Source: Saccharopolyspora endophytica (lineage in GTDB: Bacteria > Actinomycetota > Actinomycetes > Mycobacteriales > Pseudonocardiaceae). Taken from it: a DNA stretch of 64,000 nucleotides. This document shows, piece by piece, positions 1-64,000 of this stretch (position 1 is its first letter; each line of letters begins with the position of its first letter). The translations under genes were made by a program, and so were the position numbers. The DNA lies in assembly GCF_018070075.1 (NCBI RefSeq), contig NZ_JAGPXE010000003.1:372001-436000 (forward strand), written 5' to 3'. The notes under the pieces are model-generated. The model searched no databases, had not been told where the DNA came from, and was given only the letters and a program-made list of their open reading frames with translations.

Positions 1-332
1 GGCGACCGCGGACCCTCACGCACCAACTCCCACTCGTGATCACCCCACCCCGACGCACGCGACAACGCACGACGCACCGCCGTGGCCACCGACTCCGCGC
101 TGAACCCCACCAACCGCGCGTCCTCGGGCAACCCACCCCGAATCCGCCGCACCAACTCCTCGGGCTCCGCCGACACCGGCGCACCCACCAACGACGCGTT
201 GATCGCCTCCAACGCCTCATCCGGCTCCAGGAAGAAATCCCCGCTCAACCGCACGTCCGACAACCGGCCATCGACCACCTCCAGGTCGACCACCACCAAC
301 TTGCCACCCGGAACCTTCAACTCACCGTGCAC
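1..332 (-). CDS. lplA: Lipoate-protein ligase, N-terminal part (cut by window edge)
   Basis: About 110 residues are visible, beginning VHGELKVPGGKLVVVDLEV and continuing through a GDFFLEPDEALEAIN stretch. This is the accessory (LplA C-terminal-like) domain, which in actinobacterial lipoate ligases is placed in front of the catalytic domain. The enzyme attaches lipoate to the E2 subunits of 2-oxoacid dehydrogenases and to GcvH. The start is a GTG preceded by GGAGAGGGG at six bases. The catalytic domain lies outside the window. It is transcribed divergently from the D-aminoacylase gene. Assignment rests on recognising the conserved N-terminal motif, so a stand-alone accessory protein remains possible. 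Confidence 0.75.
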   Translation of the reverse strand, partial: MHGELKVPGGKLVVVDLEVVDGRLSDVRLSGDFFLEPDEALEAINASLVGAPVSAEPEELVRRIRGGLPEDARLVGFSAESVATAVRRALSRASGWGDHEWELVREGPRS

Positions 333-419
333 AGCGCACCCCTCTCCCACAACATCGACAACACCACCCCCAGCCGCCGGAATTTCCCGATGAGACCCAG
401 CTCCCAGAAAGGCACGCCC

Positions 420-1967
420 ATGACCGAGCTGCTCACCGGAGCACTCATCGCCGACGGCACCGGCACACCCCTGCGACCCGCCGACGTCCTCATCGACGAC
501 CACCGCATCACCGCCGTCGAACCACCCGGCACGCTCCCCGAACACCACCCCCGACGCGACCTCACCGGACTCGTCCTGGCACCCGGCTTCATCGACGTCC
601 ACTCGCACGCCGACAACGCACCCCTGCTCACCGACCACGACACCACCAAGATCCTCCAAGGCGTCACCACCGAAGTCGTCGGCAACTGCGGATTCAGCCT
701 CGCACCCCGCACCACCACCCACGCCGACGTCCACGACGCGTTCCTGCAACGCCTCTTCCCACCCCTGAACACCACCTGGACCGGCTTCGCGGAGCTCTTC
801 CACGCCACCGACATCGCAGGCCACGTCACCAACCACTGCCCGCTCATCGGACACGGCACCCTGCGGGTGGCCGCCACCGGCATGACCGACGCCGCCCCCG
901 ACGCCGACGCGCTGCACCGCATGCGCGCGATGCTCGAAGAGGGCATGACCGCAGGCGCTTTCGGGCTCTCCAGCGGCCTGATCTACCCACCGGCCCTGTT
1001 CGCCACCACCGACGAGCTCACCGCACTGGCGGAGGTCCTCGGCGGTAACGGCCTCTACGCCACCCACATGCGCGACGAAGGCGACCACCTCCTCGACGCC
1101 ATCGACGAAGCCCTGCGCATCGGCCACGTCGCCGGCCGCACCCACCTGTCGCACCTCAAAGCCACCCACCCGCGCAACTGGGGCAGGATGCCCGACGCCC
1201 TCGACCGCATCCTCCAGGCCCGCGAAGCCGGGCACGTCGTCCACCAGGACGTCTACCCCTACACCGCCTCCTCCACCACCCTCACCTCGGTGCTGCCCAC
1301 CGACTACCTCGGCGGCGACTCCGAGCACACCCTCGCCAAGCTCACCGCCCCCACCGCGCACGCCGAGCTCACCGCCGCCATCGGCGAGACCACCCACTTC
1401 GACCGCATCCTCATCGCCACCACGCCCAGCCACCGCCACGAGGGACGCACCCTCGCCGACATCGCGGAATCCCGGAGCACCGACCCGATCACCGCCCTCA
1501 TCGACCTCCTGGTCACCGAGGAGCTCCGCGTCGCGATGATCCACTTCTCGATGCACGAGGACGACCTCGAAATCGCCCTCCGCGACACCCGCACCATGAT
1601 CGGCTCCGACGGCCTGCCACCCGGCAACGGCGGCCGACCGCACCCGCGCATGACCGGCACCTTCCCCCGAGTCCTCGGCCGCTACGTCCGCGAACGCGGC
1701 GTGCTGGAGCTGCCCGAGGCCATCCGCCGCATGACCTCCCTGCCCGCCGAAACGTTCCGGATCCCCGACCGCGGTCTGATCGCCCCGGGCAAGGTCGCCG
1801 ACCTCGTGGCCTTCGACGCCGACACCGTCGTGGACGTCGGCGACTACCAGGACGCCATGCGGCCACCGGCGGGAATCCCGTGGGTGTGCCTGGCCGGCAA
1901 GACCGTCGTCGAAGACGGCGGCTTCCTCGGCTCACGAGCCGGCACCCGCCTGACCCCCGAGGCCTGA
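420..1967 (+). CDS. N-acyl-D-amino-acid deacylase (D-aminoacylase)
   Basis: This 515-residue amidohydrolase-superfamily enzyme hydrolyses N-acyl-D-amino acids to D-amino acids. Visible metal and catalytic features are H61-x-H63 (DVHSHAD), C90 in GNCGFS, H216 in ATHMRDEGD, H242/H245 in THLSHLK and the aspartate near residue 397 in GSDG. The C-terminal GTFPRVLGRYV and RMTSLPAETF blocks are typical of the family. The ATG at 420 is preceded by AGAAAGG at seven bases. An in-frame ATG at 390 lacks a comparable site. It stands alone as a transcript and diverges from the lipoate ligase. Likely role: use of acylated D-amino acids from peptides or cell-wall material (inference). Confidence 0.9.
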   Translation: MTELLTGALIADGTGTPLRPADVLIDDHRITAVEPPGTLPEHHPRRDLTGLVLAPGFIDVHSHADNAPLLTDHDTTKILQGVTTEVVGNCGFSLAPRTTTHADVHDAFLQRLFPPLNTTWTGFAELFHATDIAGHVTNHCPLIGHGTLRVAATGMTDAAPDADALHRMRAMLEEGMTAGAFGLSSGLIYPPALFATTDELTALAEVLGGNGLYATHMRDEGDHLLDAIDEALRIGHVAGRTHLSHLKATHPRNWGRMPDALDRILQAREAGHVVHQDVYPYTASSTTLTSVLPTDYLGGDSEHTLAKLTAPTAHAELTAAIGETTHFDRILIATTPSHRHEGRTLADIAESRSTDPITALIDLLVTEELRVAMIHFSMHEDDLEIALRDTRTMIGSDGLPPGNGGRPHPRMTGTFPRVLGRYVRERGVLELPEAIRRMTSLPAETFRIPDRGLIAPGKVADLVAFDADTVVDVGDYQDAMRPPAGIPWVCLAGKTVVEDGGFLGSRAGTRLTPEA

Positions 1968-2025
1968 CCGGTCCTCGTTCGCCTCTTTTCGACCCGGTTG
2001 GTGTGGTGCGGACGTGGAGCATTTA

Positions 2026-2042
2026 TTTCAGCTACCACTGAA
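2026..2042 (+). repeat. TTTCA-N5-CACTGAA element, copy A
   Basis: First of three intergenic copies of the pattern TTTCA, five variable bases, CACTGAA. The others are at 2441-2457 and 7702-7718. This copy lies in the leader region upstream of the 45-residue peptide gene. It could be a regulatory site or a degenerate repeat. No protein is assigned to it. Confidence 0.4.
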
Positions 2043-2179
2043 TCTATAGAAGTTAATACTGAGAAGAAAGCCAGCTCGTCCGGGGGATTCCCCAGCGCGT
2101 GTGGCGCGTCCCACATGCGATCTGTCCACTCGCGACGGACGATCGGCCGGTGAAATCCGTTGCCGAGAGGAGCCCCGCC

Positions 2180-2317
2180 ATGACGCTCTCAGATCATCGA
2201 GTCGCCCCGCAGGACTCCTTCGACCCGGACGTGGACCTGGACCTCCCGGTCCAGACCCGTCGGGACTCAGTCGAGACCGAAGACGACGAAAGCCACGTCA
2301 TCCGCGGCTACGACTGA
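2180..2317 (+). CDS. 45-residue acidic peptide of unknown function
   Basis: A small gene encoding MTLSDHRVAPQDSFDP followed by an Asp-rich DVDLDL stretch and ending in HVIRGYD. It has no cysteine, no signal peptide and no membrane segment. Fourteen of 45 residues are Asp or Glu. The ATG is preceded by GAGAGGAG at seven bases, one of the best ribosome sites in the window, and an 11-bp hairpin follows the stop by a dozen bases. It therefore looks like an independently transcribed and translated peptide. The F-D-x-D stretch faintly recalls FxLD lanthipeptide leaders, but there is no Cys core and no modification enzyme nearby. I do not recognise the family. Confidence 0.55.
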   Translation: MTLSDHRVAPQDSFDPDVDLDLPVQTRRDSVETEDDESHVIRGYD

Positions 2318-2328
2318 CCCACCGAGCC

Positions 2329-2379
2329 GGCGCGCCGCCCACGGTCGCAGCAACACCTCCCAGGACCAGGCGGCGCGCC
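2329..2379 (+). terminator. Hairpin terminator after the 45-aa peptide
   Basis: GGCGCGCCGCC at 2329-2339 pairs perfectly with GGCGGCGCGCC at 2369-2379 across a 29-base loop and is followed by a pyrimidine-rich run. The position right after the peptide stop fits a factor-independent terminator, although there is no clean T tract. Confidence 0.6.
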
Positions 2380-2440
2380 CTCCCCTCCTCTTCCTGGCCG
2401 GTTCGGAGCTCGTTGGTGACCTTCGGCGTCTGAGCATCAG

Positions 2441-2457
2441 TTTCATTCGACACTGAA
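2441..2457 (+). repeat. TTTCA-N5-CACTGAA element, copy B
   Basis: Second copy of the element, about 40 bases upstream of the MerR -10 box. With the preceding G it matches copy C (7701-7718) at 16 of 18 positions. Confidence 0.45.
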
Positions 2458-2492
2458 CACACAGACGTCAATAACCCGTCGAGCCGTCGGCG

Positions 2493-2505
2493 TAGACTCT
2501 CGGGA
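2493..2505 (+). promoter_or_regulatory. -10 box of a leaderless merR transcript
   Basis: TAGACT at 2493-2498 lies six bases before the ATG at 2505, so transcription should begin on the start codon. There is no Shine-Dalgarno sequence, which supports leaderless translation. Confidence 0.5.
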
Positions 2506-2900
2506 TGCGGATCGGCGAGCTGTCCCAGCGCACGGGCGTGAGCCAGCGGTCACTGCGGTACTACGAGGAGCAGGGCCTGCTGAGCAGCTCACGCTCCGAC
2601 TCCGGGCAGCGCCACTACTCCGACGCCGCGGTCCAGCGCGTGTCGCTCATCCGGCAGCTGTTCGGCGCGGGCATGTCCAGCCGGGTGATCGCGACCGTCC
2701 TGCCGTGCGTGGACATCCCGGATGACCTGGGCGTCGCCGAGGAGACGTTCACGGCGATGATGCGCGAGCGCGACCGGATCGACGCCGACATCGCGCACTT
2801 GGTCGAGACCCGGGACGCGCTCGACGTGCTGATCAAGGCCAACGGCCGGCACCGGGCGTCGCTGTCCACGGCCACCGAACCGGCGGCGGAGTCGGCCTGA
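2505..2900 (+). CDS. MerR-family transcriptional regulator
   Basis: A 131-residue protein with the MerR winged-helix N-terminus MRIGELSQRTGVSQRSLRYY, followed by a coiled-coil dimerisation helix around residues 78-110. No paired cysteines for metal binding are visible in the C-terminal part, so it probably senses an organic or redox signal. The gene is followed 107 bases later by a zinc-type quinone oxidoreductase, and MerR proteins of this size commonly control such a neighbour. Start is ATG 2505, probably leaderless. Confidence 0.88.
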   Translation: MRIGELSQRTGVSQRSLRYYEEQGLLSSSRSDSGQRHYSDAAVQRVSLIRQLFGAGMSSRVIATVLPCVDIPDDLGVAEETFTAMMRERDRIDADIAHLVETRDALDVLIKANGRHRASLSTATEPAAESA

Positions 2901-2933
2901 TGCTGTGACCTGCACCTCGACTGGTTGCCCCTC

Positions 2934-2943
2934 ACATCGATGT
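2934..2943. promoter_or_regulatory. Palindrome upstream of the quinone oxidoreductase gene
   Basis: ACATCGATGT is a perfect 10-bp palindrome. It is nested in a looser CCTCA...TGAGG dyad in the gap between merR and the oxidoreductase. This is the natural place for the MerR operator. No direct evidence of binding exists. Confidence 0.35.
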
Positions 2944-3007
2944 CAGAGCTGAGGATGGCGACAGCGCCTGGAATCCCCCGGGCGGTCGCACGAGAGGCAG
3001 CAGAAAG

Positions 3008-3931
3008 ATGGCACGAGCGTGGGGTTTCAGCGAGCACGGCGGACCCGAGGTGCAGGAGTTCTTCGATCGTCCCGACCCCGTCCCCGGCCGCGATGAGGTG
3101 CTGCTCCGGGTCACCGCGGCCGGCGTGAACCCCCTCGACCACCTCGTGCGCGCGGGTCTGGTCCCCGGGCTCGACGGCGGGCGACCGTTTCCCCGCGTGC
3201 TGGGCATGGAGGCAGCGGGAGTCGTCCTCGCCCGGGGTGAGGACGTCGACGGCCTCGACGTGGGTGACGCGATCTTCGGTTTCGCGCTCACCGGTGGCGG
3301 CACCTACGCCGAGACGACGGTGCTGTCCGCCCCGAACACCGCGCGCATCCCGGCGGGTCTGTCCGCGATCACAGCGGCGACGCTGCCCGTCGCCGGAACG
3401 ACCGCGGTGGACGCGCTCGACCAGCTCGACCTCCCGGCCGGTGCCGCGGTCCTGGTCAACGGGGTCGGGGGCGGTGTCGGCCTCGCCGTCGCCCGGCTGG
3501 CCGTCGCGCGCGAGCTGCGCGTGATCGGCACCGGGAGCTCGGCCAAGCGCGAGCACGCCGAAGCCCTCGGGGTGCGGTTCATCGACTACACCGCCGAGGA
3601 CGTCGTCGCCTCGGCGCACGAGCTGGTCCCGGGCGGCTTCGACGGGATCGTCGACCTGGTCGGAGGCACCTCGCTGCGGACGGTCGCTCCGCTGGCCCGG
3701 GGCCCCCGCAACGTCGTGGCCGTGGGCGACATGTCGGTGCCGGATCTGGGCGGGCGTTTCGTCGAGCGCCGCCTCGATCGCGAGAACCTGGAGCAGGCGG
3801 CGCGACTGGCCCTCGACGGAGTCCTCGCTCCCGCGATCACCGCGATCCACCCCCTCTCCGACGCCCCGGCCGCCCTCGCCACCGTCGAGAACGGCCACAC
3901 CTCGGGCAAGGTCGTCATCGAAGTGGCATGA
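3008..3931 (+). CDS. Zinc-type alcohol dehydrogenase-like quinone oxidoreductase
   Basis: A 307-residue medium-chain reductase of the QOR type. The N-terminal GroES-like domain carries AAGVNPLDHLVRAG and VLGMEAAGVV. The Rossmann fold has the NADPH-binding GVGGGVGLAVARLA around residues 147-160, and the protein ends in the usual SGKVVIEV. No structural-zinc cysteine cluster is visible, as is normal for QOR. It probably reduces quinones or enones with NADPH and is likely controlled by the MerR protein upstream. An AGCAGAAAG stretch precedes the ATG. Confidence 0.88.
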   Translation: MARAWGFSEHGGPEVQEFFDRPDPVPGRDEVLLRVTAAGVNPLDHLVRAGLVPGLDGGRPFPRVLGMEAAGVVLARGEDVDGLDVGDAIFGFALTGGGTYAETTVLSAPNTARIPAGLSAITAATLPVAGTTAVDALDQLDLPAGAAVLVNGVGGGVGLAVARLAVARELRVIGTGSSAKREHAEALGVRFIDYTAEDVVASAHELVPGGFDGIVDLVGGTSLRTVAPLARGPRNVVAVGDMSVPDLGGRFVERRLDRENLEQAARLALDGVLAPAITAIHPLSDAPAALATVENGHTSGKVVIEVA

Positions 3932-3950
3932 GACCCGCCCGGAGACGACT

Positions 3951-3997
3951 GAGTGAGTGCTCGCTCATTGACATGAGTGAGCACTCACTCCTATCTT
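3951..3997 (+). promoter_or_regulatory. TetR operator with embedded promoter
   Basis: Arms GAGTGAGTGCTCGCTCA (3951-3967) and TGAGTGAGCACTCACTC (3974-3990) form an inverted repeat of 17 bp with one mismatch. The six-base spacer is TTGACA (3968-3973), a consensus -35 box. TATCTT at 3992-3997 lies 18 bases further on. A repressor bound here would cover the -35 box directly. Transcription should start at about 4004, the first base of the regulator's GTG. Confidence 0.8.
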
Positions 3998-4003
3998 GAT
4001 GGC

Positions 4004-4650
4004 GTGAGTTCTGAACCACCGCGCCGGCGTGCCTCGGCGATGAGCCCCGAGCAGCGGCGTGAAGCGATCGTCACGGCCGTCCTGCCCCTCGTGCGCGAGC
4101 ACGGCGCGCACGTCACCACCAAGCAGATCGCCCACGCCGCCGGGATCGCCGAAGGCACCGTGTTCCGGGCCTTCACCGACAAGACCGAGCTGCTGCACGC
4201 CTGCGTGACCGCCGCGCTGCGCCCGGACGAGCTGTGCGCCACCGTGCGCGCGGTTCCCCGCGACACCGACGTCGCCGCCCGGCTGACCGAGGCGGCTCAG
4301 CTGTTCCTCGACCACTTCACCAGCTTCGGCGAGCTCGTCCACACGCTCGCCGCCTCCGGCTTCGACCTGCGCGGAGGCCCCGAGGGCAAGCCCGCAGGCC
4401 TCCCGGAGGTCCGCGAGCAGTTCATCCGCGACCTCACCACCGCCCTCGCCTCGCTGGTCGATCCGCACGAGCTGCGGATCCCGCCCGAAGACCTCGCCAG
4501 CTACCTGCAGGCGCTCGTGCTCGGCATCCGGTTCACCGCCACCGCGCACCACACCAGCGACGTCGACCACCACGCCGCGATCCGCGCCCGCGTCGACGTG
4601 CTGCTGCACGGAGCTCTGGCCGAGACCACCGACGACCCCCGGGAGTCCCG

Positions 4651-4654
<4 letters not shown>
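4004..4654 (+). CDS. TetR-family repressor of the exporter operon
   Basis: A 216-residue TetR protein with the helix-turn-helix TTKQIAHAAGIAEGTVFRAF near the N-terminus and a variable ligand-binding C-terminal domain. The chosen start is GTG 4004, because the -10 box TATCTT ends seven bases upstream and there is no ribosome site, which indicates a leaderless message. An ATG at 3977 would lie inside the operator. The gene overlaps the ABC ATPase gene by ATGA, so it is autoregulated with the DrrAB/glycosyltransferase operon. Confidence 0.9.
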
Positions 4655-5586
<932 letters not shown>

Positions 5587-5594
5587 GGAACTCC

Positions 5595-6428
5595 ATGACC
5601 ACCACCGCCCCCGCCCCACCCGCTGCGAAGACGGCCGCCCCACGCCGATGGCGCGGCGCCTCCTACCCCACCCAGATCCGCGTGCTCACCGGCCGCTCGC
5701 TGCGCGCCGTGGTCAAGGACCCGCGCGTGGTGATCTTCAGCCTGCTGCAACCCCTGATCATGCTCGTGCTGTTCAGCCAGGTCTTCGGCAAGGCCATGAT
5801 GGGCGACGTCGCCTCCCAGGGCGGCAGCTACATCAACTACCTGATGCCGGCCATCCTGGTCACCACCGGCATCGGAGCCGCCATGCAGTCCGGAGTCGGG
5901 CTCGTCAGCGACATGAAGAACGGTGTCATCGCCCGCTTCCGCGCTCTGCCGATCGGGATGAGCTCGGTGCTCATCGCCCGCAGCCTGTCGGACCTCGTGC
6001 GCACCGCGGTGCAGCTGATCGTGCTGCTGACCGTCGCCTCGCTCGTGTTCGGCTTCGCCCCGGCCGGGGGCCTGGCCGGAACGCTCGGCGCGTTCTGCCT
6101 CGCCCTGTTCGTCAGCTGGTCGCTGTCGTGGATCTTCCTCGCGCTCGGCGCCTGGCTGCGCAAGGAGGAGGTCATGCAGAGCATCGGGTTCCTGGCGATG
6201 TTCCCGCTGATGTTCGCCTCCAGCGCCTTCGTCCCCATCCAGGCGCTGCCGGACTGGCTGGGCATCGTCGCCACGATCAACCCGCTGACCTACGCCGTGG
6301 ACGCCTCCCGCAACCTCTCGCTGGCCCTGCCCACCGGCACCGGCGTGATCTCCGCGCTGGGCACCAGCGCGCTGCTGTGCGCCATCGGCATCGCGATCGC
6401 GGTCCGCGGCTTCCGCCGCCCGCTGTGA
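5595..6428 (+). CDS. DrrB-type ABC transporter permease
   Basis: A 277-residue ABC-2 family membrane protein with about six predicted membrane segments. It has the family's N-terminal QIRVLTGRSLRAVVKDPRVV and a central LVSDMKNGVIARFRALPI loop. With the preceding ATPase it forms a two-component exporter. It sits between the ATPase and the glycosyltransferase in a tightly spaced operon, with 16 bases to the next start. Confidence 0.92.
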   Translation: MTTTAPAPPAAKTAAPRRWRGASYPTQIRVLTGRSLRAVVKDPRVVIFSLLQPLIMLVLFSQVFGKAMMGDVASQGGSYINYLMPAILVTTGIGAAMQSGVGLVSDMKNGVIARFRALPIGMSSVLIARSLSDLVRTAVQLIVLLTVASLVFGFAPAGGLAGTLGAFCLALFVSWSLSWIFLALGAWLRKEEVMQSIGFLAMFPLMFASSAFVPIQALPDWLGIVATINPLTYAVDASRNLSLALPTGTGVISALGTSALLCAIGIAIAVRGFRRPL

Positions 6429-6444
6429 CCACCTTCGAGGAGCC

Positions 6445-7635
6445 ATGAAGAAGCACTTCCTGTTCACCAGCGTGCCCGCGTTCGGGCACGTCAACCCGAC
6501 GCTGGCGCTGGTCACCGAACTGCTCGACCGCGGCCACCGGGTCACCTACGCCGTCGGCGCGGACGCGATCGAGCCCGTGCGCGCCACCGGTGCCGAGGTC
6601 ATCGAGCTGCCGACCACGATCCCCGAGGTCGGCGGTCGCGGGCAGCACTTCACCGCCGAGCGCATGCGGACCATGGCCGAGTTCTTCGTCGACGACGTCC
6701 GCAAGTGCTTGCCGGTGCTGCTCGCCCACTTCAGCGACGCACCGCCGGACGCGGTGTGCAGCGACGGCATGACGACCTACGGCCGGATGCTGGCCGAGAA
6801 GCTCGGGATCCCGGCGATAGCACTGGTCCCCAACTTCGCGGGCAACGAGAAGTTCGACCTGCGCACCGCGGTGATGGCCGAGCACGCCCGGGCCATGGGC
6901 TCCCCACCACCGGAGGCCCTGCACCAGCTCGAATCCGAGCTGAGCGAGCTCGGTGCCGAATTCGGCGTCGCGGCACCGAGTTTCATCGGAGGCACCCCGG
7001 CGGCGCTGAACCTGGTGTTCCTGCCCGAGGAGTTCCAGCTCGAGCACGAGACCTTCGACGAGCGCTTCCGGTTCATCGGGCCGCTGCTGGGCGACCGCGC
7101 GGACGAGCCCTACTCCCCCGCCGATCCCCAGCGCCCGCTGCTGTTCATCTCCCTGGGAACGGCGTTCAACGAGCGCCCGGAGTTCTACCGGCTGTGCATC
7201 GAGGCGTTCGCCGACGGCCCGTGGCAGGTCGCGATGTCGGTCGGTTCGCGCATCGACCTGGCCGACCTCGGCGAGATCCCGCCGACCTTCGACGTCCGCC
7301 GGTCGTTCCCGCAACCCGCCGTGCTGCGGCACGCGGAGGCGTTCGTCTCGCACGCCGGGATGAACTCGACCATGGAGTCGCTCCACGCCGGGGTGCCGCT
7401 CATCGCCGTCCCGCAGATGCCCGAGCAGTCGGCCAACGCCGCCCGCGCCGAGGAGCTGGGTCTCGGGACCGCGCTCGACTCCGAGTCCGTCACCGCGGCC
7501 GAGCTGCGCGAGACGGTCGACCGGGTGGCGGCCGACCCGGGCGTGCGCGCCACCCTCGACCGCATGCGCGAGGTCGTGCGCTCCTCGGGCGGTGCTCCCG
7601 CCGGCGCGGACGCCATCGAGGCGTTCGTGGGCTGA
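6445..7635 (+). CDS. Macrolide-type family 1 glycosyltransferase
   Basis: A 396-residue GT-B enzyme of the MGT/OleD group. The catalytic histidine is H15 in PAFGHVNP. The donor-binding signature includes SHAGMNSTMESL from about H303, followed by PQMPEQSANA. Family members inactivate macrolides or flavonoid-like compounds by transferring glucose from UDP-glucose. In an operon with TetR and DrrAB it most likely modifies the compound the pump exports, giving detoxification or self-resistance (inference). AGGAGCC precedes the ATG. Confidence 0.88.
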   Translation: MKKHFLFTSVPAFGHVNPTLALVTELLDRGHRVTYAVGADAIEPVRATGAEVIELPTTIPEVGGRGQHFTAERMRTMAEFFVDDVRKCLPVLLAHFSDAPPDAVCSDGMTTYGRMLAEKLGIPAIALVPNFAGNEKFDLRTAVMAEHARAMGSPPPEALHQLESELSELGAEFGVAAPSFIGGTPAALNLVFLPEEFQLEHETFDERFRFIGPLLGDRADEPYSPADPQRPLLFISLGTAFNERPEFYRLCIEAFADGPWQVAMSVGSRIDLADLGEIPPTFDVRRSFPQPAVLRHAEAFVSHAGMNSTMESLHAGVPLIAVPQMPEQSANAARAEELGLGTALDSESVTAAELRETVDRVAADPGVRATLDRMREVVRSSGGAPAGADAIEAFVG

Positions 7636-7701
7636 GGGCTCTCCCCTTCGGAGCGGGGTGGGCGGTGGTGTCCTGGTGAACCATCACCCGCTCCGTGCTG
7701 G

Positions 7702-7718
7702 TTTCATTCAGCACTGAA
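7702..7718 (+). repeat. TTTCA-N5-CACTGAA element, copy C
   Basis: Third copy, placed between the converging glycosyltransferase and TetR genes where no gene start is visible. It contains the palindrome TTCAGCACTGAA. The following bases (GTAATCAAC) also resemble those after copy B (GTCAATAAC). Confidence 0.4.
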
Positions 7719-7760
7719 GCCATGAATGTAATCAACATGTGACTCGTGGAGATCATCTTC

Positions 7761-7773
7761 GGCACTGAGTGCC
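7761..7773. promoter_or_regulatory. GGCACT-G-AGTGCC palindrome, 3' of tetR
   Basis: A 13-bp palindrome seven bases beyond the tetR stop. It is the exact reverse complement of the site at 8555-8567 upstream of the same gene, so the regulator gene is bracketed by two identical sites. Confidence 0.5.
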
Positions 7774-7779
7774 GTGGGT

Positions 7780-8523
7780 TCAGCGCTCGATTCCGCGCAG
7801 GGCTTCCTGCACCTGCTTGAGGACCACCTCGGCCGACGCCGAGGTGCGCACCGCCGCCACCACGACCGACTCCGAGTCCTCATCGGAGCCTCCCGCGGGC
7901 CACTGGCCGGAGATGGCGTCGCGGAGCCGGCCGGTCGCGTGCCGCAACGCCGCCCTGGCGTCGAGCTCTCCCCCGCTGCGCAGCCACTGGCGCAGCACGT
8001 GGTTGTGAGCGGCGACCACCGCCGCAGCGGCCACCGCCGCGTGCAGCTCACCATCGGGCTGGTCGGCGAAGCGGGCTCGCAGGTAGCGGGCGAAGACGCG
8101 CTGGTAGCGGTCGATGCTCGCGATCTCCTTGTCCCGCAAGGACGAAACCTGCCTGGTCAGCTCCGAGCGCTTGCGCGAGACCTCGGGCTCCTCCAGGTAC
8201 ATCCCGAGCACGAACTCCGCCGCCTCCCCCAGCACCAGCAGCGGGTCGGCGTCGGCGGAAGCCGCCTCCAGGAGCTCGACGACCTCGGCCAGCCGCTCGT
8301 CGTGCCCGGGGAACACGACGTCCTCCTTGGACCGGAAGTACCGGAAGAAGGTCCGCCTGCCGACCCCGGCGGCCTCGGCGATCTGGTCCACAGTGGTCGC
8401 CTCGAAGCCCTGCTCGGCGAACTTCTCCAGCGCTGCGACCGCGATCGCGCTGCGCACCTTCCGGCGGCCGTGCGGAGTTCGTCCGGAACGGGACTTGGGC
8501 GCCGCAGCGACTGCCTCGGACAT
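7780..8523 (-). CDS. TetR-family regulator
   Basis: A 247-residue TetR protein with the helix-turn-helix TTVDQIAEAAGVGRRTFFRYF and the usual FRSKEDVVF continuation. The ATG at 8523 is preferred over upstream in-frame codons because those would run through the promoter region. It diverges from an acyl-CoA dehydrogenase gene with 139 bases between them, and the GGCACT-N-AGTGCC palindrome is in that gap. It probably represses itself and possibly the dehydrogenase. Confidence 0.88.
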   Translation of the reverse strand: MSEAVAAAPKSRSGRTPHGRRKVRSAIAVAALEKFAEQGFEATTVDQIAEAAGVGRRTFFRYFRSKEDVVFPGHDERLAEVVELLEAASADADPLLVLGEAAEFVLGMYLEEPEVSRKRSELTRQVSSLRDKEIASIDRYQRVFARYLRARFADQPDGELHAAVAAAAVVAAHNHVLRQWLRSGGELDARAALRHATGRLRDAISGQWPAGGSDEDSESVVVAAVRTSASAEVVLKQVQEALRGIER

Positions 8524-8554
8524 GGCCGGAATATAGCACCGGTGAATTGCTAGT

Positions 8555-8567
8555 GGCACTCAGTGCC
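8555..8567. promoter_or_regulatory. GGCACT-C-AGTGCC palindrome, 5' of tetR
   Basis: A 13-bp palindrome 31 bases upstream of the tetR start, in the divergent tetR/acyl-CoA dehydrogenase gap. It is the likely operator. Its twin is at 7761-7773. Confidence 0.55.
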
Positions 8568-8662
8568 GTTACGATGACGGCGATATCGGTCCGCCGCGTG
8601 ACGCTGGCGGCATTGCGACGAAACCCGCCGCCGGCGATGCGACGGGACTAGGGAGGGACCCG

Positions 8663-9817
8663 GTGGACCCGAACTTCGGCACCTACCAGCTCGCCGAGGA
8701 GCACGACGCGCTGCGCGAGGCGGTGCGCGCCCTCGCCGAGAAGGAGATCGCGCCCCACGCGGCGGAGGTCGACGAGCAGGAGCGCTACCCCAAGGAAGCG
8801 CTCGAAGCGCTGGTCAAGGCGGGTTTCGCCGCGACCCACATCCCCGAGGAGTACGGCGGCGAGGGCGCCGACTCGGTGGCCACCTGCATCGTCATCGAAG
8901 AGGTCGCGCGCGTGTGCGGCTCCTCCTCGCTGATCCCCGCGGTGAACAAGCTCGGCACCATGCCGATCATCCTGTCGGCCTCCGAGGACCTCAAGAAGCA
9001 GGTCCTGCCCTCGATCGCCAGCGGTGAGACCACCGCGTCCTACGCGCTGTCGGAGCGCGAGGCCGGCTCCGACGCCGCGGCGATGAAGACCCGCGCCCGC
9101 CTCGACGGCGACCACTGGGTGCTCAACGGCAGCAAGTGCTGGATCACCAACGGCGGAGTGTCGAAGTGGTACACGGTCATGGCCGTGACCGACCCCGAGA
9201 AGGGCGCCAACGGCATCAGCGCCTTCGCCGTGCACGCCGACGACCCGGGCTTCACCGTCGGGCCGAAGGAGAAGAAGCTCGGCATCAAGGGCTCCCCGAC
9301 CGTCGAGCTGTACTTCGAGGACGCCACCATCCCGGCCGACCGCATCATCGGCGAGCCGGGCACCGGGTTCAAGACCGCGCTCAAGACCCTGGACCACACG
9401 CGTCCCACGATCGGCGCGCAGGCCGTCGGCATCGCGCAGGGCGCGCTGGACCAGGCGCTGGCCTACGTCAAGGAGCGCAAGCAGTTCGGCAAGTCCATCT
9501 CCGAGTTCCAGGGCGTGCAGTTCATGCTCGCCGACATGGCGATGAAGGTGGAGTCGGCCCGCCAGATGGTCTACGTGGCCGCCGCCCGCGCCGAGCGCGG
9601 CGAGCCCAACCTCGGGTTCATCTCCGCCGCCGCGAAGTGCTTCGCCTCGGACGTGGCCATGGAGGTCACCACCGACGCGGTGCAGCTGTTCGGCGGCGCG
9701 GGCTACACCCGCGACTTCCCGGTCGAGCGCATGATGCGCGACGCCAAGATCACCCAGATCTACGAGGGCACCAACCAGGTCCAGCGCATGGTCATGGCGC
9801 GCAACCTGCTCAAGTGA
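8663..9817 (+). CDS. Acyl-CoA dehydrogenase (FadE25-like)
   Basis: A 384-residue FAD-dependent dehydrogenase that oxidises acyl-CoA to enoyl-CoA. It has the signatures YALSEREAGSDAAAM and, near the end, QIYEGTNQVQRMVMARNLL, with the catalytic base at E368. Substrate class (short-chain or branched) cannot be fixed by eye. It starts with GTG after a strong AGGGAGGG and ends in a strong terminator. The closest family known to me is mycobacterial FadE25. Confidence 0.93.
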   Translation: MDPNFGTYQLAEEHDALREAVRALAEKEIAPHAAEVDEQERYPKEALEALVKAGFAATHIPEEYGGEGADSVATCIVIEEVARVCGSSSLIPAVNKLGTMPIILSASEDLKKQVLPSIASGETTASYALSEREAGSDAAAMKTRARLDGDHWVLNGSKCWITNGGVSKWYTVMAVTDPEKGANGISAFAVHADDPGFTVGPKEKKLGIKGSPTVELYFEDATIPADRIIGEPGTGFKTALKTLDHTRPTIGAQAVGIAQGALDQALAYVKERKQFGKSISEFQGVQFMLADMAMKVESARQMVYVAAARAERGEPNLGFISAAAKCFASDVAMEVTTDAVQLFGGAGYTRDFPVERMMRDAKITQIYEGTNQVQRMVMARNLLK

Positions 9818-9827
9818 GGCCCTGACG

Positions 9828-9867
9828 CTGTTCGGCCCCGGTGGGACTGCCCGCCGGGGCCGAACAG
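9828..9867 (+). terminator. Hairpin terminator after acyl-CoA dehydrogenase
   Basis: CTGTTCGGCCCCGG (9828-9841) and CCGGGGCCGAACAG (9854-9867) form a perfect 14-bp stem with a 12-base loop, starting 10 bases after the stop codon. Confidence 0.85.
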
Positions 9868-9948
9868 TCCGAGCGGTCCGAGATGTCGGTTCTCCCGATC
9901 GCCGTGACACTGGTGCTTCCACGCTAGGTGTTCAACACGGGAGTCGCC

Positions 9949-10410
9949 ATGACCGCGCTTCGGAGCCTGCTCACACTGCTCGGCCGCATCGGGGTCGGGA
10001 TCATCCTCATCGCGCACGGGTGGCAGAAGCTCATGACCTGGGGCATTCCGGCCACGACCGAGAACTTCGGCAAGATGGGAATCCCCTTCCCGCACGTCGC
10101 CGCCTGGTACGCGACCATCGTGGAGCTCGCCGGCGGGATCCTGCTGATCCTCGGCATCGCGCTGCCGCTGGTCGGGCTGGCGGTGGCCATCGACATGGCC
10201 GGGGCGATCCTGTTCGTGCACCTGCCGCACGGCCTGTTCGCGCCCGAGGGCTTCGAGCTGCCCCTCGCCGTCGGCGCCGCCACCCTCGCGATGAGCTTCA
10301 ACGCCGGCACCTGGTCGGTCGACCACGGGCTGTTCGGTCGCCGCAAGAACCGCCGCCGGGCCGACGACGAGCCCGACACCCAGCAGTACCAGCAGGGCGA
10401 CTCCTACTGA
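9949..10410 (+). CDS. DoxX-family membrane protein
   Basis: A 153-residue protein with four hydrophobic segments. The DoxX hallmark GRIGVGIILIAHGWQKL occurs early, followed by VELAGGILLILGIALPLVG. The C-terminus is charged (RRKNRRRADDE) and cytoplasmic. DoxX proteins are linked to redox or thiosulfate-quinone chemistry, but most are uncharacterised. ATG 9949 is chosen because CGGGAG lies six to seven bases upstream. A GTG at 9928 has no such site. Its 3' end overlaps that of the convergent DUF1232 gene. Confidence 0.85.
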   Translation: MTALRSLLTLLGRIGVGIILIAHGWQKLMTWGIPATTENFGKMGIPFPHVAAWYATIVELAGGILLILGIALPLVGLAVAIDMAGAILFVHLPHGLFAPEGFELPLAVGAATLAMSFNAGTWSVDHGLFGRRKNRRRADDEPDTQQYQQGDSY

Positions 10411-10880
10411 GGCTCGCCGGGCTCGACCTCCCGCGGCTGCTCCCGGGCGGCGACGTAGTTGCCCGACTCCGCGTAGAGGCTGGTCAGCAACCAGCTCGCG
10501 ACGCCGATGTCATCACCGATGCCCAGCAGCGGCAGGAACTCCGGGATGAAGTCGATCGGCGAGACCAGGTAGACCAGGGCGATCAGCCACAGCAGCAACT
10601 GGTAGCGCGGGAGCTCCGGATTGCGACCGCGCGCGGTCGTGCCCACCATCGCCGGCACCGCGCGGATCCGGTCGATCGGCGACCCGGCCGCACCCGCTCG
10701 GTGCGCGCGCACCGCGGCCCGCACTGGTGACCGGCGCAGCCGTGCCACCAGGCCCGCGAGGCTGATGCCCAGTCCCGCGGCCATCAGGCCGACCGGCAGC
10801 AGCCAGCCTCCCGCGTCACCGCCGAGCACGACGGCCACCACCGCTCCGGCGATCAGCAGCACGACCCCGAACACGATCAC
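10404..10880 (-). CDS. DUF1232 membrane protein
   Basis: A 158-residue protein with two N-terminal membrane segments and the DUF1232 signature YLVSPIDFIPEFLPLLG, then GIGDDIGVASWLL. Function is unknown. GTG 10880 follows GGGGAG at five bases. It converges on doxX with a seven-base overlap of the 3' ends and faces away from murJ. Confidence 0.85.
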   Translation of the reverse strand: MIVFGVVLLIAGAVVAVVLGGDAGGWLLPVGLMAAGLGISLAGLVARLRRSPVRAAVRAHRAGAAGSPIDRIRAVPAMVGTTARGRNPELPRYQLLLWLIALVYLVSPIDFIPEFLPLLGIGDDIGVASWLLTSLYAESGNYVAAREQPREVEPGEPQ

Positions 10881-10994
10881 GCGCGCTCCCCTTCCGCAGG
10901 CGTTTGAATCAGCCTGCCACGGACCGGCTTCACCCGGCGAGACCGGGTGTTCCGTGGCACCTTCAGCATCGAACGCGCCGACGGGAGGGGCTAC

Positions 10995-12620
10995 GTGGTC
11001 GATCAGGCCGACACCGGTGTCCGACGACCTTCACTGGCCCGCGCGAGCGCGGCGATGGCGGTGGCCACCGCGAGCAGCAGGGTCAGCGGCCTGCTCGCCA
11101 AGGTGCTGCTGGTGGTGGTGCTCGGGCTGGGCACGGTCAACGACTCCTACACCGTGGCCAACACCCTCCCGACCGTGGTCAACGAGCTGCTGCTGGGCGG
11201 TGTGCTGACCAGCATCGCCGTTCCGCTGCTGGTGCGGGCTCAGCAGGAGGGATCGAAGCAGGGCGAGTCCTACGCGCAGTGGATGATCACCATGGGCGGC
11301 GTGCTGCTCGCGGTCGCCACCGCCGCGGCCGTCGCCTGCGCCGGACTGCTCACCGCGCTCTACCTGGGCGCCGACACCCGCGCCAACGCGGAGCTGACCA
11401 CGGCGTTCGCCTACCTGCTGCTGCCGGGCATCGTCTGCTACGGCATGTCGGCGCTGCTGCAGGCGATCCTCAACGTGCGCGGCGTCTTCGGCACTCCCGC
11501 GTGGGCTCCGGTGTTCAACAACCTCGTCGTCATCGCCACCGTGATCGTCTACGCGCTGGTGCCCGGGGAGATCTCCACCGACCCGGTGCGCATCGGCGAG
11601 CCGAAGCTCCTGGTGCTGGGCCTGGGAACGCTGGCGGGGATCACCACCCAGCTGCTGGTGATGGTGGTGTCGCTGCGGCGCAGCGGTTTCCGGTACCGGT
11701 GGCGCTGGGGCTGGGACCGGCGCCTCTCGGAGTTCGGCGGCCTGGCCGGGTGGGTCGTGCTCTACACGCTGATCAGCCAGGCCGGGATGGTCGTGATCAC
11801 CCGGGTCACCGCGCAGGGCACGCCGGGCAGCGTGGCGACGTTCAACTACGCCTGGCTGCTCTCCCAGGTCCCCTACGGCGTGCTCGGGGTGTCGCTGCTG
11901 ACGGCGTTGATGCCGCGTATCAGCGAAGCCGCCGCCGCGGGCAGGACGCGGGCGTTCGTCGACGACGTCGCGTGGGGGACGCGGATGACCGCGGTGCTGC
12001 TGATGCCGGTGAGCGCGCTGCTGGTGGTGGCAGGCGGGCCGTTGGCGGTGGCGTTCTTCTCGCTGGGCGCCAGCGACGTGGCCGCCGCCGGACGGCTCGG
12101 CTGGGCGCTGGCCGCTGCGGCGGCCGGGGTGGTGCCGTTCGGGATCACCATGCTCCAGCTGAGGGCGTTCTACGCGATGCACGACGCGCGCACCCCGACC
12201 TGGATCAACGCGATCATGGTCGTGGTGCGCAGCGCGCTGTGCTACCTCGTGCTGGCCGCGGTCGATCCGCAGGACCTGGTGCTCGGGGTGACGGCGGCGA
12301 TGTCGGCGAGCTTCCTGCTGGGAGCGGTGGTCGGCCAGGTCTGGCTGCGCGCCCGCATCGGATCGCTGCGCACGGGCGCGACGCTGCTGGGGTGCGTGCG
12401 CGCGCTGGTGGCCGGAGCCGCCGGAGCGCTGTGCTCTCTGGCGGTGCTCGCCGGGGTGCGGTCGCTGACCGGGCCGCTGAGCCCGATGGTCGACGCGTGG
12501 CTGGCGCTGGTGCTGCACGGGATCGTGGTGCTCGCGGTGAGCCTCGGGGTGCTGGCGCTGCTGCGGGCACCCGAGCTGAAGCCGGCCCTGCAGAAGCTGG
12601 GCCGGCTCGCTCGTCGCTGA
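10995..12620 (+). CDS. murJ: MurJ-like lipid II flippase (MviN family)
   Basis: A 541-residue polytopic membrane protein with about fourteen segments. The family blocks are visible: SRVSGLLAKVLLVVVLGLG, then LPTVVNELLLGGVLTS, and Arg residues in the predicted central cavity. MurJ flips lipid II for peptidoglycan synthesis. GTG 10995 has GGGAGGGG just upstream with short spacing. A GTG at 10947 would add 16 residues. It is adjacent and convergent to murT-gatD, giving a cell-wall group. It lacks the C-terminal pseudokinase seen in mycobacterial MviN. Confidence 0.88.
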   Translation: MVDQADTGVRRPSLARASAAMAVATASSRVSGLLAKVLLVVVLGLGTVNDSYTVANTLPTVVNELLLGGVLTSIAVPLLVRAQQEGSKQGESYAQWMITMGGVLLAVATAAAVACAGLLTALYLGADTRANAELTTAFAYLLLPGIVCYGMSALLQAILNVRGVFGTPAWAPVFNNLVVIATVIVYALVPGEISTDPVRIGEPKLLVLGLGTLAGITTQLLVMVVSLRRSGFRYRWRWGWDRRLSEFGGLAGWVVLYTLISQAGMVVITRVTAQGTPGSVATFNYAWLLSQVPYGVLGVSLLTALMPRISEAAAAGRTRAFVDDVAWGTRMTAVLLMPVSALLVVAGGPLAVAFFSLGASDVAAAGRLGWALAAAAAGVVPFGITMLQLRAFYAMHDARTPTWINAIMVVVRSALCYLVLAAVDPQDLVLGVTAAMSASFLLGAVVGQVWLRARIGSLRTGATLLGCVRALVAGAAGALCSLAVLAGVRSLTGPLSPMVDAWLALVLHGIVVLAVSLGVLALLRAPELKPALQKLGRLARR

Positions 12621-12621
12621 T

Positions 12622-13347
12622 CTACTTGCGGTTGCGCACGTGCACGCGGGTGCGTTCGGTGCGCAGCGCCTTGAGCTCGGGCGGGTCAGGCAGGGGTGCC
12701 AGCGGCTCGCCGATGGCCCATTCCAGCAGCAGGTCGGCCAGCTTCGGGTTCCGCGCGAGGACCGGGCCGTGCATGTAGGTGCAGATGACGTGGCCGGTGA
12801 CGGCGCCCTCGGCCTCGTCGTGGCCGTTGCCGGTGCCGCGCACCACCCTGCCCAGCGCGTGCGAGCCGGGGCCCAGCGTGGTGCGGCCGAGGTGGTTCTC
12901 GAACCCGGTGAGCATCCCGACCCCGCCCAGGGTGGACTGGGTGGTGACCTCGCCGATGGCTCGTCCCTTCCCGGGCTCGGTCGTGGCGTCGACGAGGCCC
13001 AGGCCTTCGTGGCGCTGCCCGTCGCCGGTGACGAAGCTCGTGCCCAGCACCTGCAGCCCGCCGCAGATGCCCAGCACCGGGACCCCGTGCTGCACCGCCC
13101 GGGCCAGGCCCCCGCCCCTGCGCAGGAAGCGGACGGCGGCGACCTGAGCGACGTCCTCTCCCCCACCGATGAGGTACAGGTCGCAGTCCTCGGGCACGGC
13201 GTCGTCGGAGGAGAGCACGGTGACCAGCTCGCTGCCGATCCCGCGCCAGCGGAGGCGTTGTGCCAGCACGATCGCGTTCCCGCGGTCGCCGTAGGTCCCG
13301 AGCAGGTCGGGCAGGACGAGGGCGATGCGGACTCGTTCTCCGGTCAT
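12622..13347 (-). CDS. gatD: Lipid II glutaminyl amidotransferase, glutaminase subunit
   Basis: A 241-residue class-I glutamine amidotransferase. The nucleophile is C95 in GICGGLQVLG and a YMHGPVLARNPKLAD block near the end supplies the histidine. GatD releases ammonia from glutamine, and MurT uses it to amidate D-iso-glutamate in lipid II. The ATG overlaps the murT stop as ATGA, so the two are translationally coupled. The stop lies one base from the convergent murJ stop. Confidence 0.95.
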   Translation of the reverse strand: MTGERVRIALVLPDLLGTYGDRGNAIVLAQRLRWRGIGSELVTVLSSDDAVPEDCDLYLIGGGEDVAQVAAVRFLRRGGGLARAVQHGVPVLGICGGLQVLGTSFVTGDGQRHEGLGLVDATTEPGKGRAIGEVTTQSTLGGVGMLTGFENHLGRTTLGPGSHALGRVVRGTGNGHDEAEGAVTGHVICTYMHGPVLARNPKLADLLLEWAIGEPLAPLPDPPELKALRTERTRVHVRNRK

Positions 13348-14738
13348 GTGCGGCTCCTGGTGAGCACGTCGCGGAAGGCGGTGTAGTTGGCGATGACGTC
13401 GGGAAGGCCGCCGAAGGTGCTGCCGAGGGCGACCTCGACCGTGGAGGCGACGTTGGCCTGCACCCCGGCGTAGCGCAGGCGGACCGCGAGGTCCAGAGCT
13501 CGGTCGCCCGCGACCTGGACGGGCCTGCCGCGCAGCATCTCGAAGTCGACGTCCCACAACCAGGAGACGTCGTAGCCGTCGGCTTCGCGGCTGTTGACCA
13601 CCAGGATCAGCGGTTCGTCGTTGCCGGAGACCAGGTCTAGCATCTCCAGCCAGCTGGCGGGGTTCTTGGCCAGCAGCAACCGGACCCGGCGTCCGCCGAG
13701 CCGGACGGTGTCGTAGCGTCCCGCAGCCTGCGAGATGCGTCGGATCCGGGCGAGCGCGGGGGCTTCCTCGCCGCCGAGGTGCAGCGCCGCGGCCAGGGCG
13801 AAGGTGGCGTTGACCCGGTTGACGTGCCCGGGCAGGGCCAGGGCGAGTTCGTGGTGGGTGCCGGCGGCGTCGAGGACTCCGGTGTCGGTGACCTTCCAGT
13901 CGGCCGCGGGCCGGGCCAGGCCGCACTGGCAGCGCCAGTCGCGGTCGACGTCGCCGATGAAGGCGCCGCACCGGGGGCAGTTCAGCGCGTCGTCGCGCCA
14001 CCGCACGCCACCCGAGACCCAGGTGACGTTGGGGTGGCCGGCGGCGGCGAAGACGATGTTGGGGTCGTCGCGGTTGGCGATGACCTGCGCGCCGGGGGCC
14101 TGGGCGAGGGCGCGTTGCAGGCTCGCGGCCACGGAGCGCACCTCACCGACCCGGTCGAGCTGGTCGCGGCTGAGGTTGAGCAGCAGGATCGCGGCGGGTT
14201 CGAAGCGGTCGGTGACCTGCGCCAGGTGCAGCTCGTCGACCTCCAGCGCGGCGAACGGGGCGTCGAGCCGGGTCAGCAGGGCCGCGACGTGGCCGTCGAG
14301 CATGTTCGCGCCGGTGGCGTTGCTGACGGCCGGGGTTTGCGCGCGCATGGCCTCGGCGACCATCTGGGTGGTCGTGGTCTTGCCGTTGGTGCCGGTGACC
14401 ATGACGACACGCCGACCGGTTGCCAACCGCTGCAGGAGGTTGGGTTGTAGCGTCAACGCGAGACGGCCACCGATCATGCCGCCGGAGCCGAGACCGAGGC
14501 GCTGCGACATCGAGGCGGCCATCCGCCCGGCGTTGATGGCCATGGTGGTGCGCAGGTCCATGCGGCCCGCTTCGGCGGGCTGCTGCTCCGGCGCGGGGAC
14601 GACCTTCCAGTGCTGGTCGACGCTCTGGCGCTGGTCAGGTGGCCGGTGCCGTCCGGTGCTCTGCTGCTCGGGCGCCTGGCGCTGGGCCGGCGTCTGGTCG
14701 ACCGATGGCTCGTCGGTGTCCCGCGTGGTGTCGGTCAT
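13344..14738 (-). CDS. murT: Lipid II isoglutaminyl synthase, MurT subunit
   Basis: A 464-residue Mur-ligase-type ATPase with the P-loop VTGTNGKTTTT (about 114-124) and the MurT zinc-ribbon insertion with C254, C257, C270 and C272. The C-terminal domain carries DVSWLWDVDFE with the catalytic aspartate. The first roughly 60 residues are a Gln/Pro-rich extension not needed by the fold. The start is still favoured because GGGGGGAGGGG precedes it at a good distance. The partner gatD overlaps by four bases. A 56-residue membrane peptide gene lies directly upstream. Confidence 0.93.
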   Translation of the reverse strand: MTDTTRDTDEPSVDQTPAQRQAPEQQSTGRHRPPDQRQSVDQHWKVVPAPEQQPAEAGRMDLRTTMAINAGRMAASMSQRLGLGSGGMIGGRLALTLQPNLLQRLATGRRVVMVTGTNGKTTTTQMVAEAMRAQTPAVSNATGANMLDGHVAALLTRLDAPFAALEVDELHLAQVTDRFEPAAILLLNLSRDQLDRVGEVRSVAASLQRALAQAPGAQVIANRDDPNIVFAAAGHPNVTWVSGGVRWRDDALNCPRCGAFIGDVDRDWRCQCGLARPAADWKVTDTGVLDAAGTHHELALALPGHVNRVNATFALAAALHLGGEEAPALARIRRISQAAGRYDTVRLGGRRVRLLLAKNPASWLEMLDLVSGNDEPLILVVNSREADGYDVSWLWDVDFEMLRGRPVQVAGDRALDLAVRLRYAGVQANVASTVEVALGSTFGGLPDVIANYTAFRDVLTRSRT

Positions 14739-14807
14739 GCGTCCCCTCCCCCCTCAGGCGGCCGTCGCACGCGGCACGCCGGGTCGGCTCAGGGCTGCGC
14801 GACACCG

Positions 14808-14978
14808 CTAATCGGCCGCACTAGGCCGCGCCGCCCTTCGCTTCCTGGCCAGTGTGGCCCGGCTGCGGCGAAACAGCGCGACGATCAATAGCAGGACACC
14901 GGTGGTGATGGCGGCTGGTCCGACCCAGCTGTCGAGTCCGGATTCGGCCGCGGCGTCCGCTTGAAGTGCGAAGAACAT
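14808..14978 (-). CDS. 56-residue single-span membrane protein
   Basis: A small gene on the murT strand: MFFALQADAAAESGLDSW, then a hydrophobic span VGPAAITTGVLLLIVALF and a basic tail rich in Arg and Lys, consistent with a cytoplasmic C-terminus. A GAAAGGGG stretch precedes the ATG. An in-frame ATG at 15014 would extend it but has a weaker context. It lies 69 bases before murT and could share its transcript. Function is unknown. Confidence 0.5.
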   Translation of the reverse strand: MFFALQADAAAESGLDSWVGPAAITTGVLLLIVALFRRSRATLARKRRAARPSAAD

Positions 14979-15353
14979 CGGGGTCCCCTTTCCGAAGGTC
15001 GGGGGTAGGGGCACGCGGGGTGAGTGCGGTCACGTCCATGGTCCGACCGCATCCCGGGGCTCAGCGGGGTTGACATGCCGGGGCTTCCCGCGATCGGGGA
15101 TCTTTCACCCGCACTGATTCCGCGAGGGCACGCTAGGTGATCAGCGCGCGGATTCAACAGATCAGAACCGGATTCATGATCTCCGGATGTTTTGGTGCGG
15201 CTGCTGAGGTTTGAGGCCGAACGGCGGATCATTCACGTCCCGCGGCTCACCCGTTGGGGTCTATTGCGGCGATACGCTCGGCGATCAACAAATGTGCAAT
15301 TACTCTCGGATTTGATCCCGACGGCGTCCGTCACGATCCGAAGGGAGCCGAAC
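14979..15353. other. Divergent intergenic region without a gene
   Basis: About 375 bases between two small membrane-protein genes that point away from each other. The only structure I see is loosely repeated GGATTCA words (around 15155 and 15170) in a more AT-rich stretch, probably holding both promoters. No convincing coding frame is present. Confidence 0.4.
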
Positions 15354-15455
15354 ATGACCGAACTCGTCCTGCTGCTGGGCTTTCTCGCCTTCGCCGGAAT
15401 CGGCTGGACCGCATGGGACATCCGCAACGATCTGCGCCGCCGCAAGCTCAAGTGA
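15354..15455 (+). CDS. 33-residue membrane peptide
   Basis: Short gene encoding MTELVLLLGFLAFAGIGW and a basic tail ending RRRKLK, a single membrane span with a cytoplasmic C-terminus. GAAGGGAG precedes the ATG by seven bases, and a 15-bp hairpin terminator follows within 25 bases. This supports a genuine independent transcript. No family is recognised. Confidence 0.55.
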   Translation: MTELVLLLGFLAFAGIGWTAWDIRNDLRRRKLK

Positions 15456-15476
15456 GAGGCGCTTCGGCGATCGCAG

Positions 15477-15517
15477 ACGGGGGACCCCGCCGGAGAGAGG
15501 AAGGCGGGGTCCCCCGT
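15477..15517. terminator. Bidirectional hairpin terminator
   Basis: ACGGGGGACCCCGCC (15477-15491) pairs perfectly with GGCGGGGTCCCCCGT (15503-15517) across 11 bases. It lies between the converging 33-residue gene and rpf and can serve both strands. Confidence 0.85.
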
Positions 15518-15549
15518 TCATGCGCACCCAGGTCCGAAGACGGGGTGGG

Positions 15550-16589
<1,040 letters not shown>

Positions 16590-17486
16590 TCAGTGCTGTT
16601 GCCCACGGACCGAAGACCCTGTTTCGCCCACCCGTTCGCGTTGCGGCTCGACCACGTACCGAGGGTCGCGGGCCGTCTCGCGGCCGGCTTCGAAGACGCC
16701 GAAGCGAGTCGCGATCGCCCCGAGGGTCAGGCACCCGCCTGCCGCGATCGCCGCCGCGCGACTGCGTCCGGCCACCAGCGCGAGCCCGGCGCCCACCGCG
16801 GTGGCCGCTCGCGCCGTTCGCAGCACCCTACCCGCGCGCCCGGTGCGGTAGGCCTCAGCCGCCAGCCCGAGCCGGGACTCCATGCGCCTGCTCGCGGCCA
16901 GCTCCAGCACCGATCCGGCCACCGCCATCCGCCGCGCGGGCCCGGACTCGGCGGGGGCGGCCACCATGCCCACCGCCCCCGCGCTGGACACAGCGCTCCC
17001 GGCGAACACGAACGGGAGCTCCCGGTAGCCCTCGTGCCAGCCCGGCACGGCCGTGTCGGACAGCAGCACGGCGGTGTAGGTGGTCATGGCCGGTGCGATC
17101 ACGCCCGCCACCACCCCGGCCGCGCGGCCGGGCAGCGGGAGCAGACCGGTGAGCTCGCTGGCCGCGGCAGCTCCGGCCAGGCCCGAGAACGGCGCGAGGA
17201 TCCACGATCCGACGCTCAGCGGCGAGGTCGGCTTGAGCACCCGCAGCATGGCCAGGAACCGCATCGGACGCCCCAGGTCGTGCACCAGGAAGCCGACGCT
17301 GGTGGTCGCGCCCACCGCCGCCGCCAGCCTGCCCGCGCGGGCCAGCCGCGGCCGTCCGGTGAGCTCGGCCAGCAGCGCCATCGTCGACGACGCCCCGGCC
17401 ATCCCGCCGAGGTAGAGGTAGGCGGGCACGTCCGGGACCTTCCACACCGGCTCCTTGAGGACCGGGCGGCCGTAGTAGAAGGTCAC
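16590..17486 (-). CDS. NrfD-type membrane subunit of formate dehydrogenase
   Basis: A 298-residue membrane protein of the NrfD/PsrC family. It begins VTFYYGRPVLKEPVWKVP and has about eight hydrophobic spans, with the family's YLYLGGMAGAS block in the first. It replaces the cytochrome-b FdnI as anchor and passes electrons to the quinone pool. The GTG start overlaps the stop of the iron-sulfur subunit by two bases, and GGAGGAG lies upstream. It is the third gene of the operon. Confidence 0.88.
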   Translation of the reverse strand: MTFYYGRPVLKEPVWKVPDVPAYLYLGGMAGASSTMALLAELTGRPRLARAGRLAAAVGATTSVGFLVHDLGRPMRFLAMLRVLKPTSPLSVGSWILAPFSGLAGAAAASELTGLLPLPGRAAGVVAGVIAPAMTTYTAVLLSDTAVPGWHEGYRELPFVFAGSAVSSAGAVGMVAAPAESGPARRMAVAGSVLELAASRRMESRLGLAAEAYRTGRAGRVLRTARAATAVGAGLALVAGRSRAAAIAAGGCLTLGAIATRFGVFEAGRETARDPRYVVEPQRERVGETGSSVRGQQH

Positions 17487-18346
17487 CTTCTCCTCCCGAG
17501 GAACGACCCGGCGATGAGCGCGGCGGCGGTGAGCGCGCCCGCGGCCGCGTGCCGCCACATCGAGGGCAGGTCGCGCGTGGTGACCACGGGATCGGGTGGC
17601 AGGCCGTAGACCTCGGGGTCGTCGAGCAGCAGGAAGAACGCCCCGTCTCCCCCGACGCCGTCGGTGGGCTCGTGGCCGTAGAGGCGGGCGCTGGTCACGC
17701 CCTGCTCGTGCAGTTCGTCGACCCGCATCGCGGCGCGTTCGCGCAGCTCGTCGAGGGGGCCGTACTGGATGGACTCGGTCGGGCAGGCGGTAGCGCAGGC
17801 GGGCATCAGCCCGGCTCCGAGGCGGTCCTGGCACATCGTGCACTTGGCGGCTCCGCCGGTGTCCGGACGGATGTCGATCACGCCGTAGGGGCAGGCCGGG
17901 ACGCAGTAGCCGCAGCCGTTGCACACGTCGTCCTGCACCAGCACCGTGCCGTGCTCGGTGCGGATCAGCGCCCCGGTCGGGCACACGTCCAGGCAGGCCG
18001 CGTGCGTGCAGTGCTTGCACACGTCGGAGGACATCAGCCAGCGCACCTGCTGCTCGTCCGGTGCGCCGAACTCGGGCATGCCCAGCTCGGCGGGGGTGCC
18101 GCTCTGCTCGACGAAGGCCACGTGCCGCCAGGTCGTGCCGCTGAGCGCCTCGGTGTTGTCGTAGGACATGCCGGTGAGGTCCATGCCGTCCTCGGGCAGC
18201 AGGTTCCACTGCTTGCAGGCGACCTCGCAGGCCTTGCAGCCGATGCACACGCTGGTGTCGGTGAAGAAGCCGGCGCGGGGCTGCGGCGGGTAGCCGGTCT
18301 CCCCCGCCGGGTCGGGCAGCGGTCCGGACAGCCGGTTGACGGTCAC
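17483..18346 (-). CDS. fdnH: Formate dehydrogenase iron-sulfur subunit
   Basis: A 287-residue four-cluster ferredoxin subunit. Cysteine groups are visible as CIGCKACEVAC, CKHCTHAACLDVC, CNGCGYCVPAC and CTMCQDRL...CATAC. A C-terminal membrane segment (about residues 262-282) anchors it, as in FdnH. It carries electrons from the catalytic subunit to the NrfD subunit. GTG start with AGGAGG six bases upstream. The start codon sits two bases after the stop of the catalytic gene. Confidence 0.93.
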   Translation of the reverse strand: MTVNRLSGPLPDPAGETGYPPQPRAGFFTDTSVCIGCKACEVACKQWNLLPEDGMDLTGMSYDNTEALSGTTWRHVAFVEQSGTPAELGMPEFGAPDEQQVRWLMSSDVCKHCTHAACLDVCPTGALIRTEHGTVLVQDDVCNGCGYCVPACPYGVIDIRPDTGGAAKCTMCQDRLGAGLMPACATACPTESIQYGPLDELRERAAMRVDELHEQGVTSARLYGHEPTDGVGGDGAFFLLLDDPEVYGLPPDPVVTTRDLPSMWRHAAAGALTAAALIAGSFLGRRR

Positions 18347-18348
18347 GT

Positions 18349-21300
18349 TCAGCCTCCTGCCTGTCTGGGGTCGTCGGAGTGCTCGGTCCCGGTGCGCTCG
18401 TCGATGCCCGCGCGGTCGCGGTACTCGGCGACCAGGCGGTTGAGCGCGGCCGCGCGCGGTCGCCGCCCCGGCCGGATGTCGCAAGCCCCGGCCTTGGTCT
18501 CCATGATGTGCACGTTGGGGTCCAGCGCCACGCCGATGAGTTCGTTGGCGGCGTCCCCGGTGGTCAGCCCGTTGGGCCCCCAATGCCAGGGGATGCCGAT
18601 CTGGTGCAGGGTGCGGCCGGCGACCCGCAGCGGGAGCATCCGCTCGGTGACCATCACCCGGGCTTCGATGGCGCTGCGCGCGGTGATCACGGTGGCCCAG
18701 TCCCCGTGCTCCAGGCCGCGTTCGGCGGCCAGCTGCGGGGAGACCTCCACGAACAGGGCGGGCGCGAGTTCGCTGAGGTGCCGCAGCCAGCGGCTCATCC
18801 CGCCGGCCGTGTGGTGCTCGGTGAGCCGGAACGTGGTGAACACGTACGGGAAGACCTCGCTGCCGGTTTCGCCCGCGCTGGGCTGGTACCGGTTCTCCGG
18901 CCGGGAGTTGATCTGGCGTGCGGGATTGCGCTGCTGGTGGGGGTGCAGCAGGTTGGCGACCGGGGATTCCTGCGGCTCGTAGTGCGCCGGGAACGGGCCG
19001 TCGACGAGCCCCGCGGGCACGTAGAGCCAGCCGCGCCCGTCGCTCTGCATGATGAACGGTTCGGTGCCCGCGATGCCCTCCGGCCCGACGGTTCCGTTCT
19101 CGGGCCGGTAGTCGGGGCGCTTGGTCTTGTCGAAGTCGGGGACGTCGTGGCCAGTCCACTCGCCGCGTTCGGCGTCCCACCACACGTAGGCCTTGCGCTC
19201 GCTCCACGGGCGGCCCTCGGGGTCGGCCGAGGCGCGGTTGTAGAGGATGCGCCGGTTGGCCGGCCACGCCCAGCCCCACTCGGGTGCCACGCGGCTCTGC
19301 TGGTGGCCGGGTGTGCGGCGGGCGGACTGGTTGACGCCGTCGGCGGTGACGCCGCAGTAGATCCAGCAGCCGCAGCTGGTGGAGCCGTCGGGGCGCAGCT
19401 GCGGGTAGGCCGACAGCGGGTCGCCGTTGCGGTCGTGGCCGTTGATCTCGGCGAGCACGGCTTCGGCGCTGGGCTCGTCGATGTCGCCATGGGTCGGGTA
19501 GTCCCAGGTCAGCTCCAGCAGGGCGCGGTCGCGCTCGGTCTCGCCGCTGATTCTGTCGCGGATGCGGCGGCCGAGGTGGTAGTAGAACCACAGGTCGCTG
19601 CGCTGGTCATCGGTGGGTTCGACGGCCTTGTGGTGCCACTGCAGGAGCCGCTGGGTGTTGGTGAAGGTGCCGTCCTTCTCGGTGTGCGAGGCGGCGGGCA
19701 GGAAGAAGACCTCGGTGCCGATGTCGGCGGTGCGCATCTCGCCGGTCTCGATCTCGGGGCCGTCCTTCCAGAAGGTGGCGGTCTCGATCATGTTGAGGTC
19801 GCGCACCACCAGCCAGTCCAGCGCGGCCAGGCCCATGCGCTGCTGGCGCGCGTTGGCGGTGCCCACGGCGGGGTTCTCGCCGATGACGAAGTAGCCCTTG
19901 CAGCGGCCCTCGATCTGGTCGAGGACGGTCTGGAAGGTGCCGTGGTCGCCGGTGAGCCGGGGCAGCCGGTCGAAGCAGAAGTCGTTGTCGGCGGTAGCGT
20001 GCTCGCCCCACCAGGCCTTGAGCAGGCTGACCAGGTAGGAGCGGATGTTGGCCCAATAGCCGCAGGCGTGCTCGTCGTCGGCGACGAAGGACTCCAGGTC
20101 GGTGTCGGTGTGGGCGTGCGGCATCGGGATGTAGCCGGGCAGCAGGTTGAACAGGGTCGGGATGTCGGTGGAGCCCTGGATGCTGGCGTGCCCGCGCAGG
20201 GCGAGGATGCCGCCGCCGGGCCTGCCGATGTTGCCCAGCAGCAGCTGCAGGATCGAGGCCGCCCGGATGTACTGCGCTCCGACGGTGTGGTGGGTCCAGC
20301 CCACGGCGTAGGCGATGGCCGCGGTGCGGTCGCGTCCGGAGTTGGTGACGAGCCGGTCGGCGACCCAGGCGAAGTCGTCCTGGGAGATCCCGCAGATCTC
20401 CTCCACCACGTCCGGGGTGTAGCGGGCGTAGTGCCGCTTGAGCAGCTGGAACACGCAGCGCGGGTGTTGCAGCGTGGGGTCGGATTCTGGGTGGCCGTGG
20501 TAGAGGGGCCCGCCGGAGCCGGCGCGCTCGGGTCGGCTGGTGTCGCGCTCGCGGCCGTGCTCGGTGCTGGGAGCGCGCTCGGGGCCGTGCCCGCCGACGG
20601 GCGGGACGGCGTAGCTGCCCTGGTACTGCCACGAGCTGGTCTCGTAGGTGCCGGCGTCGGGGTCGAAGCCGGAGAACACGCCGTCGAGGTCCTCGGTGTC
20701 GCGGAAGTCCTCGCCGACGATCATCGCGGCGTTGGTGTAGTTGACGACGTAGTCGTGGAAGTGGGCCTCGCGGGTCAGCACGTGGTTGATCAGCCCTCCG
20801 AGGAAGGCGATGTCGCTCCCGGCCCGCAGCGCGACGTGCTTGTGCGCCACCGCCGAGGTGCGCGTGTAGCGCGGGTCGACGTGGATGATCGTGGCGCCGC
20901 GCTTCTTGGCCTCCATGACCCACTGGAACCCCACCGGGTGGGCTTCGGCCATGTTGGAGCCCTGGATGAGGACGCAGTCCGATTCGGCGAGGTCCTGCTG
21001 GAAGGTGGTGGCGCCGCCGCGCCCGAAGGAGGCACCCAGACCGGGCACCGTGGAGGAGTGTCAAATGCGGGCCTGGTTCTCCACCTGGATCGCTCCGAGG
21101 GCGGTGTAGAGCTTCTTCATGAGGTAGTTCTCCTCGTTGTCGAGGGTCGCTCCTCCGAGGCTCGCGATGCCCATCGTGCGCCGCAGCGGCCTGCCGTCGG
21201 CGTCGGTGTCCTCCCAGGTGGCGTCCCGGGTGGCCAGCACCCGGTCGGCGATCATGTCCAGCGCGGTGTCCAGGTCGAGGTCTTCCCACTCGGTGCCGTG

Positions 21301-21624
21301 CGGGCGCCGGTAGCGGACCTTGGTCTCGCGCAGCGGTGAGGTGACCAGTTCGCGCGAGGCCGAGCCCTTGGGGCACAGCCGGCCCCGGCTGATCGGCGAG
21401 TCCGGGTCGCCCTCGATCTGGGTGATCCGTCCGCCGGAGGTGTAGATCCGCTGGCCGCAGCCGACCGCGCAGTAGGGGCACACCGAGCGGGTGACGCTGT
21501 CGGCGTCGCTGGTGCGCGCCCGCATCTCGTCGGTGCGCCGGGACCGGGCCGCGGGACCTCGGGCCAGCCGGTCGGGGCCGGTGAGCTGCCGCAGCACCGG
21601 CCAGTTCAGCCACGTGGCCGCCAT
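18349..21624 (-). CDS. fdnG: Selenocysteine-containing formate dehydrogenase, catalytic subunit
   Basis: A 1,091-residue molybdopterin oxidoreductase read through an in-frame UGA at 21061-21063 (residue 188). The N-terminal 4Fe-4S site is C49, C52, C56 and C84. Around the UGA the sequence reads VENQARI-Sec-HSSTVPGLG, matching the ARV-Sec-HGPTV context of E. coli FdnG. The reading frame is intact on both sides and family domains continue without a gap. It oxidises formate, probably on the outer face of the membrane. No classical twin-arginine leader is obvious, although RSRR occurs at residues 27-30. The ATG at 21624 has only a distant GAGGTGGG, so the start could be slightly upstream. Confidence 0.93.
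21031..21063 (-). promoter_or_regulatory. Bacterial SECIS element with UGA-Sec codon
   Basis: UGA (21063-21061) is followed by 11 bases and then the hairpin GGUGCCC-GGUCU-GGGUGCC (21049-21031), a 7-bp stem with two G-U pairs. In E. coli fdhF the SECIS hairpin also begins 11 bases after UGA and also presents GGUCU at its apex, the part read by SelB. Match of spacing and apex was seen directly; function is inferred. Confidence 0.82.
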
Positions 21625-21686
21625 GTTCGGGAGGCTACCCACCTCGTCGATCTCGCACACTTCGTTCACGGGTGGCCGGCGGGTGG

Positions 21687-22328
21687 TCAGGCCTTCGCGT
21701 CGTAGAGGAGCTCGGCGTAGCGCTCGTCGGAGTAGTAGTGCTCCAGCTCGGACATCGAGTCGTTGGGGCGCTCCAGGTTCTTGGCGATGTGCGCTCGGGA
21801 GGGCACGGCTTCGGGGTCCCAGGTCCGGCTGTCCCACAGCCCGGATCGCAGGAACGCCTTGGAGCAGTGGTGGAAGACCTCCTCGATCTCCACCAGCAGC
21901 ACCACGCTCGGGCGGTGGCCCTTGACGACCATGCGATCGAAGAACGGCGCGTCGCGCAGCAGCCGGGCGCGGCCGTTGATCCGCAGCGTGTCACCGCGGC
22001 CGGGGATGAAGTAGAGGAGCCCGACGTGCGGGTTGGCCAGCACGTTGCGGAACCCGTCGACGCGGCGGTTGCCGGGACGTTCCGGGATGGCGATGGTCCG
22101 CTCGTCGAGGACGTGGGTGAACCCGGCCGGGTCGCCCTTCGGCGAGACGTCGCACCGGCCCTCGGCGTCCGAGGTCGCGACCAGGCAGAACGGTGATGCG
22201 GCCAGCCACTCGCGGTCCAGCGCGTGCAGCGCGGGGCGCTGCTTGTCCAGGACCCGCTGCAGCGGGGCGCCGACCACCTCCTCCAGCTCGCCGGTCGAGG
22301 TGATCTCGGTCAGGCCTTCGAGTTCCAC
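21687..22328 (-). CDS. FMN-dependent PPOX-type flavoprotein (MSMEG_1061 family)
   Basis: A 213-residue split-barrel flavoprotein. Family blocks include FCLVATSDAEGRCDVSPKGDP and NVLANPHVGLLYFIPGRG, and the AFLRSGLWD segment near the end. Such proteins bind FMN or F420 and reduce unidentified substrates. GTG 22328 has GGGAGG four bases upstream. It is on the strand of the formate dehydrogenase operon, which starts 62 bases beyond its stop, so they might share a transcript. Confidence 0.85.
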   Translation of the reverse strand: MELEGLTEITSTGELEEVVGAPLQRVLDKQRPALHALDREWLAASPFCLVATSDAEGRCDVSPKGDPAGFTHVLDERTIAIPERPGNRRVDGFRNVLANPHVGLLYFIPGRGDTLRINGRARLLRDAPFFDRMVVKGHRPSVVLLVEIEEVFHHCSKAFLRSGLWDSRTWDPEAVPSRAHIAKNLERPNDSMSELEHYYSDERYAELLYDAKA

Positions 22329-22460
22329 GGTGCCTCCCAGGTCGCTCCTCACGACCCTACGGCCCGCGCTTCGGCCTCCGGAAGCGATTTTCGCGGGACC
22401 GCCCGGCTGCACCCCGCCACCGGGCGGCCCCGCTTCCCCTCCGGTCCCCCGACCGGGGCT

Positions 22461-23495
22461 TCACAGATCGACGGCGAGGTGCCCCTGCCCTCGATCCACG
22501 CAGAGGGCCACGTCGTCGCCGCGCGCCCGGCCGCGCCTGCGCACCTGGCCGGACAGCAGCGGGACGTGGCAGGTGCCGCAGAACCCCTGGCGGCACGAGT
22601 AGGCGATGTCGGGCAGCACGTCGCCGATCGCTTCCAGTGCGGTGCGGTCGGCGGGCACCTCGACGGTGCGTCCGCTCCGTGTCAGCTCCACGGTGAAGGC
22701 CCGTCCGTCGACGATCGGTGGGGCCGAGAAGCGTTCCCAGTGCAGGCCTCTCGCGGTGCTGCCGGGCAGCCCCAGGCGGAGCGCGGTGATCATCGGCACC
22801 GGACCGCAGGCGTAGACGGAGGCGCCCAGCGGGGCGTGCGCGAGCAGTTCGCCACCCGCGGCGGGGATGCCGAACTCGGTGTCGGGCCGGATCCACACGC
22901 GGTCGGCGGGCAGGCCGGCGAGTTCGCCCAGGAACGGCATCGACGCGCGGGAACGTCCTGTGTAGACCAGACGCCAGTCGGCTCCGCGGGTCGCGGCGGT
23001 GCGGACCATCGGCAGGATCGGCGTGATGCCGATGCCGCCGGCGACGAACAGGTAGGAGCGCCCGGCGACGAAGGGGAACGCGTTGCGCGGTCCGCGCGCC
23101 ACGATCCGGTCGCCTTCGGCGAGCTCGTCGTGGATCTCGCGGGATCCGCCCCCGCCGTCGGCCAGGCGCCGCACCGCGATCCGGTAGTACCGCCGCTCCC
23201 CCGGCGGTCCGCACAGCGAGTACTGCCGCTTCCGCCCCGACGGCAGCAGCACGTCCAGGTGGGCACCCGGCTGCCAGGCGGGCAGCGCACCGCCGTCGGG
23301 CCGGGTCAGCCGCAGGCTGCGGACCCCGTCGGCTTCGGTGCTGATCCGCGAGATCACCAGCGGGAGGTCGTGGTTGACCGGCCGGGGTGGCCCGGCGTGC
23401 AGACGGCTGTTGCGGTGCAGCCATTCCACTCCGCTGACCACCCGGTGCAGCACGCGCATCAGCCGGTCGGGCCGCGACTGTCGTTCGGCGGTCAT
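22461..23495 (-). CDS. PDR/VanB-type reductase with C-terminal 2Fe-2S ferredoxin
   Basis: A 344-residue three-domain reductase. A flavin domain (RKRQYSLCGPP), an NAD domain (VAGGIGITPILPM) and a C-terminal plant-type ferredoxin with CRQGFCGTCHV plus a last cysteine in VALCVDRG are visible. It would move electrons from NAD(P)H to an oxygenase or desaturase. It begins directly at the stop of the PF10118 gene with no gap, so that protein is its most likely partner. Confidence 0.9.
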   Translation of the reverse strand: MTAERQSRPDRLMRVLHRVVSGVEWLHRNSRLHAGPPRPVNHDLPLVISRISTEADGVRSLRLTRPDGGALPAWQPGAHLDVLLPSGRKRQYSLCGPPGERRYYRIAVRRLADGGGGSREIHDELAEGDRIVARGPRNAFPFVAGRSYLFVAGGIGITPILPMVRTAATRGADWRLVYTGRSRASMPFLGELAGLPADRVWIRPDTEFGIPAAGGELLAHAPLGASVYACGPVPMITALRLGLPGSTARGLHWERFSAPPIVDGRAFTVELTRSGRTVEVPADRTALEAIGDVLPDIAYSCRQGFCGTCHVPLLSGQVRRRGRARGDDVALCVDRGQGHLAVDL

Positions 23496-24377
23496 CTAGT
23501 GCCCTGCCGCCAGCGCCGCGGGTGAGCTCGCCAGGTATGCCACCGCCTGGGCCGTGGAACCGTGCTGCGACGGGTGGTAGCCGGGGCGGAAGAACGCGGG
23601 GATCGCGCCGAAGATCGCCCGGTAGCTGGGCGTGAGGCCGAGGCGCCCGGTGCGGATCAGGTCGCGCCAGCGGGGCCTGATCCTGCCGCGCAGCACCGGG
23701 TCGGCGGCCATCAGGAACCGCATCCCGCGCGCCCACAGGATCGTCAGCACCGCCGTCGCCAGCAGCATCGACAGGCAGCGCTGCCAGTACCGGCCGTGGA
23801 CGTGCTGGTAGACCTCGAAGGCGACCGCGCGGTGCTCGACCTCCTCGGCGCCGTGCCAGCGCAGCAGGTCCAGCATCGTCTCGTCGGCGCCCGCCAGGTC
23901 GAGCTCCTCCGCGTCGAGCACCCACTGGCCGAGGAAGGCGGTGAAGTGCTCGATCGCGGCGATCAGCGCCAGCCGCTGCACCAGCCAGGACTCGGCGCGC
24001 TTGCCGCGCAGCGGCCGGTCCCCGAGGGTCTTGCGGAACATCCAGCGGACCTGGTCGACGAACGGCCGGGTGTCGAGGCCGTGCGCGTCGAAGTGGTCGA
24101 TGACGCCCTGGTGCGATTCGGCGTGCACGGCCTCCTGGCCGACGAAACCGCGCACGTCCTCGGCGAGCCGCTCGTCGTTGATCAGCGGCAGCGCCTGCTT
24201 GAACACCTCGACGAACCAGCGTTCGCCCTCCGGCAGCACCAGGTGCAGGAAGTTCACCCAGTGCGTGGCGAAGGGTTCGCCGGGGATCCAGTGCATCGGC
24301 AGCTGGGACCAGTCGAACTCCACGTCGCGGGCGTGCAGCGCGACGCGGTCGGGGTCGCCGGGGTCGAGTTGCGGCAT
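23496..24377 (-). CDS. PF10118-family protein with a di-iron ligand pattern
   Basis: A 293-residue protein of the family named 'predicted metal-dependent hydrolase'. The visible acidic/His pattern is E52, E82-x-x-H85, E143 and E179-x-x-H182, the spacing of ferritin-like di-iron oxygenases and desaturases, not of a hydrolase. Its position, abutting a ferredoxin-type reductase, supports an oxidative role (inference). It starts eight bases after the EphD stop, with GGAGGAGG before the ATG. A hydrophobic stretch near residues 197-210 may associate with membrane. Confidence 0.8.
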   Translation of the reverse strand: MPQLDPGDPDRVALHARDVEFDWSQLPMHWIPGEPFATHWVNFLHLVLPEGERWFVEVFKQALPLINDERLAEDVRGFVGQEAVHAESHQGVIDHFDAHGLDTRPFVDQVRWMFRKTLGDRPLRGKRAESWLVQRLALIAAIEHFTAFLGQWVLDAEELDLAGADETMLDLLRWHGAEEVEHRAVAFEVYQHVHGRYWQRCLSMLLATAVLTILWARGMRFLMAADPVLRGRIRPRWRDLIRTGRLGLTPSYRAIFGAIPAFFRPGYHPSQHGSTAQAVAYLASSPAALAAGH

Positions 24378-24385
24378 GCCTCCTC

Positions 24386-26140
24386 CTACTTGGGCATAAG
24401 GTCGGCCCGTGCTGCGGCGCGCAGCAGGCGCGGGGTCAGCCGCGACAGCACCAGTCCGGCACGCGCTTCCGGGGTCACCGGCGCGATGGCCGGCGCCCGG
24501 CGGGTCGCGCGCAGGATCTCCTCGGCGGCTCGCTGGGGGCTGTAGTCGCGGCGCTGGTAGAGCTCGGTGGCCGCGCGCCTGCGCTTGGCCTGCTCGGCGT
24601 CGTCGGTGCCCGCGAAGCGGCTGCTGGTGGTGATGCCGGTGTTGACCAGTCCCGGGCACACCGCGGTGACCTTGATGCCGTCGGCGGCCAGCTCGACGCG
24701 CAGGCACTCGCTCAACCGCAGCACGGCGGCCTTGGTGGTGCTGTAGGCGGGAAGCACCTGGGACGGCAGGTACGCCGCGGCGGAGGCCACGTTGATGATC
24801 CGGCCGCCTTCGCCGCGCTCGACCATCTGCCGGCCGAACAGGCGGCAGCCGTGGATGACGCCCCAGAGGTTGACGTCGATGACGCTCTCCCAGTCGGCCA
24901 CGCTGGTGTCCAGGAACGCCCCCGCCAGGCCGATCCCGGCGTTGTTGATCACCACGTCCGGGACCCCGAGCTCGGTCCGCACGCGCAGCGCGAAGTCGCT
25001 CATCGCGGTCCGGTCGGTGACGTCCACGCGGTAGGTGGTGACGGAGTCGCCGAGCAGGTCGGCGGTGCCGCGCAGGGCCTTCTCGTCGACGTCGGCGGCG
25101 ATGATGTGCGCACCGGCTTCGGCGAAGGCCTGCGCGGTGGCCCGGCCGATGCCGTTGCCCGCCCCGGTGATGACGACGAGCTGGTCGGCGAAATCGCCGC
25201 GTCCGGGGTGGACGCGGGCGGTGCGCAGTCCTCGGGTCTCCTCGCCGCCTTCGACGTGGTCGATGAGTTCGGCGGCGCAGCGGGCCACGAGTTCGGGTCG
25301 GCTGCGCGGCAGCCAGTGCCCGCCCGGGAGCCGGCGCACCCGCAGGTCGTCGGCCAGGCCTTCGATCTGGGTCTGCAGGGGTGTGGACACGAACGGGTCG
25401 CCGGTCGGTGCCAGGACCTGCACCGGGACGCCGGTGTGCCGCTGGACCGGGTCGCCCAGGCGTCCGGCGTTGGCGCGGTAGAGCTCCAGACCGTTGATGC
25501 CGTCGGCGGTGACCGGTCGGGTGGGCCTTCCGGCGGCCTTGGGGTCGAGGCGTTCCAGCGTCGAGATCAGCTTGGGCATGATGCCGCTGCGCCAGGCCAG
25601 CTCGGGTGCGGCGGGCAGCTGGAAGAACGCGATGTAGGCGGAGAAGGCCAGCTGCGTGGTCAGTTCGCGCAGATCTCGCGGGTTGGGGCGCAGTTTCGAG
25701 CGCAGCCACCGGCCGTAGTGGTCCAGGCTCGGGCCGGAGATCGAGGTGTAGGAGGCGATGCGCTCGGCGGCGCGCGGTTCGGTGACGGCGTGCCAGGACT
25801 GCACCGATCCCCAGTCGTGCGCCAGCAGGTGCACCGGCCGGTCCGGGCTGACGGCGTCGGCGACGCGGAACAGGTCGTCGGCGAGCTGGTCGACGTGGTA
25901 GCCGTCGGTGGTCGCGGGCCGGTCCGACTCGCCCGCTCCGCGCACGTCGTAGGTGACCACCTGGAACCGGTCGGACAGCGCGTCGACCACTCCGTCCCAG
26001 ATGGTGTGGTTGTCCGGGTATCCGTGGACCGCCAGCACGGTCGGCGCGTCGGGCGGTCCGTGCACCTGCACGGCCAGTCCCAGCCCGTCAGCGGTGTCGA
26101 GCCGTCGGCCGGTGCTGTCCCGCCACGATGCGCCATTCAT
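24386..26140 (-). CDS. ephD: EphD-type alpha/beta hydrolase - SDR fusion
   Basis: A 584-residue two-domain enzyme. Residues 1-295 are an epoxide-hydrolase-like alpha/beta fold with HGYPDN (from residue 39) and nucleophile D109 in AHDWGS. From about residue 320 a short-chain dehydrogenase follows, with TGAGNGIG for NAD(P) and the Y466-x-x-x-K470 catalytic pair. The layout matches mycobacterial EphD, which acts on mycolic-acid modifications; the substrate here is unknown. It heads an operon with the PF10118 protein and reductase. A -10 box TAGGCT (26147-26152) six bases before the ATG indicates a leaderless transcript. Confidence 0.88.
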   Translation of the reverse strand: MNGASWRDSTGRRLDTADGLGLAVQVHGPPDAPTVLAVHGYPDNHTIWDGVVDALSDRFQVVTYDVRGAGESDRPATTDGYHVDQLADDLFRVADAVSPDRPVHLLAHDWGSVQSWHAVTEPRAAERIASYTSISGPSLDHYGRWLRSKLRPNPRDLRELTTQLAFSAYIAFFQLPAAPELAWRSGIMPKLISTLERLDPKAAGRPTRPVTADGINGLELYRANAGRLGDPVQRHTGVPVQVLAPTGDPFVSTPLQTQIEGLADDLRVRRLPGGHWLPRSRPELVARCAAELIDHVEGGEETRGLRTARVHPGRGDFADQLVVITGAGNGIGRATAQAFAEAGAHIIAADVDEKALRGTADLLGDSVTTYRVDVTDRTAMSDFALRVRTELGVPDVVINNAGIGLAGAFLDTSVADWESVIDVNLWGVIHGCRLFGRQMVERGEGGRIINVASAAAYLPSQVLPAYSTTKAAVLRLSECLRVELAADGIKVTAVCPGLVNTGITTSSRFAGTDDAEQAKRRRAATELYQRRDYSPQRAAEEILRATRRAPAIAPVTPEARAGLVLSRLTPRLLRAAARADLMPK

Positions 26141-26162
26141 GCGCGAAGCCTAACCACGTTGT

Positions 26163-26174
26163 CAACGGCCGTTG
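26163..26174. promoter_or_regulatory. Palindrome in the ephD promoter
   Basis: CAACGGCCGTTG is a perfect 12-bp palindrome, flanked by direct GTTGTCA repeats, about 11 bases upstream of the ephD -10 box. It is in a good position for a repressor operator. Confidence 0.4.
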
Positions 26175-26249
26175 TCACAGTCCCACCCGATCGCACACCG
26201 GAATCACCCGAACCCCCCATCAGCACCCGGATCTCGACGGGAATCAGCA

Positions 26250-26273
26250 CCCGGAACTCCACTGAAATCCGGG
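26250..26273. repeat. Dispersed 24-bp palindromic repeat, copy 1
   Basis: A partly palindromic block with ends CCCGGA and TCCGGG around CTCCACTGAAA. It matches the reverse complement of 39243-39266 at 23 of 24 positions. It lies between ephD and selA. A degenerate half-copy precedes it near 26227. Confidence 0.6.
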
Positions 26274-26337
26274 TTCCGCAGCGGACGGCGAGGGGCGTTG
26301 GCGGGCGGGGAGGTAGGTGGCTTCCTATGGTGGGGGC

Positions 26338-27621
26338 ATGGGTGATCGGCGGCGTGCTGTTCCGGGGACCGACCGCGTGCTGGCCGATCCGGACGTGGCC
26401 GCGGCGGTGGAGCGCCTGGGGCACCAGCTGGTCGTCCGGACCGTCCGGGAGGTCGCGCAGCGGGCGCGGGACGGGTTGCTGGAGCCGGAGGACGTCGTGG
26501 CGGAAACGCTTGCCGCGCTGCCCCGTTCGGCCTCCGGGATGCGACCTGTGATCAACGCGACCGGCGTGCTGCTGCACACCAACCTCGGGCGGGCACCGCT
26601 GTCGCGCGCGGCGCGCGAGGCGCTCCAGGTGGCGGCGGGCACCACCGACGTGGAACTGGATCTCGACACCGGAGACCGGGGCCGTCGCGGGGCTTCGGCC
26701 GTCGAGGCGCTGCTGGACGCCGTGCCCGGAGCCGAGGACGCGCACCTGGTGAACAACGGCGCGGCGGCGCTGGCCCTGGCGGCCACCGCGCTGGCGGCCG
26801 ACCGGGAGATCGTCCTGGCGCGCGGCGAGATGGTCGAGATCGGCGACGGGTTCCGCATCCCCGACCTGCTCACCTCCACCGGCGCGCGGCTGCGCGAAGT
26901 CGGCACGACCAACCGGGTTCGGCTCGACGACTACCGGCAGGCGCTGGGCGACGACACCGGTTTCGCGCTCAAGATCCATCCGTCGAACTTCGTGATCAGC
27001 GGTTTCACCGCCGAGGTCGGGGTGGCCGAGCTGCGCGAGCTCGACGTGCCGGTGGTGGCCGACATCGGTTCGGGACTGCTGCGTCCGGACCCAGCGCTGC
27101 CCGGAGAACCGGACGCCGCCACGACGCTGGCCGACGGCTCGGACCTGGTCATCGCCAGCGGCGACAAGCTCCTCGGCGGCCCGCAGTGCGGTCTGCTGCT
27201 CGGCCGCGCGGACGTCGTGCAGCGGTTGCGCCGCCATCCGCTGGCTCGCGCGCTGCGAGTCGACAAGTTGACCTTGGCCGCGCTGGAGGCCACCGTGCGC
27301 GGACCGCGCCCGCCGGTCGCCGAGGCCCTGCGCCGCTCCGGCCTGGCCGAACGCGCTGCGGCGCTGGCGGAGTCGCTGGCGGCGGCCGGGATTCCCGCGG
27401 AGGCGGTCGACTCCGGTGCCAGCGTCGGCGGCGGTGGCGCGCCCGGGGTGGTGCTGTCGAGCGCGGCAGTGGCGCTACCCGCGGGGTTCGCCAAGCAGCT
27501 GCGGCTCGGCGATCCGCCGGTGATGGCCCGGGTGGAGCGCAACCGGTGCCTGCTGGACCTGTTCGCCCTCGACCCGGACGACGACGAGGCGTTGCGGCGC
27601 GCGGTGCTGGCCGCGCACTAG
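26338..27621 (+). CDS. selA: L-seryl-tRNA(Sec) selenium transferase
   Basis: A 427-residue PLP enzyme that converts seryl-tRNA(Sec) to selenocysteinyl-tRNA(Sec). Signatures include PVINATGVLLHTNLGRAPLS and the PLP lysine K277 in SGDKLLGGPQCG. ATG 26338 is chosen because TATGGT (26326-26331) sits six bases upstream, suggesting a leaderless start, though no good -35 is seen. A GTG at 26317 would add seven residues. selB starts nine bases after the stop. It supplies charged tRNA for the formate dehydrogenase 5 kb away. Confidence 0.93.
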   Translation: MGDRRRAVPGTDRVLADPDVAAAVERLGHQLVVRTVREVAQRARDGLLEPEDVVAETLAALPRSASGMRPVINATGVLLHTNLGRAPLSRAAREALQVAAGTTDVELDLDTGDRGRRGASAVEALLDAVPGAEDAHLVNNGAAALALAATALAADREIVLARGEMVEIGDGFRIPDLLTSTGARLREVGTTNRVRLDDYRQALGDDTGFALKIHPSNFVISGFTAEVGVAELRELDVPVVADIGSGLLRPDPALPGEPDAATTLADGSDLVIASGDKLLGGPQCGLLLGRADVVQRLRRHPLARALRVDKLTLAALEATVRGPRPPVAEALRRSGLAERAAALAESLAAAGIPAEAVDSGASVGGGGAPGVVLSSAAVALPAGFAKQLRLGDPPVMARVERNRCLLDLFALDPDDDEALRRAVLAAH

Positions 27622-27630
27622 GAGGTGCCC

Positions 27631-29370
27631 ATGCGCGTGGTGGCCACGGCCGGGCACGTCGACCACGGCAAGTCCACGCTGATCCGGCGGCTCACCGGCA
27701 TGGAACCCGACCGGTGGGCGGAGGAACGCCGCCGGGGCCTGACGCTCGACCTCGGCTTCGCCTGGACGGAGCTGGCCGACGGCTGCTCGGTGGCGTTCGT
27801 CGACGTGCCGGGTCACGAGCGGTTCGTGCCGAACATGCTCGCCGGGGTCGGCCCGGTGCCCGCGGTGCTGTTCGTGGTCGCCGCCGACGAGGGCTGGATG
27901 CCGCAGTCCGACGAGCATCTCGACGCGCTGCACGCCCTGGGGGTCTCCGACGGGCTGCTGGTCATCACCCGCAGCGACCTCGCCGACCCCCGCCCCGCCC
28001 TGGAGCAGGCCCGGCGCCGGCTGCGCGGGACGAGCCTGGAGGAGATCCCCCCGGTTCTGGTCAGCGGCCGCACCGGAGCCGGTTTCGACGACCTCGCCGA
28101 GGCCCTGGACGCGATGCTGCACCGGCTTCCTCCCGCCGACGCCGACGCCGACGTGCGGCTGTGGATCGACCGCGCCTTCGTCATCCGAGGCGCGGGCACG
28201 GTCGTGACCGGGACGCTGCAGGGCGGCGAAGTGCGCGTCGGCGACCAGCTGGCCATCACCCCGTCCGGGCTGGACGCCCCGGTGCGGGCGCTGCACGCGC
28301 TGGGCTCCGCCGAGGAGTCGATCTCCGCGCCCGCGCGGGTGGCGGTGAACCTGCGCGGAGTGGACCTCGACCAGGTCCGCCGCGGCCACGCCCTGATCAC
28401 CCCGGGCCGCTGGCTGACCACCGACGTCCTCGACGTGCGCCTGCACCCGACGGCGGACGTGCCGCGAGACCTGGTGCTGCACATCGGTTCCGCGGCCGTG
28501 CCCGCGCGGGTCCGCCCGCTGGGCACCGACACCGCCAGGCTGACGTTGCGGGAGGCGCTGCCGCTGCGGATCGGTGATCGCGCGCTGCTGCGCGACCCCG
28601 GCGGGCACCGGGTGCGCGGCGGGGTCACCGTCCTGGACGTCCGGCCTCCCCCGTTGCGCCGCCGAGGCGCGGCCCGGCTGCGCGCCGACGTCCTCAACGA
28701 CATGGACGGTTCCCCGGACTGGGCCGACGAGCTGCGACGACGCGGCATCGCGCGGGCCGAAGACCTCGCCGCGATGGGCGCCGCCCCGCCGAGCGCGGGT
28801 CCGTGGCTGATGTCCGAGCGGCACCGGTCCGAGCTCGCCGCGAGGCTGCGCGAGGTGTTCGCCGAGCACCGGCGAGCGCACCCGCTGCACGAGGGCATGC
28901 CCTCCGGCGCGGGCACCCGCGCGCTGGACCTCCCGGACCCGGCGCTGCTGCCCGGCATCGCCGCCGAAGCGGGCCTGCACCTGGCTGCCGGCCGGATCAC
29001 CGACGGCACCACGGCCCTGCCCGACCGGGTCGCGCGCGCCGTGGAAGCGGTCCGCAGCGGGCTGCGGGAGCACCCGTTCCGCGCGCCCACCGCCGAGGAG
29101 CTGGCCGAACTCGGCATCGGTGATCGCGAGCTCGCCGCCGCCGAGCGCACCGGCGTGCTGCTGCGGCTGGGCCCGGGACTGGCGCTGCTGCCCGACGCCG
29201 AGCGCACGGCGCTGCCCCGGCTGGCGGAACTGTCCGAGCCCTTCACCCTCAGCGAGGCCAAGCGGGCGCTGGACACCACGCGCCGCGTCGCGGTTCCCTT
29301 GCTGGAGATGCTCGCTCGCCGCGGCCGCACACGCAGGCTCCCGGACGGCACCCACCGCCTGGTGCGCTGA
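27631..29370 (+). CDS. selB: Selenocysteine-specific elongation factor
   Basis: A 579-residue GTPase that brings Sec-tRNA to UGA codons by binding SECIS hairpins. The G1 motif is GHVDHGKST (residues 8-16), G3 is DVPGHE near 58-63, and the G4 position reads TRSDL. Beta-barrel domains follow, then about 250 C-terminal residues of winged helices that recognise the SECIS. ATG 27631 has AGGAG five bases upstream; an in-frame GTG at 27625 overlaps that site. Operon with selA. Confidence 0.94.
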   Translation: MRVVATAGHVDHGKSTLIRRLTGMEPDRWAEERRRGLTLDLGFAWTELADGCSVAFVDVPGHERFVPNMLAGVGPVPAVLFVVAADEGWMPQSDEHLDALHALGVSDGLLVITRSDLADPRPALEQARRRLRGTSLEEIPPVLVSGRTGAGFDDLAEALDAMLHRLPPADADADVRLWIDRAFVIRGAGTVVTGTLQGGEVRVGDQLAITPSGLDAPVRALHALGSAEESISAPARVAVNLRGVDLDQVRRGHALITPGRWLTTDVLDVRLHPTADVPRDLVLHIGSAAVPARVRPLGTDTARLTLREALPLRIGDRALLRDPGGHRVRGGVTVLDVRPPPLRRRGAARLRADVLNDMDGSPDWADELRRRGIARAEDLAAMGAAPPSAGPWLMSERHRSELAARLREVFAEHRRAHPLHEGMPSGAGTRALDLPDPALLPGIAAEAGLHLAAGRITDGTTALPDRVARAVEAVRSGLREHPFRAPTAEELAELGIGDRELAAAERTGVLLRLGPGLALLPDAERTALPRLAELSEPFTLSEAKRALDTTRRVAVPLLEMLARRGRTRRLPDGTHRLVR

Positions 29371-29434
29371 GCGCTGCGATCTTGCGGCCGCCACCGCATC
29401 GTGGGAGCAGGCGCCGGGCGATGGGAGGCACACC

Positions 29435-30373
29435 ATGCCGCGCAAGATCTGGACCGGGTCGATCAACTTCGGCCTGGTGACCATTCCGGTCGGGCTGTAC
29501 GCGGCGACCGAGGACCACACGATCCAGTTCCACCAGTACCAGCGCGGGACCACCGACCGGATCCGCTACAAGCGGGTCAACGAGACCACCGGCGACGAGG
29601 TCGGCTACAACGACATCGTCAAGGGGCGCGAGCACGGCGACGGGATCATCACCGTCGAGCAGTCCGAACTCGACGAGATCGCGCCGGGGCGTTCGCGCAC
29701 CATCGACATCAGCACGTTCGTCGACCTCGGCGAGATCGACCCGGTGCACTTCCAGAAGACCTACTGGCTGGCACCCAACTCCAAGGAGCACTACCGGCCG
29801 TACAACCTGCTGCGGAGCGCGATGGAGCAGACCGGGCAAGCCGGGATCGCCACGTTCGTGCTGCGCGGCAAGCAGTACCTCACGGCGGTGCGCGCGGACT
29901 CCGACGTGCTGGCGCTGAACACGCTGTACTTCGCCGACGAGATCCGCGACCCGGCCGATCTGGTCGGTGACCAGCCCGAGCAGTCCAAGCCCACGGACAA
30001 GGAACTCCAGATGGCCACCACGATCATCGAGTCGATGAGCGGCGAGTGGCAGCCCGAGGAGTACTCCGACACCTACACCGAACGCGTCGAGGAGCTGCTG
30101 GCCGAGAAGGCGCGCGGCGGCGAGGTGCAGGCGGCCGAGGCGCCGCCGCAGCCCACCGACGTCATCGACCTCACCGAGGCGTTGCGCCGCAGCGTCGACG
30201 AGGCCCGCAAGGGCCGCAAGCCCGCTCCGTCCGAGGACCTCTCGGAGCTCACCAAGGCCGAGCTCGACGACCGCGCCAAGCAGCTGGGCATCAAGGGCCG
30301 GTCGAAGATGAAGCGCGCCGAGCTCGAGCAGGCCGTCTCCGAAGCCGGGCAGGGGTCCCGCAGGGCGTCCTGA
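29435..30373 (+). CDS. ku: Ku DNA end-binding protein (NHEJ)
   Basis: A 312-residue bacterial Ku. It begins with the family hallmark MPRKIWTGSINFGLVTIPV and keeps the DNA-ring core (about 1-250). The C-terminus has an SAP-like segment, LTKAELDDRAKQLGIKG, then a basic tail. Ku binds broken DNA ends and recruits LigD. No ligD is within the window. ATG 29435 is preceded by GGGAGG. Confidence 0.96.
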   Translation: MPRKIWTGSINFGLVTIPVGLYAATEDHTIQFHQYQRGTTDRIRYKRVNETTGDEVGYNDIVKGREHGDGIITVEQSELDEIAPGRSRTIDISTFVDLGEIDPVHFQKTYWLAPNSKEHYRPYNLLRSAMEQTGQAGIATFVLRGKQYLTAVRADSDVLALNTLYFADEIRDPADLVGDQPEQSKPTDKELQMATTIIESMSGEWQPEEYSDTYTERVEELLAEKARGGEVQAAEAPPQPTDVIDLTEALRRSVDEARKGRKPAPSEDLSELTKAELDDRAKQLGIKGRSKMKRAELEQAVSEAGQGSRRAS

Positions 30374-30394
30374 CCACCACCCCACCCGTGGTGG
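30374..30394 (+). terminator. Hairpin after ku
   Basis: CCACCAC and GTGGTGG form a 7-bp stem around a seven-base loop directly after the ku stop codon. There is no T run, so it is a moderate candidate. Confidence 0.5.
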
Positions 30395-30663
30395 CGGGTG
30401 CAACGCCGCAGGTCGTGGGTGCGGACGAAAAAGATCCGCGATCTTGCGTCATGGCCCGCCCCCGGGTCGGTCCCGATCACGTGGGCAGCCTGGTTCTCCG
30501 CCCACGGGCGCGCGGGACGCAGAGGGGATTCCGCGTGTGAAAAGCCGCCGGGCGCACCTGCTGTGGATGCGGGTCGTGCCCGGCGGTCCCCGCACGTGAC
30601 GGGGTTCACCGAGCAGCGCTACCGACGGCACCGGGCCGGGCGCGGTGTGCTGAGATTCAGCGC

Positions 30664-31644
30664 ATGGACGCGGGTGCCTGGTCGGCGGTGGGAGCACGCC
30701 GTGAACTCGACTCCGCCGGCGTACCGCCCGCCCTGCACGCCGCCTACCTGCGCTCGCGGGCTCTCAACGCCGAGCACGGGCGCACCTACTTCCTCGCGAC
30801 CCGCCTGCTGCCGCCGGATCGGCGGCCCGCGGTGCACGCGCTCTACGGCTTCGCGCGCTGGGTCGACGACATCGTCGACGAGCTGGGCGAGGACTCCCCC
30901 GCGCTGCGGGCCGAACGGCTCGACCGGCTCGAGGAGCGGCTGCGCCTGGCGCTGAAGTCGGGGACCAGCGACCACCCGGTGCTGGCCGCGCTGGTCGACA
31001 CCGTGGAGCGCCACCAGGTCGATCCGGTGCTGTTCGAGGACTTCCTGGCCTCGATGCGGATGGACCTCACCGTCACCTCCTACCCCACCCGCACCGACCT
31101 GGAGCGCTACATCCACGGCTCGGCCGCGGTCATCGGCTTGCAGCTGCTGCCGGTGCTGGGCACGGTCGGGCCGCCGGCCGAGGCGCGCGAGGCCGCCGCC
31201 GCGCTCGGCGTGGCGTTCCAGCTGACGAACTTCCTGCGCGACGTCGGCGAGGACCTGGACCGGGGCCGCGTCTACCTGCCCGCCGACGAGCTGGCGGTGT
31301 TCGGCGTGGACCGGGAGCGGCTGCTGCGGTGCCGCGCGCGCGGGCGGGCCGACGGGCCGGTGCGGCGCGCGCTGGCCGACCAGGTGGCGCGGACCCGGGC
31401 GCACTACCGGGCCGCCGAGCCGGGGATCGCGCTGCTGGCCCCGGAGTCGCGCCCGTGCGTGCGCACGGCGGCGGTGCTCTACGGGGAGATCCTCGACCAC
31501 GTGGTCGCCTCCGGCTACGACGTGTTCGCCAGGCGCATCGCCGTGCCCGTCTCGCGCCGGTTGGCCGTGGCCGCGCGCGCGGCCGGTGTGGTGCTGGTCT
31601 CGCGAGCGGTGCGCGGAGGCTTGACCTCGGGTCTTCGCGGGTAG
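30664..31644 (+). CDS. Phytoene/squalene synthase family protein
   Basis: A 326-residue head-to-head prenyl synthase. The first Asp-rich motif is VDDIVDE (D68, D69, D72) and the second is [14 protein letters not shown] around residues 190-203. It would condense two GGPP (phytoene) or two FPP (squalene). No desaturase or other carotenoid or hopanoid gene is beside it, so the product cannot be assigned. The 290-base gap after ku holds hairpins but no gene. Confidence 0.88.
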
Positions 31645-31714
31645 TCGAGGGCTGCCCGGCACCAAGGCACCGGGCCGGCTTTCGCCGCCTGCCTGTTCGA
31701 CACCGGGGAGCCCG

Positions 31715-32050
31715 ATGATGAGCGCACGATCCACGAGTTGGCAGGACGTCAGCGCGACCGCCGACATGATCACCGTCGCCGGTCAGCGCTTGCACGAGGG
31801 CACCCGCGCGATCGCGGGCACACCGGCGGAGGCGGCGAGGGCGCGCGATGCGCTGCTGGACCTCAGCGCGGCCAGCGCCCGCCTGGCCCGGCAGCTCGAC
31901 CTGCTCGCGGCCGACAGCGGCGGTGGCGGTACCGAACCGCCCGACGTGCACGTGGCGCTCGACCAGGCCGCCGCCGCGGCCGAAGACCTCGGCAACTGCA
32001 CGCGGGCGGCGGCTCGGGCGATCGAGGACGAGCTGGGCGGCGAGCACTGA
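31715..32050 (+). CDS. Hypothetical 111-residue helical protein
   Basis: Ala-rich, mostly helical protein beginning MMSARSTSWQDVSATADM, with a short Gly-rich break (DSGGGGTEPP) between two predicted helices. No signal peptide or cysteine cluster apart from a single Cys. GGGGAG four bases before the ATG supports translation. Its 3' end faces the subtilase gene, 22 bases away. Function unknown. Confidence 0.6.
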   Translation: MMSARSTSWQDVSATADMITVAGQRLHEGTRAIAGTPAEAARARDALLDLSAASARLARQLDLLAADSGGGGTEPPDVHVALDQAAAAAEDLGNCTRAAARAIEDELGGEH

Positions 32051-32072
32051 CCCGCCGCCCAGCCTCACCTGG

Positions 32073-33230
32073 TCAGGGCGCCTGCACGAGCCCGGCGCCG
32101 ACGTCGGTGGCCGGCAGCGGCAACCGGCGGGCCGACTGGGTCAACCGCGTCCACAGCGCCCGCGCGCGGTCCGGCGACTGCTGCGCGTGCAGCGCGGCGA
32201 TGCCGGAGACGTGCGGGGTGGCCATGCTGGTGCCGCTGAGCTTGCGGTAGCGCTCGGCGCCGGGCCAGCTGGAGTAGACGTCCACGCCGGGCGCGGCCAG
32301 GTCGACCTGCCCGACCTCGTCGACGGTGCCGCACGAGAAGTCGGCGATCTGCATCTGCGAGTCCACCGCTCCCACGGCCATCACCGACGGGCAGTTGGCC
32401 GGGTGGCCGACCGGGGCGATGATGCCCGCCGAGCGCTGGCTCTCGTTGCCGGCCGCGGCGATGATCAGCGTCCCGCGCTCCAGCGCGCGACGCGCGACCC
32501 GCTCGAACGCCTCCGAGTACGGCGCGCCGGGTTCGGTGGCCGAACCCAGCGACATGGACACGATCGAGCAGCCGTTGGAGATCGCCCACTCGACGCCGGA
32601 GAGGATCCCGCTGTCGGTGCCCGATCCGTCGTCGCCGAGGACCTTGCCCGCGTAGATGCTCGCCTCGTGCGCGATGCCGTAGCCGGGTCCGGCCTGCGAG
32701 GTGCGCGGACCGCACGCGGTGCCGATGACGTGGGTGCCGTGGCCGTGGCCGTCGTGGGCGCTCTGGCCCTCGACGAACGCGCCGGTGACGATGTCGCGGC
32801 CGGCGAAGTCGGGGTGCTGCTCGTCCAGGCCGGTGTCGAGCACGGCCACCCGCACTCCGGCTCCGGTCGCCGCGGCGGCGTCGGCGCGCACCGCCTGAAG
32901 TCCCCAGGTGAACTCGCCTTCCGGCGGCGGCGTGGGCTCGCCGATGGCGAAAACTCTGCGCTCGGCCTCGATCCCGGCGATCGGGCCGGTCTCACCCGCC
33001 GCGCGCTGCAGGTTGGCGAACTGCTCCTCGTCGGCGTCGATCAGGGCGATTCCGAGCTGGTGCAGCACGATTCCGCCCGCGGAGCTGAACAGCTCGCCCG
33101 GTGCCGCGCCCGCCGCGTCGGCGGTGTTGGCGCAGTTGATCCCGGTTAAGCGGGTCACCTCTCGGGTGCCGATGATCGTCGAGTCGTCTTCGAGCAGGAC
33201 CAGGTATCGCCCGGTCTGGCTGGAGGTCAT
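32073..33230 (-). CDS. S8 family serine peptidase without signal peptide
   Basis: A 385-residue subtilisin-like protease with catalytic D132 (VAVLDTGLDE), H164 (GHGHGTHVIG) and S335 (SGTSMATPH). The first 110 residues form an Inhibitor-I9-like leader domain. No signal peptide or membrane anchor is visible (it starts MTSSQTGRYLVLLEDD), so it may act inside the cell. It diverges from a universal stress protein gene, with a GACACG-C-CGTGTC palindrome at 33353-33365 between them. Confidence 0.9.
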   Translation of the reverse strand: MTSSQTGRYLVLLEDDSTIIGTREVTRLTGINCANTADAAGAAPGELFSSAGGIVLHQLGIALIDADEEQFANLQRAAGETGPIAGIEAERRVFAIGEPTPPPEGEFTWGLQAVRADAAAATGAGVRVAVLDTGLDEQHPDFAGRDIVTGAFVEGQSAHDGHGHGTHVIGTACGPRTSQAGPGYGIAHEASIYAGKVLGDDGSGTDSGILSGVEWAISNGCSIVSMSLGSATEPGAPYSEAFERVARRALERGTLIIAAAGNESQRSAGIIAPVGHPANCPSVMAVGAVDSQMQIADFSCGTVDEVGQVDLAAPGVDVYSSWPGAERYRKLSGTSMATPHVSGIAALHAQQSPDRARALWTRLTQSARRLPLPATDVGAGLVQAP

Positions 33231-33352
33231 GTCGCTCCTCGTCGGTAGTTGGCGCGGATGCGCCTCATCGGTAACCGACCGAGATCGACGATCACAACGG
33301 ATTCCGGGCCCCTAAACCCGTTCGTGTTACCCGATACGGGGATGGCGGGGTC

Positions 33353-33365
33353 GACACGCCGTGTC
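33353..33365. promoter_or_regulatory. Palindrome in the peptidase/usp divergent region
   Basis: GACACG-C-CGTGTC, a 13-bp palindrome in the 206-base gap between the divergent S8 peptidase and universal stress protein genes. It could control either or both. Confidence 0.35.
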
Positions 33366-33436
33366 AACACCGTCGGACTGGACGCGGATCAGGCTCGCGT
33401 ACTTCCATGGAGGCAGGGCCAACGCGGGAGGTCGTC

Positions 33437-33862
33437 ATGACGGAGCACGGCAGGATCGTCGTCGGCGTGGACGGATCGGAACCCTCGAAGTGCGCGATGC
33501 GCTGGGCGCTCGAACAGGCCAAGCTCACCGGTTCGACGGTGCGCGCGATCAGCGCCTGGGAGTTCCCCGCGTTCTACTCCTGGGAGGGCGGTCCGATGCC
33601 GCCCGACGACTTCGAGGACTCCGCCCGGCAATGCCTGGACGACACCGTCGAGGAGTTCAAGCGGGCCACGCCGGAGGTGACCATCGAGCGCGAGCTCGTG
33701 CACGGCCACGCCGCGCAGGCCCTCATCGACGCCTCCGCCGAGGCCGACCTGCTCGTCGTGGGCAGCAGGGGCCACGGCAGCTTCTACGGCGCTCTGCTGG
33801 GCTCGGTGAGCCAGCGCTCCGCGTTGCACTCGAAGTGCCCGGTGGTCATCGTCCGGCGCTAG
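33437..33862 (+). CDS. Universal stress protein
   Basis: A 141-residue single UspA domain, beginning MTEHGRIVVGVDGSEPSKCA and ending in the ATP-binding G-x2-G-x9-GS pattern (GSRGHGSFYGALLGSVS). Usp proteins bind ATP and act in stress or dormancy. ATG 33437 has GGGAGG five bases upstream. Confidence 0.93.
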   Translation: MTEHGRIVVGVDGSEPSKCAMRWALEQAKLTGSTVRAISAWEFPAFYSWEGGPMPPDDFEDSARQCLDDTVEEFKRATPEVTIERELVHGHAAQALIDASAEADLLVVGSRGHGSFYGALLGSVSQRSALHSKCPVVIVRR

Positions 33863-33926
33863 AGATCGTTTCTGCGGTTGGTTTGCTTGGCGGTGCCAGC
33901 AGCGGAAACCCCCGAAGGGGAAAGCA

Positions 33927-34022
33927 CAGCGCCTTCGCGGACTCCGTGCGCCGCTCCTGATGTATTCCACTTACCCCAGGAGGGGACATCGGCTTCCCGG
34001 CGTACTCGCCACGAAGGCGCTG
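33927..34022. other. Structured intergenic region between convergent genes
   Basis: CAGCGCCTTCG (33927-33937) and CGAAGGCGCTG (34012-34022) are an 11-bp inverted repeat enclosing 74 bases that contain a smaller CCCC-AGGA-GGGG hairpin. Further short hairpins flank it (CCCCCGAAGGGG near 33909, GCACC...GGTGC near 34026). It lies between the 3' ends of usp and iclR. It may be a complex bidirectional terminator or a small RNA. Confidence 0.35.
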
Positions 34023-34094
34023 AAGCACCCGCGGCGGTGCGAGTTGAGTCCCGCACCTGAAACAGCGGTTCCGCCGCAACCCCCGAAAACCTGA

Positions 34095-34856
34095 TCAGCC
34101 GGTGTGGCCCAGGCGCTCTGAGAGGGCTGCGGCACCGTCCCGGACGAGGTCGCGCAGCGCGGCTTCGGTCTCGTCGTTCCAGCGCAGGATCGGGACCGAG
34201 ATGCTCATGGCCGCGACGACCTCACCGCTGGTGTCGCGCACCGGTGCCGCCACGCAGGCCACGGAGTCGTTGGACTCGCAGTACTCGCGGGCCACGCCGT
34301 CCTCGGCGATCTCGTCGAGCTCTTTGCGCAGCGTCTTGCGGTTGGTGATGCTGTGCTCGGTCATCGCGTCGAGCTTGTGGCCGCTGTAGATCTCGTCGAC
34401 GTCGGCGCGCGGCAGCGCGGCCAGCAGGGTCTTGCCCAGCGCCGTGCAGTGCGCGGGGAGCCTGCGGCCGACGGCCGAGACCATCCGGACCGGGTGGCTG
34501 CTGTCCACCTTGGAGACGTAGAGGACGTCGGCGCCGTCGCGCACGCCCACGTGGACGGTCTCCTGGCAGCGCTCGGCGATCTCCTCCGCGACCAGCTGCC
34601 CCTCCCGGGCCAGGTCCAGCCGCTCGGCGTACGCCGACCCCAGCTGGAAGCTGCGCACGCCCAACCGGTACTTGTTGGTGGCGCGCCCGGTGGGCATCAG
34701 ATAGCCGCGCTCGTTGAGCGTGCCGACCAGCTCGTGCACCGTGGTGCGCGGCAGCCCGAGCTGCGCGGTGATCTCCGGGGCGCTGAGTTCGTCGGCTTCC
34801 AGGAACAGTTCGAGGACGTCGAATGCCCGTTCCACGGCCGGTACCGCTCGTGCCAA
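34095..34856 (-). CDS. IclR-family transcriptional regulator
   Basis: A 253-residue regulator: N-terminal winged helix (VERAFDVLELFLEADELSAPEITAQL from about residue 7) and a C-terminal IclR effector domain with RLPAHCTALGKTLLAAL. The TTG at 34856 is chosen because AAGGAG lies eight bases upstream; the longer open frame runs through the operator region. It diverges from the U32-like gene, with two inverted 14-base sites between them. Confidence 0.88.
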   Translation of the reverse strand: MARAVPAVERAFDVLELFLEADELSAPEITAQLGLPRTTVHELVGTLNERGYLMPTGRATNKYRLGVRSFQLGSAYAERLDLAREGQLVAEEIAERCQETVHVGVRDGADVLYVSKVDSSHPVRMVSAVGRRLPAHCTALGKTLLAALPRADVDEIYSGHKLDAMTEHSITNRKTLRKELDEIAEDGVAREYCESNDSVACVAAPVRDTSGEVVAAMSISVPILRWNDETEAALRDLVRDGAAALSERLGHTG

Positions 34857-34897
34857 CGCTGGCGCTCCTTCCGCTTCGAGGCCAACCTCGAGTTGAC

Positions 34898-34911
34898 CGA
34901 TATTTCGAACA
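34898..34911 (-). promoter_or_regulatory. IclR-type operator half, minus-oriented
   Basis: Read on the minus strand: TGTTCGAAATATCG. It matches the plus-oriented site at 34976-34989 (TGTTCGGAATATCG) at 13 of 14 positions. The pair flanks the divergent promoters. Confidence 0.5.
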
Positions 34912-34975
34912 TCGTACCTGATATCGACGGCGTATTGACCTTCGCTTCGTTCCGACCATACGATTTTACGAACGT

Positions 34976-34989
34976 TGTTCGGAATATCG
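34976..34989 (+). promoter_or_regulatory. IclR-type operator half, plus-oriented
   Basis: TGTTCGGAATATCG, inside the palindrome GTTCG-GAATAT-CGAAC, 17 bases before the U32-like gene start. Its inverted partner is at 34898-34911. Confidence 0.5.
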
Positions 34990-35005
34990 AACGGAGATTT
35001 CACAG

Positions 35006-35932
35006 GTGCGCCAGACACGTGACTTCCTGCGATCCCTGGGTCTGCCCACCGACGACACCGCGGCCACCAGCGAGAAGAGATTTCCCGACGGCGCCCAGTA
35101 CCGAGTGGAGATCCCCAGCACCGAAGGTCCCGAGGTGCTCGACGCGGTGCTCGCCGAGGCTGACGCGCGCGGCGTGCTGGTGCACCGGATCTCCCAAGGC
35201 AGCGGCGGCATGCTGCTCACCGACGACGAACTCGCCACCATGGCCTCCACCGCCGCCGGGCGGTCGGTCGAGCTGAGCCTGTTCGCCCGGCCGCTGGCCG
35301 GCTGGGACACCAGCGCGATGGCGGTGTCCTCGGGCGGGGCACCGGTGGCCGCGCAGGCGCGCGGCACCGAGCAGCTGGTGCACGTGCTGGAGGACATCCG
35401 CCGCACGGCCGAGTCCGGCATCCGGAGCGTGCTCGTCACCGACCTGGGCGTGCTCAAGGTCGCCTCCGCGATGCGCGAGGCCGGTGACCTGCCCGCCGAC
35501 CTGCAGTTCAAGATCAGCGTCCAGATGGGGCTGGCGAACCCGGCGTCGGTGCGCATCGCCGAGGACCTGGGCGCCGACACCTACAACGTGCCCACCGATC
35601 TCAGCCTCGGCCAGCTGGCGGCGATCCGGGCCGCCACGGACCTGCCGCTGGACATCTACGTCGAGGCGCCCGACGACATGGGCGGATTCGTCCGGCACTT
35701 CGAGATCGCCGAGATCGTGCGCGTCGCGGCCCCGGTCTACGTGAAGTTCGGGCTGCGCAACGCACCGAACATCTACCCCAGCGGCAGCCACCTCACCCCC
35801 ACCGCCGTCGCGCTGGGCCGCGAACGGGTGCGTCGTGCGCAGCTGGGCCTCGGGCTGCTCGCGCGCTACTCCCCCGACGCGATCGCCTCCACGCTGCCCG
35901 CCGAGGGCCTGGCCGTGCCCGTGTCCGAGTAG
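35006..35932 (+). CDS. U32-peptidase-like TIM-barrel protein
   Basis: A 308-residue protein resembling the actinobacterial 'peptidase U32-like' group, with blocks AVSSGGAPVAAQARGTEQL, KISVQMGLANPASVRIAEDL and VYVKFGLRNAPNIYPSG. The cysteine and metal features of true U32 hydroxylases or proteases are not obvious, so the activity is open. GTG 35006 follows CGGAG at about nine bases. It is divergent from iclR, which probably controls it. Confidence 0.7.
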   Translation: MRQTRDFLRSLGLPTDDTAATSEKRFPDGAQYRVEIPSTEGPEVLDAVLAEADARGVLVHRISQGSGGMLLTDDELATMASTAAGRSVELSLFARPLAGWDTSAMAVSSGGAPVAAQARGTEQLVHVLEDIRRTAESGIRSVLVTDLGVLKVASAMREAGDLPADLQFKISVQMGLANPASVRIAEDLGADTYNVPTDLSLGQLAAIRAATDLPLDIYVEAPDDMGGFVRHFEIAEIVRVAAPVYVKFGLRNAPNIYPSGSHLTPTAVALGRERVRRAQLGLGLLARYSPDAIASTLPAEGLAVPVSE

Positions 35933-35949
35933 CGACCTATCGTCGGCGC

Positions 35950-37398
35950 GTGTCCACCGCCGTCGCTCTCCGCTCCGGTTCCGGCCGCTGGATCCTGCTG
36001 GCCACCATCCTCGGTTCGGGGGTGGCGTTCCTGGACGGTTCCGTGGTCAACGTGGCGCTGCCGGCCATCGGCCGCGACGTCGGCGGCGGGCTGCGCGTCC
36101 TGCAGTGGGTGCTGGACGCCTACCTGCTCACCTTGAGCGCGCTGCTGCTGCTCGGCGGCGCGCTGGGCGATCGCTACGGCCGACGCCGCGTGTTCACGAT
36201 CGGGCTGGTGGTGTTCACCCTCGCCTCGCTGGGCTGCGGGCTGGCGCCCACGGGCGAGGCGCTGATCGTCGCGCGGCTGGCGCAGGGAGTCGGCGGGGCG
36301 CTGCTGGTCCCCGGCAGCCTGGCGCTGATCAACGCCTCCATCGACCCGGACGACCGCGGCGAAGCCGTCGGCCGCTGGGCCGGGCTGACCGGCGTGTCCT
36401 CGGCGATCGGGCCGTTCGTGGGCGGGTGGCTCGTCGACACCGCGTCCTGGCGGTGGGTGTTCTTCATCAACGTGCCGATCGCCGCGGCGGCGATGCTCGC
36501 GCTGCGCCACGTCCCCGAGACGCGGGACCCGAACGCGACCGGACGGCTGGACATCGGTGGCGCGGTGGCGGTCACCGTCGGGCTCGCTGGAACGATCTAC
36601 GCGCTGATCGAGGTCCCGACCGCCGGGTGGGACACCGCGTCCACCACGGCTGCGGTGGTCGGAGTCACCGCGCTCGTGGTGTTCCCGTGGCTGGAAGCAC
36701 GTCACCCGAGTCCGCTGCTGCCGCTGTCACTGCTGCGGTCCTCGCAGTTCACGGGCGCGAACCTGGTGACGCTGACGGTCTACGCGGCGCTCAGCGGCGC
36801 GCTGTTCCTGCTGTCGTTGCAGCTGCAGCAGACGATGGGCTACTCGGCCTTGGAGACGGGCATCGCCACGCTGCCGATCACGATCATCATGCTGCTGCTG
36901 TCGGGCCGGGTGGGTGCGCTGGCGCAGCGGACCGGCCCGCGGGTGCCGATGACGGTCGGGCCGTTCGCCTGCGCGGCCGGGTTGTGGCTGCTGACCTGCG
37001 CCGAGGCCGGTGCGACCTACCTCGGCGGGGTGCTGCCGGGCGTGCTGGTGTTCGGGCTGGGTCTGTCGATCACCGTCGCTCCGCTGACCGCGGCCGTGCT
37101 GGGCTCGGTCGGGCCGGAGCGGGGCGGCGTCGCCTCGGGGGTCAACAACGCGGTGTCACGCCTGGCCGGTTTGCTGGCGGTGGCGGTGCTGCCGGTCGTC
37201 GCCGGGCTGGCGGGCACCGGAGACGGCGCACCGCTGGGGCCCGGGTTCGCGACCGCGCTGCACATCTCGGCGGTGATGTGCGCCGCTGGTGGGGTGATCG
37301 CGGCGCTCACCATCGGCCGCGGGGACCGGGTGGAGACCCCTCCGCTGCCCGGTCTCAACCACGCGTGCCAAGATCCGGCCTGCGAGTGCCGCGACTGA
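35950..37398 (+). CDS. DHA2-type MFS multidrug exporter
   Basis: A 482-residue, 14-span proton antiporter. Motif C-like and A motifs are visible (GDRYGRRRVF after span 2, and VALPAIGRDVGGGLRVLQWV). The C-terminal tail, NHACQDPACECRD, is an unusual three-cysteine peptide. TATCGT (35938-35943) six bases before the GTG points to a leaderless transcript, even though the U32-like stop is only 17 bases upstream. Confidence 0.88.
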   Translation: MSTAVALRSGSGRWILLATILGSGVAFLDGSVVNVALPAIGRDVGGGLRVLQWVLDAYLLTLSALLLLGGALGDRYGRRRVFTIGLVVFTLASLGCGLAPTGEALIVARLAQGVGGALLVPGSLALINASIDPDDRGEAVGRWAGLTGVSSAIGPFVGGWLVDTASWRWVFFINVPIAAAAMLALRHVPETRDPNATGRLDIGGAVAVTVGLAGTIYALIEVPTAGWDTASTTAAVVGVTALVVFPWLEARHPSPLLPLSLLRSSQFTGANLVTLTVYAALSGALFLLSLQLQQTMGYSALETGIATLPITIIMLLLSGRVGALAQRTGPRVPMTVGPFACAAGLWLLTCAEAGATYLGGVLPGVLVFGLGLSITVAPLTAAVLGSVGPERGGVASGVNNAVSRLAGLLAVAVLPVVAGLAGTGDGAPLGPGFATALHISAVMCAAGGVIAALTIGRGDRVETPPLPGLNHACQDPACECRD

Positions 37399-37529
37399 TT
37401 CGAACTCCTCGTGTCGTGCTCACCCCGCCGAAGCTACGGACGCGCCGATGCGCACCGTAAGGCACAAAGTCACCGTTTCAGCGGCAGTTTTCACCGCACC
37501 GCGCAGCGCGGATGTGGTGTGATCGGGTC

Positions 37530-37694
37530 ATGAGACGAGGTCGGCGCGGCCATCCGTGCGAGGTGCCCACCCAGATCGGGTTGTACCGGTGCCCGGAGTG
37601 CGGCCAGCAGTGGGAGATCCACGGCATCGAGGGCAATCCGCAGATCCGCAAGGTCAGCCGCGTCGGCTGGTTCCTCGCCAAGCTCCTGGGATGA
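37530..37694 (+). CDS. 54-residue zinc-ribbon protein
   Basis: A tiny basic protein with C21-x-x-C24 (YRCPECGQQW) and an additional C10, enough for a half or swapped zinc site. Its stop overlaps the ATG of the GNAT gene as ATGA, so the two are coupled. A TGTGAT -10-like box six bases before the ATG suggests a leaderless start. Function unknown. Confidence 0.65.
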   Translation: MRRGRRGHPCEVPTQIGLYRCPECGQQWEIHGIEGNPQIRKVSRVGWFLAKLLG

Positions 37695-38179
37695 GGCGCG
37701 TGTCCGAGGAGATCCTGGTGAGATCGACCAAGTACGAGGTCTGCCGGGCGTCGTCCGACGACCTGGCCGAGATCGTCGGACTGCTGGTCGACGACGAGCT
37801 GGGTTCGGGCCGGGAGTCCGCGGCCGACCTCACCCCGTACCGGGAGGCGTTCGCGGCGATCGAGGCCGATCCCGCGCAGCTGCTGGTCGCGGTGAAGGAC
37901 TCGGCCGGCGCCGTGGTCGGCACCCTGCAGCTGACGTTCATCCCGGGGCTGGCCCGCAGAGGCGCGTTGCGCGCCCAGATCGAAGCGGTGCGGGTGCGCT
38001 CCGCCGAGCGGAGCCGGGGGCTGGGCGCGGCGCTGTTCGAGTGGGCCCTCGACGAGTCGCGGCGGCGCGGCTGCTCGCTCGTCCAGCTCACCACCGACAA
38101 GTCGCGCACCGACGCGCACCGCTTCTACGACCGGCTCGGCTTCACCGCCTCCCACGAGGGCTACAAGATGAACCTGTGA
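37691..38179 (+). CDS. GNAT-family N-acetyltransferase
   Basis: A 162-residue acetyltransferase. The acetyl-CoA-binding region includes IEAVRVRSAERSRGLGAALF and the C-terminal HRFYDRLGF block is typical. Substrate unknown. The ATG overlaps the zinc-ribbon stop by four bases. A downstream in-frame GTG at 37700 is an alternative. Confidence 0.88.
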   Translation: MRRVSEEILVRSTKYEVCRASSDDLAEIVGLLVDDELGSGRESAADLTPYREAFAAIEADPAQLLVAVKDSAGAVVGTLQLTFIPGLARRGALRAQIEAVRVRSAERSRGLGAALFEWALDESRRRGCSLVQLTTDKSRTDAHRFYDRLGFTASHEGYKMNL

Positions 38180-38202
38180 CCTCTGGTTATGCTGGCCGGA
38201 CC

Positions 38203-39108
38203 ATGCGCCGCAAGCTCCGCTCACCGCTGCCCCAGCGCGACGGCCTGGACCCGGTCCGGCTGCACCTGCCCACCGACGGGCGGTGGGCCACCGTCCGGGA
38301 CTTCCTCGTCGAGCGGATCCCCAAGCTGGCGGCCGACCGCATCGACGAGATGCTGCGCGCGGGCCGGTTCGTCACCCACGACGGCCCGCTGGCACTCGAG
38401 TCGCCGTACCGGCCGGGCGGTTTCGTGTGGTTCCACCGCGACGTCGCACCGGAGACGCCGGTGCCGTTCGAGCTGGAGGTCCTGCACCGCGATGAGGAGA
38501 TCCTGGTCGTGGACAAGCCGCACTTCCTGGCCACCACGCCGCGCGGCGGGCACATCACCGAGACCGCGCTGATCCGCCTGCGCAGGCAGCTGGACCTGCC
38601 CGACCTCTCCCCCGCGCACCGCCTGGACCGCGCCACGGCCGGTGTGGTGCTGTTCGTGGTCGACCCGGCGCTGCGCGGCGCGTACCAAACGCTCTTCCAC
38701 GACCGGCGGGTCGACAAGACCTACGAGGCCATCGCCGGCTACGACCCGGACCTGGCGCTGCCCCGCACGGTCCGCAGCCGGATCATCAAGCACCGCGGCG
38801 TGCTGGCCGCCGTCGAGGAACCGGGCGCCCCGAACGCCGAAACCCGCGTCGAACTCCTCGAACGACGCGGCGACCTGGCCCGCTACCGCCTGCACCCCCG
38901 CACCGGCCGCACCCACCAGCTCCGCGTCCACCTCAACTCCCTGGGCCTGCCGATCGTCGGCGACGACCTCTACCCCGAGGTCCGCGCGACGTCCCCGGAC
39001 AACTTCGACCACCCCCTCCGGCTCCTGGCCCGATCCCTAGAGTTCCCCGACCCCAGAACCGGCGAACCCCGCCACTTCCACTCCCACCGAACCCTCCACT
39101 GGCCCTGA
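38203..39108 (+). CDS. RluA-family pseudouridine synthase
   Basis: A 301-residue RNA pseudouridine synthase with the catalytic aspartate D142 in HRLDRATAG and a YRLHPRTGRTHQLRVH block near residue 250. It isomerises uridine in rRNA or tRNA; target unknown. TATGCT (38188-38193) lies nine bases before the ATG, implying a near-leaderless message. Confidence 0.9.
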   Translation: MRRKLRSPLPQRDGLDPVRLHLPTDGRWATVRDFLVERIPKLAADRIDEMLRAGRFVTHDGPLALESPYRPGGFVWFHRDVAPETPVPFELEVLHRDEEILVVDKPHFLATTPRGGHITETALIRLRRQLDLPDLSPAHRLDRATAGVVLFVVDPALRGAYQTLFHDRRVDKTYEAIAGYDPDLALPRTVRSRIIKHRGVLAAVEEPGAPNAETRVELLERRGDLARYRLHPRTGRTHQLRVHLNSLGLPIVGDDLYPEVRATSPDNFDHPLRLLARSLEFPDPRTGEPRHFHSHRTLHWP

Positions 39109-39449
39109 GCCCCACCCCCTCATCTAGAGGCGGCACACGGCTCACCCCGGTTCTCGTACCCGGATTACTCCAGTAATCAGGTACCGGATTACGGGAGTAA
39201 TCCGTGGAAGGGGGCCGCCCGGACGCCTGGTGGTCACCCCTTCCCGGATTTCAGTGGAATTCCGGGTTCCGATTTCCGCTGAAATCCGACGGAGGATTTC
39301 CACTGAAATCGGGAAACCCGGTTGGAGACGCGACCACCTGCACCGAACTCGACACCCATCCGGGGGGACGGGTTACCGGGATGTTCGGGCCTGGGGTGGG
39401 ACTCGGCAGGGGTCCGCGGGTGGGTGGGGGTGGACGTGCTCCGGGTGGG
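39109..39449. other. Intergenic region holding a cluster of small palindromes
   Basis: The 341 bases between the pseudouridine synthase and the cyclase contain no gene. Palindromic words occur in series: GATTACTCCAGTAATC and GGATTAC-GGGA-GTAATCC (about 39160-39205), the 24-bp repeat at 39243-39266, then two more TTTCC(A/G)CTGAAATC copies (about 39272-39311). Confidence 0.6.
39243..39266. repeat. Dispersed 24-bp palindromic repeat, copy 2
   Basis: A block with ends CCCGGA and TCCGGG around TTTCAGTGGAAT. Its reverse complement matches 26250-26273 at 23 of 24 positions. Two shorter relatives, centred on CGCTGAAATC and CACTGAAATC, follow within 45 bases. Confidence 0.65.
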
Positions 39450-40499
39450 TCAGAGGGTGGCGATGGGGGTGGTCGGGGAACCGACCGCTCCTGGGAGGTT
39501 GAGGGGTGGGGCCGTGAGGAGGAAGCGGGAGCGGCCGAGGCGGTGGAGGTCGTCGGCCAGGGGTGTGAGGTGCCAGAGCTCGCCGAGGTGCACGCCGAGC
39601 TTGAACAGGCAGTGGTGGTGCAGCGGCAGCGCGGGTGCCGGAGGGTCGGCCGGGCGTGACGGCAGGTTCTCGACGGCGTAGTTGTCGGCGATCAGCGCGG
39701 TCAGCCCGGTGTCGGTGATCCACTGCTGGAGCCGCTCGTCGCGCCCGTCCAGAGCCGCGCACGCGCCGTGCAGGACGTCCGGGTCGGGGTCACCGCCCAT
39801 CTCGACGAGCCGCTGCGCGAAGCCCGTGTGCAGGCAGACCAGGTCGCCCTCCTCGACCTCGACGCCGTCGGCGGCCATGATCTCGGCGAGGGTGTCGTAA
39901 CCGACGAGGGTGCGTTCCTCGCCGAGGTGCCTGCGCAGGTCGATGAGCACGCCCCGGCCCTGCGCCCCGGTGCGCGCGAGGTTGTCGATGCCCAGCGCTC
40001 CACCGCTGGAGGTGGTGCGCTCGTGCAGGCCGCCGAACCCCGAGTCGTCCAGGTCGGACGGTCCGACGACGTCCTCACCGGCCCGGAACCCGTTGTAGAA
40101 CACCGGTTCCGCGACTCCGTCGCCGTCGGCGTCGAACAGCGCCCCGGCGTGGGCGAAGGAGTCCCACTGCGTCGAGTACTGCAGGTGCAGCACGGCGAGG
40201 TCGTCGCAGAGCACGTCGGTGGCGCCCTCGACCTTGCGGTGCAGCTCGTAGTTGAAGTTGACCTCGCCGAAGCGCCGGGTGGGGCGCAGGACCGGCGGGA
40301 ACCGGTTGGGGTTCAACCCGTTCCCGCCGGGCAGGGTCAGCGGCAGGCTCAGCGCGCGGGTGATGCCCTCGCGCACCTCGGCCACCGCGGCCCGGACCCG
40401 CTGCGGGGTCAGCAGGTTCATCCGGCCCAGCGCGTCGTCGGGGCCGAAGTCACCCCAGTTGGACCCTTCCGGCCGCCGGATCCAGCGTGCTCTGGTCAC
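39450..40499 (-). CDS. Cyclase-family (kynurenine formamidase-like) hydrolase
   Basis: A 349-residue metal-dependent hydrolase of the cyclase family. The metal-binding zone reads YSTQWDSFAHAGALFD, a variant of the usual HxGTHxDxPxH. The GRGVLIDLRRHLG and GDLVCLHTGF blocks are conserved. GTG 40499 has GGGAGG just upstream and is preferred to an ATG at 40529, which has no ribosome site and would enlarge the overlap with the upstream transporter gene to 80 bases. It probably opens a lactone or amide of the transported compound. Confidence 0.82.
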   Translation of the reverse strand: MTRARWIRRPEGSNWGDFGPDDALGRMNLLTPQRVRAAVAEVREGITRALSLPLTLPGGNGLNPNRFPPVLRPTRRFGEVNFNYELHRKVEGATDVLCDDLAVLHLQYSTQWDSFAHAGALFDADGDGVAEPVFYNGFRAGEDVVGPSDLDDSGFGGLHERTTSSGGALGIDNLARTGAQGRGVLIDLRRHLGEERTLVGYDTLAEIMAADGVEVEEGDLVCLHTGFAQRLVEMGGDPDPDVLHGACAALDGRDERLQQWITDTGLTALIADNYAVENLPSRPADPPAPALPLHHHCLFKLGVHLGELWHLTPLADDLHRLGRSRFLLTAPPLNLPGAVGSPTTPIATL

Positions 40500-41790
40500 C
40501 TTCGCCTCCCGGGTTGTCGCGTTCGTCATGACTGGGCCGGCGCAGCAGCAACAGCATGCAGCCCAGCGTGAGCAGCACCTGGAACAGCGCGTAGGCGATG
40601 ACGACGTTGATCGAGCCCGACGCGCTGAGCAGGAACTGGCCCACCACCGGGGTGGTTCCGCCGAGCAGCGTGCCGCAGAGCTGGTAGCACAGCGAGAGCC
40701 CGGTGTAGCGCACCTCGGCCGGGAAGCGGCCGGCGAGGATCCCGGCCATCGCCGCGTAGTACAGGCAGTGCGGCACGGTGGCGACCGCGACGCCGACCAT
40801 GGCCAGCCAGTAGTTCTCCGTGGCGATGAGCAGGAACATCAGCGGCAGCAGCACGACTTCCGGGAGCAGCATGAACGTCACCGCGCGCGACAGGCTGCGC
40901 ATCTTGGTGGCGATCACGGCCCCGAAGGGCTGCACGAGGATCTGCGCGATGTTGGCGACGAGGATGATCGTCAGGAAGTCGGTCTTGGCGAACCCGAGGT
41001 CGCTGGTGGCCCAGGCGAGCGCGAACGTCGACTTGAAGTAGGTGGCCGACAGGCCGATGGTGCAGGCGCCGATGCCCAGGGCAAGCAGTCCTGGGTGCGA
41101 GCGGACGACCTCCCACACCGGCAGCTTCGAGTTCTTCTTGGCCTGGATGAGCCGTTCCATCGCCGGGGATTCGGTGACGCGGAGCCGGATGAACAGGCCC
41201 ACCACGACCAGTGCGGCCGAGGCCAGGAACGGGATGCGCCAGCCCCAGGTGAGCATGTCGGGTTCGGGCAGCTTGCTGATCAGCAGGAAGCAGACGGTGC
41301 TGAGCGTGTTGCCAACGGGCGAGCCCTGCTGGGCGAAGGCGCCGTAGAGGATGGACTTGCCCCTGGGCGCGTGCTCGGAGGCGATGAGCACCGAGCCGCC
41401 CCACTCGCCGCCGAGCCCGATGCCCTGCACCATCCGGATGCACACCAGCAGGATCGGCGCCCACACCCCGATCTCGGCGTAGCCGGGCAGCAGTCCGATG
41501 GCGGTGGTCGCGATGCCCATCATCAGCAGGGTGATGACCAGGGTCTTCTTGCGGCCCAACCGGTCTCCGACGTGGCCGAAGATGATGCCGCCGAGCGGGC
41601 GGGCGAGGAAGCCGACCCAGAACGTCGCGAAGGCGACCAGCGTACCCAGGGCACCGTCGAGCTCGGGGAAGAAGACCTTGTCGAAGACCAGCGCGGAGGC
41701 GGTGCCGTAGATGTAGAAGTCGAACCATTCGATGGTGGAGCCGATGAAGGCCCCGAACCCGGCACGGTTCGCCGTGCGCGCGCTGCTCAT
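40450..41790 (-). CDS. MHS-family MFS transporter (aromatic/carboxylic acid uptake)
   Basis: A 446-residue, 12-span symporter of the metabolite:H+ symporter family. Visible signatures are FIGSTIEWFDFYIYGTAS in span 1, HVGDRLGRKKTLV after span 2, and GGEWGGSVLIASEHAP. Relatives carry shikimate, ketoglutarate or aromatic acids. It is cotranscribed with the cyclase and divided from a LysR gene by 97 bases. Confidence 0.9.
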   Translation of the reverse strand: MSSARTANRAGFGAFIGSTIEWFDFYIYGTASALVFDKVFFPELDGALGTLVAFATFWVGFLARPLGGIIFGHVGDRLGRKKTLVITLLMMGIATTAIGLLPGYAEIGVWAPILLVCIRMVQGIGLGGEWGGSVLIASEHAPRGKSILYGAFAQQGSPVGNTLSTVCFLLISKLPEPDMLTWGWRIPFLASAALVVVGLFIRLRVTESPAMERLIQAKKNSKLPVWEVVRSHPGLLALGIGACTIGLSATYFKSTFALAWATSDLGFAKTDFLTIILVANIAQILVQPFGAVIATKMRSLSRAVTFMLLPEVVLLPLMFLLIATENYWLAMVGVAVATVPHCLYYAAMAGILAGRFPAEVRYTGLSLCYQLCGTLLGGTTPVVGQFLLSASGSINVVIAYALFQVLLTLGCMLLLLRRPSHDERDNPGGEGDQSTLDPAAGRVQLG

Positions 41791-41847
41791 GCGTTCCCCT
41801 TTGAACCCGGTGTGATCTCAGCACCGTGGCAGGCCGAACGCGGGAGC

Positions 41848-41877
41848 GTCCAATACGAAATCGGCGCAGTTTGAGAC
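41848..41877 (-). promoter_or_regulatory. Candidate LysR site upstream of the transporter
   Basis: Contains GTCCAATAC (41848-41856) and TTGAGAC (41871-41877). The same two words recur in the divergent lysR/CoA-transferase gap (42830-42847, reverse strand), which suggests a common regulator. Confidence 0.4.
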
Positions 41878-41887
41878 GCCGCTCAGA

Positions 41888-42787
41888 TCAATCGGGGGTG
41901 GGCAGGGCGGTTTCGGCGATGCCGAGGACGGTGTGCAGGGCGGCGTTGGTGTTGTCCTCGCGCCAGGCCAGCGCGGCCCGCAAGCGGGTCGGTCGGCCCG
42001 CGAGCTCGCGGTAGACCAGGCCGGTCTGCTGGATGTGCTGGCAGGAGGTCAGCGTCAGCGTGACTCCGACACCGGCGGCCACCAGGGCGAGGATCGTGTA
42101 GGAGTCGGGCGCTTCCTGCACCACGCGCGGGGTGAATCCTCCTGCCACGCAGGCCTTGACCAGCGCGTCGCGCAGCGTGGACCCGGCGTTGGAGGGGAAG
42201 CTGACGAAGGGTTCGTCGGCGAGCTCGGCGATCGGGACGCGGTCCAGCTCGGCCAGCCGGTGGTCGGTGGGCAGCGCGCAGATGAGCTCTTCGACCTCGA
42301 TGACGCGGGTGTTCACGCCGGGCTGGTTGACCGGCATCCGGACGAATCCGAGGTCCAGCGTTCCGTCGGCGACCTTGGCCAGGGCGACGTCGGCGTAGGT
42401 CTGCCCGCGCATCACCAGTTCCAGGCCCGGGTGGGCGGCGCGCACCGCCCGGGTGAGCACCGGCAGCGCCTCGTGGCTGGAGGCGCCGGCGAACCCGACG
42501 GTGACGCGCCCGCGCTCGCCTCGCCCGGCGGCGCGGGCCGCGCCGACGGCGATGTCGACGTCGTCGAGGACGGTGCGCGCGGGTTCGAGGAAGGACTCCC
42601 CCGCGTTGGTCAGCCGCACCGACCGCGTGTTGCGCTCGAACAGCCGCACGCCGAGCTCCTTCTCCAGCTGCCTGATCTGCTGGCTCAGCGGCGGCTGGGC
42701 CATCTGCAGGCGCTTGGCGGCGCGGCCGAAGTGCAGCTCCTCGGCGACCGCCACGAAGGCGGTCAGGTAGCGCAGCTCCACACCCAT
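41888..42787 (-). CDS. LysR-family transcriptional regulator
   Basis: A 299-residue LTTR with the N-terminal helix-turn-helix (HFGRAAKRLQMAQPPLSQQI) and a two-lobed effector domain. The HTH type and length match CatR/BenM-like regulators of aromatic catabolism. It diverges from the CoA-transferase genes and lies upstream of the transporter/cyclase operon on its own strand. The ATG at 42787 is preceded by ATAGAT at five bases, close to leaderless. Confidence 0.92.
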   Translation of the reverse strand: MGVELRYLTAFVAVAEELHFGRAAKRLQMAQPPLSQQIRQLEKELGVRLFERNTRSVRLTNAGESFLEPARTVLDDVDIAVGAARAAGRGERGRVTVGFAGASSHEALPVLTRAVRAAHPGLELVMRGQTYADVALAKVADGTLDLGFVRMPVNQPGVNTRVIEVEELICALPTDHRLAELDRVPIAELADEPFVSFPSNAGSTLRDALVKACVAGGFTPRVVQEAPDSYTILALVAAGVGVTLTLTSCQHIQQTGLVYRELAGRPTRLRAALAWREDNTNAALHTVLGIAETALPTPD

Positions 42788-42829
42788 CCCCGATCTATTC
42801 GACTCAGCTCTGGATCTGACACTAATTCG

Positions 42830-42847
42830 GTATTGGACCTGTCTCAA
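42830..42847 (-). promoter_or_regulatory. Candidate LysR site in the divergent promoter
   Basis: On the minus strand TTGAGAC (42847-42841) and GTCCAATAC (42838-42830) occur side by side. Both words also appear before the transporter gene at 41848-41877. Confidence 0.45.
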
Positions 42848-42900
42848 TCCGGGGTGGCAGGCTGAGGCGCAGGCGAACCGCGCAATCCCTGGGGGCATCG

Positions 42901-43839
42901 ATGTCGCAGGTCGGAAAGTCGGACAAGACCACGTCGATGCGGGATGCCATCGCCGAGTTCGTCACCGACGGCGCCACGGTGTCGCTGGAGGGCTTCACGC
43001 ACCTGATCCCGACCGCGGCCGGGCACGAGATCATCCGGCAGGGCCGCCGGGACCTCACCATCGCGCGGATGACCGCCGACGTGGTCACCGATCAGCTCAT
43101 CGCGGGTGACTGCGTGAGCAGGCTGATCTCCTCGTTCGTCGGCAACTCCACGGCCGGTTCGCTCGGCGAGCTGCGGCGGCGGGTCGAGGCGGGCGCGCTG
43201 GCCTTCGAGGAGTACAGCCACTACGGCATGATCTGCCGCTACCTGGCCGGCGCCCAGCGGCTGCCGTTCTACCCGCTGCGCTCCTACGCGGGCAGCGACG
43301 TCCCCGGAATCAACCCGGGCATCCGCAAGGTCACCTCGCCGTACCCGGCTCCCGACGGCGGCGAGGAGCAGATCTACGTGGTGCCGCCGCTGAACCCGGA
43401 CGTGACGATCGTGCAGGCGCAGCGCGCGGACCGCTCCGGCAACACCCAGGTCTGGGGCCTGACGGGCATCCAGGCCGAGGCGGTCTACGCCGCGCGCAAG
43501 GCGATCGTGGTGGTCGAGGAGGTGGTGGCCGACGAGGTCGTCCGCTCCGACCCGAACCGCACGGTGATCCCCGCGCACGCGGTGGACGCGGTGGTGGAGT
43601 GCCCGCGCGGCGCGCACCCGGCGTTCGTGCAGGGCTACTACGACCGCGACGGCGAGTTCTACCGCGAGTGGTCGCGGATCAGCGGTGATCCCGACCGGTT
43701 GCGCACGTGGCTGGACGAGTGGGTGCTCGGCACCGCCGACCACTCCGAGTACGTCGCCAAGCTCGGCGAGCAGCGCTGGTCGGACTTGGCCGTGGGCGAG
43801 GCGTGGAGCGAGCCGGTCAACTACGGCCGCAGGCTTTGA
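42901..43839 (+). CDS. pcaI: 3-oxoadipate-type CoA transferase, alpha subunit
   Basis: A 312-residue subunit closely following Pseudomonas PcaI: VSLEGFTHLIPTAAGHEII, then VTIVQAQRADRSGNTQVWG and the GAHPAFVQGYY block. The alpha subunit binds CoA. With its partner it transfers CoA from succinyl-CoA to a 3-oxoacid such as 3-oxoadipate. It is divergent from lysR. No ring-cleavage genes are in the window, so the substrate is not certain. Confidence 0.85.
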   Translation: MSQVGKSDKTTSMRDAIAEFVTDGATVSLEGFTHLIPTAAGHEIIRQGRRDLTIARMTADVVTDQLIAGDCVSRLISSFVGNSTAGSLGELRRRVEAGALAFEEYSHYGMICRYLAGAQRLPFYPLRSYAGSDVPGINPGIRKVTSPYPAPDGGEEQIYVVPPLNPDVTIVQAQRADRSGNTQVWGLTGIQAEAVYAARKAIVVVEEVVADEVVRSDPNRTVIPAHAVDAVVECPRGAHPAFVQGYYDRDGEFYREWSRISGDPDRLRTWLDEWVLGTADHSEYVAKLGEQRWSDLAVGEAWSEPVNYGRRL

Positions 43840-43847
43840 GGAGGATC

Positions 43848-44606
43848 ATGTCCATCACGTCGTCGGAGCTGCTGGCTTCGGTCGCTTCGCGCGAACTCGC
43901 CGGTGCGAGCACGGTTTTCGCCGGGATCGGCCTGCCCACGCTGGCGGTGTCGCTGGCGCAGCGGACGGTGGCGCCGGACGTGGAGATCGTCTACGAGTCC
44001 GGTGTCTGCGGCGCCCATCCCGACCAGCTGCCGGAGACGATCGCCGACGCGGTGCTGATTACCGGCTCGGAGGCCGTCCTGCCGATGACCGCGCTGTTCG
44101 GCTACGTGCTGCAGGGCGGGCGGATCGACGTCGGCTTCCTGGGAGCCGCGCAGATCGACCGCTTCGGCAACCTCAACTCCTCGGTGATCGGCGACTGGCA
44201 CTCCCCCGCGGTCCGGTTGCCCGGTTCGGGCGGGGCCATGGAGGTCATGGCCAACTCCGGCGAGGTGTTCGTGGTGATGCGGCGCCACGACCCGCGTTCG
44301 TTCACCGCCGAGCTCGACTTCTGCACCTCCCCGGGCCCGGATCGCGCGCTGGCCGACGGGATCCGCCCGCGCGGCAAGGGCGTCACCCGGGTCATCACCG
44401 ACCTCGGCATCCTCGCGCGCGACGGCGCGGGCGAGGAGCTCCGCCTCGTGGCCACCCACCCGGGTGTCACCGCCGAGCAGGTCCGCGAGGCCACCGGCTG
44501 GGACCTCCAGGTCGCCGATGACCTCAGCACCATCACCCCGCCCACCGAGGCCGAGCTCGACACGCTCCGGCACGAGGTGGACCCGGCCCGCGTCTACCTC
44601 CGCTGA
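43848..44606 (+). CDS. pcaJ: 3-oxoadipate-type CoA transferase, beta subunit
   Basis: A 252-residue subunit carrying the catalytic glutamate E50 in EIVYESGVCG and the GGRIDVGFLGAAQIDRFGN signature. It forms the thioester intermediate and pairs with the gene nine bases upstream. GAGGAGG precedes the ATG closely. Confidence 0.87.
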   Translation: MSITSSELLASVASRELAGASTVFAGIGLPTLAVSLAQRTVAPDVEIVYESGVCGAHPDQLPETIADAVLITGSEAVLPMTALFGYVLQGGRIDVGFLGAAQIDRFGNLNSSVIGDWHSPAVRLPGSGGAMEVMANSGEVFVVMRRHDPRSFTAELDFCTSPGPDRALADGIRPRGKGVTRVITDLGILARDGAGEELRLVATHPGVTAEQVREATGWDLQVADDLSTITPPTEAELDTLRHEVDPARVYLR

Positions 44607-44662
44607 GCCTTCCGGCATGTTTGGATGACCGGGGCACCTCGAAGATCGACGAGGAGGTTTCG

Positions 44663-45487
44663 GTGTTGGAGGAGTTTCTGCGGGACTGGCGACCGGAGGC
44701 CGTGGTCGAGCACGACTCGATGGGACCGGAGCAGTCGCGGGCGCTGGCCAACGTGCTGGAGGTGCCGGCGCCGGTCGACGAGCTGCCGCCGCTGTGGCAC
44801 TGGGTGCACTTCCTGTCCTGGCCGCCGCACTCCGAGCTGGGACCCGACGGCCACCCGCTCAACGGCGATTTCCTGCCGCCGGTGCCCGACCGGCGGCGGA
44901 TGTTCGCGGGCGGGCGGTTGACGATCGTCGAGCCCCTGCGGTTGGGCACCCCCGCCGAGCGGACCACCGAGCTGGGCGGTGTCACGGTCAAGCAGGGCCG
45001 TTCGGGCGAGATGGCGTTCGTGACCGAGCGCCGCGAGTTCCGCCAGGACGGACGGGTGCGGATGACCGAGGAGGCCGACTACGTCTACCGCAGCGGCGAG
45101 ACCGACACCAAGAGCCCGGACCGGTTGCGGCCCACCGACTTCCCGCCCTCCGACGCGCCGTGGCAGCGGCGGTTCGTCGGTGAGCCGACGCGGTTGTTCC
45201 GGTTCAGCGCGCTGACGGCCAACACCCACCGCATCCACTACGACGAGCCCTACTGCCGCGAGGTCGAGGCCTATCCGGGGCTGGTGGTGCACGGACCGCT
45301 GCTCGTGCTGCTCATGACCGAGCTCGCCCGCGAGCACGGGAGCCTCACCTCGGTGTCCTACCGGCTGCGCCGCCCGGTGTTCTCCGGTGATCCGGTGCTG
45401 GTGTGCGGCGACGAGGACGGGGCGATGTCGGTGCGCTCCGATCAGGTCTCCGCCGAGGCGTCGGTGACGTTCTCCGAGCGCCGGTAA
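44663..45487 (+). CDS. FAS1-like/MaoC hydratase (HTD2-type)
   Basis: A 274-residue hotdog-fold protein. The N-terminal FAS1-like dehydratase domain is followed by a MaoC segment with FSALTANTHRIHYDEP and GLVVHGPLLVLLM, which holds the hydratase Asp/His pair region. Family members hydrate mesaconyl- or enoyl-CoA thioesters. It lies 56 bases after pcaJ and probably handles the CoA ester made there. GTG 44663 has GAGGAGG upstream; a TTG at 44621 is an alternative. Confidence 0.8.
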   Translation: MLEEFLRDWRPEAVVEHDSMGPEQSRALANVLEVPAPVDELPPLWHWVHFLSWPPHSELGPDGHPLNGDFLPPVPDRRRMFAGGRLTIVEPLRLGTPAERTTELGGVTVKQGRSGEMAFVTERREFRQDGRVRMTEEADYVYRSGETDTKSPDRLRPTDFPPSDAPWQRRFVGEPTRLFRFSALTANTHRIHYDEPYCREVEAYPGLVVHGPLLVLLMTELAREHGSLTSVSYRLRRPVFSGDPVLVCGDEDGAMSVRSDQVSAEASVTFSERR

Positions 45488-45545
45488 CATCGGGATCGAC
45501 CACGAGTTCGCAGGTCGGAGCACCTCCGGCCACGGGAGGAGCCGG

Positions 45546-47822
45546 ATGCCGACCGAGCGCTGGGTGCCGACGACCGCGCATTGGGGCGCCTACGAGGCGA
45601 CGGCCGACGCCGACGGCGGTGTCCGGGTCCGCCCGCACCCCGACGACCCTGCGCCTTCGCCGCTGCTGGGCAACGTGCCGGGCATCGCGCGGCACGACAC
45701 GCGCGTGATGCGCCCGGCGATCCGGCGCGGCTGGCTCACCGGCGGGCCGGGGCCGTCCTCGCAGCGCGGCCGGGACGAGTTCGTCGAGGTCGACTGGGAC
45801 ACCGCGCTGGACCTGGTCGCCGCGCAGCTGGACCGGGTGCGGGTCGAGTCGGGCAACGAGGCGATCTTCGGCGGTTCCTACGGCTGGGGCAGCGCCGGCC
45901 GGTTCCACCACGCGCAGTCGCAGCTGCACCGGTTCCTCAACACCATCGGCGGCTACACCTCCTCCCGGAACAACTACAGCTTCGGGACCTCGCAGGTCCT
46001 GCTGCCGCACGTGGTGGGCAGCTCGGCGGCGGTCCTCGGCTACGCCGACAGCTGGGCGACGGTGCGCGAGCACACCGACCTGATCGTGGCCTTCGGCGGA
46101 TTGCCGACGAAGAACCTGTCGGTCTCGCCGGGCGGCGTCACCCGGCACACCAGCGCCGCCGCAGCGGCCGATCCCGGGGTCGCGGTGGCCTCGATCAGCC
46201 CGCTGACCGACGACGTTCCCGCGGGCGGGCGCTGGTACTCGATCGAGCCCGGCACGGACGTGGCGATGCAGCTCGCCCTGGCACAGGTCCTGCTCGCCGA
46301 AGACCTGCACGACACCGACTTCCTCGCCCGCTGCTGCACCGGGTTCGACGTCTTCGCCGGCTACCTGCGGGGCGAGACCGACGGCGTGCCGAAGACACCG
46401 GAGTGGGCGGCCCCGATCTGCGGGATCGCGGCCGACGACCTCCGCGAGCTGGCCCGCCGGATGGCCTCCGGGCGGACGCTGGTGACGGTCACCTGGTCGC
46501 TGCAGCGCGCCCGGGGCGGCGAGCAGCCGGTGTGGGCGGGGATCGCACTCGCGGCGATGCTGGGTCAGATCGGCTTGCCCGGCGGCGGTTTCGGGCACGG
46601 CTACGGTTCGATGGCCGACGTCGGCGACGAGGGGCCGGTGCTGTGGCTGCCGACGCTGCCGCAGGGGCCCAACCCGGTCGGCACGTTCATCCCGGTCGCA
46701 CGCATCGCCGACATGCTGCTCAACCCGGGAGCGCAGTACGACTACAACGGCCAGCGGCTGACCTACCCCGACATCAGGCTGGTGCACTGGGCGGGCGGCA
46801 ACCCGTTCCACCACCACCAGGACCTCAACCGGCTGCGTCGCGCGTTCGCCCGGCCCGAAACCGTGGTGGTGCACGAGACGCACTGGACCGCCACCGCCCG
46901 GCACGCCGACGTCGTGCTCCCGGCGACCACGACGCTGGAACGCGAAGACCTCGGCGCCGGGCGCCGCGACACCCACCTCACCGCGATGCACCGCGTCCTG
47001 GACCCGGTCGGCGAGGCGCGCGACGACTTCAGCATCCTCAGCGGGCTCGCGGAACGGCTCGGGGCGCGGCAGCGCTTCACCGAGGGGCGCAGCGCCCGGG
47101 GCTGGCTGGAGCACCTCTACGACCAGTGGCGGGACCAGCTGCGCGCCCAGGGCCACGAGCTCCCGGACTTCGACACCTTCTGGGCGGACGGTGAGCTGCG
47201 GCTTCCCGCGATGCCCGAGAACCCGCCGCTGGTGCGGTTCCGCAAGGATCCGGAAGGGGACCCGCTGCACACGCCGAGCGGACGCATCGAGCTGCACTCG
47301 GCGAAGGTCGGGTCGTTCGGCTACGACGACTGCCCGGGCCACCCGGTCTGGCTGCCGCAGGTGCGTCGCGGCCCGCTGCACCTGATCGCCAACCAGCCGC
47401 CGACCCGGTTGCACGGGCAGGGCGACGTCGGCGCGGTCAGCCGCGAGTCCAAGGTGGCCGGCCGCGAACCGATCACGCTGCACCCCGACGACGCCGCCGC
47501 GCGCGGCATCACCGAGGGCTCGGTGGTGCGGGTGTTCAACGACCGGGGCTCGTGCCTGGCCGGTGCCCGCATCAGCGAGCGGGTGCGCCCTGGCGTCGCG
47601 GTGCTGCCCACCGGCGCGTGGTTCGACCCGCAGCCCGATCCGCAGCACCCGGGCCAGGAGCTGTGCGCGCACGGCAACCCGAACGTCCTCACCGAGGACG
47701 TCCCCGCCTCACGCCTGTCGCAGGGGTGCGCGGGCCAGCGCACGCACGTCGACGTCGAGCCGTTCACCGGCCCGCTGCCCGAGGTCACCGCCCACACCCC
47801 GCCGCCCCTGCACCGAGCCTGA
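45546..47822 (+). CDS. BisC/TorA-type molybdopterin oxidoreductase
   Basis: A 758-residue DMSO-reductase-family enzyme without an N-terminal iron-sulfur site. The molybdenum ligand is probably S116 in GGSYGWGSAGRF, as in DMSO and biotin sulfoxide reductases. No Tat signal is visible (MPTERWVPTTAHWG), which fits a cytoplasmic BisC-like sulfoxide reductase. No redox partner is adjacent. Good GGGAGG site before the ATG. Confidence 0.88.
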   Translation: MPTERWVPTTAHWGAYEATADADGGVRVRPHPDDPAPSPLLGNVPGIARHDTRVMRPAIRRGWLTGGPGPSSQRGRDEFVEVDWDTALDLVAAQLDRVRVESGNEAIFGGSYGWGSAGRFHHAQSQLHRFLNTIGGYTSSRNNYSFGTSQVLLPHVVGSSAAVLGYADSWATVREHTDLIVAFGGLPTKNLSVSPGGVTRHTSAAAAADPGVAVASISPLTDDVPAGGRWYSIEPGTDVAMQLALAQVLLAEDLHDTDFLARCCTGFDVFAGYLRGETDGVPKTPEWAAPICGIAADDLRELARRMASGRTLVTVTWSLQRARGGEQPVWAGIALAAMLGQIGLPGGGFGHGYGSMADVGDEGPVLWLPTLPQGPNPVGTFIPVARIADMLLNPGAQYDYNGQRLTYPDIRLVHWAGGNPFHHHQDLNRLRRAFARPETVVVHETHWTATARHADVVLPATTTLEREDLGAGRRDTHLTAMHRVLDPVGEARDDFSILSGLAERLGARQRFTEGRSARGWLEHLYDQWRDQLRAQGHELPDFDTFWADGELRLPAMPENPPLVRFRKDPEGDPLHTPSGRIELHSAKVGSFGYDDCPGHPVWLPQVRRGPLHLIANQPPTRLHGQGDVGAVSRESKVAGREPITLHPDDAAARGITEGSVVRVFNDRGSCLAGARISERVRPGVAVLPTGAWFDPQPDPQHPGQELCAHGNPNVLTEDVPASRLSQGCAGQRTHVDVEPFTGPLPEVTAHTPPPLHRA

Positions 47823-47829
47823 ACGCGGG

Positions 47830-48750
47830 TCAGCCCAGCAGGGCCGTGACCGTGACCAGCACCGGGACCGACAGGATCGTGGAGAGCAGGATCGACTCCC
47901 GGGCCAGCCGGACGCCGACGTTGTAGCGCGAGGCGTAGACGAACAGGTTCTGCGCGGCGGGCAGCGCGGAGATGACCACCGCCGCGAACAGCGGGGCGCC
48001 TTCCATGCCGAACAGCCCCGCGCCGATCGCCCAGGCGATGACCGGGTGCACGAACGACTTCAACCCGACAGACACCAGCACCGGCCACCTCTCGGCCCCG
48101 CCCGCCGGGAGCTGCGAGCCGCGCAGCGAGACGCCGAAGGCGAGCAGCACCGTGGGCACCGAGAGGTGCCCGAGCAGCGTCAGCGGTTCGGAGACCGGCC
48201 CGGGGATGCGCCAGCCCAGCAGGGACAGCGAGACGCCCAGCAGCGAGCAGATCACGATCGGGTTCTTGAACGGCGCCAGCAGCCGGGACCACACCGAGGT
48301 CTTCTCCTCGGCCTGCGCGAAGTCGATGACGGTCAGCCCGATCGGCGTCATCACCAGCAGCTGGAACAGCATCACCGGAGCGACCAGCGTCGCGTCGCCG
48401 AGGACGTAGACCGCGACGGGGATGCCCAGGTTGCCGGCGTTGACGTAGCTGGAGCACAGCGCGCCGATGGTGGTGCGCCGGATGTTCCAGCGCCGCCACA
48501 GCGCCACCAGCACGAACAGCGCCGCCGCCGCGAACGTGCTCAGCGCGGTGACCAGCAGCGGAGCGGAGAACAGGACGCGCACGTCGGACTCGGAGAGCAT
48601 CATCAGCAGCAGCGCGGGGGTGCCGACGTAGAAGGAGATCTTGGCGAGCACGTCGCGGCCGTGGTCGCCGAGCACCTCGGTCCGCCCCAGCACGTAACCG
48701 ACCAGAACGATGGCGCCGATGACGCCGAAGCCCTGGATCACACCCGACAC
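47830..48750 (-). CDS. AEC-family (auxin efflux carrier-like) transporter
   Basis: A 306-residue protein with about ten membrane spans and the repeated halves of the AEC fold, including SSYVNAGNLGIPVAVYVLG in the first and ISALPAAQNLFVYASRY in the second. Relatives export or import malate and other carboxylates. GTG 48750 has GGAGG four bases upstream. It converges on the molybdoenzyme gene with a seven-base gap. Confidence 0.88.
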   Translation of the reverse strand: MSGVIQGFGVIGAIVLVGYVLGRTEVLGDHGRDVLAKISFYVGTPALLLMMLSESDVRVLFSAPLLVTALSTFAAAALFVLVALWRRWNIRRTTIGALCSSYVNAGNLGIPVAVYVLGDATLVAPVMLFQLLVMTPIGLTVIDFAQAEEKTSVWSRLLAPFKNPIVICSLLGVSLSLLGWRIPGPVSEPLTLLGHLSVPTVLLAFGVSLRGSQLPAGGAERWPVLVSVGLKSFVHPVIAWAIGAGLFGMEGAPLFAAVVISALPAAQNLFVYASRYNVGVRLARESILLSTILSVPVLVTVTALLG

Positions 48751-48940
48751 GACGCCTCCACCCCCGGCGCGCGGTCCACTGTGGAGGCGCGCGCGAAGCC
48801 ATTGCGGTTCCTCAACGCGGTTTTCGGCACTCACCGCGGCGTCATCGCCCGGGCGCCCACCCGTTAGCGATCCTAATCGATCACAACCGGTGGCGCGGTG
48901 TCCGAATGGCCACTCTCACACCACGACGCGCTGCGGGGCG

Positions 48941-51900
48941 TCAGCTCTCGTTGCCGGTGATCGCCGGTTCCACCGGGCGCAGGTCGGTCCGGCCGTCGGA
49001 GGTGGGCACCCGGCCGGGGAGCTTGACGGCGTCGGTGAGCGGGCCGGGGCTCCAGTCGCCCCAGTGCGTCTCGCTCCGCACCTGCATCGCCGCCTCGGCA
49101 CCGACGGTGTCCGGGTTGTACGGGTCGACCACGTAGATCGCTCCCCAGTCCCGGTTCGGCGCTCCCCGCAGGTAGGCGGGCAGCTGCCGAACGCTGGCGC
49201 CGACGTTGAGCCAGCCGAACGGGCCGCCGCCGCCCGGGGCCGACCAGGTCTGCCCCATGTCGCGCATGATGCCCCCGCCCGCGATCCGGAAGCGCGGCAT
49301 CTCGAACACGCCGTTGCGGATCTTCGCCGGTTGCAGGCACGGGTGCACCAGCGCGGCGGGCCACTCCACGAACGTCGGCTGGCTGCCGATCAGGTTGGTC
49401 ATGGTCGTCAGCACCGGCACACGCGGGGCGCTGAAGGCCAGCCAGCCGCCCTCGTCGTCGCGCTGGTCGGCCGCCACGACCCGGGCCTTCTGGGCTCCGG
49501 GGGCGTCAAAGCGCACGTCCTGCCAGGCACCGCTGTTGAGCGAGAAGTCCCGGTGACCGCTGACCTCGAAACCGCCGGGCAGCTCACGACCCCACTCCAC
49601 GCGCAGCGAGTTCCCGCCGGTAGACGAGCCGGCGAACTGCAGCACCACGGGTGTGGTGCCCTCGGTGGCCTGCGGTGGAAGGTCGAACCACGGGGTGCGG
49701 ATCTCGCCGGTGCCGGTCGCGTCGGCGTCGAAGGTCCCCCAGACCGGCGCGTCGTCACCGCCGTAGCCGAACGGCGGGGTGAACTGCGGGCTGCCCGGAT
49801 AGCCGAAGCGGTGGAAGCCCTGCTGCTCGGCGCGCAGGTAATCGGCGGGCTGAGCGGGATCGCTGGACGTGCGCGGCTGGTCGCCCGACGGGGCGAGCAC
49901 TCCGCGACGCGGGTCGGCTTCGACGTTGATGTAGTCCGACAGCCCGCAGCTGCTCCCGGCGATCTGCTTGACGTTGTCCGGGCCCAGGCTGTAGCTGCCG
50001 CGCTGCTTCTCGATGCCGACGGCGAACAGCCCGACCTCGCCGACCAGGCACAGCGCGCAGGTGATCGTCAGCGGCGCGGCGCCCAGGCTCAGCACGCGCT
50101 TGCGCGCGGTCGGGGTCACCACCGGCGGCTCGCCGTGGCGGACGTGCTCGATGAAGGCGACGACCAGGGCGAGGAACCCGATGACCAGGAACGCGGTGCT
50201 GGCGTGCCGCCCGTCGAGGCTGGGCGCCTTGTCGAACCACGGCACGCCCCAACCGGAGACGTACCACCAGGAGTTGGTGCCGGTCACCGAGTACGCGCAC
50301 ACCACCATCAACCCGGCGAAGAACCCGGCCCGGTTGCGGCGGGAGCGCAGCACCGCGGCGCTGGTGGCCAGGGCGGTCAGCGCGGCCAGCACCGCTCCGA
50401 TGGCGGCGAACACGCCGAAGTGGTGGGTGTGCTTGGTCGGGGTGGCGGCCAGCACGACGAAGCACAGCACCGCGATGCCGAGCATCCGCCTGCTCGGCCC
50501 CACGGCGGCTCCGCGGATCTTGCCGCGGCGCAGGAACACCACACCGCTGGCAACGATGCACAACATCAGCAGCAGGACCGGGAAGCGGCGGGTCAGCGAG
50601 CCGTCCGGCCACTTGTCGAACAGCTTCTCGTAGCGGCCGAGCTCCTCGTACCAGGAGTCGTTGGGGCCGAACTCGGTCTTGAGCTCCACGGAGTCCAGCA
50701 CCGACTGCAGCGTCTGGTCGAAGAACACCCCGACCAGGATCACCAGACCGGCCGCGGCGATCGGGGCCAGCACGGGCAGCGCGCCGATCTCCCGGATCCG
50801 CCGCCACAGCAACCGGAGCAGCGGTTTGGCCGCGGCGAGGAACGGCAGCACCGCGACCATGCCGTGCGGGTTCGCGCCGAGGCCCAGGGCCGCGGCCAGC
50901 AGTCCCAGCGCCGCCGGGGTCAGCCGCTCGGTGGCCACGGCGCGTTCCACGGCGCACACCGAGAGCAGGAAGAACACCACCACGACCGGCTCGGGCCGCA
51001 GTCCGTTGTTGTAGGGCAGCCAGAACGCGAGGAAGACCGCAGCGGCGGCCCATCCGGCGGATTCGCTGCGCCGGACCTGCTGGCCGAGCCTCGGCAGCAC
51101 GCCGCGGCTGAGCAGCAGCCAGCTGACGACGCCGAGGAACAGCGCGGGCAACCGCACCCACGGGGTGGCCGCGGAGATGTGCACCCACAGCGCGTAGATC
51201 TCGTAGAACCAGCCGAAGGGCGATTCGGGGTTGCCGAACCAGCGGAAGTAGTTGGTGACGTAACCGGCGTCGGGTGCGGCGCGCAGCATCGTCAGGATGT
51301 AGCCGTCGTCGGCGGTCATGGCGCCGATGAGCCACCAGACCGCGAGCGCGCCGAACACGACGACGTCGCGCACTCCCAGCCGCCACCAGCCCACCGGCAG
51401 CCGCCGCACGGGTGCGCGGATCTCCAGCTTGCGCAGCGCGAGCAGGGAGCCGACGAAGCACAGCACGGCCAGCACCATCGCCGTGGTCTTCAACGCCGTC
51501 GGAGTCGTGGCGAAGCGGGTGTCGACCCCGGCTTGGAAGTCCAGACCGCGCACGTCGTCGCGCTGGTCGTCGAGCTGCGAGTAGATCCCGGTGAGCTGCG
51601 GCCGCTGGTCGCCACCGGCGGAACCCAGCGGCACGCTCGCGATGTCGGCGCGGGTCTCCCCCGCGTCGGAGTTGACGGTGATGGCGCAGTCGCCGGCCGG
51701 CAGGGCCGCCGAGCCGATCTGGTGACCTCGCGAGAAGAAGCTGACCTGACCGTTGTCGATCTGCAGGTTCATGCCGGTCAGGCCGCCGTAGGTGCCCGAC
51801 GGCGCGTTGGTGGCCAGCAGCTCGCCCGCACCGTTGATCCGCTCGTCGAGACTGCGGGCCGCGGCGCAGGGCACGGTGGCGTTGAGCCAGAGGGGTTCGT

Positions 51901-52096
51901 GGGTGAGCAGCGGGGCCGACACCGCACGGGTGCCCTCGGCCGTGGGCCACTTCAGGGTGGTGACGTCGTGGTTCACCGGGAGAAGCGGTACCGCGACCGC
52001 CAGCAGCGCTGACAGCAAACCGAGTACCGCGGCCACGATGCGCGCGCCTCGCCGCGCCGGGTCGCGACGCGTGAACCGCGTCGAACGCTGACTCAC
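48941..52096 (-). CDS. emb: Emb-type arabinosyltransferase
   Basis: A 1,051-residue GT-C enzyme with about 13 membrane spans. The GT-C acidic motif is D263-D264 in MTADDGYILTM, after the first extracytoplasmic domain, and a large periplasmic carbohydrate-binding region makes up the last 350 residues. It transfers arabinofuranose from decaprenyl-phosphoarabinose to cell-wall arabinan and is the ethambutol target family. Only one copy is in the window. It starts with GTG and appears monocistronic. Confidence 0.95.
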   Translation of the reverse strand: MSQRSTRFTRRDPARRGARIVAAVLGLLSALLAVAVPLLPVNHDVTTLKWPTAEGTRAVSAPLLTHEPLWLNATVPCAAARSLDERINGAGELLATNAPSGTYGGLTGMNLQIDNGQVSFFSRGHQIGSAALPAGDCAITVNSDAGETRADIASVPLGSAGGDQRPQLTGIYSQLDDQRDDVRGLDFQAGVDTRFATTPTALKTTAMVLAVLCFVGSLLALRKLEIRAPVRRLPVGWWRLGVRDVVVFGALAVWWLIGAMTADDGYILTMLRAAPDAGYVTNYFRWFGNPESPFGWFYEIYALWVHISAATPWVRLPALFLGVVSWLLLSRGVLPRLGQQVRRSESAGWAAAAVFLAFWLPYNNGLRPEPVVVVFFLLSVCAVERAVATERLTPAALGLLAAALGLGANPHGMVAVLPFLAAAKPLLRLLWRRIREIGALPVLAPIAAAGLVILVGVFFDQTLQSVLDSVELKTEFGPNDSWYEELGRYEKLFDKWPDGSLTRRFPVLLLMLCIVASGVVFLRRGKIRGAAVGPSRRMLGIAVLCFVVLAATPTKHTHHFGVFAAIGAVLAALTALATSAAVLRSRRNRAGFFAGLMVVCAYSVTGTNSWWYVSGWGVPWFDKAPSLDGRHASTAFLVIGFLALVVAFIEHVRHGEPPVVTPTARKRVLSLGAAPLTITCALCLVGEVGLFAVGIEKQRGSYSLGPDNVKQIAGSSCGLSDYINVEADPRRGVLAPSGDQPRTSSDPAQPADYLRAEQQGFHRFGYPGSPQFTPPFGYGGDDAPVWGTFDADATGTGEIRTPWFDLPPQATEGTTPVVLQFAGSSTGGNSLRVEWGRELPGGFEVSGHRDFSLNSGAWQDVRFDAPGAQKARVVAADQRDDEGGWLAFSAPRVPVLTTMTNLIGSQPTFVEWPAALVHPCLQPAKIRNGVFEMPRFRIAGGGIMRDMGQTWSAPGGGGPFGWLNVGASVRQLPAYLRGAPNRDWGAIYVVDPYNPDTVGAEAAMQVRSETHWGDWSPGPLTDAVKLPGRVPTSDGRTDLRPVEPAITGNES

Positions 52097-52285
52097 GCGC
52101 TCGCCACCTAACCTCGCAGGACTGCTCCTCGCAGAGCTTAAACGGTGACGACGGTCCGCTTACCCCTGGCGGGTGAAGAACCGGGAGCCTGCGTGGTCAG
52201 GCGAGCGCCGAGGGCGCATCCTCGTCACCCGGCTTCCGCCGCGGACCGAGGAGCGGATCGGCCACCGTTGGAACGAGCGGGAGGA

Positions 52286-52411
52286 TCAGGCCGCGAGGGC
52301 CGGTTCCATGTCACCGGTCATCGGGTTGCGCCGGGCGTCGAACAGGTATCCGACCCAGAACCCGATGACTCCGGCACCAACGACAGCCAACGTTCCGACA
52401 GCACGCACCAT
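52286..52411 (-). CDS. 41-residue single-span membrane protein
   Basis: Short gene starting MVRAVGTLAVVGAGVIGFWV and ending in an Arg- and Asp-containing tail, one membrane span with a cytoplasmic C-terminus. AGAGGA lies about 10 bases before the ATG. It is on the strand of emb, 189 bases upstream. Unrecognised. Its coding status rests on the ribosome site and the clean hydrophobic pattern. Confidence 0.45.
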   Translation of the reverse strand: MVRAVGTLAVVGAGVIGFWVGYLFDARRNPMTGDMEPALAA

Positions 52412-52818
52412 GGGAGGTTTCCTCTTCTCGGCGGCGCCCGATCCACTGGACCCGACTACCTGCTTCTCATGGGGAAATGCTCAACCCGTCGGGTGGCAGC
52501 GCCGTTGCACAAACGATAACCGGCCGTTAAATGACCGACCACGCCACCCCTCGGAAACCTCCGGTCACGTTCAGTCATCCCGCCGACCCGCTAACGGAGT
52601 AGTCGGTGCCCGTTGGGGCGTGCGACGAAGGGCCTTGGTGAGCTGCCCGCACGCAGGAGATCCGGTCTCGGGACCAGGCCGCCACCCGGCCGAAGCCGTC
52701 ACCTCTCATGCGGACATTTCGCAACCGGTTAACCGATGTCACTCTCTTGGGAAAGCATTGCGAAAAGCGCTCGGAATTCACGTTCCGCTCAGAACCGTTA
52801 TGCGCGGTGCAACGGGGG
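52412..52818. other. Intergenic region without a convincing gene
   Basis: About 407 bases between the 41-residue gene and the 3' end of a hypothetical gene on the same strand. It includes AT-richer stretches around 52505-52530 and 52715-52800 that probably hold the promoter of the small gene. No clear hairpin terminator or coding frame was seen. Confidence 0.4.
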
Positions 52819-53337
52819 TCACATGTTGATCTGCGCCAATCCGCGTTCGTCCCGAGTCACCTCGGGCCAGGGTTTGCGGGCTTCGGCGAGGATCTTCGCG
52901 ACCACGTCGGTGATCTCGCCCGCGGACTCGGCCATCGCGGTCACGTCGCCGGCGTGCGCGGCGGGATCCAGTCCCGCGCGGCGCAGGAGCGGGCCGACGT
53001 CGCGCAGGGCCCGCGCCATCCAGGCGATGGGGTCGGCCGACAGCGCGGGGTCGAAGACGCGCTCGCCGGGTTCGCCGTCGGACATCTCCGGGTGCCAGTG
53101 CATCCGGTCGGCCGCGTGCGGCCGCGACTCCAGCAGGTCGAAGCGGCAGATGCCGCGGCTGAGCCACGCCGCTCTGGAGGAGTAGATCGAGCCGGCCTCG
53201 GCGGACTCCGACAGGCCGCGCAACTCGAGGCGAACACCCCGTTCGCGCACGTCGGGTTCATCGGCGAGCGCGGGGTCGGCGAAGTCGACGCCTTCCACGG
53301 TCACCGCGAGCTTCTCGAAGCAGTAGATCCGGTACAC
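52819..53337 (-). CDS. Hypothetical protein, 172 residues
   Basis: Soluble protein beginning VYRIYCFEKLAVTVEGVD, with a conserved-looking HWHPEMSDGEPGERVFDP segment in the middle and a helical C-terminus. It lacks signal and membrane segments. The start is uncertain: GTG 53337 is preferred, and a TTG at 53373 would add 12 residues. It diverges from the nitrobindin-like gene. Function unknown. Confidence 0.65.
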   Translation of the reverse strand: MYRIYCFEKLAVTVEGVDFADPALADEPDVRERGVRLELRGLSESAEAGSIYSSRAAWLSRGICRFDLLESRPHAADRMHWHPEMSDGEPGERVFDPALSADPIAWMARALRDVGPLLRRAGLDPAAHAGDVTAMAESAGEITDVVAKILAEARKPWPEVTRDERGLAQINM

Positions 53338-53479
53338 ACTCGAAGACAAGCACAGCGCCGCCCGCGGCGACAAGGACGATCACCTACCACGAGCAATGTC
53401 CACTGTGGATTTCCCAGACGCCGGTACGCCCCGCCGTGTCGGTGCGAGCACCGCTCGCACCGGCTTCTAGGCTGCCGGG

Positions 53480-54052
53480 GTGAGCACTCCCGAGGACTTC
53501 ACCCGGTTGCCGATCCCCGCCGACACCATCGAGCTCGGCAGCGGTCCGCCGCTGCACGACGCGTGCGCGCCGCTGCGGGAGCTGGTCGGCGCGTGGCGCG
53601 GCGAGGGCGAGGTGGACTACCCGACTATCGACGGCCCGTTCCGCTTCGGCCAGCAGGTGACGATCTCCCACGACGGGCGCCCCTTCCTGCGCCACCAGGC
53701 GCAGGCGTGGCTGCTCGACGCCGGGGGCCAGGTGCTGCGCCCGGCCGCCTGGGAGACCGGCTGGTGGCGCCCCGGCGCCGAGGGACGGCTGGAACTGCTG
53801 CTGACGCACGCCACCGGCCTGCTCGAACTCTTCTACGGCAGCGCGCAACCGGGGCGCTGGACGCTGGAGACGGAGACCGTGCTGGCGACGGCCACCGCCA
53901 AGGACGTGCGGGCCGCGCAACGCTCCTACGCGCTGCGCGGGGACGTCCTGGACTACGCCGAGAGCCGGGAGATGGTCGGCGAGCCGATGACCCCGCACGT
54001 CTCCGCGACCCTCCACCGGGTGCGCTCCGGCGGTGGAGACCACTCGGGTTGA
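53480..54052 (+). CDS. Nitrobindin-like FABP-family heme protein
   Basis: A 190-residue beta-barrel protein with the family signature LVGAWRGEGEVDYPTIDG and GQQVTISHDGRPFL, and a C-terminal HVSATLHRV that supplies the likely heme histidine. Relatives (e.g. Rv2717c) bind ferric heme and isomerise peroxynitrite. TAGGCT (53468-53473) six bases before the GTG indicates a leaderless transcript. It is followed by a strong terminator. Confidence 0.9.
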   Translation: MSTPEDFTRLPIPADTIELGSGPPLHDACAPLRELVGAWRGEGEVDYPTIDGPFRFGQQVTISHDGRPFLRHQAQAWLLDAGGQVLRPAAWETGWWRPGAEGRLELLLTHATGLLELFYGSAQPGRWTLETETVLATATAKDVRAAQRSYALRGDVLDYAESREMVGEPMTPHVSATLHRVRSGGGDHSG

Positions 54053-54057
54053 ACCGC

Positions 54058-54096
54058 AAGAAGCCCCGCACTCGTTTCCGAGGTGCGGGGCTTCTT
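54058..54096 (+). terminator. Hairpin terminator after the nitrobindin-like gene
   Basis: AAGAAGCCCCGCAC (54058-54071) pairs perfectly with GTGCGGGGCTTCTT (54083-54096) over an 11-base loop, right after the stop codon. Confidence 0.9.
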
Positions 54097-54181
54097 GTCT
54101 GCGGGCCGTGTGACCGGCTCTTTGAAGTGGAACGGCTACCTCACTCGGCAGTTCGTTCCGGTATTACGTGAGACGCCGTGT

Positions 54182-54385
54182 TCAGATGACGCGGACGTCG
54201 GCCGCCTGCGGGCCCTTCGGGCCCTGGCTGACCTCGTAGCTCACCTTCTGGTCCTCATCGAGGCTGCGGAAGCCGCGGGCGTCGATGGCCGAGTAGTGGA
54301 CGAAAACGTCCGGGCCACCGTCGTCCGGGGCGATGAAGCCGAAGCCCTTTTCCGAGTTGAACCACTTCACGGTTCCCTGTGCCAT
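54182..54385 (-). CDS. cspA: Cold-shock protein
   Basis: A 67-residue OB-fold RNA-binding protein with both RNP motifs, KGFGFI and DVFVHY. Such proteins act as RNA chaperones. AAGGAGAG precedes the ATG. The 5' region contains a CCGTCAC-actgc-GTGACGG hairpin (54424-54442), which may be part of a structured leader, as is common for csp genes. Confidence 0.96.
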
Positions 54386-54734
54386 GCTTGCTCTCTCCTT
54401 CTGGGAGCCGGTACTACATCAGACCGTCACACTGCGTGACGGCCTGGGCCGCGGATCGAACGGCGACTTGTCCAGCTACAACCAGAAAGCAGCACGCTCG
54501 CATCACCATCCTGCGAGTGTGCGCGAACACGACCCCAGAAAAATACGACCGCCACGAACACTACACGGTCCCTCGTGGACACGTCTGCCTCTATCGCCCG
54601 GCCGTGTCGTGACCGGCGTCACATTTTTCTCGGTAGCCCGAACGCGTGCGGGAACGCTGTTCCGGGAAGAAGAGGATCTTGTCCCAGCCCTCCTGTTCGA
54701 GGTGAAATCCATTCACAATCGAATGAGGAGAACC
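54386..54734. promoter_or_regulatory. Divergent csp / monooxygenase control region
   Basis: A 349-base gene-free region. It holds the hairpin CCGTCAC-N5-GTGACGG (54424-54442) in the probable csp leader and the GTGAC-CGGC-GTCAC dyad (54609-54622) on the monooxygenase side, a possible operator. Confidence 0.45.
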
Positions 54735-55847
54735 ATGTCCAGCACGTTGCTCACCGGCCGGGACTTCAAGCTCGGCCTCTTCTCCCCCAACTGCTCCGGC
54801 GGTCTCGCCATCACCAACGTCGCCGACAGGTGGGGCGCGAGCTGGGCCGACAACCTCCGGCTCGCCCGCCTCGCCGACGACTCCGGGATCGACTTCATCC
54901 TGCCCATCGCCAGATTCATCGGCTATCCGGGCAGATCCGGCTTCCACGAGAGCGTTCTGGAACCCATCCCCTGGGCCGCGGGACTGCTCGCCGCCACCCG
55001 GCGGATCACCGTGTTCGCCACCGTCCACACCGCCTTCAACCACCCGGTGGTCAGCGCGAAGCAGCTCGCCACGCTCGACCACGTCGGTGAAGGCCGGGCC
55101 GGGCTCAACGTGGTCGCCGGCTGGAACGAGCCCGAATACCGGGCGATGGGCCTGGAACTGCCCGAATCCCACGACGACCGCTACGCCCTCGCGCAGGAGT
55201 GGTGGGACCACGTCCGAGCCCTGTGGACCCGCGAGGGCCGGTTCGACCTGCCCGGCAGGTTCTTCGACCTCGAGGGCGTGGGCGCTACTCCCAAGCCGGT
55301 CAACGGCACGCTGCCGCTGATCAACGCCGGGTCCAGCCCGCAGGGACGCGCCTTCGCCGCGCGCAACGCCGATTTCGTCTTCACCGCGCTCAGCGACCCC
55401 GGCCACGGTTCCGAAGTGGTCACCGAGCTGCGGCGGGACGCGCGCACCCGGTACGACCGCGACGTCGGGGTGATGGCACCGGCTTTCGTGGTGTGCCGCA
55501 AGACCCGAGCCGAAGCCGAGGAGTTCCTGCGCCACTACGCCGAGGAGAACGCCGACTGGGACGCGGTCGAGGAGCTGATGCGGCTGCAGGGCATGTACGC
55601 CCAGTCCTTCGCCAACGACATCATGGACACGCTGCGCACCCGCTTCGCCGCCGGGCACGGGACCTGCCCGCTGATCGGCACTCCGCAGGAGGTCGCCGAC
55701 GAGATCGAGCGCTACGCCCAGGCGGGCCTGTCGGGCATGACGCTGGCGTTCCTGGACTACGTCGGCGAACTCGAGGACTTCGTCGCCGAAGTGCTGCCGC
55801 GCCTGGAGGCCAAGGGGATCCGGCTTCCGCTCGCCGAGCGGACCTGA
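54735..55847 (+). CDS. LLM-class flavin-dependent monooxygenase (SfnG-like)
   Basis: A 370-residue luciferase-like TIM barrel. Features include GLFSPNCSGGLAITNVAD at the N-terminus, NVVAGWNEPEYRAMGLELP in the centre and GTPQEVADEIERYAQAGLSG near the end. The group uses reduced FMN and oxygen on sulfones, sulfonates or pyrimidines. An FMN reductase is not adjacent. GAGGAG lies five bases before the ATG. Confidence 0.88.
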   Translation: MSSTLLTGRDFKLGLFSPNCSGGLAITNVADRWGASWADNLRLARLADDSGIDFILPIARFIGYPGRSGFHESVLEPIPWAAGLLAATRRITVFATVHTAFNHPVVSAKQLATLDHVGEGRAGLNVVAGWNEPEYRAMGLELPESHDDRYALAQEWWDHVRALWTREGRFDLPGRFFDLEGVGATPKPVNGTLPLINAGSSPQGRAFAARNADFVFTALSDPGHGSEVVTELRRDARTRYDRDVGVMAPAFVVCRKTRAEAEEFLRHYAEENADWDAVEELMRLQGMYAQSFANDIMDTLRTRFAAGHGTCPLIGTPQEVADEIERYAQAGLSGMTLAFLDYVGELEDFVAEVLPRLEAKGIRLPLAERT

Positions 55848-55874
55848 GAGCGGAAGCCACCGCTTCGGGTTTCG

Positions 55875-56495
55875 CTACTCGAACCGCGACGGGTCTCCCG
55901 CGCCGACTCGCACCACCTCGGGCTCGTCGGTGGAGAAGTCGACGACCGTGGTGGGTTCGACACCGCAGTCACCGGAGTCGATGACCGCGTCCAGGACGTG
56001 GTCCAGCTCGTCCTTGATCTGCCAGCCCTGCGTCATCGGCTCCTCCTCCCCCGGCATCAGCAGGGTGCTCGACAGCATCGGCTCTCCCAGTTCGGCCAGC
56101 AGGGCCTGGGCGGCGACGTGGTTCGGGATGCGCACGCCGACGGTCTTCTTCTTGGGGTGGAGCAACCGGCGCGGGACTTCCTTCGTGGCGGGGAGGATGA
56201 AGGTGTAGCTGCCGGGCGTGGACGCCTTGATCGCGCGGAACACCGCGTTGTTGATGATCACGAACTGGCCGAGCTGCGCGAAGTTCTGGCACACCAGCGT
56301 GAAGTGGTGCCGGTCGTCGAGCCGGCGGATGGTGCGGATCCGGTCCATGCCGTCCTTGTTGCCCAGCTGGGCGCCGAGGGCGAAGCAGGAGTCCGTCGGG
56401 TAGGCGATGAGTCCGTTGTCCCGGAGGAGGTCCACCACCTGCCCGATCGAGCGCGGCTGCGGGTTGTCCGGATGAACGTCGAAGTACTTCGCCAT
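55875..56495 (-). CDS. YciO/Sua5/TsaC-family protein
   Basis: A 206-residue member of the Sua5/YciO/YrdC fold: GLIAYPTDSCFALGAQLGN at the N-terminus and GSYTFILPATKEVPRRLLHPKKKTVG in the middle. TsaC makes threonylcarbamoyl-AMP for the t6A tRNA modification. The YciO subgroup, which this resembles in length and the KKKTVGVRIP block, is less clear. TATGCT seven bases before the ATG suggests a leaderless message. Confidence 0.88.
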   Translation of the reverse strand: MAKYFDVHPDNPQPRSIGQVVDLLRDNGLIAYPTDSCFALGAQLGNKDGMDRIRTIRRLDDRHHFTLVCQNFAQLGQFVIINNAVFRAIKASTPGSYTFILPATKEVPRRLLHPKKKTVGVRIPNHVAAQALLAELGEPMLSSTLLMPGEEEPMTQGWQIKDELDHVLDAVIDSGDCGVEPTTVVDFSTDEPEVVRVGAGDPSRFE

Positions 56496-56650
56496 GCGGA
56501 CCAGCATAGGAGCCGTGGCACGGTTGCCAAGCGCAACCGAACCCGGCGAGTCGATCTGTAGACATCCCTCGTTCGCCCGCGCATCCTGTTGCCCCGGGAC
56601 GTGACCTCGGTTACATCCCGCCGGAGCACAACGGGCCGAAGGGGCGAAGA

Positions 56651-58711
56651 ATGAGCCGGGCGACGCGGCCTGATCACGACGAAATCCCCGACGACACCAA
56701 CGATCCCGGCGAGATCGCCGCGACCCACGACGAGGAGAAACCGGCCCGCCGGCTCTCCCGCCGACCGGAACTGCTGGTCTACCTGACGGCCCTGGCGGTG
56801 GCGCTGCTGGTGCTCCGGCAGGTGTTCTTCCCGCTGACCAAGGGCAACCAGTTCTACCTGGTCATCTTCCTCGGATGCACGCTGCCGCTGGTGTTCCTGT
56901 CCTACCGCCCCGGCGGCAGACGCGGTTCCGGCGAGCGCGACGACCCCGGCTGGTACGACTGGGGCCTGTCCGCGCTCGCGCTGCTGGTGGGCTTCTACCC
57001 GGTGCTGCCGTTCGGCTCGGGCGGTTTCGACGCGTTCCTCGACCGGCAGGGCAGCCTGTCCGGTCTGGACGTCCTCGCGGGATCGTTGCTGCTGCTGTTG
57101 GTGCTGGAGGCGACCCGGCGCACCACCGGCTGGATCCTGCCGGTGATCTGCGCCGCCTTCGTCGGTTTCGCCTACTACGGCGGTTTCCTCCCGCAGCACT
57201 GGGGAATCGCGCACGCCGGGGTCGACTTCAGCCAGATCGTCAACGCGCTCTACAACGACGCCAGCGGGTTCTACGGCACTCCCCTCGACGTCGCGGCCTC
57301 CTACATCGTGCTGTTCACCCTCTACGGGGCGGTGCTGTCGGCCTCGGGCGCCGGGCAGTTCTTCGTGGACTTCTCCTTCGCGGCGTTCAAGCGCTCGCGC
57401 ACCGCTCCCGGCCGCACCGCCGTGCTGTCGGGTTTCCTGCTCGGCACCGTGTCCGGGTCGGGCACGGCGACGGCGGTGAGCCTGGGATCGATCACCTGGC
57501 CGATCCTGCGCCGCGCCGGGTACCCGCAGGAGAACGCCGGTGGGCTGCTCGCGGCCTCGGGCATCGGGGCGATCCTGTCGCCTCCGACGTTGGGCGCGGC
57601 GGCGTTCATCATCGCCGAGTACCTCCAGACCTCCTACCTGACGGTGCTGATCTGGGCGTGCGTGCCCACGCTGCTGTACTACCTGGGCATCGTGTTCTCG
57701 GTGGAAGCCGACGCGCGGCGCTTCGGCGCGCGGGCCGTGAACACCGAGCACGGCAGCGCGTGGCGGATCCTGCTGCGCGGCGGGTACCACTTCCTGTCGC
57801 TGGCGATCATCGTGGTGTTCCTGGCGATGAACATCCCGCCGTTCGCCGCCGTCGTCTACGCCACCGGTGTGGCGGCGCTGTTCGCCCTGGTCTCGAACCT
57901 GGTGCGCGCCACCGGCGGTCCCGGCCGGGCGGTGCTGGACTGGGCGCGGAGCATGGTCGACGCGCTGTCTCTCGGGGTGCGCGGGGCATTGCCGGTGGTG
58001 GCGGTGTGCGCGGCCGCCGGGATCATCACCTCGACGATCACCAAGACCGGCCTCGGCCAGGAGCTCGCTGACGCGCTGGTGCAGGCGGCGAACGCGCTCT
58101 CGTCCGACCCGACGGTGATCCTGGTGCTCACGGTGGTGTTCTCGGCGCTGGCCGTGGGAGTGCTGGGCCTGGCGGTGCCGGTGACGGCGTCGTTCATCAT
58201 CGCCTGGGTGGTCATCGGCCCGGCGCTCGGCGCGCTCGGGGTGGCCGACGCCGAGCGGGCGATGTTCATCTTCTACTACGCCGTGCTGTCCGAGGTCACG
58301 CCGCCGACGGCGCTGGCGGCGGTGGCCGCCGCGGCGATCACCGGCGGCCGGGTGATCAGCACGATGATGCAGGCCTGGAAGTACACGCTGCCCGCGTTCC
58401 TGGTGCCGATCGCGTTCGTGCTCACCGACAACGGCGCGGCGCTGCTGCTGCAGGCCGATGCGGTGACCGTGCTGTGGGTGCTGGCGGTGTCGGTCGTGGC
58501 GGTGGGCGCGTTGAGCGTGGTCACCGGCGGCTGGTTGTTCGGCCCGGTGCCCACCCCGGTGCGGGTGCTGTTCGCGCCGGGCGCGCTGTGCCTGCTCTAC
58601 CTCGAACCCCCGGTGATCGCCGTGGGGCTCGGCTTCTGCGTGCTGGGCCTGCTCGCCCAGCTGGTGTTGCGCCGCAAGGCGAAGTTCAAGGAGGAGCTCG
58701 ATGCGGATTAA
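56651..58711 (+). CDS. TAXI-type TRAP transporter, fused permease
   Basis: A 686-residue membrane protein joining the small (4-span) and large (12-span) TRAP permease parts. A charged cytoplasmic N-terminus of about 38 residues precedes the spans. Large-domain motifs include SGSGTATAVSLGSITWPI and ASGIGAILSPPTLGAAAF. It takes up an organic acid driven by ion gradients. The binding-protein gene overlaps its 3' end by 11 bases. Confidence 0.93.
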   Translation: MSRATRPDHDEIPDDTNDPGEIAATHDEEKPARRLSRRPELLVYLTALAVALLVLRQVFFPLTKGNQFYLVIFLGCTLPLVFLSYRPGGRRGSGERDDPGWYDWGLSALALLVGFYPVLPFGSGGFDAFLDRQGSLSGLDVLAGSLLLLLVLEATRRTTGWILPVICAAFVGFAYYGGFLPQHWGIAHAGVDFSQIVNALYNDASGFYGTPLDVAASYIVLFTLYGAVLSASGAGQFFVDFSFAAFKRSRTAPGRTAVLSGFLLGTVSGSGTATAVSLGSITWPILRRAGYPQENAGGLLAASGIGAILSPPTLGAAAFIIAEYLQTSYLTVLIWACVPTLLYYLGIVFSVEADARRFGARAVNTEHGSAWRILLRGGYHFLSLAIIVVFLAMNIPPFAAVVYATGVAALFALVSNLVRATGGPGRAVLDWARSMVDALSLGVRGALPVVAVCAAAGIITSTITKTGLGQELADALVQAANALSSDPTVILVLTVVFSALAVGVLGLAVPVTASFIIAWVVIGPALGALGVADAERAMFIFYYAVLSEVTPPTALAAVAAAAITGGRVISTMMQAWKYTLPAFLVPIAFVLTDNGAALLLQADAVTVLWVLAVSVVAVGALSVVTGGWLFGPVPTPVRVLFAPGALCLLYLEPPVIAVGLGFCVLGLLAQLVLRRKAKFKEELDAD

Positions 58712-59681
58712 GGCATTGCTGGCGACCGCGGCCGCGGCGGCGCTGGTGCTCACCGGCTGCGGCGGCAAGCAGGTCCAGGAAGCACCCACCGGACAGGCGG
58801 CGTCCTGCGAGGCCGGTGACGGCCGGCTGACCATCGCCACCGGCAACACCGGCGGCGTGTACTACGTGCTCGGCGGTGGCCTGGCGCAGGTGATCAGCCA
58901 GAACACCAAGCTGCGCGCCACCGCCGCCGAGACCGGCGCCTCCGTGCAGAACATCCAGCAGCTGGTGGCCGGGGACTACGACATCGCCTTCACCCTGGCC
59001 GACACCGCCGCCGACGCGGTCGCGGGCAAGGGCTCCTTCGACGGTCGGCAGCAGTCGATCCAGGCGCTGAGCCGGATCTACCCGAACTCCACGCACGTGG
59101 TGGTCAAGGCGGATTCGGGCATCAACAGCGTCGCGGACATGCGCGGCAAGCGGATCTCGACGGGGTCGCCGAAGTCGGGCACCGAGGTGATCGCGAACCG
59201 GCTGCTGGAGTCCGCGGGCCTGAACCCGGGCGCCGACATCCAGGCGCAGCGGTTGGCGCTGGGCAAGTCGGTGGACGGGATGAAGTCGGGCACGATCGAC
59301 GGGCTGTTCTGGTCGGGCGGGCTGCCGACGCCCGAGATCACCGATCTGACCACGACGATGGGCGGTGCGGTGAAGTTCATTGACATCACCCCGCAGCTGC
59401 CGGAGCTGAACAAGATCAGCCCGGTCTACGAGCAGGGCACCATCCCGGCGGCGACCTACGGCCTTCCGGCGGACGTGCCCACGGTCGAGGTGCCGAACCT
59501 GCTGGTGGTGCGGGACGACTTCGCGCCCAACAACGCCTGCGCGGTGACCAAGCTGCTGTTCGACCGCAAGGCGGACCTGGAGGCCGTGCACCCCTCCGCC
59601 AAGCAGATCAACCGCGACCAGGCGACCAAGAGCGACCCGGTGCCGCTGCACCCGGGCGCGAAGCAGGCCCTGGGCGGGTGA
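58701..59681 (+). CDS. TAXI-family TRAP solute-binding lipoprotein
   Basis: A 326-residue exported binding protein. The signal peptide ends in the lipobox LTGC (lipidated Cys at residue 20), followed by the TAXI start LTIATGNTGGVYYVLGGGLAQ. It captures the substrate for the fused permease. GAGGAG lies four bases before the ATG, within the permease gene. Confidence 0.94.
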   Translation: MRIKALLATAAAAALVLTGCGGKQVQEAPTGQAASCEAGDGRLTIATGNTGGVYYVLGGGLAQVISQNTKLRATAAETGASVQNIQQLVAGDYDIAFTLADTAADAVAGKGSFDGRQQSIQALSRIYPNSTHVVVKADSGINSVADMRGKRISTGSPKSGTEVIANRLLESAGLNPGADIQAQRLALGKSVDGMKSGTIDGLFWSGGLPTPEITDLTTTMGGAVKFIDITPQLPELNKISPVYEQGTIPAATYGLPADVPTVEVPNLLVVRDDFAPNNACAVTKLLFDRKADLEAVHPSAKQINRDQATKSDPVPLHPGAKQALGG

Positions 59682-59686
59682 GCGCA

Positions 59687-59721
59687 GCGGGTGGGGAAGT
59701 TGAGCCCACTCCCCCACCCGC
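59687..59721. terminator. Hairpin between convergent genes
   Basis: GCGGGTGGGG (59687-59696) and CCCCACCCGC (59712-59721) form a 10-bp stem between the binding-protein stop and the HNH stop; it may act for both strands. Confidence 0.65.
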
Positions 59722-59726
59722 GCAAC

Positions 59727-60377
59727 TCACTTGCAGGTCGCGAGCATCTCCGTCAGCGCCTTCTTCTCGGCGTCGGTGACCGACAGGCCGTAGCTCTTCT
59801 TCACCGTGATCCAGTCCGTGGCGTAGACGCACCACTGGCCCTGGGCTGTGGGCTTCCAGGTCGACGGGTCCTGGTCGCCCTTGCTGCGGTTGGAGCTGGA
59901 GTCCACCGCGACCAGCTGCGGCAGGCTCATGTCGTTGGCGAACTGCTGGCGCTTGGCGTCGTCCCACTTGTTGGCACCGCTGCGCCAGGCGTTGGCCAGC
60001 GGAACCATGTGGTCGATGTCCACGCCCTTGGCCTGCGCGACCCTCTCACCGGTGTAGAGGCTCGTCCACGAGCCCGAGGTGACCTCGCACGCCGAGTTGG
60101 CCTTGACGCTCTGGCCGTCGCGGGCCAGCACCGCTTCGCGGGTGTTGCAGTTCTTCCCGGCGTCCGGTTGCGGGATCCAGTGCTTGAACTTCTCCCGCGA
60201 GTACCCGGTCATCGAGCCGGCCGGAGCGACCGCGAGCTGCGCGAGCTGGTCGCTCGCGGGACCGGTCGCCGCGCTGACCTTCGAATCGAGCAGCCCGGAT
60301 TCGAAGACGAGCCACATCGCGCCCAGCAGCACCGCAGCCACGACCGACATCCAGACAGGTTTCTTGCTAGCCGACAC
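59727..60377 (-). CDS. Exported HNH/GmrSD-type nuclease
   Basis: A 216-residue protein with an N-terminal hydrophobic segment (about residues 8-25: signal or anchor) and the HNH-like motif VDIDHMVPLANAWRSGA, followed by NRSKGDQDPSTW. This is the DUF1524-type secreted nuclease pattern common in actinobacteria. Four cysteines may form disulfides. The GTG has GGGGGAG upstream. Confidence 0.9.
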   Translation of the reverse strand: MSASKKPVWMSVVAAVLLGAMWLVFESGLLDSKVSAATGPASDQLAQLAVAPAGSMTGYSREKFKHWIPQPDAGKNCNTREAVLARDGQSVKANSACEVTSGSWTSLYTGERVAQAKGVDIDHMVPLANAWRSGANKWDDAKRQQFANDMSLPQLVAVDSSSNRSKGDQDPSTWKPTAQGQWCVYATDWITVKKSYGLSVTDAEKKALTEMLATCK

Positions 60378-60466
60378 CCGACTCCCCCTTCTCGGCGAGG
60401 TGTTCGGCCAATTCGATCATCCGGGGTGTCCAGCGATCACTCCACCACGTGGGCTCTGTGTCCCAG

Positions 60467-61684
60467 CTAACGATCACCCGTCAGGCCCAGCACGGTCCGG
60501 CGCGGCACGTAGCGCGGCGTGTACCGCAGCAGCAGACCGGCGCCGAGCAATCCGAGGAGACCCATTCCGGCACCGGCGATCCCGACGCCGGCCAGGGCGG
60601 TGAGACCGGAGATGACCAGCGGTCCGACGGCCTGGCCGAAGTCGCCGGTGAAGCGCCAGGCGCCGAGGAACGGGGCCGGCCCGGGGTGCGGGGCGAGGTC
60701 GGCGCCGAGGGTCATCAGGATGCCGCTGCTGGTGCCGTTGGCCAGCGCGAGCAGGACCGCCACCGCCGCGAAGGTGGGCACGTCGGTGACCGCGAAAAGC
60801 AGCATGTGCCCGATGGCCAGGCCGGTCATCGACGGCACCGCCGCCCACAGCCGTCCCCAGCGGTCCATGATTTGCCCGGAGGAGTAGGACAGCGCGAAGT
60901 CGACGCCGCCCGCGATGCCGATGACCAGGGCCGTGGTCGACGGCGGGAGGCCGGCCGCGACGGCCACCAGCGGCAGCACCACGTTGCGGGAGGCGCGCAG
61001 CCCGCCGAGCAGCGCGGCGCAGGAGCCCATCCGCAGCAGCACGCCGCGGTGGCGGTTCATGGTGGGCAGCAGGCCGTGGTGGGCTTCGCGCCTGCCGGGG
61101 CCGTCGGCGCCGGTGAGGTTGCCGGTGAACAGCAGGAGCACGAGCGTGGCGACGGCGAAGCCGACGTGGATGAGGAACACCGATCGCTTCTCGGGGCTGA
61201 TCACCAGCACCAGCGAGGACACGAAGGGACCGATGAAGTAGCCGGCGCGGAACAGCCCGCCGAGCACGCTCAGCGCCCGGGCCCGGTAGCGCACCGGAAC
61301 GCTGGTGGTGATGAACGCGTGCCTGGCCAGCGCGAACACCGCCGTGGACAGCCCGACGAGGAAGACGCCGGCGCCGAGCAGCCACGGGTTGGTGGAGAAG
61401 TAGCAGCCGAGGAGTCCGGCGATCGACACCAGCGAGGCGAGGATCATCGCGGTGCGTTCGCCGAGCCGGTGCACGAGCGCGCCGCTGGGCAGGTCGCCGA
61501 CGAGCTCACCGACCATGATCATGGCCGCGATCAGGCCGAGCGCGCCGAGTCCGGCGCCCTGGTCGGCGGCGACCAGCGGGATCATCGGCAGGATCGCGCC
61601 CTCGCCGGTGGCGAACAGCAGGGTCGGACCGAAGGCCGCGAGCGCAACGGTTCTCAGCTCGAAGGGCTGCTCTTTCTCGGTCAC
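60467..61684 (-). CDS. MFS transporter
   Basis: A 405-residue, 12-span transporter of the drug:proton antiporter type, with GDLPSGALVHRLGERTAM after span 2 and RYRARALSVLGGLFRAGYFIG in the first half. Substrate unknown. GTG 61684 is preferred because the protein then begins shortly before span 1. A longer frame upstream to 61768 gives a non-homologous-looking leader. It diverges from the acyl-CoA ligase gene. Confidence 0.85.
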   Translation of the reverse strand: MTEKEQPFELRTVALAAFGPTLLFATGEGAILPMIPLVAADQGAGLGALGLIAAMIMVGELVGDLPSGALVHRLGERTAMILASLVSIAGLLGCYFSTNPWLLGAGVFLVGLSTAVFALARHAFITTSVPVRYRARALSVLGGLFRAGYFIGPFVSSLVLVISPEKRSVFLIHVGFAVATLVLLLFTGNLTGADGPGRREAHHGLLPTMNRHRGVLLRMGSCAALLGGLRASRNVVLPLVAVAAGLPPSTTALVIGIAGGVDFALSYSSGQIMDRWGRLWAAVPSMTGLAIGHMLLFAVTDVPTFAAVAVLLALANGTSSGILMTLGADLAPHPGPAPFLGAWRFTGDFGQAVGPLVISGLTALAGVGIAGAGMGLLGLLGAGLLLRYTPRYVPRRTVLGLTGDR

Positions 61685-61904
61685 TCTCCGTTGACACCTC
61701 GCCGCGACATTGGCTCGACCACTCGCTCCGCGATCAGCCTCGCACGTCGGAGACCAGGCCTGGAACAACCGGAGCCCCCGAAACCCCTTCGCACAGCGTG
61801 AAGTTCATTACGCCGGGGTGAACACAACGCGCAGTCCTCGCCTTGACCACCTCCAGCCGCGCCCGCACGATGAGTTGGCCCATCCCCTCAACGGCGAGGT
61901 GACG

Positions 61905-63491
61905 ATGTCCGCACAGACCGGCCAGGGCATGACGCTCAGCGACCAGCTCGCGCGCCACGCCCGCAAGATCCCCGACGAGATCGCGCTGCGGCACGGCGAG
62001 GCCTCCCGCAGCTACGCCGAGTTCGACGACCGGGTCACGCGGCTGGCCAACGCGCTGCGCGACCGCGGGCTGGGCGCGGGTGAGAGGTTCGCGGTCGCGA
62101 CGCTCAACCACCTGGAGACCATCGAGGCGTTCGTGGCCGGTTCGCGCATCGGGGCGATCTGCGTACCGGTCAACTTCCGGCTGGTGGCCGGCGAGATCGC
62201 CTACGCCCTCACCGACAGCGGCGCGAGCGCGGTGATCACCGACTCGTTCCTCGCCGAGACCGTGGCCGAGGCCCGCGAGCAGGCCCCCGGGACGCGGTTC
62301 GCGCTGGTCATCGGCGGCGGCGACGCGGGTGCGGAGTCGGCGGGCTTCGAGCGAGCGCTGGCCGCGGCCTCGCCCGAGCACGACGAGCTCGCCGTGGACC
62401 TGCACTCCCCCGCGTTCATCATGTACACCTCCGGCACGACCGGACGCCCCAAGGGCGCGGTGCTGTCCCACTACAACCTGCTGATGCACACCTGCAGCCT
62501 GCTGATCCACAACGGGGTCTCCGAGGACGACAGGGTGTACCTGGTCGGGGTTCCGCTGTTCCACATCGCCGGGGTGTCGGGGCTGATGGGTCCGCTGCTG
62601 CGCGGCGGCCGGATCGTGCTGTCGTCCTCCGGGCGGTTCGATCCCCGCGAGACCGTGGAGATGCTGGCGCGGGAGCGGATCTCGGGCTGCTTCTTCGTGC
62701 CCGCCCAGTGGCAGGCGATCTGCTCGCTGCCCGACATCGCCGAGCACGACCTCTCGGCGCTGCGGCGGATCAGCTGGGGCGCGGCACCGGCGTCGACGAC
62801 GCTGCTGCGGCAGATCATGGCGACGTTCCCACAGGCGGAGCTGAGCACCGTGTTCGGGCAGACCGAGTGCAGCCCGGTGACCACGGCGCTGCGGGCCGAG
62901 GACGCGTTGCGCAAGATCGGGTCGGTCGGAACGCCGCTGCTCAACGTCGAGGTGCGCATCGTCGACGACGAGATGAACGACGTCGCCACCGGCGAGGTCG
63001 GCGAGATCGTCTACAGGGGACCGACGGTGATGAGCGGATACTGGAACAAGCCGGACGAGACCGCGGAGGCCTTCCGCGGCGGCTGGTTCCACTCCGGTGA
63101 CCTGGTGCGCCAGGACGCCGACGGCTACATCTACGTGGTCGATCGCAAGAAGGACATGATCATCTCGGGTGGCGAGAACATCTACTGCGCCGAGGTCGAG
63201 GAAGCGCTGTCGGGACATCCCAAGGTCGGCGAGGTGGCGCTGATCGGCGTCCCGGACCAGCGGTGGGGCGAGTCCCCGCTGGCGGTGATCGCTCCGCGCG
63301 ATCCCGCCGATCCGCCGACCGACGAGGACATCGAGAGCTGGTGCCGCGCCCGCCTGGCGGGTTACAAGCGGCCCAGGCAGATCCGCGTCGTCGAGCAGCT
63401 GCCCCGCAACCCCAGCGGCAAGGTCCTCAAGACGACGCTGCGCAACCAGTACCGCGAGCAGTCCACCCCGCAGGGAGGCGGCACCCCGTGA
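61905..63491 (+). CDS. Acyl-CoA synthetase (AMP-forming, long-chain type)
   Basis: A 528-residue adenylating enzyme. Core motifs are MYTSGTTGRPKGAVLSH (phosphate loop), FGQTECSPVTT and GWFHSGDLVRQDADGY, and the acetyl-lysine-controlled lysine lies in RNPSGKVLKT near the end. It activates a carboxylic acid to its CoA ester. It overlaps the following SDR gene by four bases. An in-frame GTG at 61899 is an alternative start. Confidence 0.92.
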   Translation: MSAQTGQGMTLSDQLARHARKIPDEIALRHGEASRSYAEFDDRVTRLANALRDRGLGAGERFAVATLNHLETIEAFVAGSRIGAICVPVNFRLVAGEIAYALTDSGASAVITDSFLAETVAEAREQAPGTRFALVIGGGDAGAESAGFERALAAASPEHDELAVDLHSPAFIMYTSGTTGRPKGAVLSHYNLLMHTCSLLIHNGVSEDDRVYLVGVPLFHIAGVSGLMGPLLRGGRIVLSSSGRFDPRETVEMLARERISGCFFVPAQWQAICSLPDIAEHDLSALRRISWGAAPASTTLLRQIMATFPQAELSTVFGQTECSPVTTALRAEDALRKIGSVGTPLLNVEVRIVDDEMNDVATGEVGEIVYRGPTVMSGYWNKPDETAEAFRGGWFHSGDLVRQDADGYIYVVDRKKDMIISGGENIYCAEVEEALSGHPKVGEVALIGVPDQRWGESPLAVIAPRDPADPPTDEDIESWCRARLAGYKRPRQIRVVEQLPRNPSGKVLKTTLRNQYREQSTPQGGGTP

Positions 63492-64000
63492 GCGAGAAGC
63501 CCCATCCGTTCGACCTGACCGGGCACGTAGCGCTGGTCACCGGCGGCAACTCCGGGATCGGCCTGGCGATGGCCGACGCGCTGGCGGCGGCCGGGGCGTC
63601 GGTGTGCGTCTGGGGCACCAACGCCGAGCGCAACGAGGCCGCGGCGCGGGAGCTCGAAGGGCACGGCGGGAAGTTGCTCGCCGTGCGCTGCGACGTCGGT
63701 GACGAGGAGCAGGTCGCGCAGGCTATGGAGCGGACGGTGGAGACCTTCGGGCGGCTGGACTCCTGCTTCGCCAACGCCGGGATCGGCGGTGCGGGAAGCC
63801 GTTTCGTCGACACCGAGCTCAGCGAGTTCCGGCGGGTCACGCGGGTGGACCTGGACGGGGCGTTCCTGACGCTGCGGGCGGCGGCGCGGCAGATGCTGGC
63901 GCAGGGAGAGGGCGGCAGCCTGGTGGGCACCTCCAGCCTGGCGGCTCGGCAGGGCCAGCCGCGCGGGCAGGCGTACGCGGCGAGCAAGGGCGCGCTGGTG
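63488..64000 (+). CDS. SDR-family oxidoreductase (cut by window edge)
   Basis: At least 171 residues: cofactor motif VTGGNSGIGLAMADA, NAG in CFANAGIGG, catalytic serine in VGTSSL and YAASK at the end of the window. GTG start overlaps the ligase stop as GTGA, so the two are translationally coupled and probably act on the same acyl pathway. The C-terminal part is outside the window. Confidence 0.9.
   Translation, partial: MSEKPHPFDLTGHVALVTGGNSGIGLAMADALAAAGASVCVWGTNAERNEAAARELEGHGGKLLAVRCDVGDEEQVAQAMERTVETFGRLDSCFANAGIGGAGSRFVDTELSEFRRVTRVDLDGAFLTLRAAARQMLAQGEGGSLVGTSSLAARQGQPRGQAYAASKGALV

Follow-up and report, generated by a model that had tools for sequence, protein, structure and literature searches.

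The locus raises the question of whether a UGA codon lying in frame within the gene for the catalytic subunit of a formate dehydrogenase (FDH) is read as selenocysteine (Sec), and if so, what in the message directs that reading. The gene, fdhA, is found in the window, by which we mean the whole stretch of 64,000 nucleotides of Saccharopolyspora endophytica DNA that was analysed (Table 1). An earlier note, made from the letters of this DNA, had placed the UGA and a hairpin at 21031-21063; these coordinates were exact, and the strand, which it had left unnamed, is the minus strand. When the TGA is taken as Sec, fdhA is a single open frame, and its translation agrees with a catalytic subunit interrupted at residue 188 in the context QARI-U-HSSTV. 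Comparison of the joined protein with FDH families, proposed in the same note, gave a match of 1951.4 bits to the NCBIfam model NF041513 (formate_DH_Act; cut-off 1400), which spans residues 6-1071 of the protein and positions 4-1067 of the 1067 in the profile, that is, its whole length. The protein also scores 941.4 bits against TIGR01553, the FDH-N alpha subunit, above the cut-off of 814.2. Its relatives in the PDB, 8cm4 and 1kqf among them, include FDHs that were deposited as selenocysteine-containing, and the UGA aligns with Cys or Sec of homologues. The best named relatives of fdhA are from Saccharopolyspora.

Table 1. Positions of the features discussed, numbered from the first letter of the window.
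Feature	Position	Strand	Basis
fdhA, formate dehydrogenase alpha subunit	18349..21624	-	1,091 residues with Sec188, frame read through internal TGA
Codon -1, ATT (Ile187)	21064..21066	-	strongest synonymous bias among 77 Sec rows
In-frame TGA, predicted Sec codon 188	21061..21063	-	TGA or TAG in 76 of 80 kept relatives
Spacer of 11 bases, CACTCCTCCAC	21050..21060	-	
Predicted SECIS hairpin, 7 bp stem (two G-U pairs), 5-nt loop	21031..21049	-	folding; silent-site covariation
First stem arm, GGTGCCC	21043..21049	-	
Apical loop, GGUCU	21038..21042	-	77 Sec rows: GGTCT 59, AGTCT 14, AGTTT 4
Second stem arm, GGGTGCC	21031..21037	-	
fdhB, 4Fe-4S electron-transfer subunit	17483..18346	-	GTG start; Fer4 domains; hydrophobic C-terminal stretch by eye
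fdhC, NrfD-like membrane subunit	16590..17486	-	PF03916; GTG start overlaps fdhB stop
selA, L-seryl-tRNA(Sec) selenium transferase	26317..27621	+	405 bits, cut-off 267.9
selB, Sec-specific elongation factor	27625..29370	+	268 bits, cut-off 242.25; C-terminal winged helix SelB-wing_3

With a probability of about 96%, we read UGA188 of fdhA as recoded to Sec under the direction of a SECIS-type hairpin, in an FDH of the actinobacterial FdhABC type. The earlier note's identification of a selenocysteine FDH is thus supported, on the strength of the family match, the sel genes, relatives with UGA or UAG at the same site, tRNA-Sec with a CTA anticodon and covariation of the hairpin at silent sites.

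The relatives were the best 80 of at least 589 places in named genomes, with identities of 66-95% in the best segment. At the Sec site these carry TGA in 73 cases, TAG in three and TGC (Cys) in four, so that with the window included the counts are 74, 3 and 4 over 81 rows. In 76 of the 80 a stop codon is followed, at the same 11-nt spacing, by a hairpin shaped like that of the window. The three TAG rows come from Blastococcus (L074, L084) and Geodermatophilus (L095) and are otherwise alike in gene and hairpin; all three genomes have a tRNA-Sec match with the anticodon CTA, which ARAGORN calls tRNA-Pyl. Cys homologues that have no hairpin at the site, named beforehand as an observation that would speak against Sec, do occur, but they point the opposite way. 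In three of the four genomes, of which at least L101 is a metagenome-assembled draft, neither tRNA-Sec nor selA gave a match over the cut-off; the fourth, Actinomadura logoneensis, has tRNA-Sec and selA together with a second fdhA that contains an in-frame TGA.

Among the 30 genomes of the phylum sample with the best fdhA matches, tRNA-Sec was found in 26 of the 28 with UGA and in neither of the two with Cys; the two UGA genomes lacking a match are drafts in hundreds of contigs. Across the sample, a tRNA-Sec over the family cut-off (E <= 1e-8) was present in 237 of 396 Actinomycetota genomes, so the earlier statement that Sec proteins are rare in actinobacteria finds no support. About 200 of these 237 matches are strong (E <= 1e-10, by a count of those listed), and some of the weak ones are false, such as a 49.7-bit match in L178 that is a tRNA-Ser by ARAGORN. 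The draft of Saccharomonospora halophila 8 (L070, L240) has an fdhA with TGA and hairpin, and a tRNA-Sec on the same contig. A selA over the cut-off was not found in this draft, where it may fall in a gap, and the organism is listed as having an orphan SelD in Table 1 of PMC5029168, as far as the available part of that paper goes.

The hairpin itself, GGUGCCC-GGUCU-GGGUGCC, begins 11 bases past the UGA, as the note had it, and the proposed likeness to E. coli fdhF in spacing and GGUCU apex, with a different stem, agrees with the fdhF record. A 41-base stretch of fdhF was present in 5,368 of 5,426 E. coli genomes, with fdhF annotated in the three rows shown, and one such record reads GTC TGA CACGGCCCATC GGTTGCAGGTCTGCACC, giving the 11 bases and the GGTCT. 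The E. coli fdhF hairpin has a bulged U in its upper stem; the predicted stem of the window is continuous, with a U-A or U-G pair at the level of that U, and offers it no clear counterpart. In the folding of the RNA, suggested as a further check, single-sequence predictions weakly favour the hairpin when it is taken alone (20 nt, z -2.63, 4 of 200 shuffles equally stable; for a 38-nt fold, z -1.17 and 27 of 200), but once the UGA and more flank are included another fold wins (z 0.03). The predicted probability of the hairpin is 0.95 when folding starts at position +12, 0.13 with 12 upstream bases and 0.025 with 30, and we infer that the competing upstream fold is relieved by the ribosome.

Because single-sequence folding is weak, the case for the hairpin rests on comparison, and because the hairpin sits within codons, covariation was examined at silent positions only. 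This used the 77 Sec rows, with 46,665 fourfold-degenerate column pairs from the same gene, rows and phylogeny as controls. The third bases of Val +5 and Gly +9, which face each other in the stem, form a standard pair in all 77 rows through five pair types (T-A 39, C-G 21, T-G 9, G-C 5, G-T 3). This pair ranks first of the 46,665 by both excess pairing and mutual information, and is the sole one with at least four pair types among the three column pairs that are fully paired. In the 38 distinct sequences, paired cells make up 93.2%, compared with 33.8-63.5% when the partner is slid, and the outermost stem pair is unpaired in 18 of them. Two of five measures lie within the shuffles (changes on both sides, 182 of 500 equally high; further pair types, 118 of 500), since changes of both partners are confined to two of the seven pairs. 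In the loop, the codon for Gly or Ser ends in T in 77 of 77 rows, where GGT makes up 8.6% of the Gly codons of these genes and AGT 3.6% of their Ser codons. When folding is confined to the bases from +12 on, the mean pair probability of the hairpin is 0 in all four Cys rows; of the 77 Sec rows, 75 reach 0.5 or more and two stay below 0.5 even so. The hairpin about 11 nt past the UGA, the GU in its apical loop and the covariation are those expected of a bacterial SECIS, and we regard the comparison of sequences as decisive for the predicted hairpin being real.

A covariance model of the hairpin, built from fdhA only and so leaving room for other kinds of selenoprotein, found a single place in the genome with E <= 1, that of fdhA; of 9,357 candidates from the first look, 150 were scored. 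Run on the window alone, the model gave two further places at chance level (E 0.27 and 0.9). A search of the genome for FDH genes with an in-frame TGA likewise found one Sec FDH gene. The region C23:261667-263832 was considered as a second selenoprotein of the genome and rejected, because its TGA precedes the gene and the site is Cys, in an FCMSS context.

The genome contains selA, selB, selC and selD, a complete bacterial set for Sec decoding. The sel genes lie at two sites, selA and selB beside fdhA, and selC and selD side by side at G000:C23:164124-165167, on the contig of fdhA and about 225 kb from it; selC is a tRNA-Sec match of 75.6 bits with the anticodon UCA. A further gene, fdhD, is located elsewhere in the genome. 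SelD is the source of selenophosphate, and SelA turns Ser-tRNA(Sec) into Sec-tRNA(Sec). At codon 188 the hairpin would then bind SelB-GTP-Sec-tRNA(Sec), and Sec would be inserted instead of termination, yielding the full alpha subunit of 1,091 residues. This Sec would ligate the metal of a pterin cofactor, probably molybdenum or tungsten. Formate would be oxidised to CO2 and the electrons passed via FdhB to the NrfD-like FdhC, probably on to menaquinone. In E. coli FDH-N, the gamma subunit is a cytochrome b556 and the alpha subunit is exported by the twin-arginine route. No twin-arginine signal with a hydrophobic stretch was seen by eye at the N-terminus of FdhA, and the alpha subunit of the window is probably cytoplasmic. 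FdhB scores 164 bits against TIGR01582 (FDH-N beta), below its cut-off of 334.7, and the membrane subunit is an NrfD protein (PF03916), so these subunits depart from those of the E. coli FDH-N complex. The enzyme may nevertheless work like FDH-N, though it is not filed as such a complex.

Three other accounts of the UGA can be set against recoding to Sec. The first holds that the codon ordinarily stands for Cys or some other residue and became UGA through a nonsense mutation or an error in sequencing; it draws on the TGC found in four of the 80 kept relatives. However, TGA stands at this site in 73 of them and TAG in three, the frame is intact on both sides of the UGA, the hairpin goes with the stop codon and is absent in the four Cys rows, and the sel genes are all present; to judge from the relatives, this account is already refuted, and we give it practically no weight. 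A true stop with a regulatory role, yielding a product of 187 residues and a restart at the GTG at 21048, fares hardly better and seems to us very improbable. A start-to-stop frame from that GTG does exist and would encode 899 residues, but such a protein would have neither the cofactor-ligating residue nor the N-terminal Fe4S4 domain, and the covarying hairpin, the UAG variants and the sel genes would be left unexplained. The last account accepts recoding and supposes that the residue is partly Cys, inserted by way of the Sec machinery under selenium shortage. The natural Cys homologues indicate that Cys is tolerated at this position, whereas in a related actinobacterium, Actinomycetospora chiangmaiensis, addition of selenite made the accumulation of formic acid almost negligible (PMC7176365, in the part available), and we consider partial Cys improbable, if less so than the preceding two.

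A scan for synonymous bias was made over 1,030 codon columns, each represented in 60 or more Sec rows. Biased columns from -217 to -226 were ignored since they lie before the start codon, Sec being residue 188. The strongest bias falls not in the hairpin (columns +5, +7 and +9, z 20.0, 17.4 and 11.1) but on codon -1, immediately before the Sec codon (z 35.6). This codon is ATT in 51, GTT in 18, ATA in seven and ATC in one (L085) of the 77 Sec rows. AUU, GUU or AUA is thus used in 76 of 77, while elsewhere in those genes ATC accounts for 97.0% of Ile codons, ATT for 2.2% and ATA for 0.9%, and for Val, GTT for 2.35% and GTA for 2.0%. A or T occupies the third base in 6.1% of cases in the mean column, 98.7% at codon -1, 100% at the loop codon +7 and 62% in the column ranking next. 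At codon -1 the four Cys rows carry GTC or GTG, and the base before the terminal TGA of the same genes is G in 24, C in 20, A in 15 and T in three (n=62). The fourth most biased of the 1,030 columns is the His codon at +41 after Sec (CAT 45, CAC 32 in the 77 Sec rows).

A further 69 loci were drawn from the phylum sample as a second set, 29 according to rank and 40, more distant, by hand selection; this set may share species with the first. The rows are the window and L022-L101 for the first set, and L110-L138 and L180-L219 for the second. Its 67 Sec rows have ATA in 42, ATT in 12, GTT in eight, TTA in one, ATC in three and ATG in one, so that codon -1 ends in A or T in 63 of 67 and is AUU, GUU or AUA in 62; over these frames as a whole, codons ending in A or T make up 18.6% for Ile and 10.3% for Val. 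A plasmid sample was also examined, comprising 18 records picked by hand among 40 listed of 148 found, of which 17 are from Pseudomonadota. Thirteen of these have Sec, preceded by GTC in 13 of 13, or 14 of 14 with E. coli fdhF, although these 14 genes are not 14 independent events, several being close relatives. The four with Cys are preceded by GTC, CTG, CTC and TTA, and the lone actinobacterium of the sample has Cys preceded by GTC. A plasmid of the alphaproteobacterium Indioceanicola profundi (L221) carries a hairpin of the actinobacterial type, GGTGCCCAGTCTGGGCGCC, yet the proteobacterial GTC. Its fdhA is 49.6% identical to that of the window over 95% of the length, and perhaps reflects transfer between phyla.

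The base 5′ of the Sec codon may be a selected, lineage-specific recoding element (U or A in Actinomycetota, C in Pseudomonadota) that favours Sec over termination and is under almost as tight a constraint as the U in the loop of the SECIS. We propose this tentatively, at somewhat short of even odds, and its mode of action, in the ribosomal P site or on the competition with release factor 2, is conjecture. Two other causes of the bias deserve weighing. AUU, GUU and AUA might act as slow, rare codons at which a pausing ribosome lets the hairpin refold, the identity of the base being irrelevant, and all three are indeed rare in these G+C-rich genes. Such pausing fits worse than base identity, because GTA is just as rare yet is used in none of the 26 Val cases, and because the A+T-richer rows L211-L219 keep A in nine of nine although ATA is not rare there (in L218, Ile codons ending in T, C and A number 11, 4 and 8); moreover, GTC, the codon of the sampled Pseudomonadota, is not among their rare codons. 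We consider it doubtful. Somewhat less likely again is that U or A is kept since folds competing with the hairpin would gain from a C or G there. Changing the base to C in silico, in eight Saccharopolyspora sequences with three stretch lengths each, lowered the predicted hairpin probability in 17 of 24 comparisons, but by at most about 0.14, while it rose in five (by up to 0.20) and was unchanged in two, several of the sequences being alike. With an effect so small and mixed in sign, folding is a weak explanation that also leaves the C of Pseudomonadota unaccounted for; the modelled effect does not explain the bias, nor is it enough to exclude folding entirely.

Full-text searches on upstream context and SECIS consensus, mostly of literature outside subscription journals, returned no report of a bias at codon -1, which is weak evidence of novelty, and the available portions of PMC4513850, PMC3834832, PMC12013277 and PMC13188914 make no mention of it. 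The recent bacterial Sec predictor deep-Sep, as described in the accessible text of PMC12013277, scores 300 nt downstream of the UGA only. If the proposal holds, a lineage-specific upstream base would be a cheap added feature for selenoprotein gene finding, and would offer a lead, open to testing, on how a Sec UGA is distinguished from a stop on the ribosome. The expectation that automatic annotation would split the gene in two draws partial support from a 2020 paper that gives the accession 'n.a.' for two membrane-bound alpha subunits of A. chiangmaiensis (PMC7176365, from the portion available), but a full-length model, NF041513, exists. In annotated records from proteobacteria, five fdnG genes with Sec are each entered as one gene across the TGA.

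Compared with the E. coli enzymes, the window shares the 11-nt spacer and GGUCU loop of fdhF and a UGA context similar to those of FdnG and FdhF. It differs in the sequence of the stem, in having ATT before the UGA where fdhF and a plasmid-borne fdnG have GTC, and in a membrane subunit that is NrfD-like rather than cytochrome b556. Closer counterparts are found in actinobacteria, here as given in the available parts of the papers cited. Sec is encoded by UAG in Geodermatophilaceae (PMC5330540, citing its reference 56), as in L074, L084 and L095, in contrast to the UGA and UCA anticodon of the window. Corynebacterium aurimucosum has a Sec-FDH with selABCD (PMC2830990). In Streptomyces incarnatus NRRL8089, as in the window, the UGA of the Sec-FDH gene is directly followed by a SECIS and the genome contains selABCD, but these genes are clustered near the FDH gene (PMC4498112), unlike the distant selC and selD here. 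The FDH1 of A. chiangmaiensis DSM 45062 has a Sec alpha subunit of 1,078 residues, against 1,091 in the window, and its fdhA, fdhB and fdhC are clustered with selA and selB (PMC7176365), whereas in the window selAB lies about 5 kb from fdhA, on the opposite strand and with other genes between. That strain has three Sec-containing FDH systems compared with the one gene found here; its selenium-dependent removal of formate was measured, and FdhA, SelA, SelB and SelD were detected (PMC7176365). A Sec FDH with a recoding hairpin is thus a known arrangement in actinobacteria, of which this gene is one more case, and it lends further weight to the view that selenocysteine serves many soil actinobacteria in formate oxidation.
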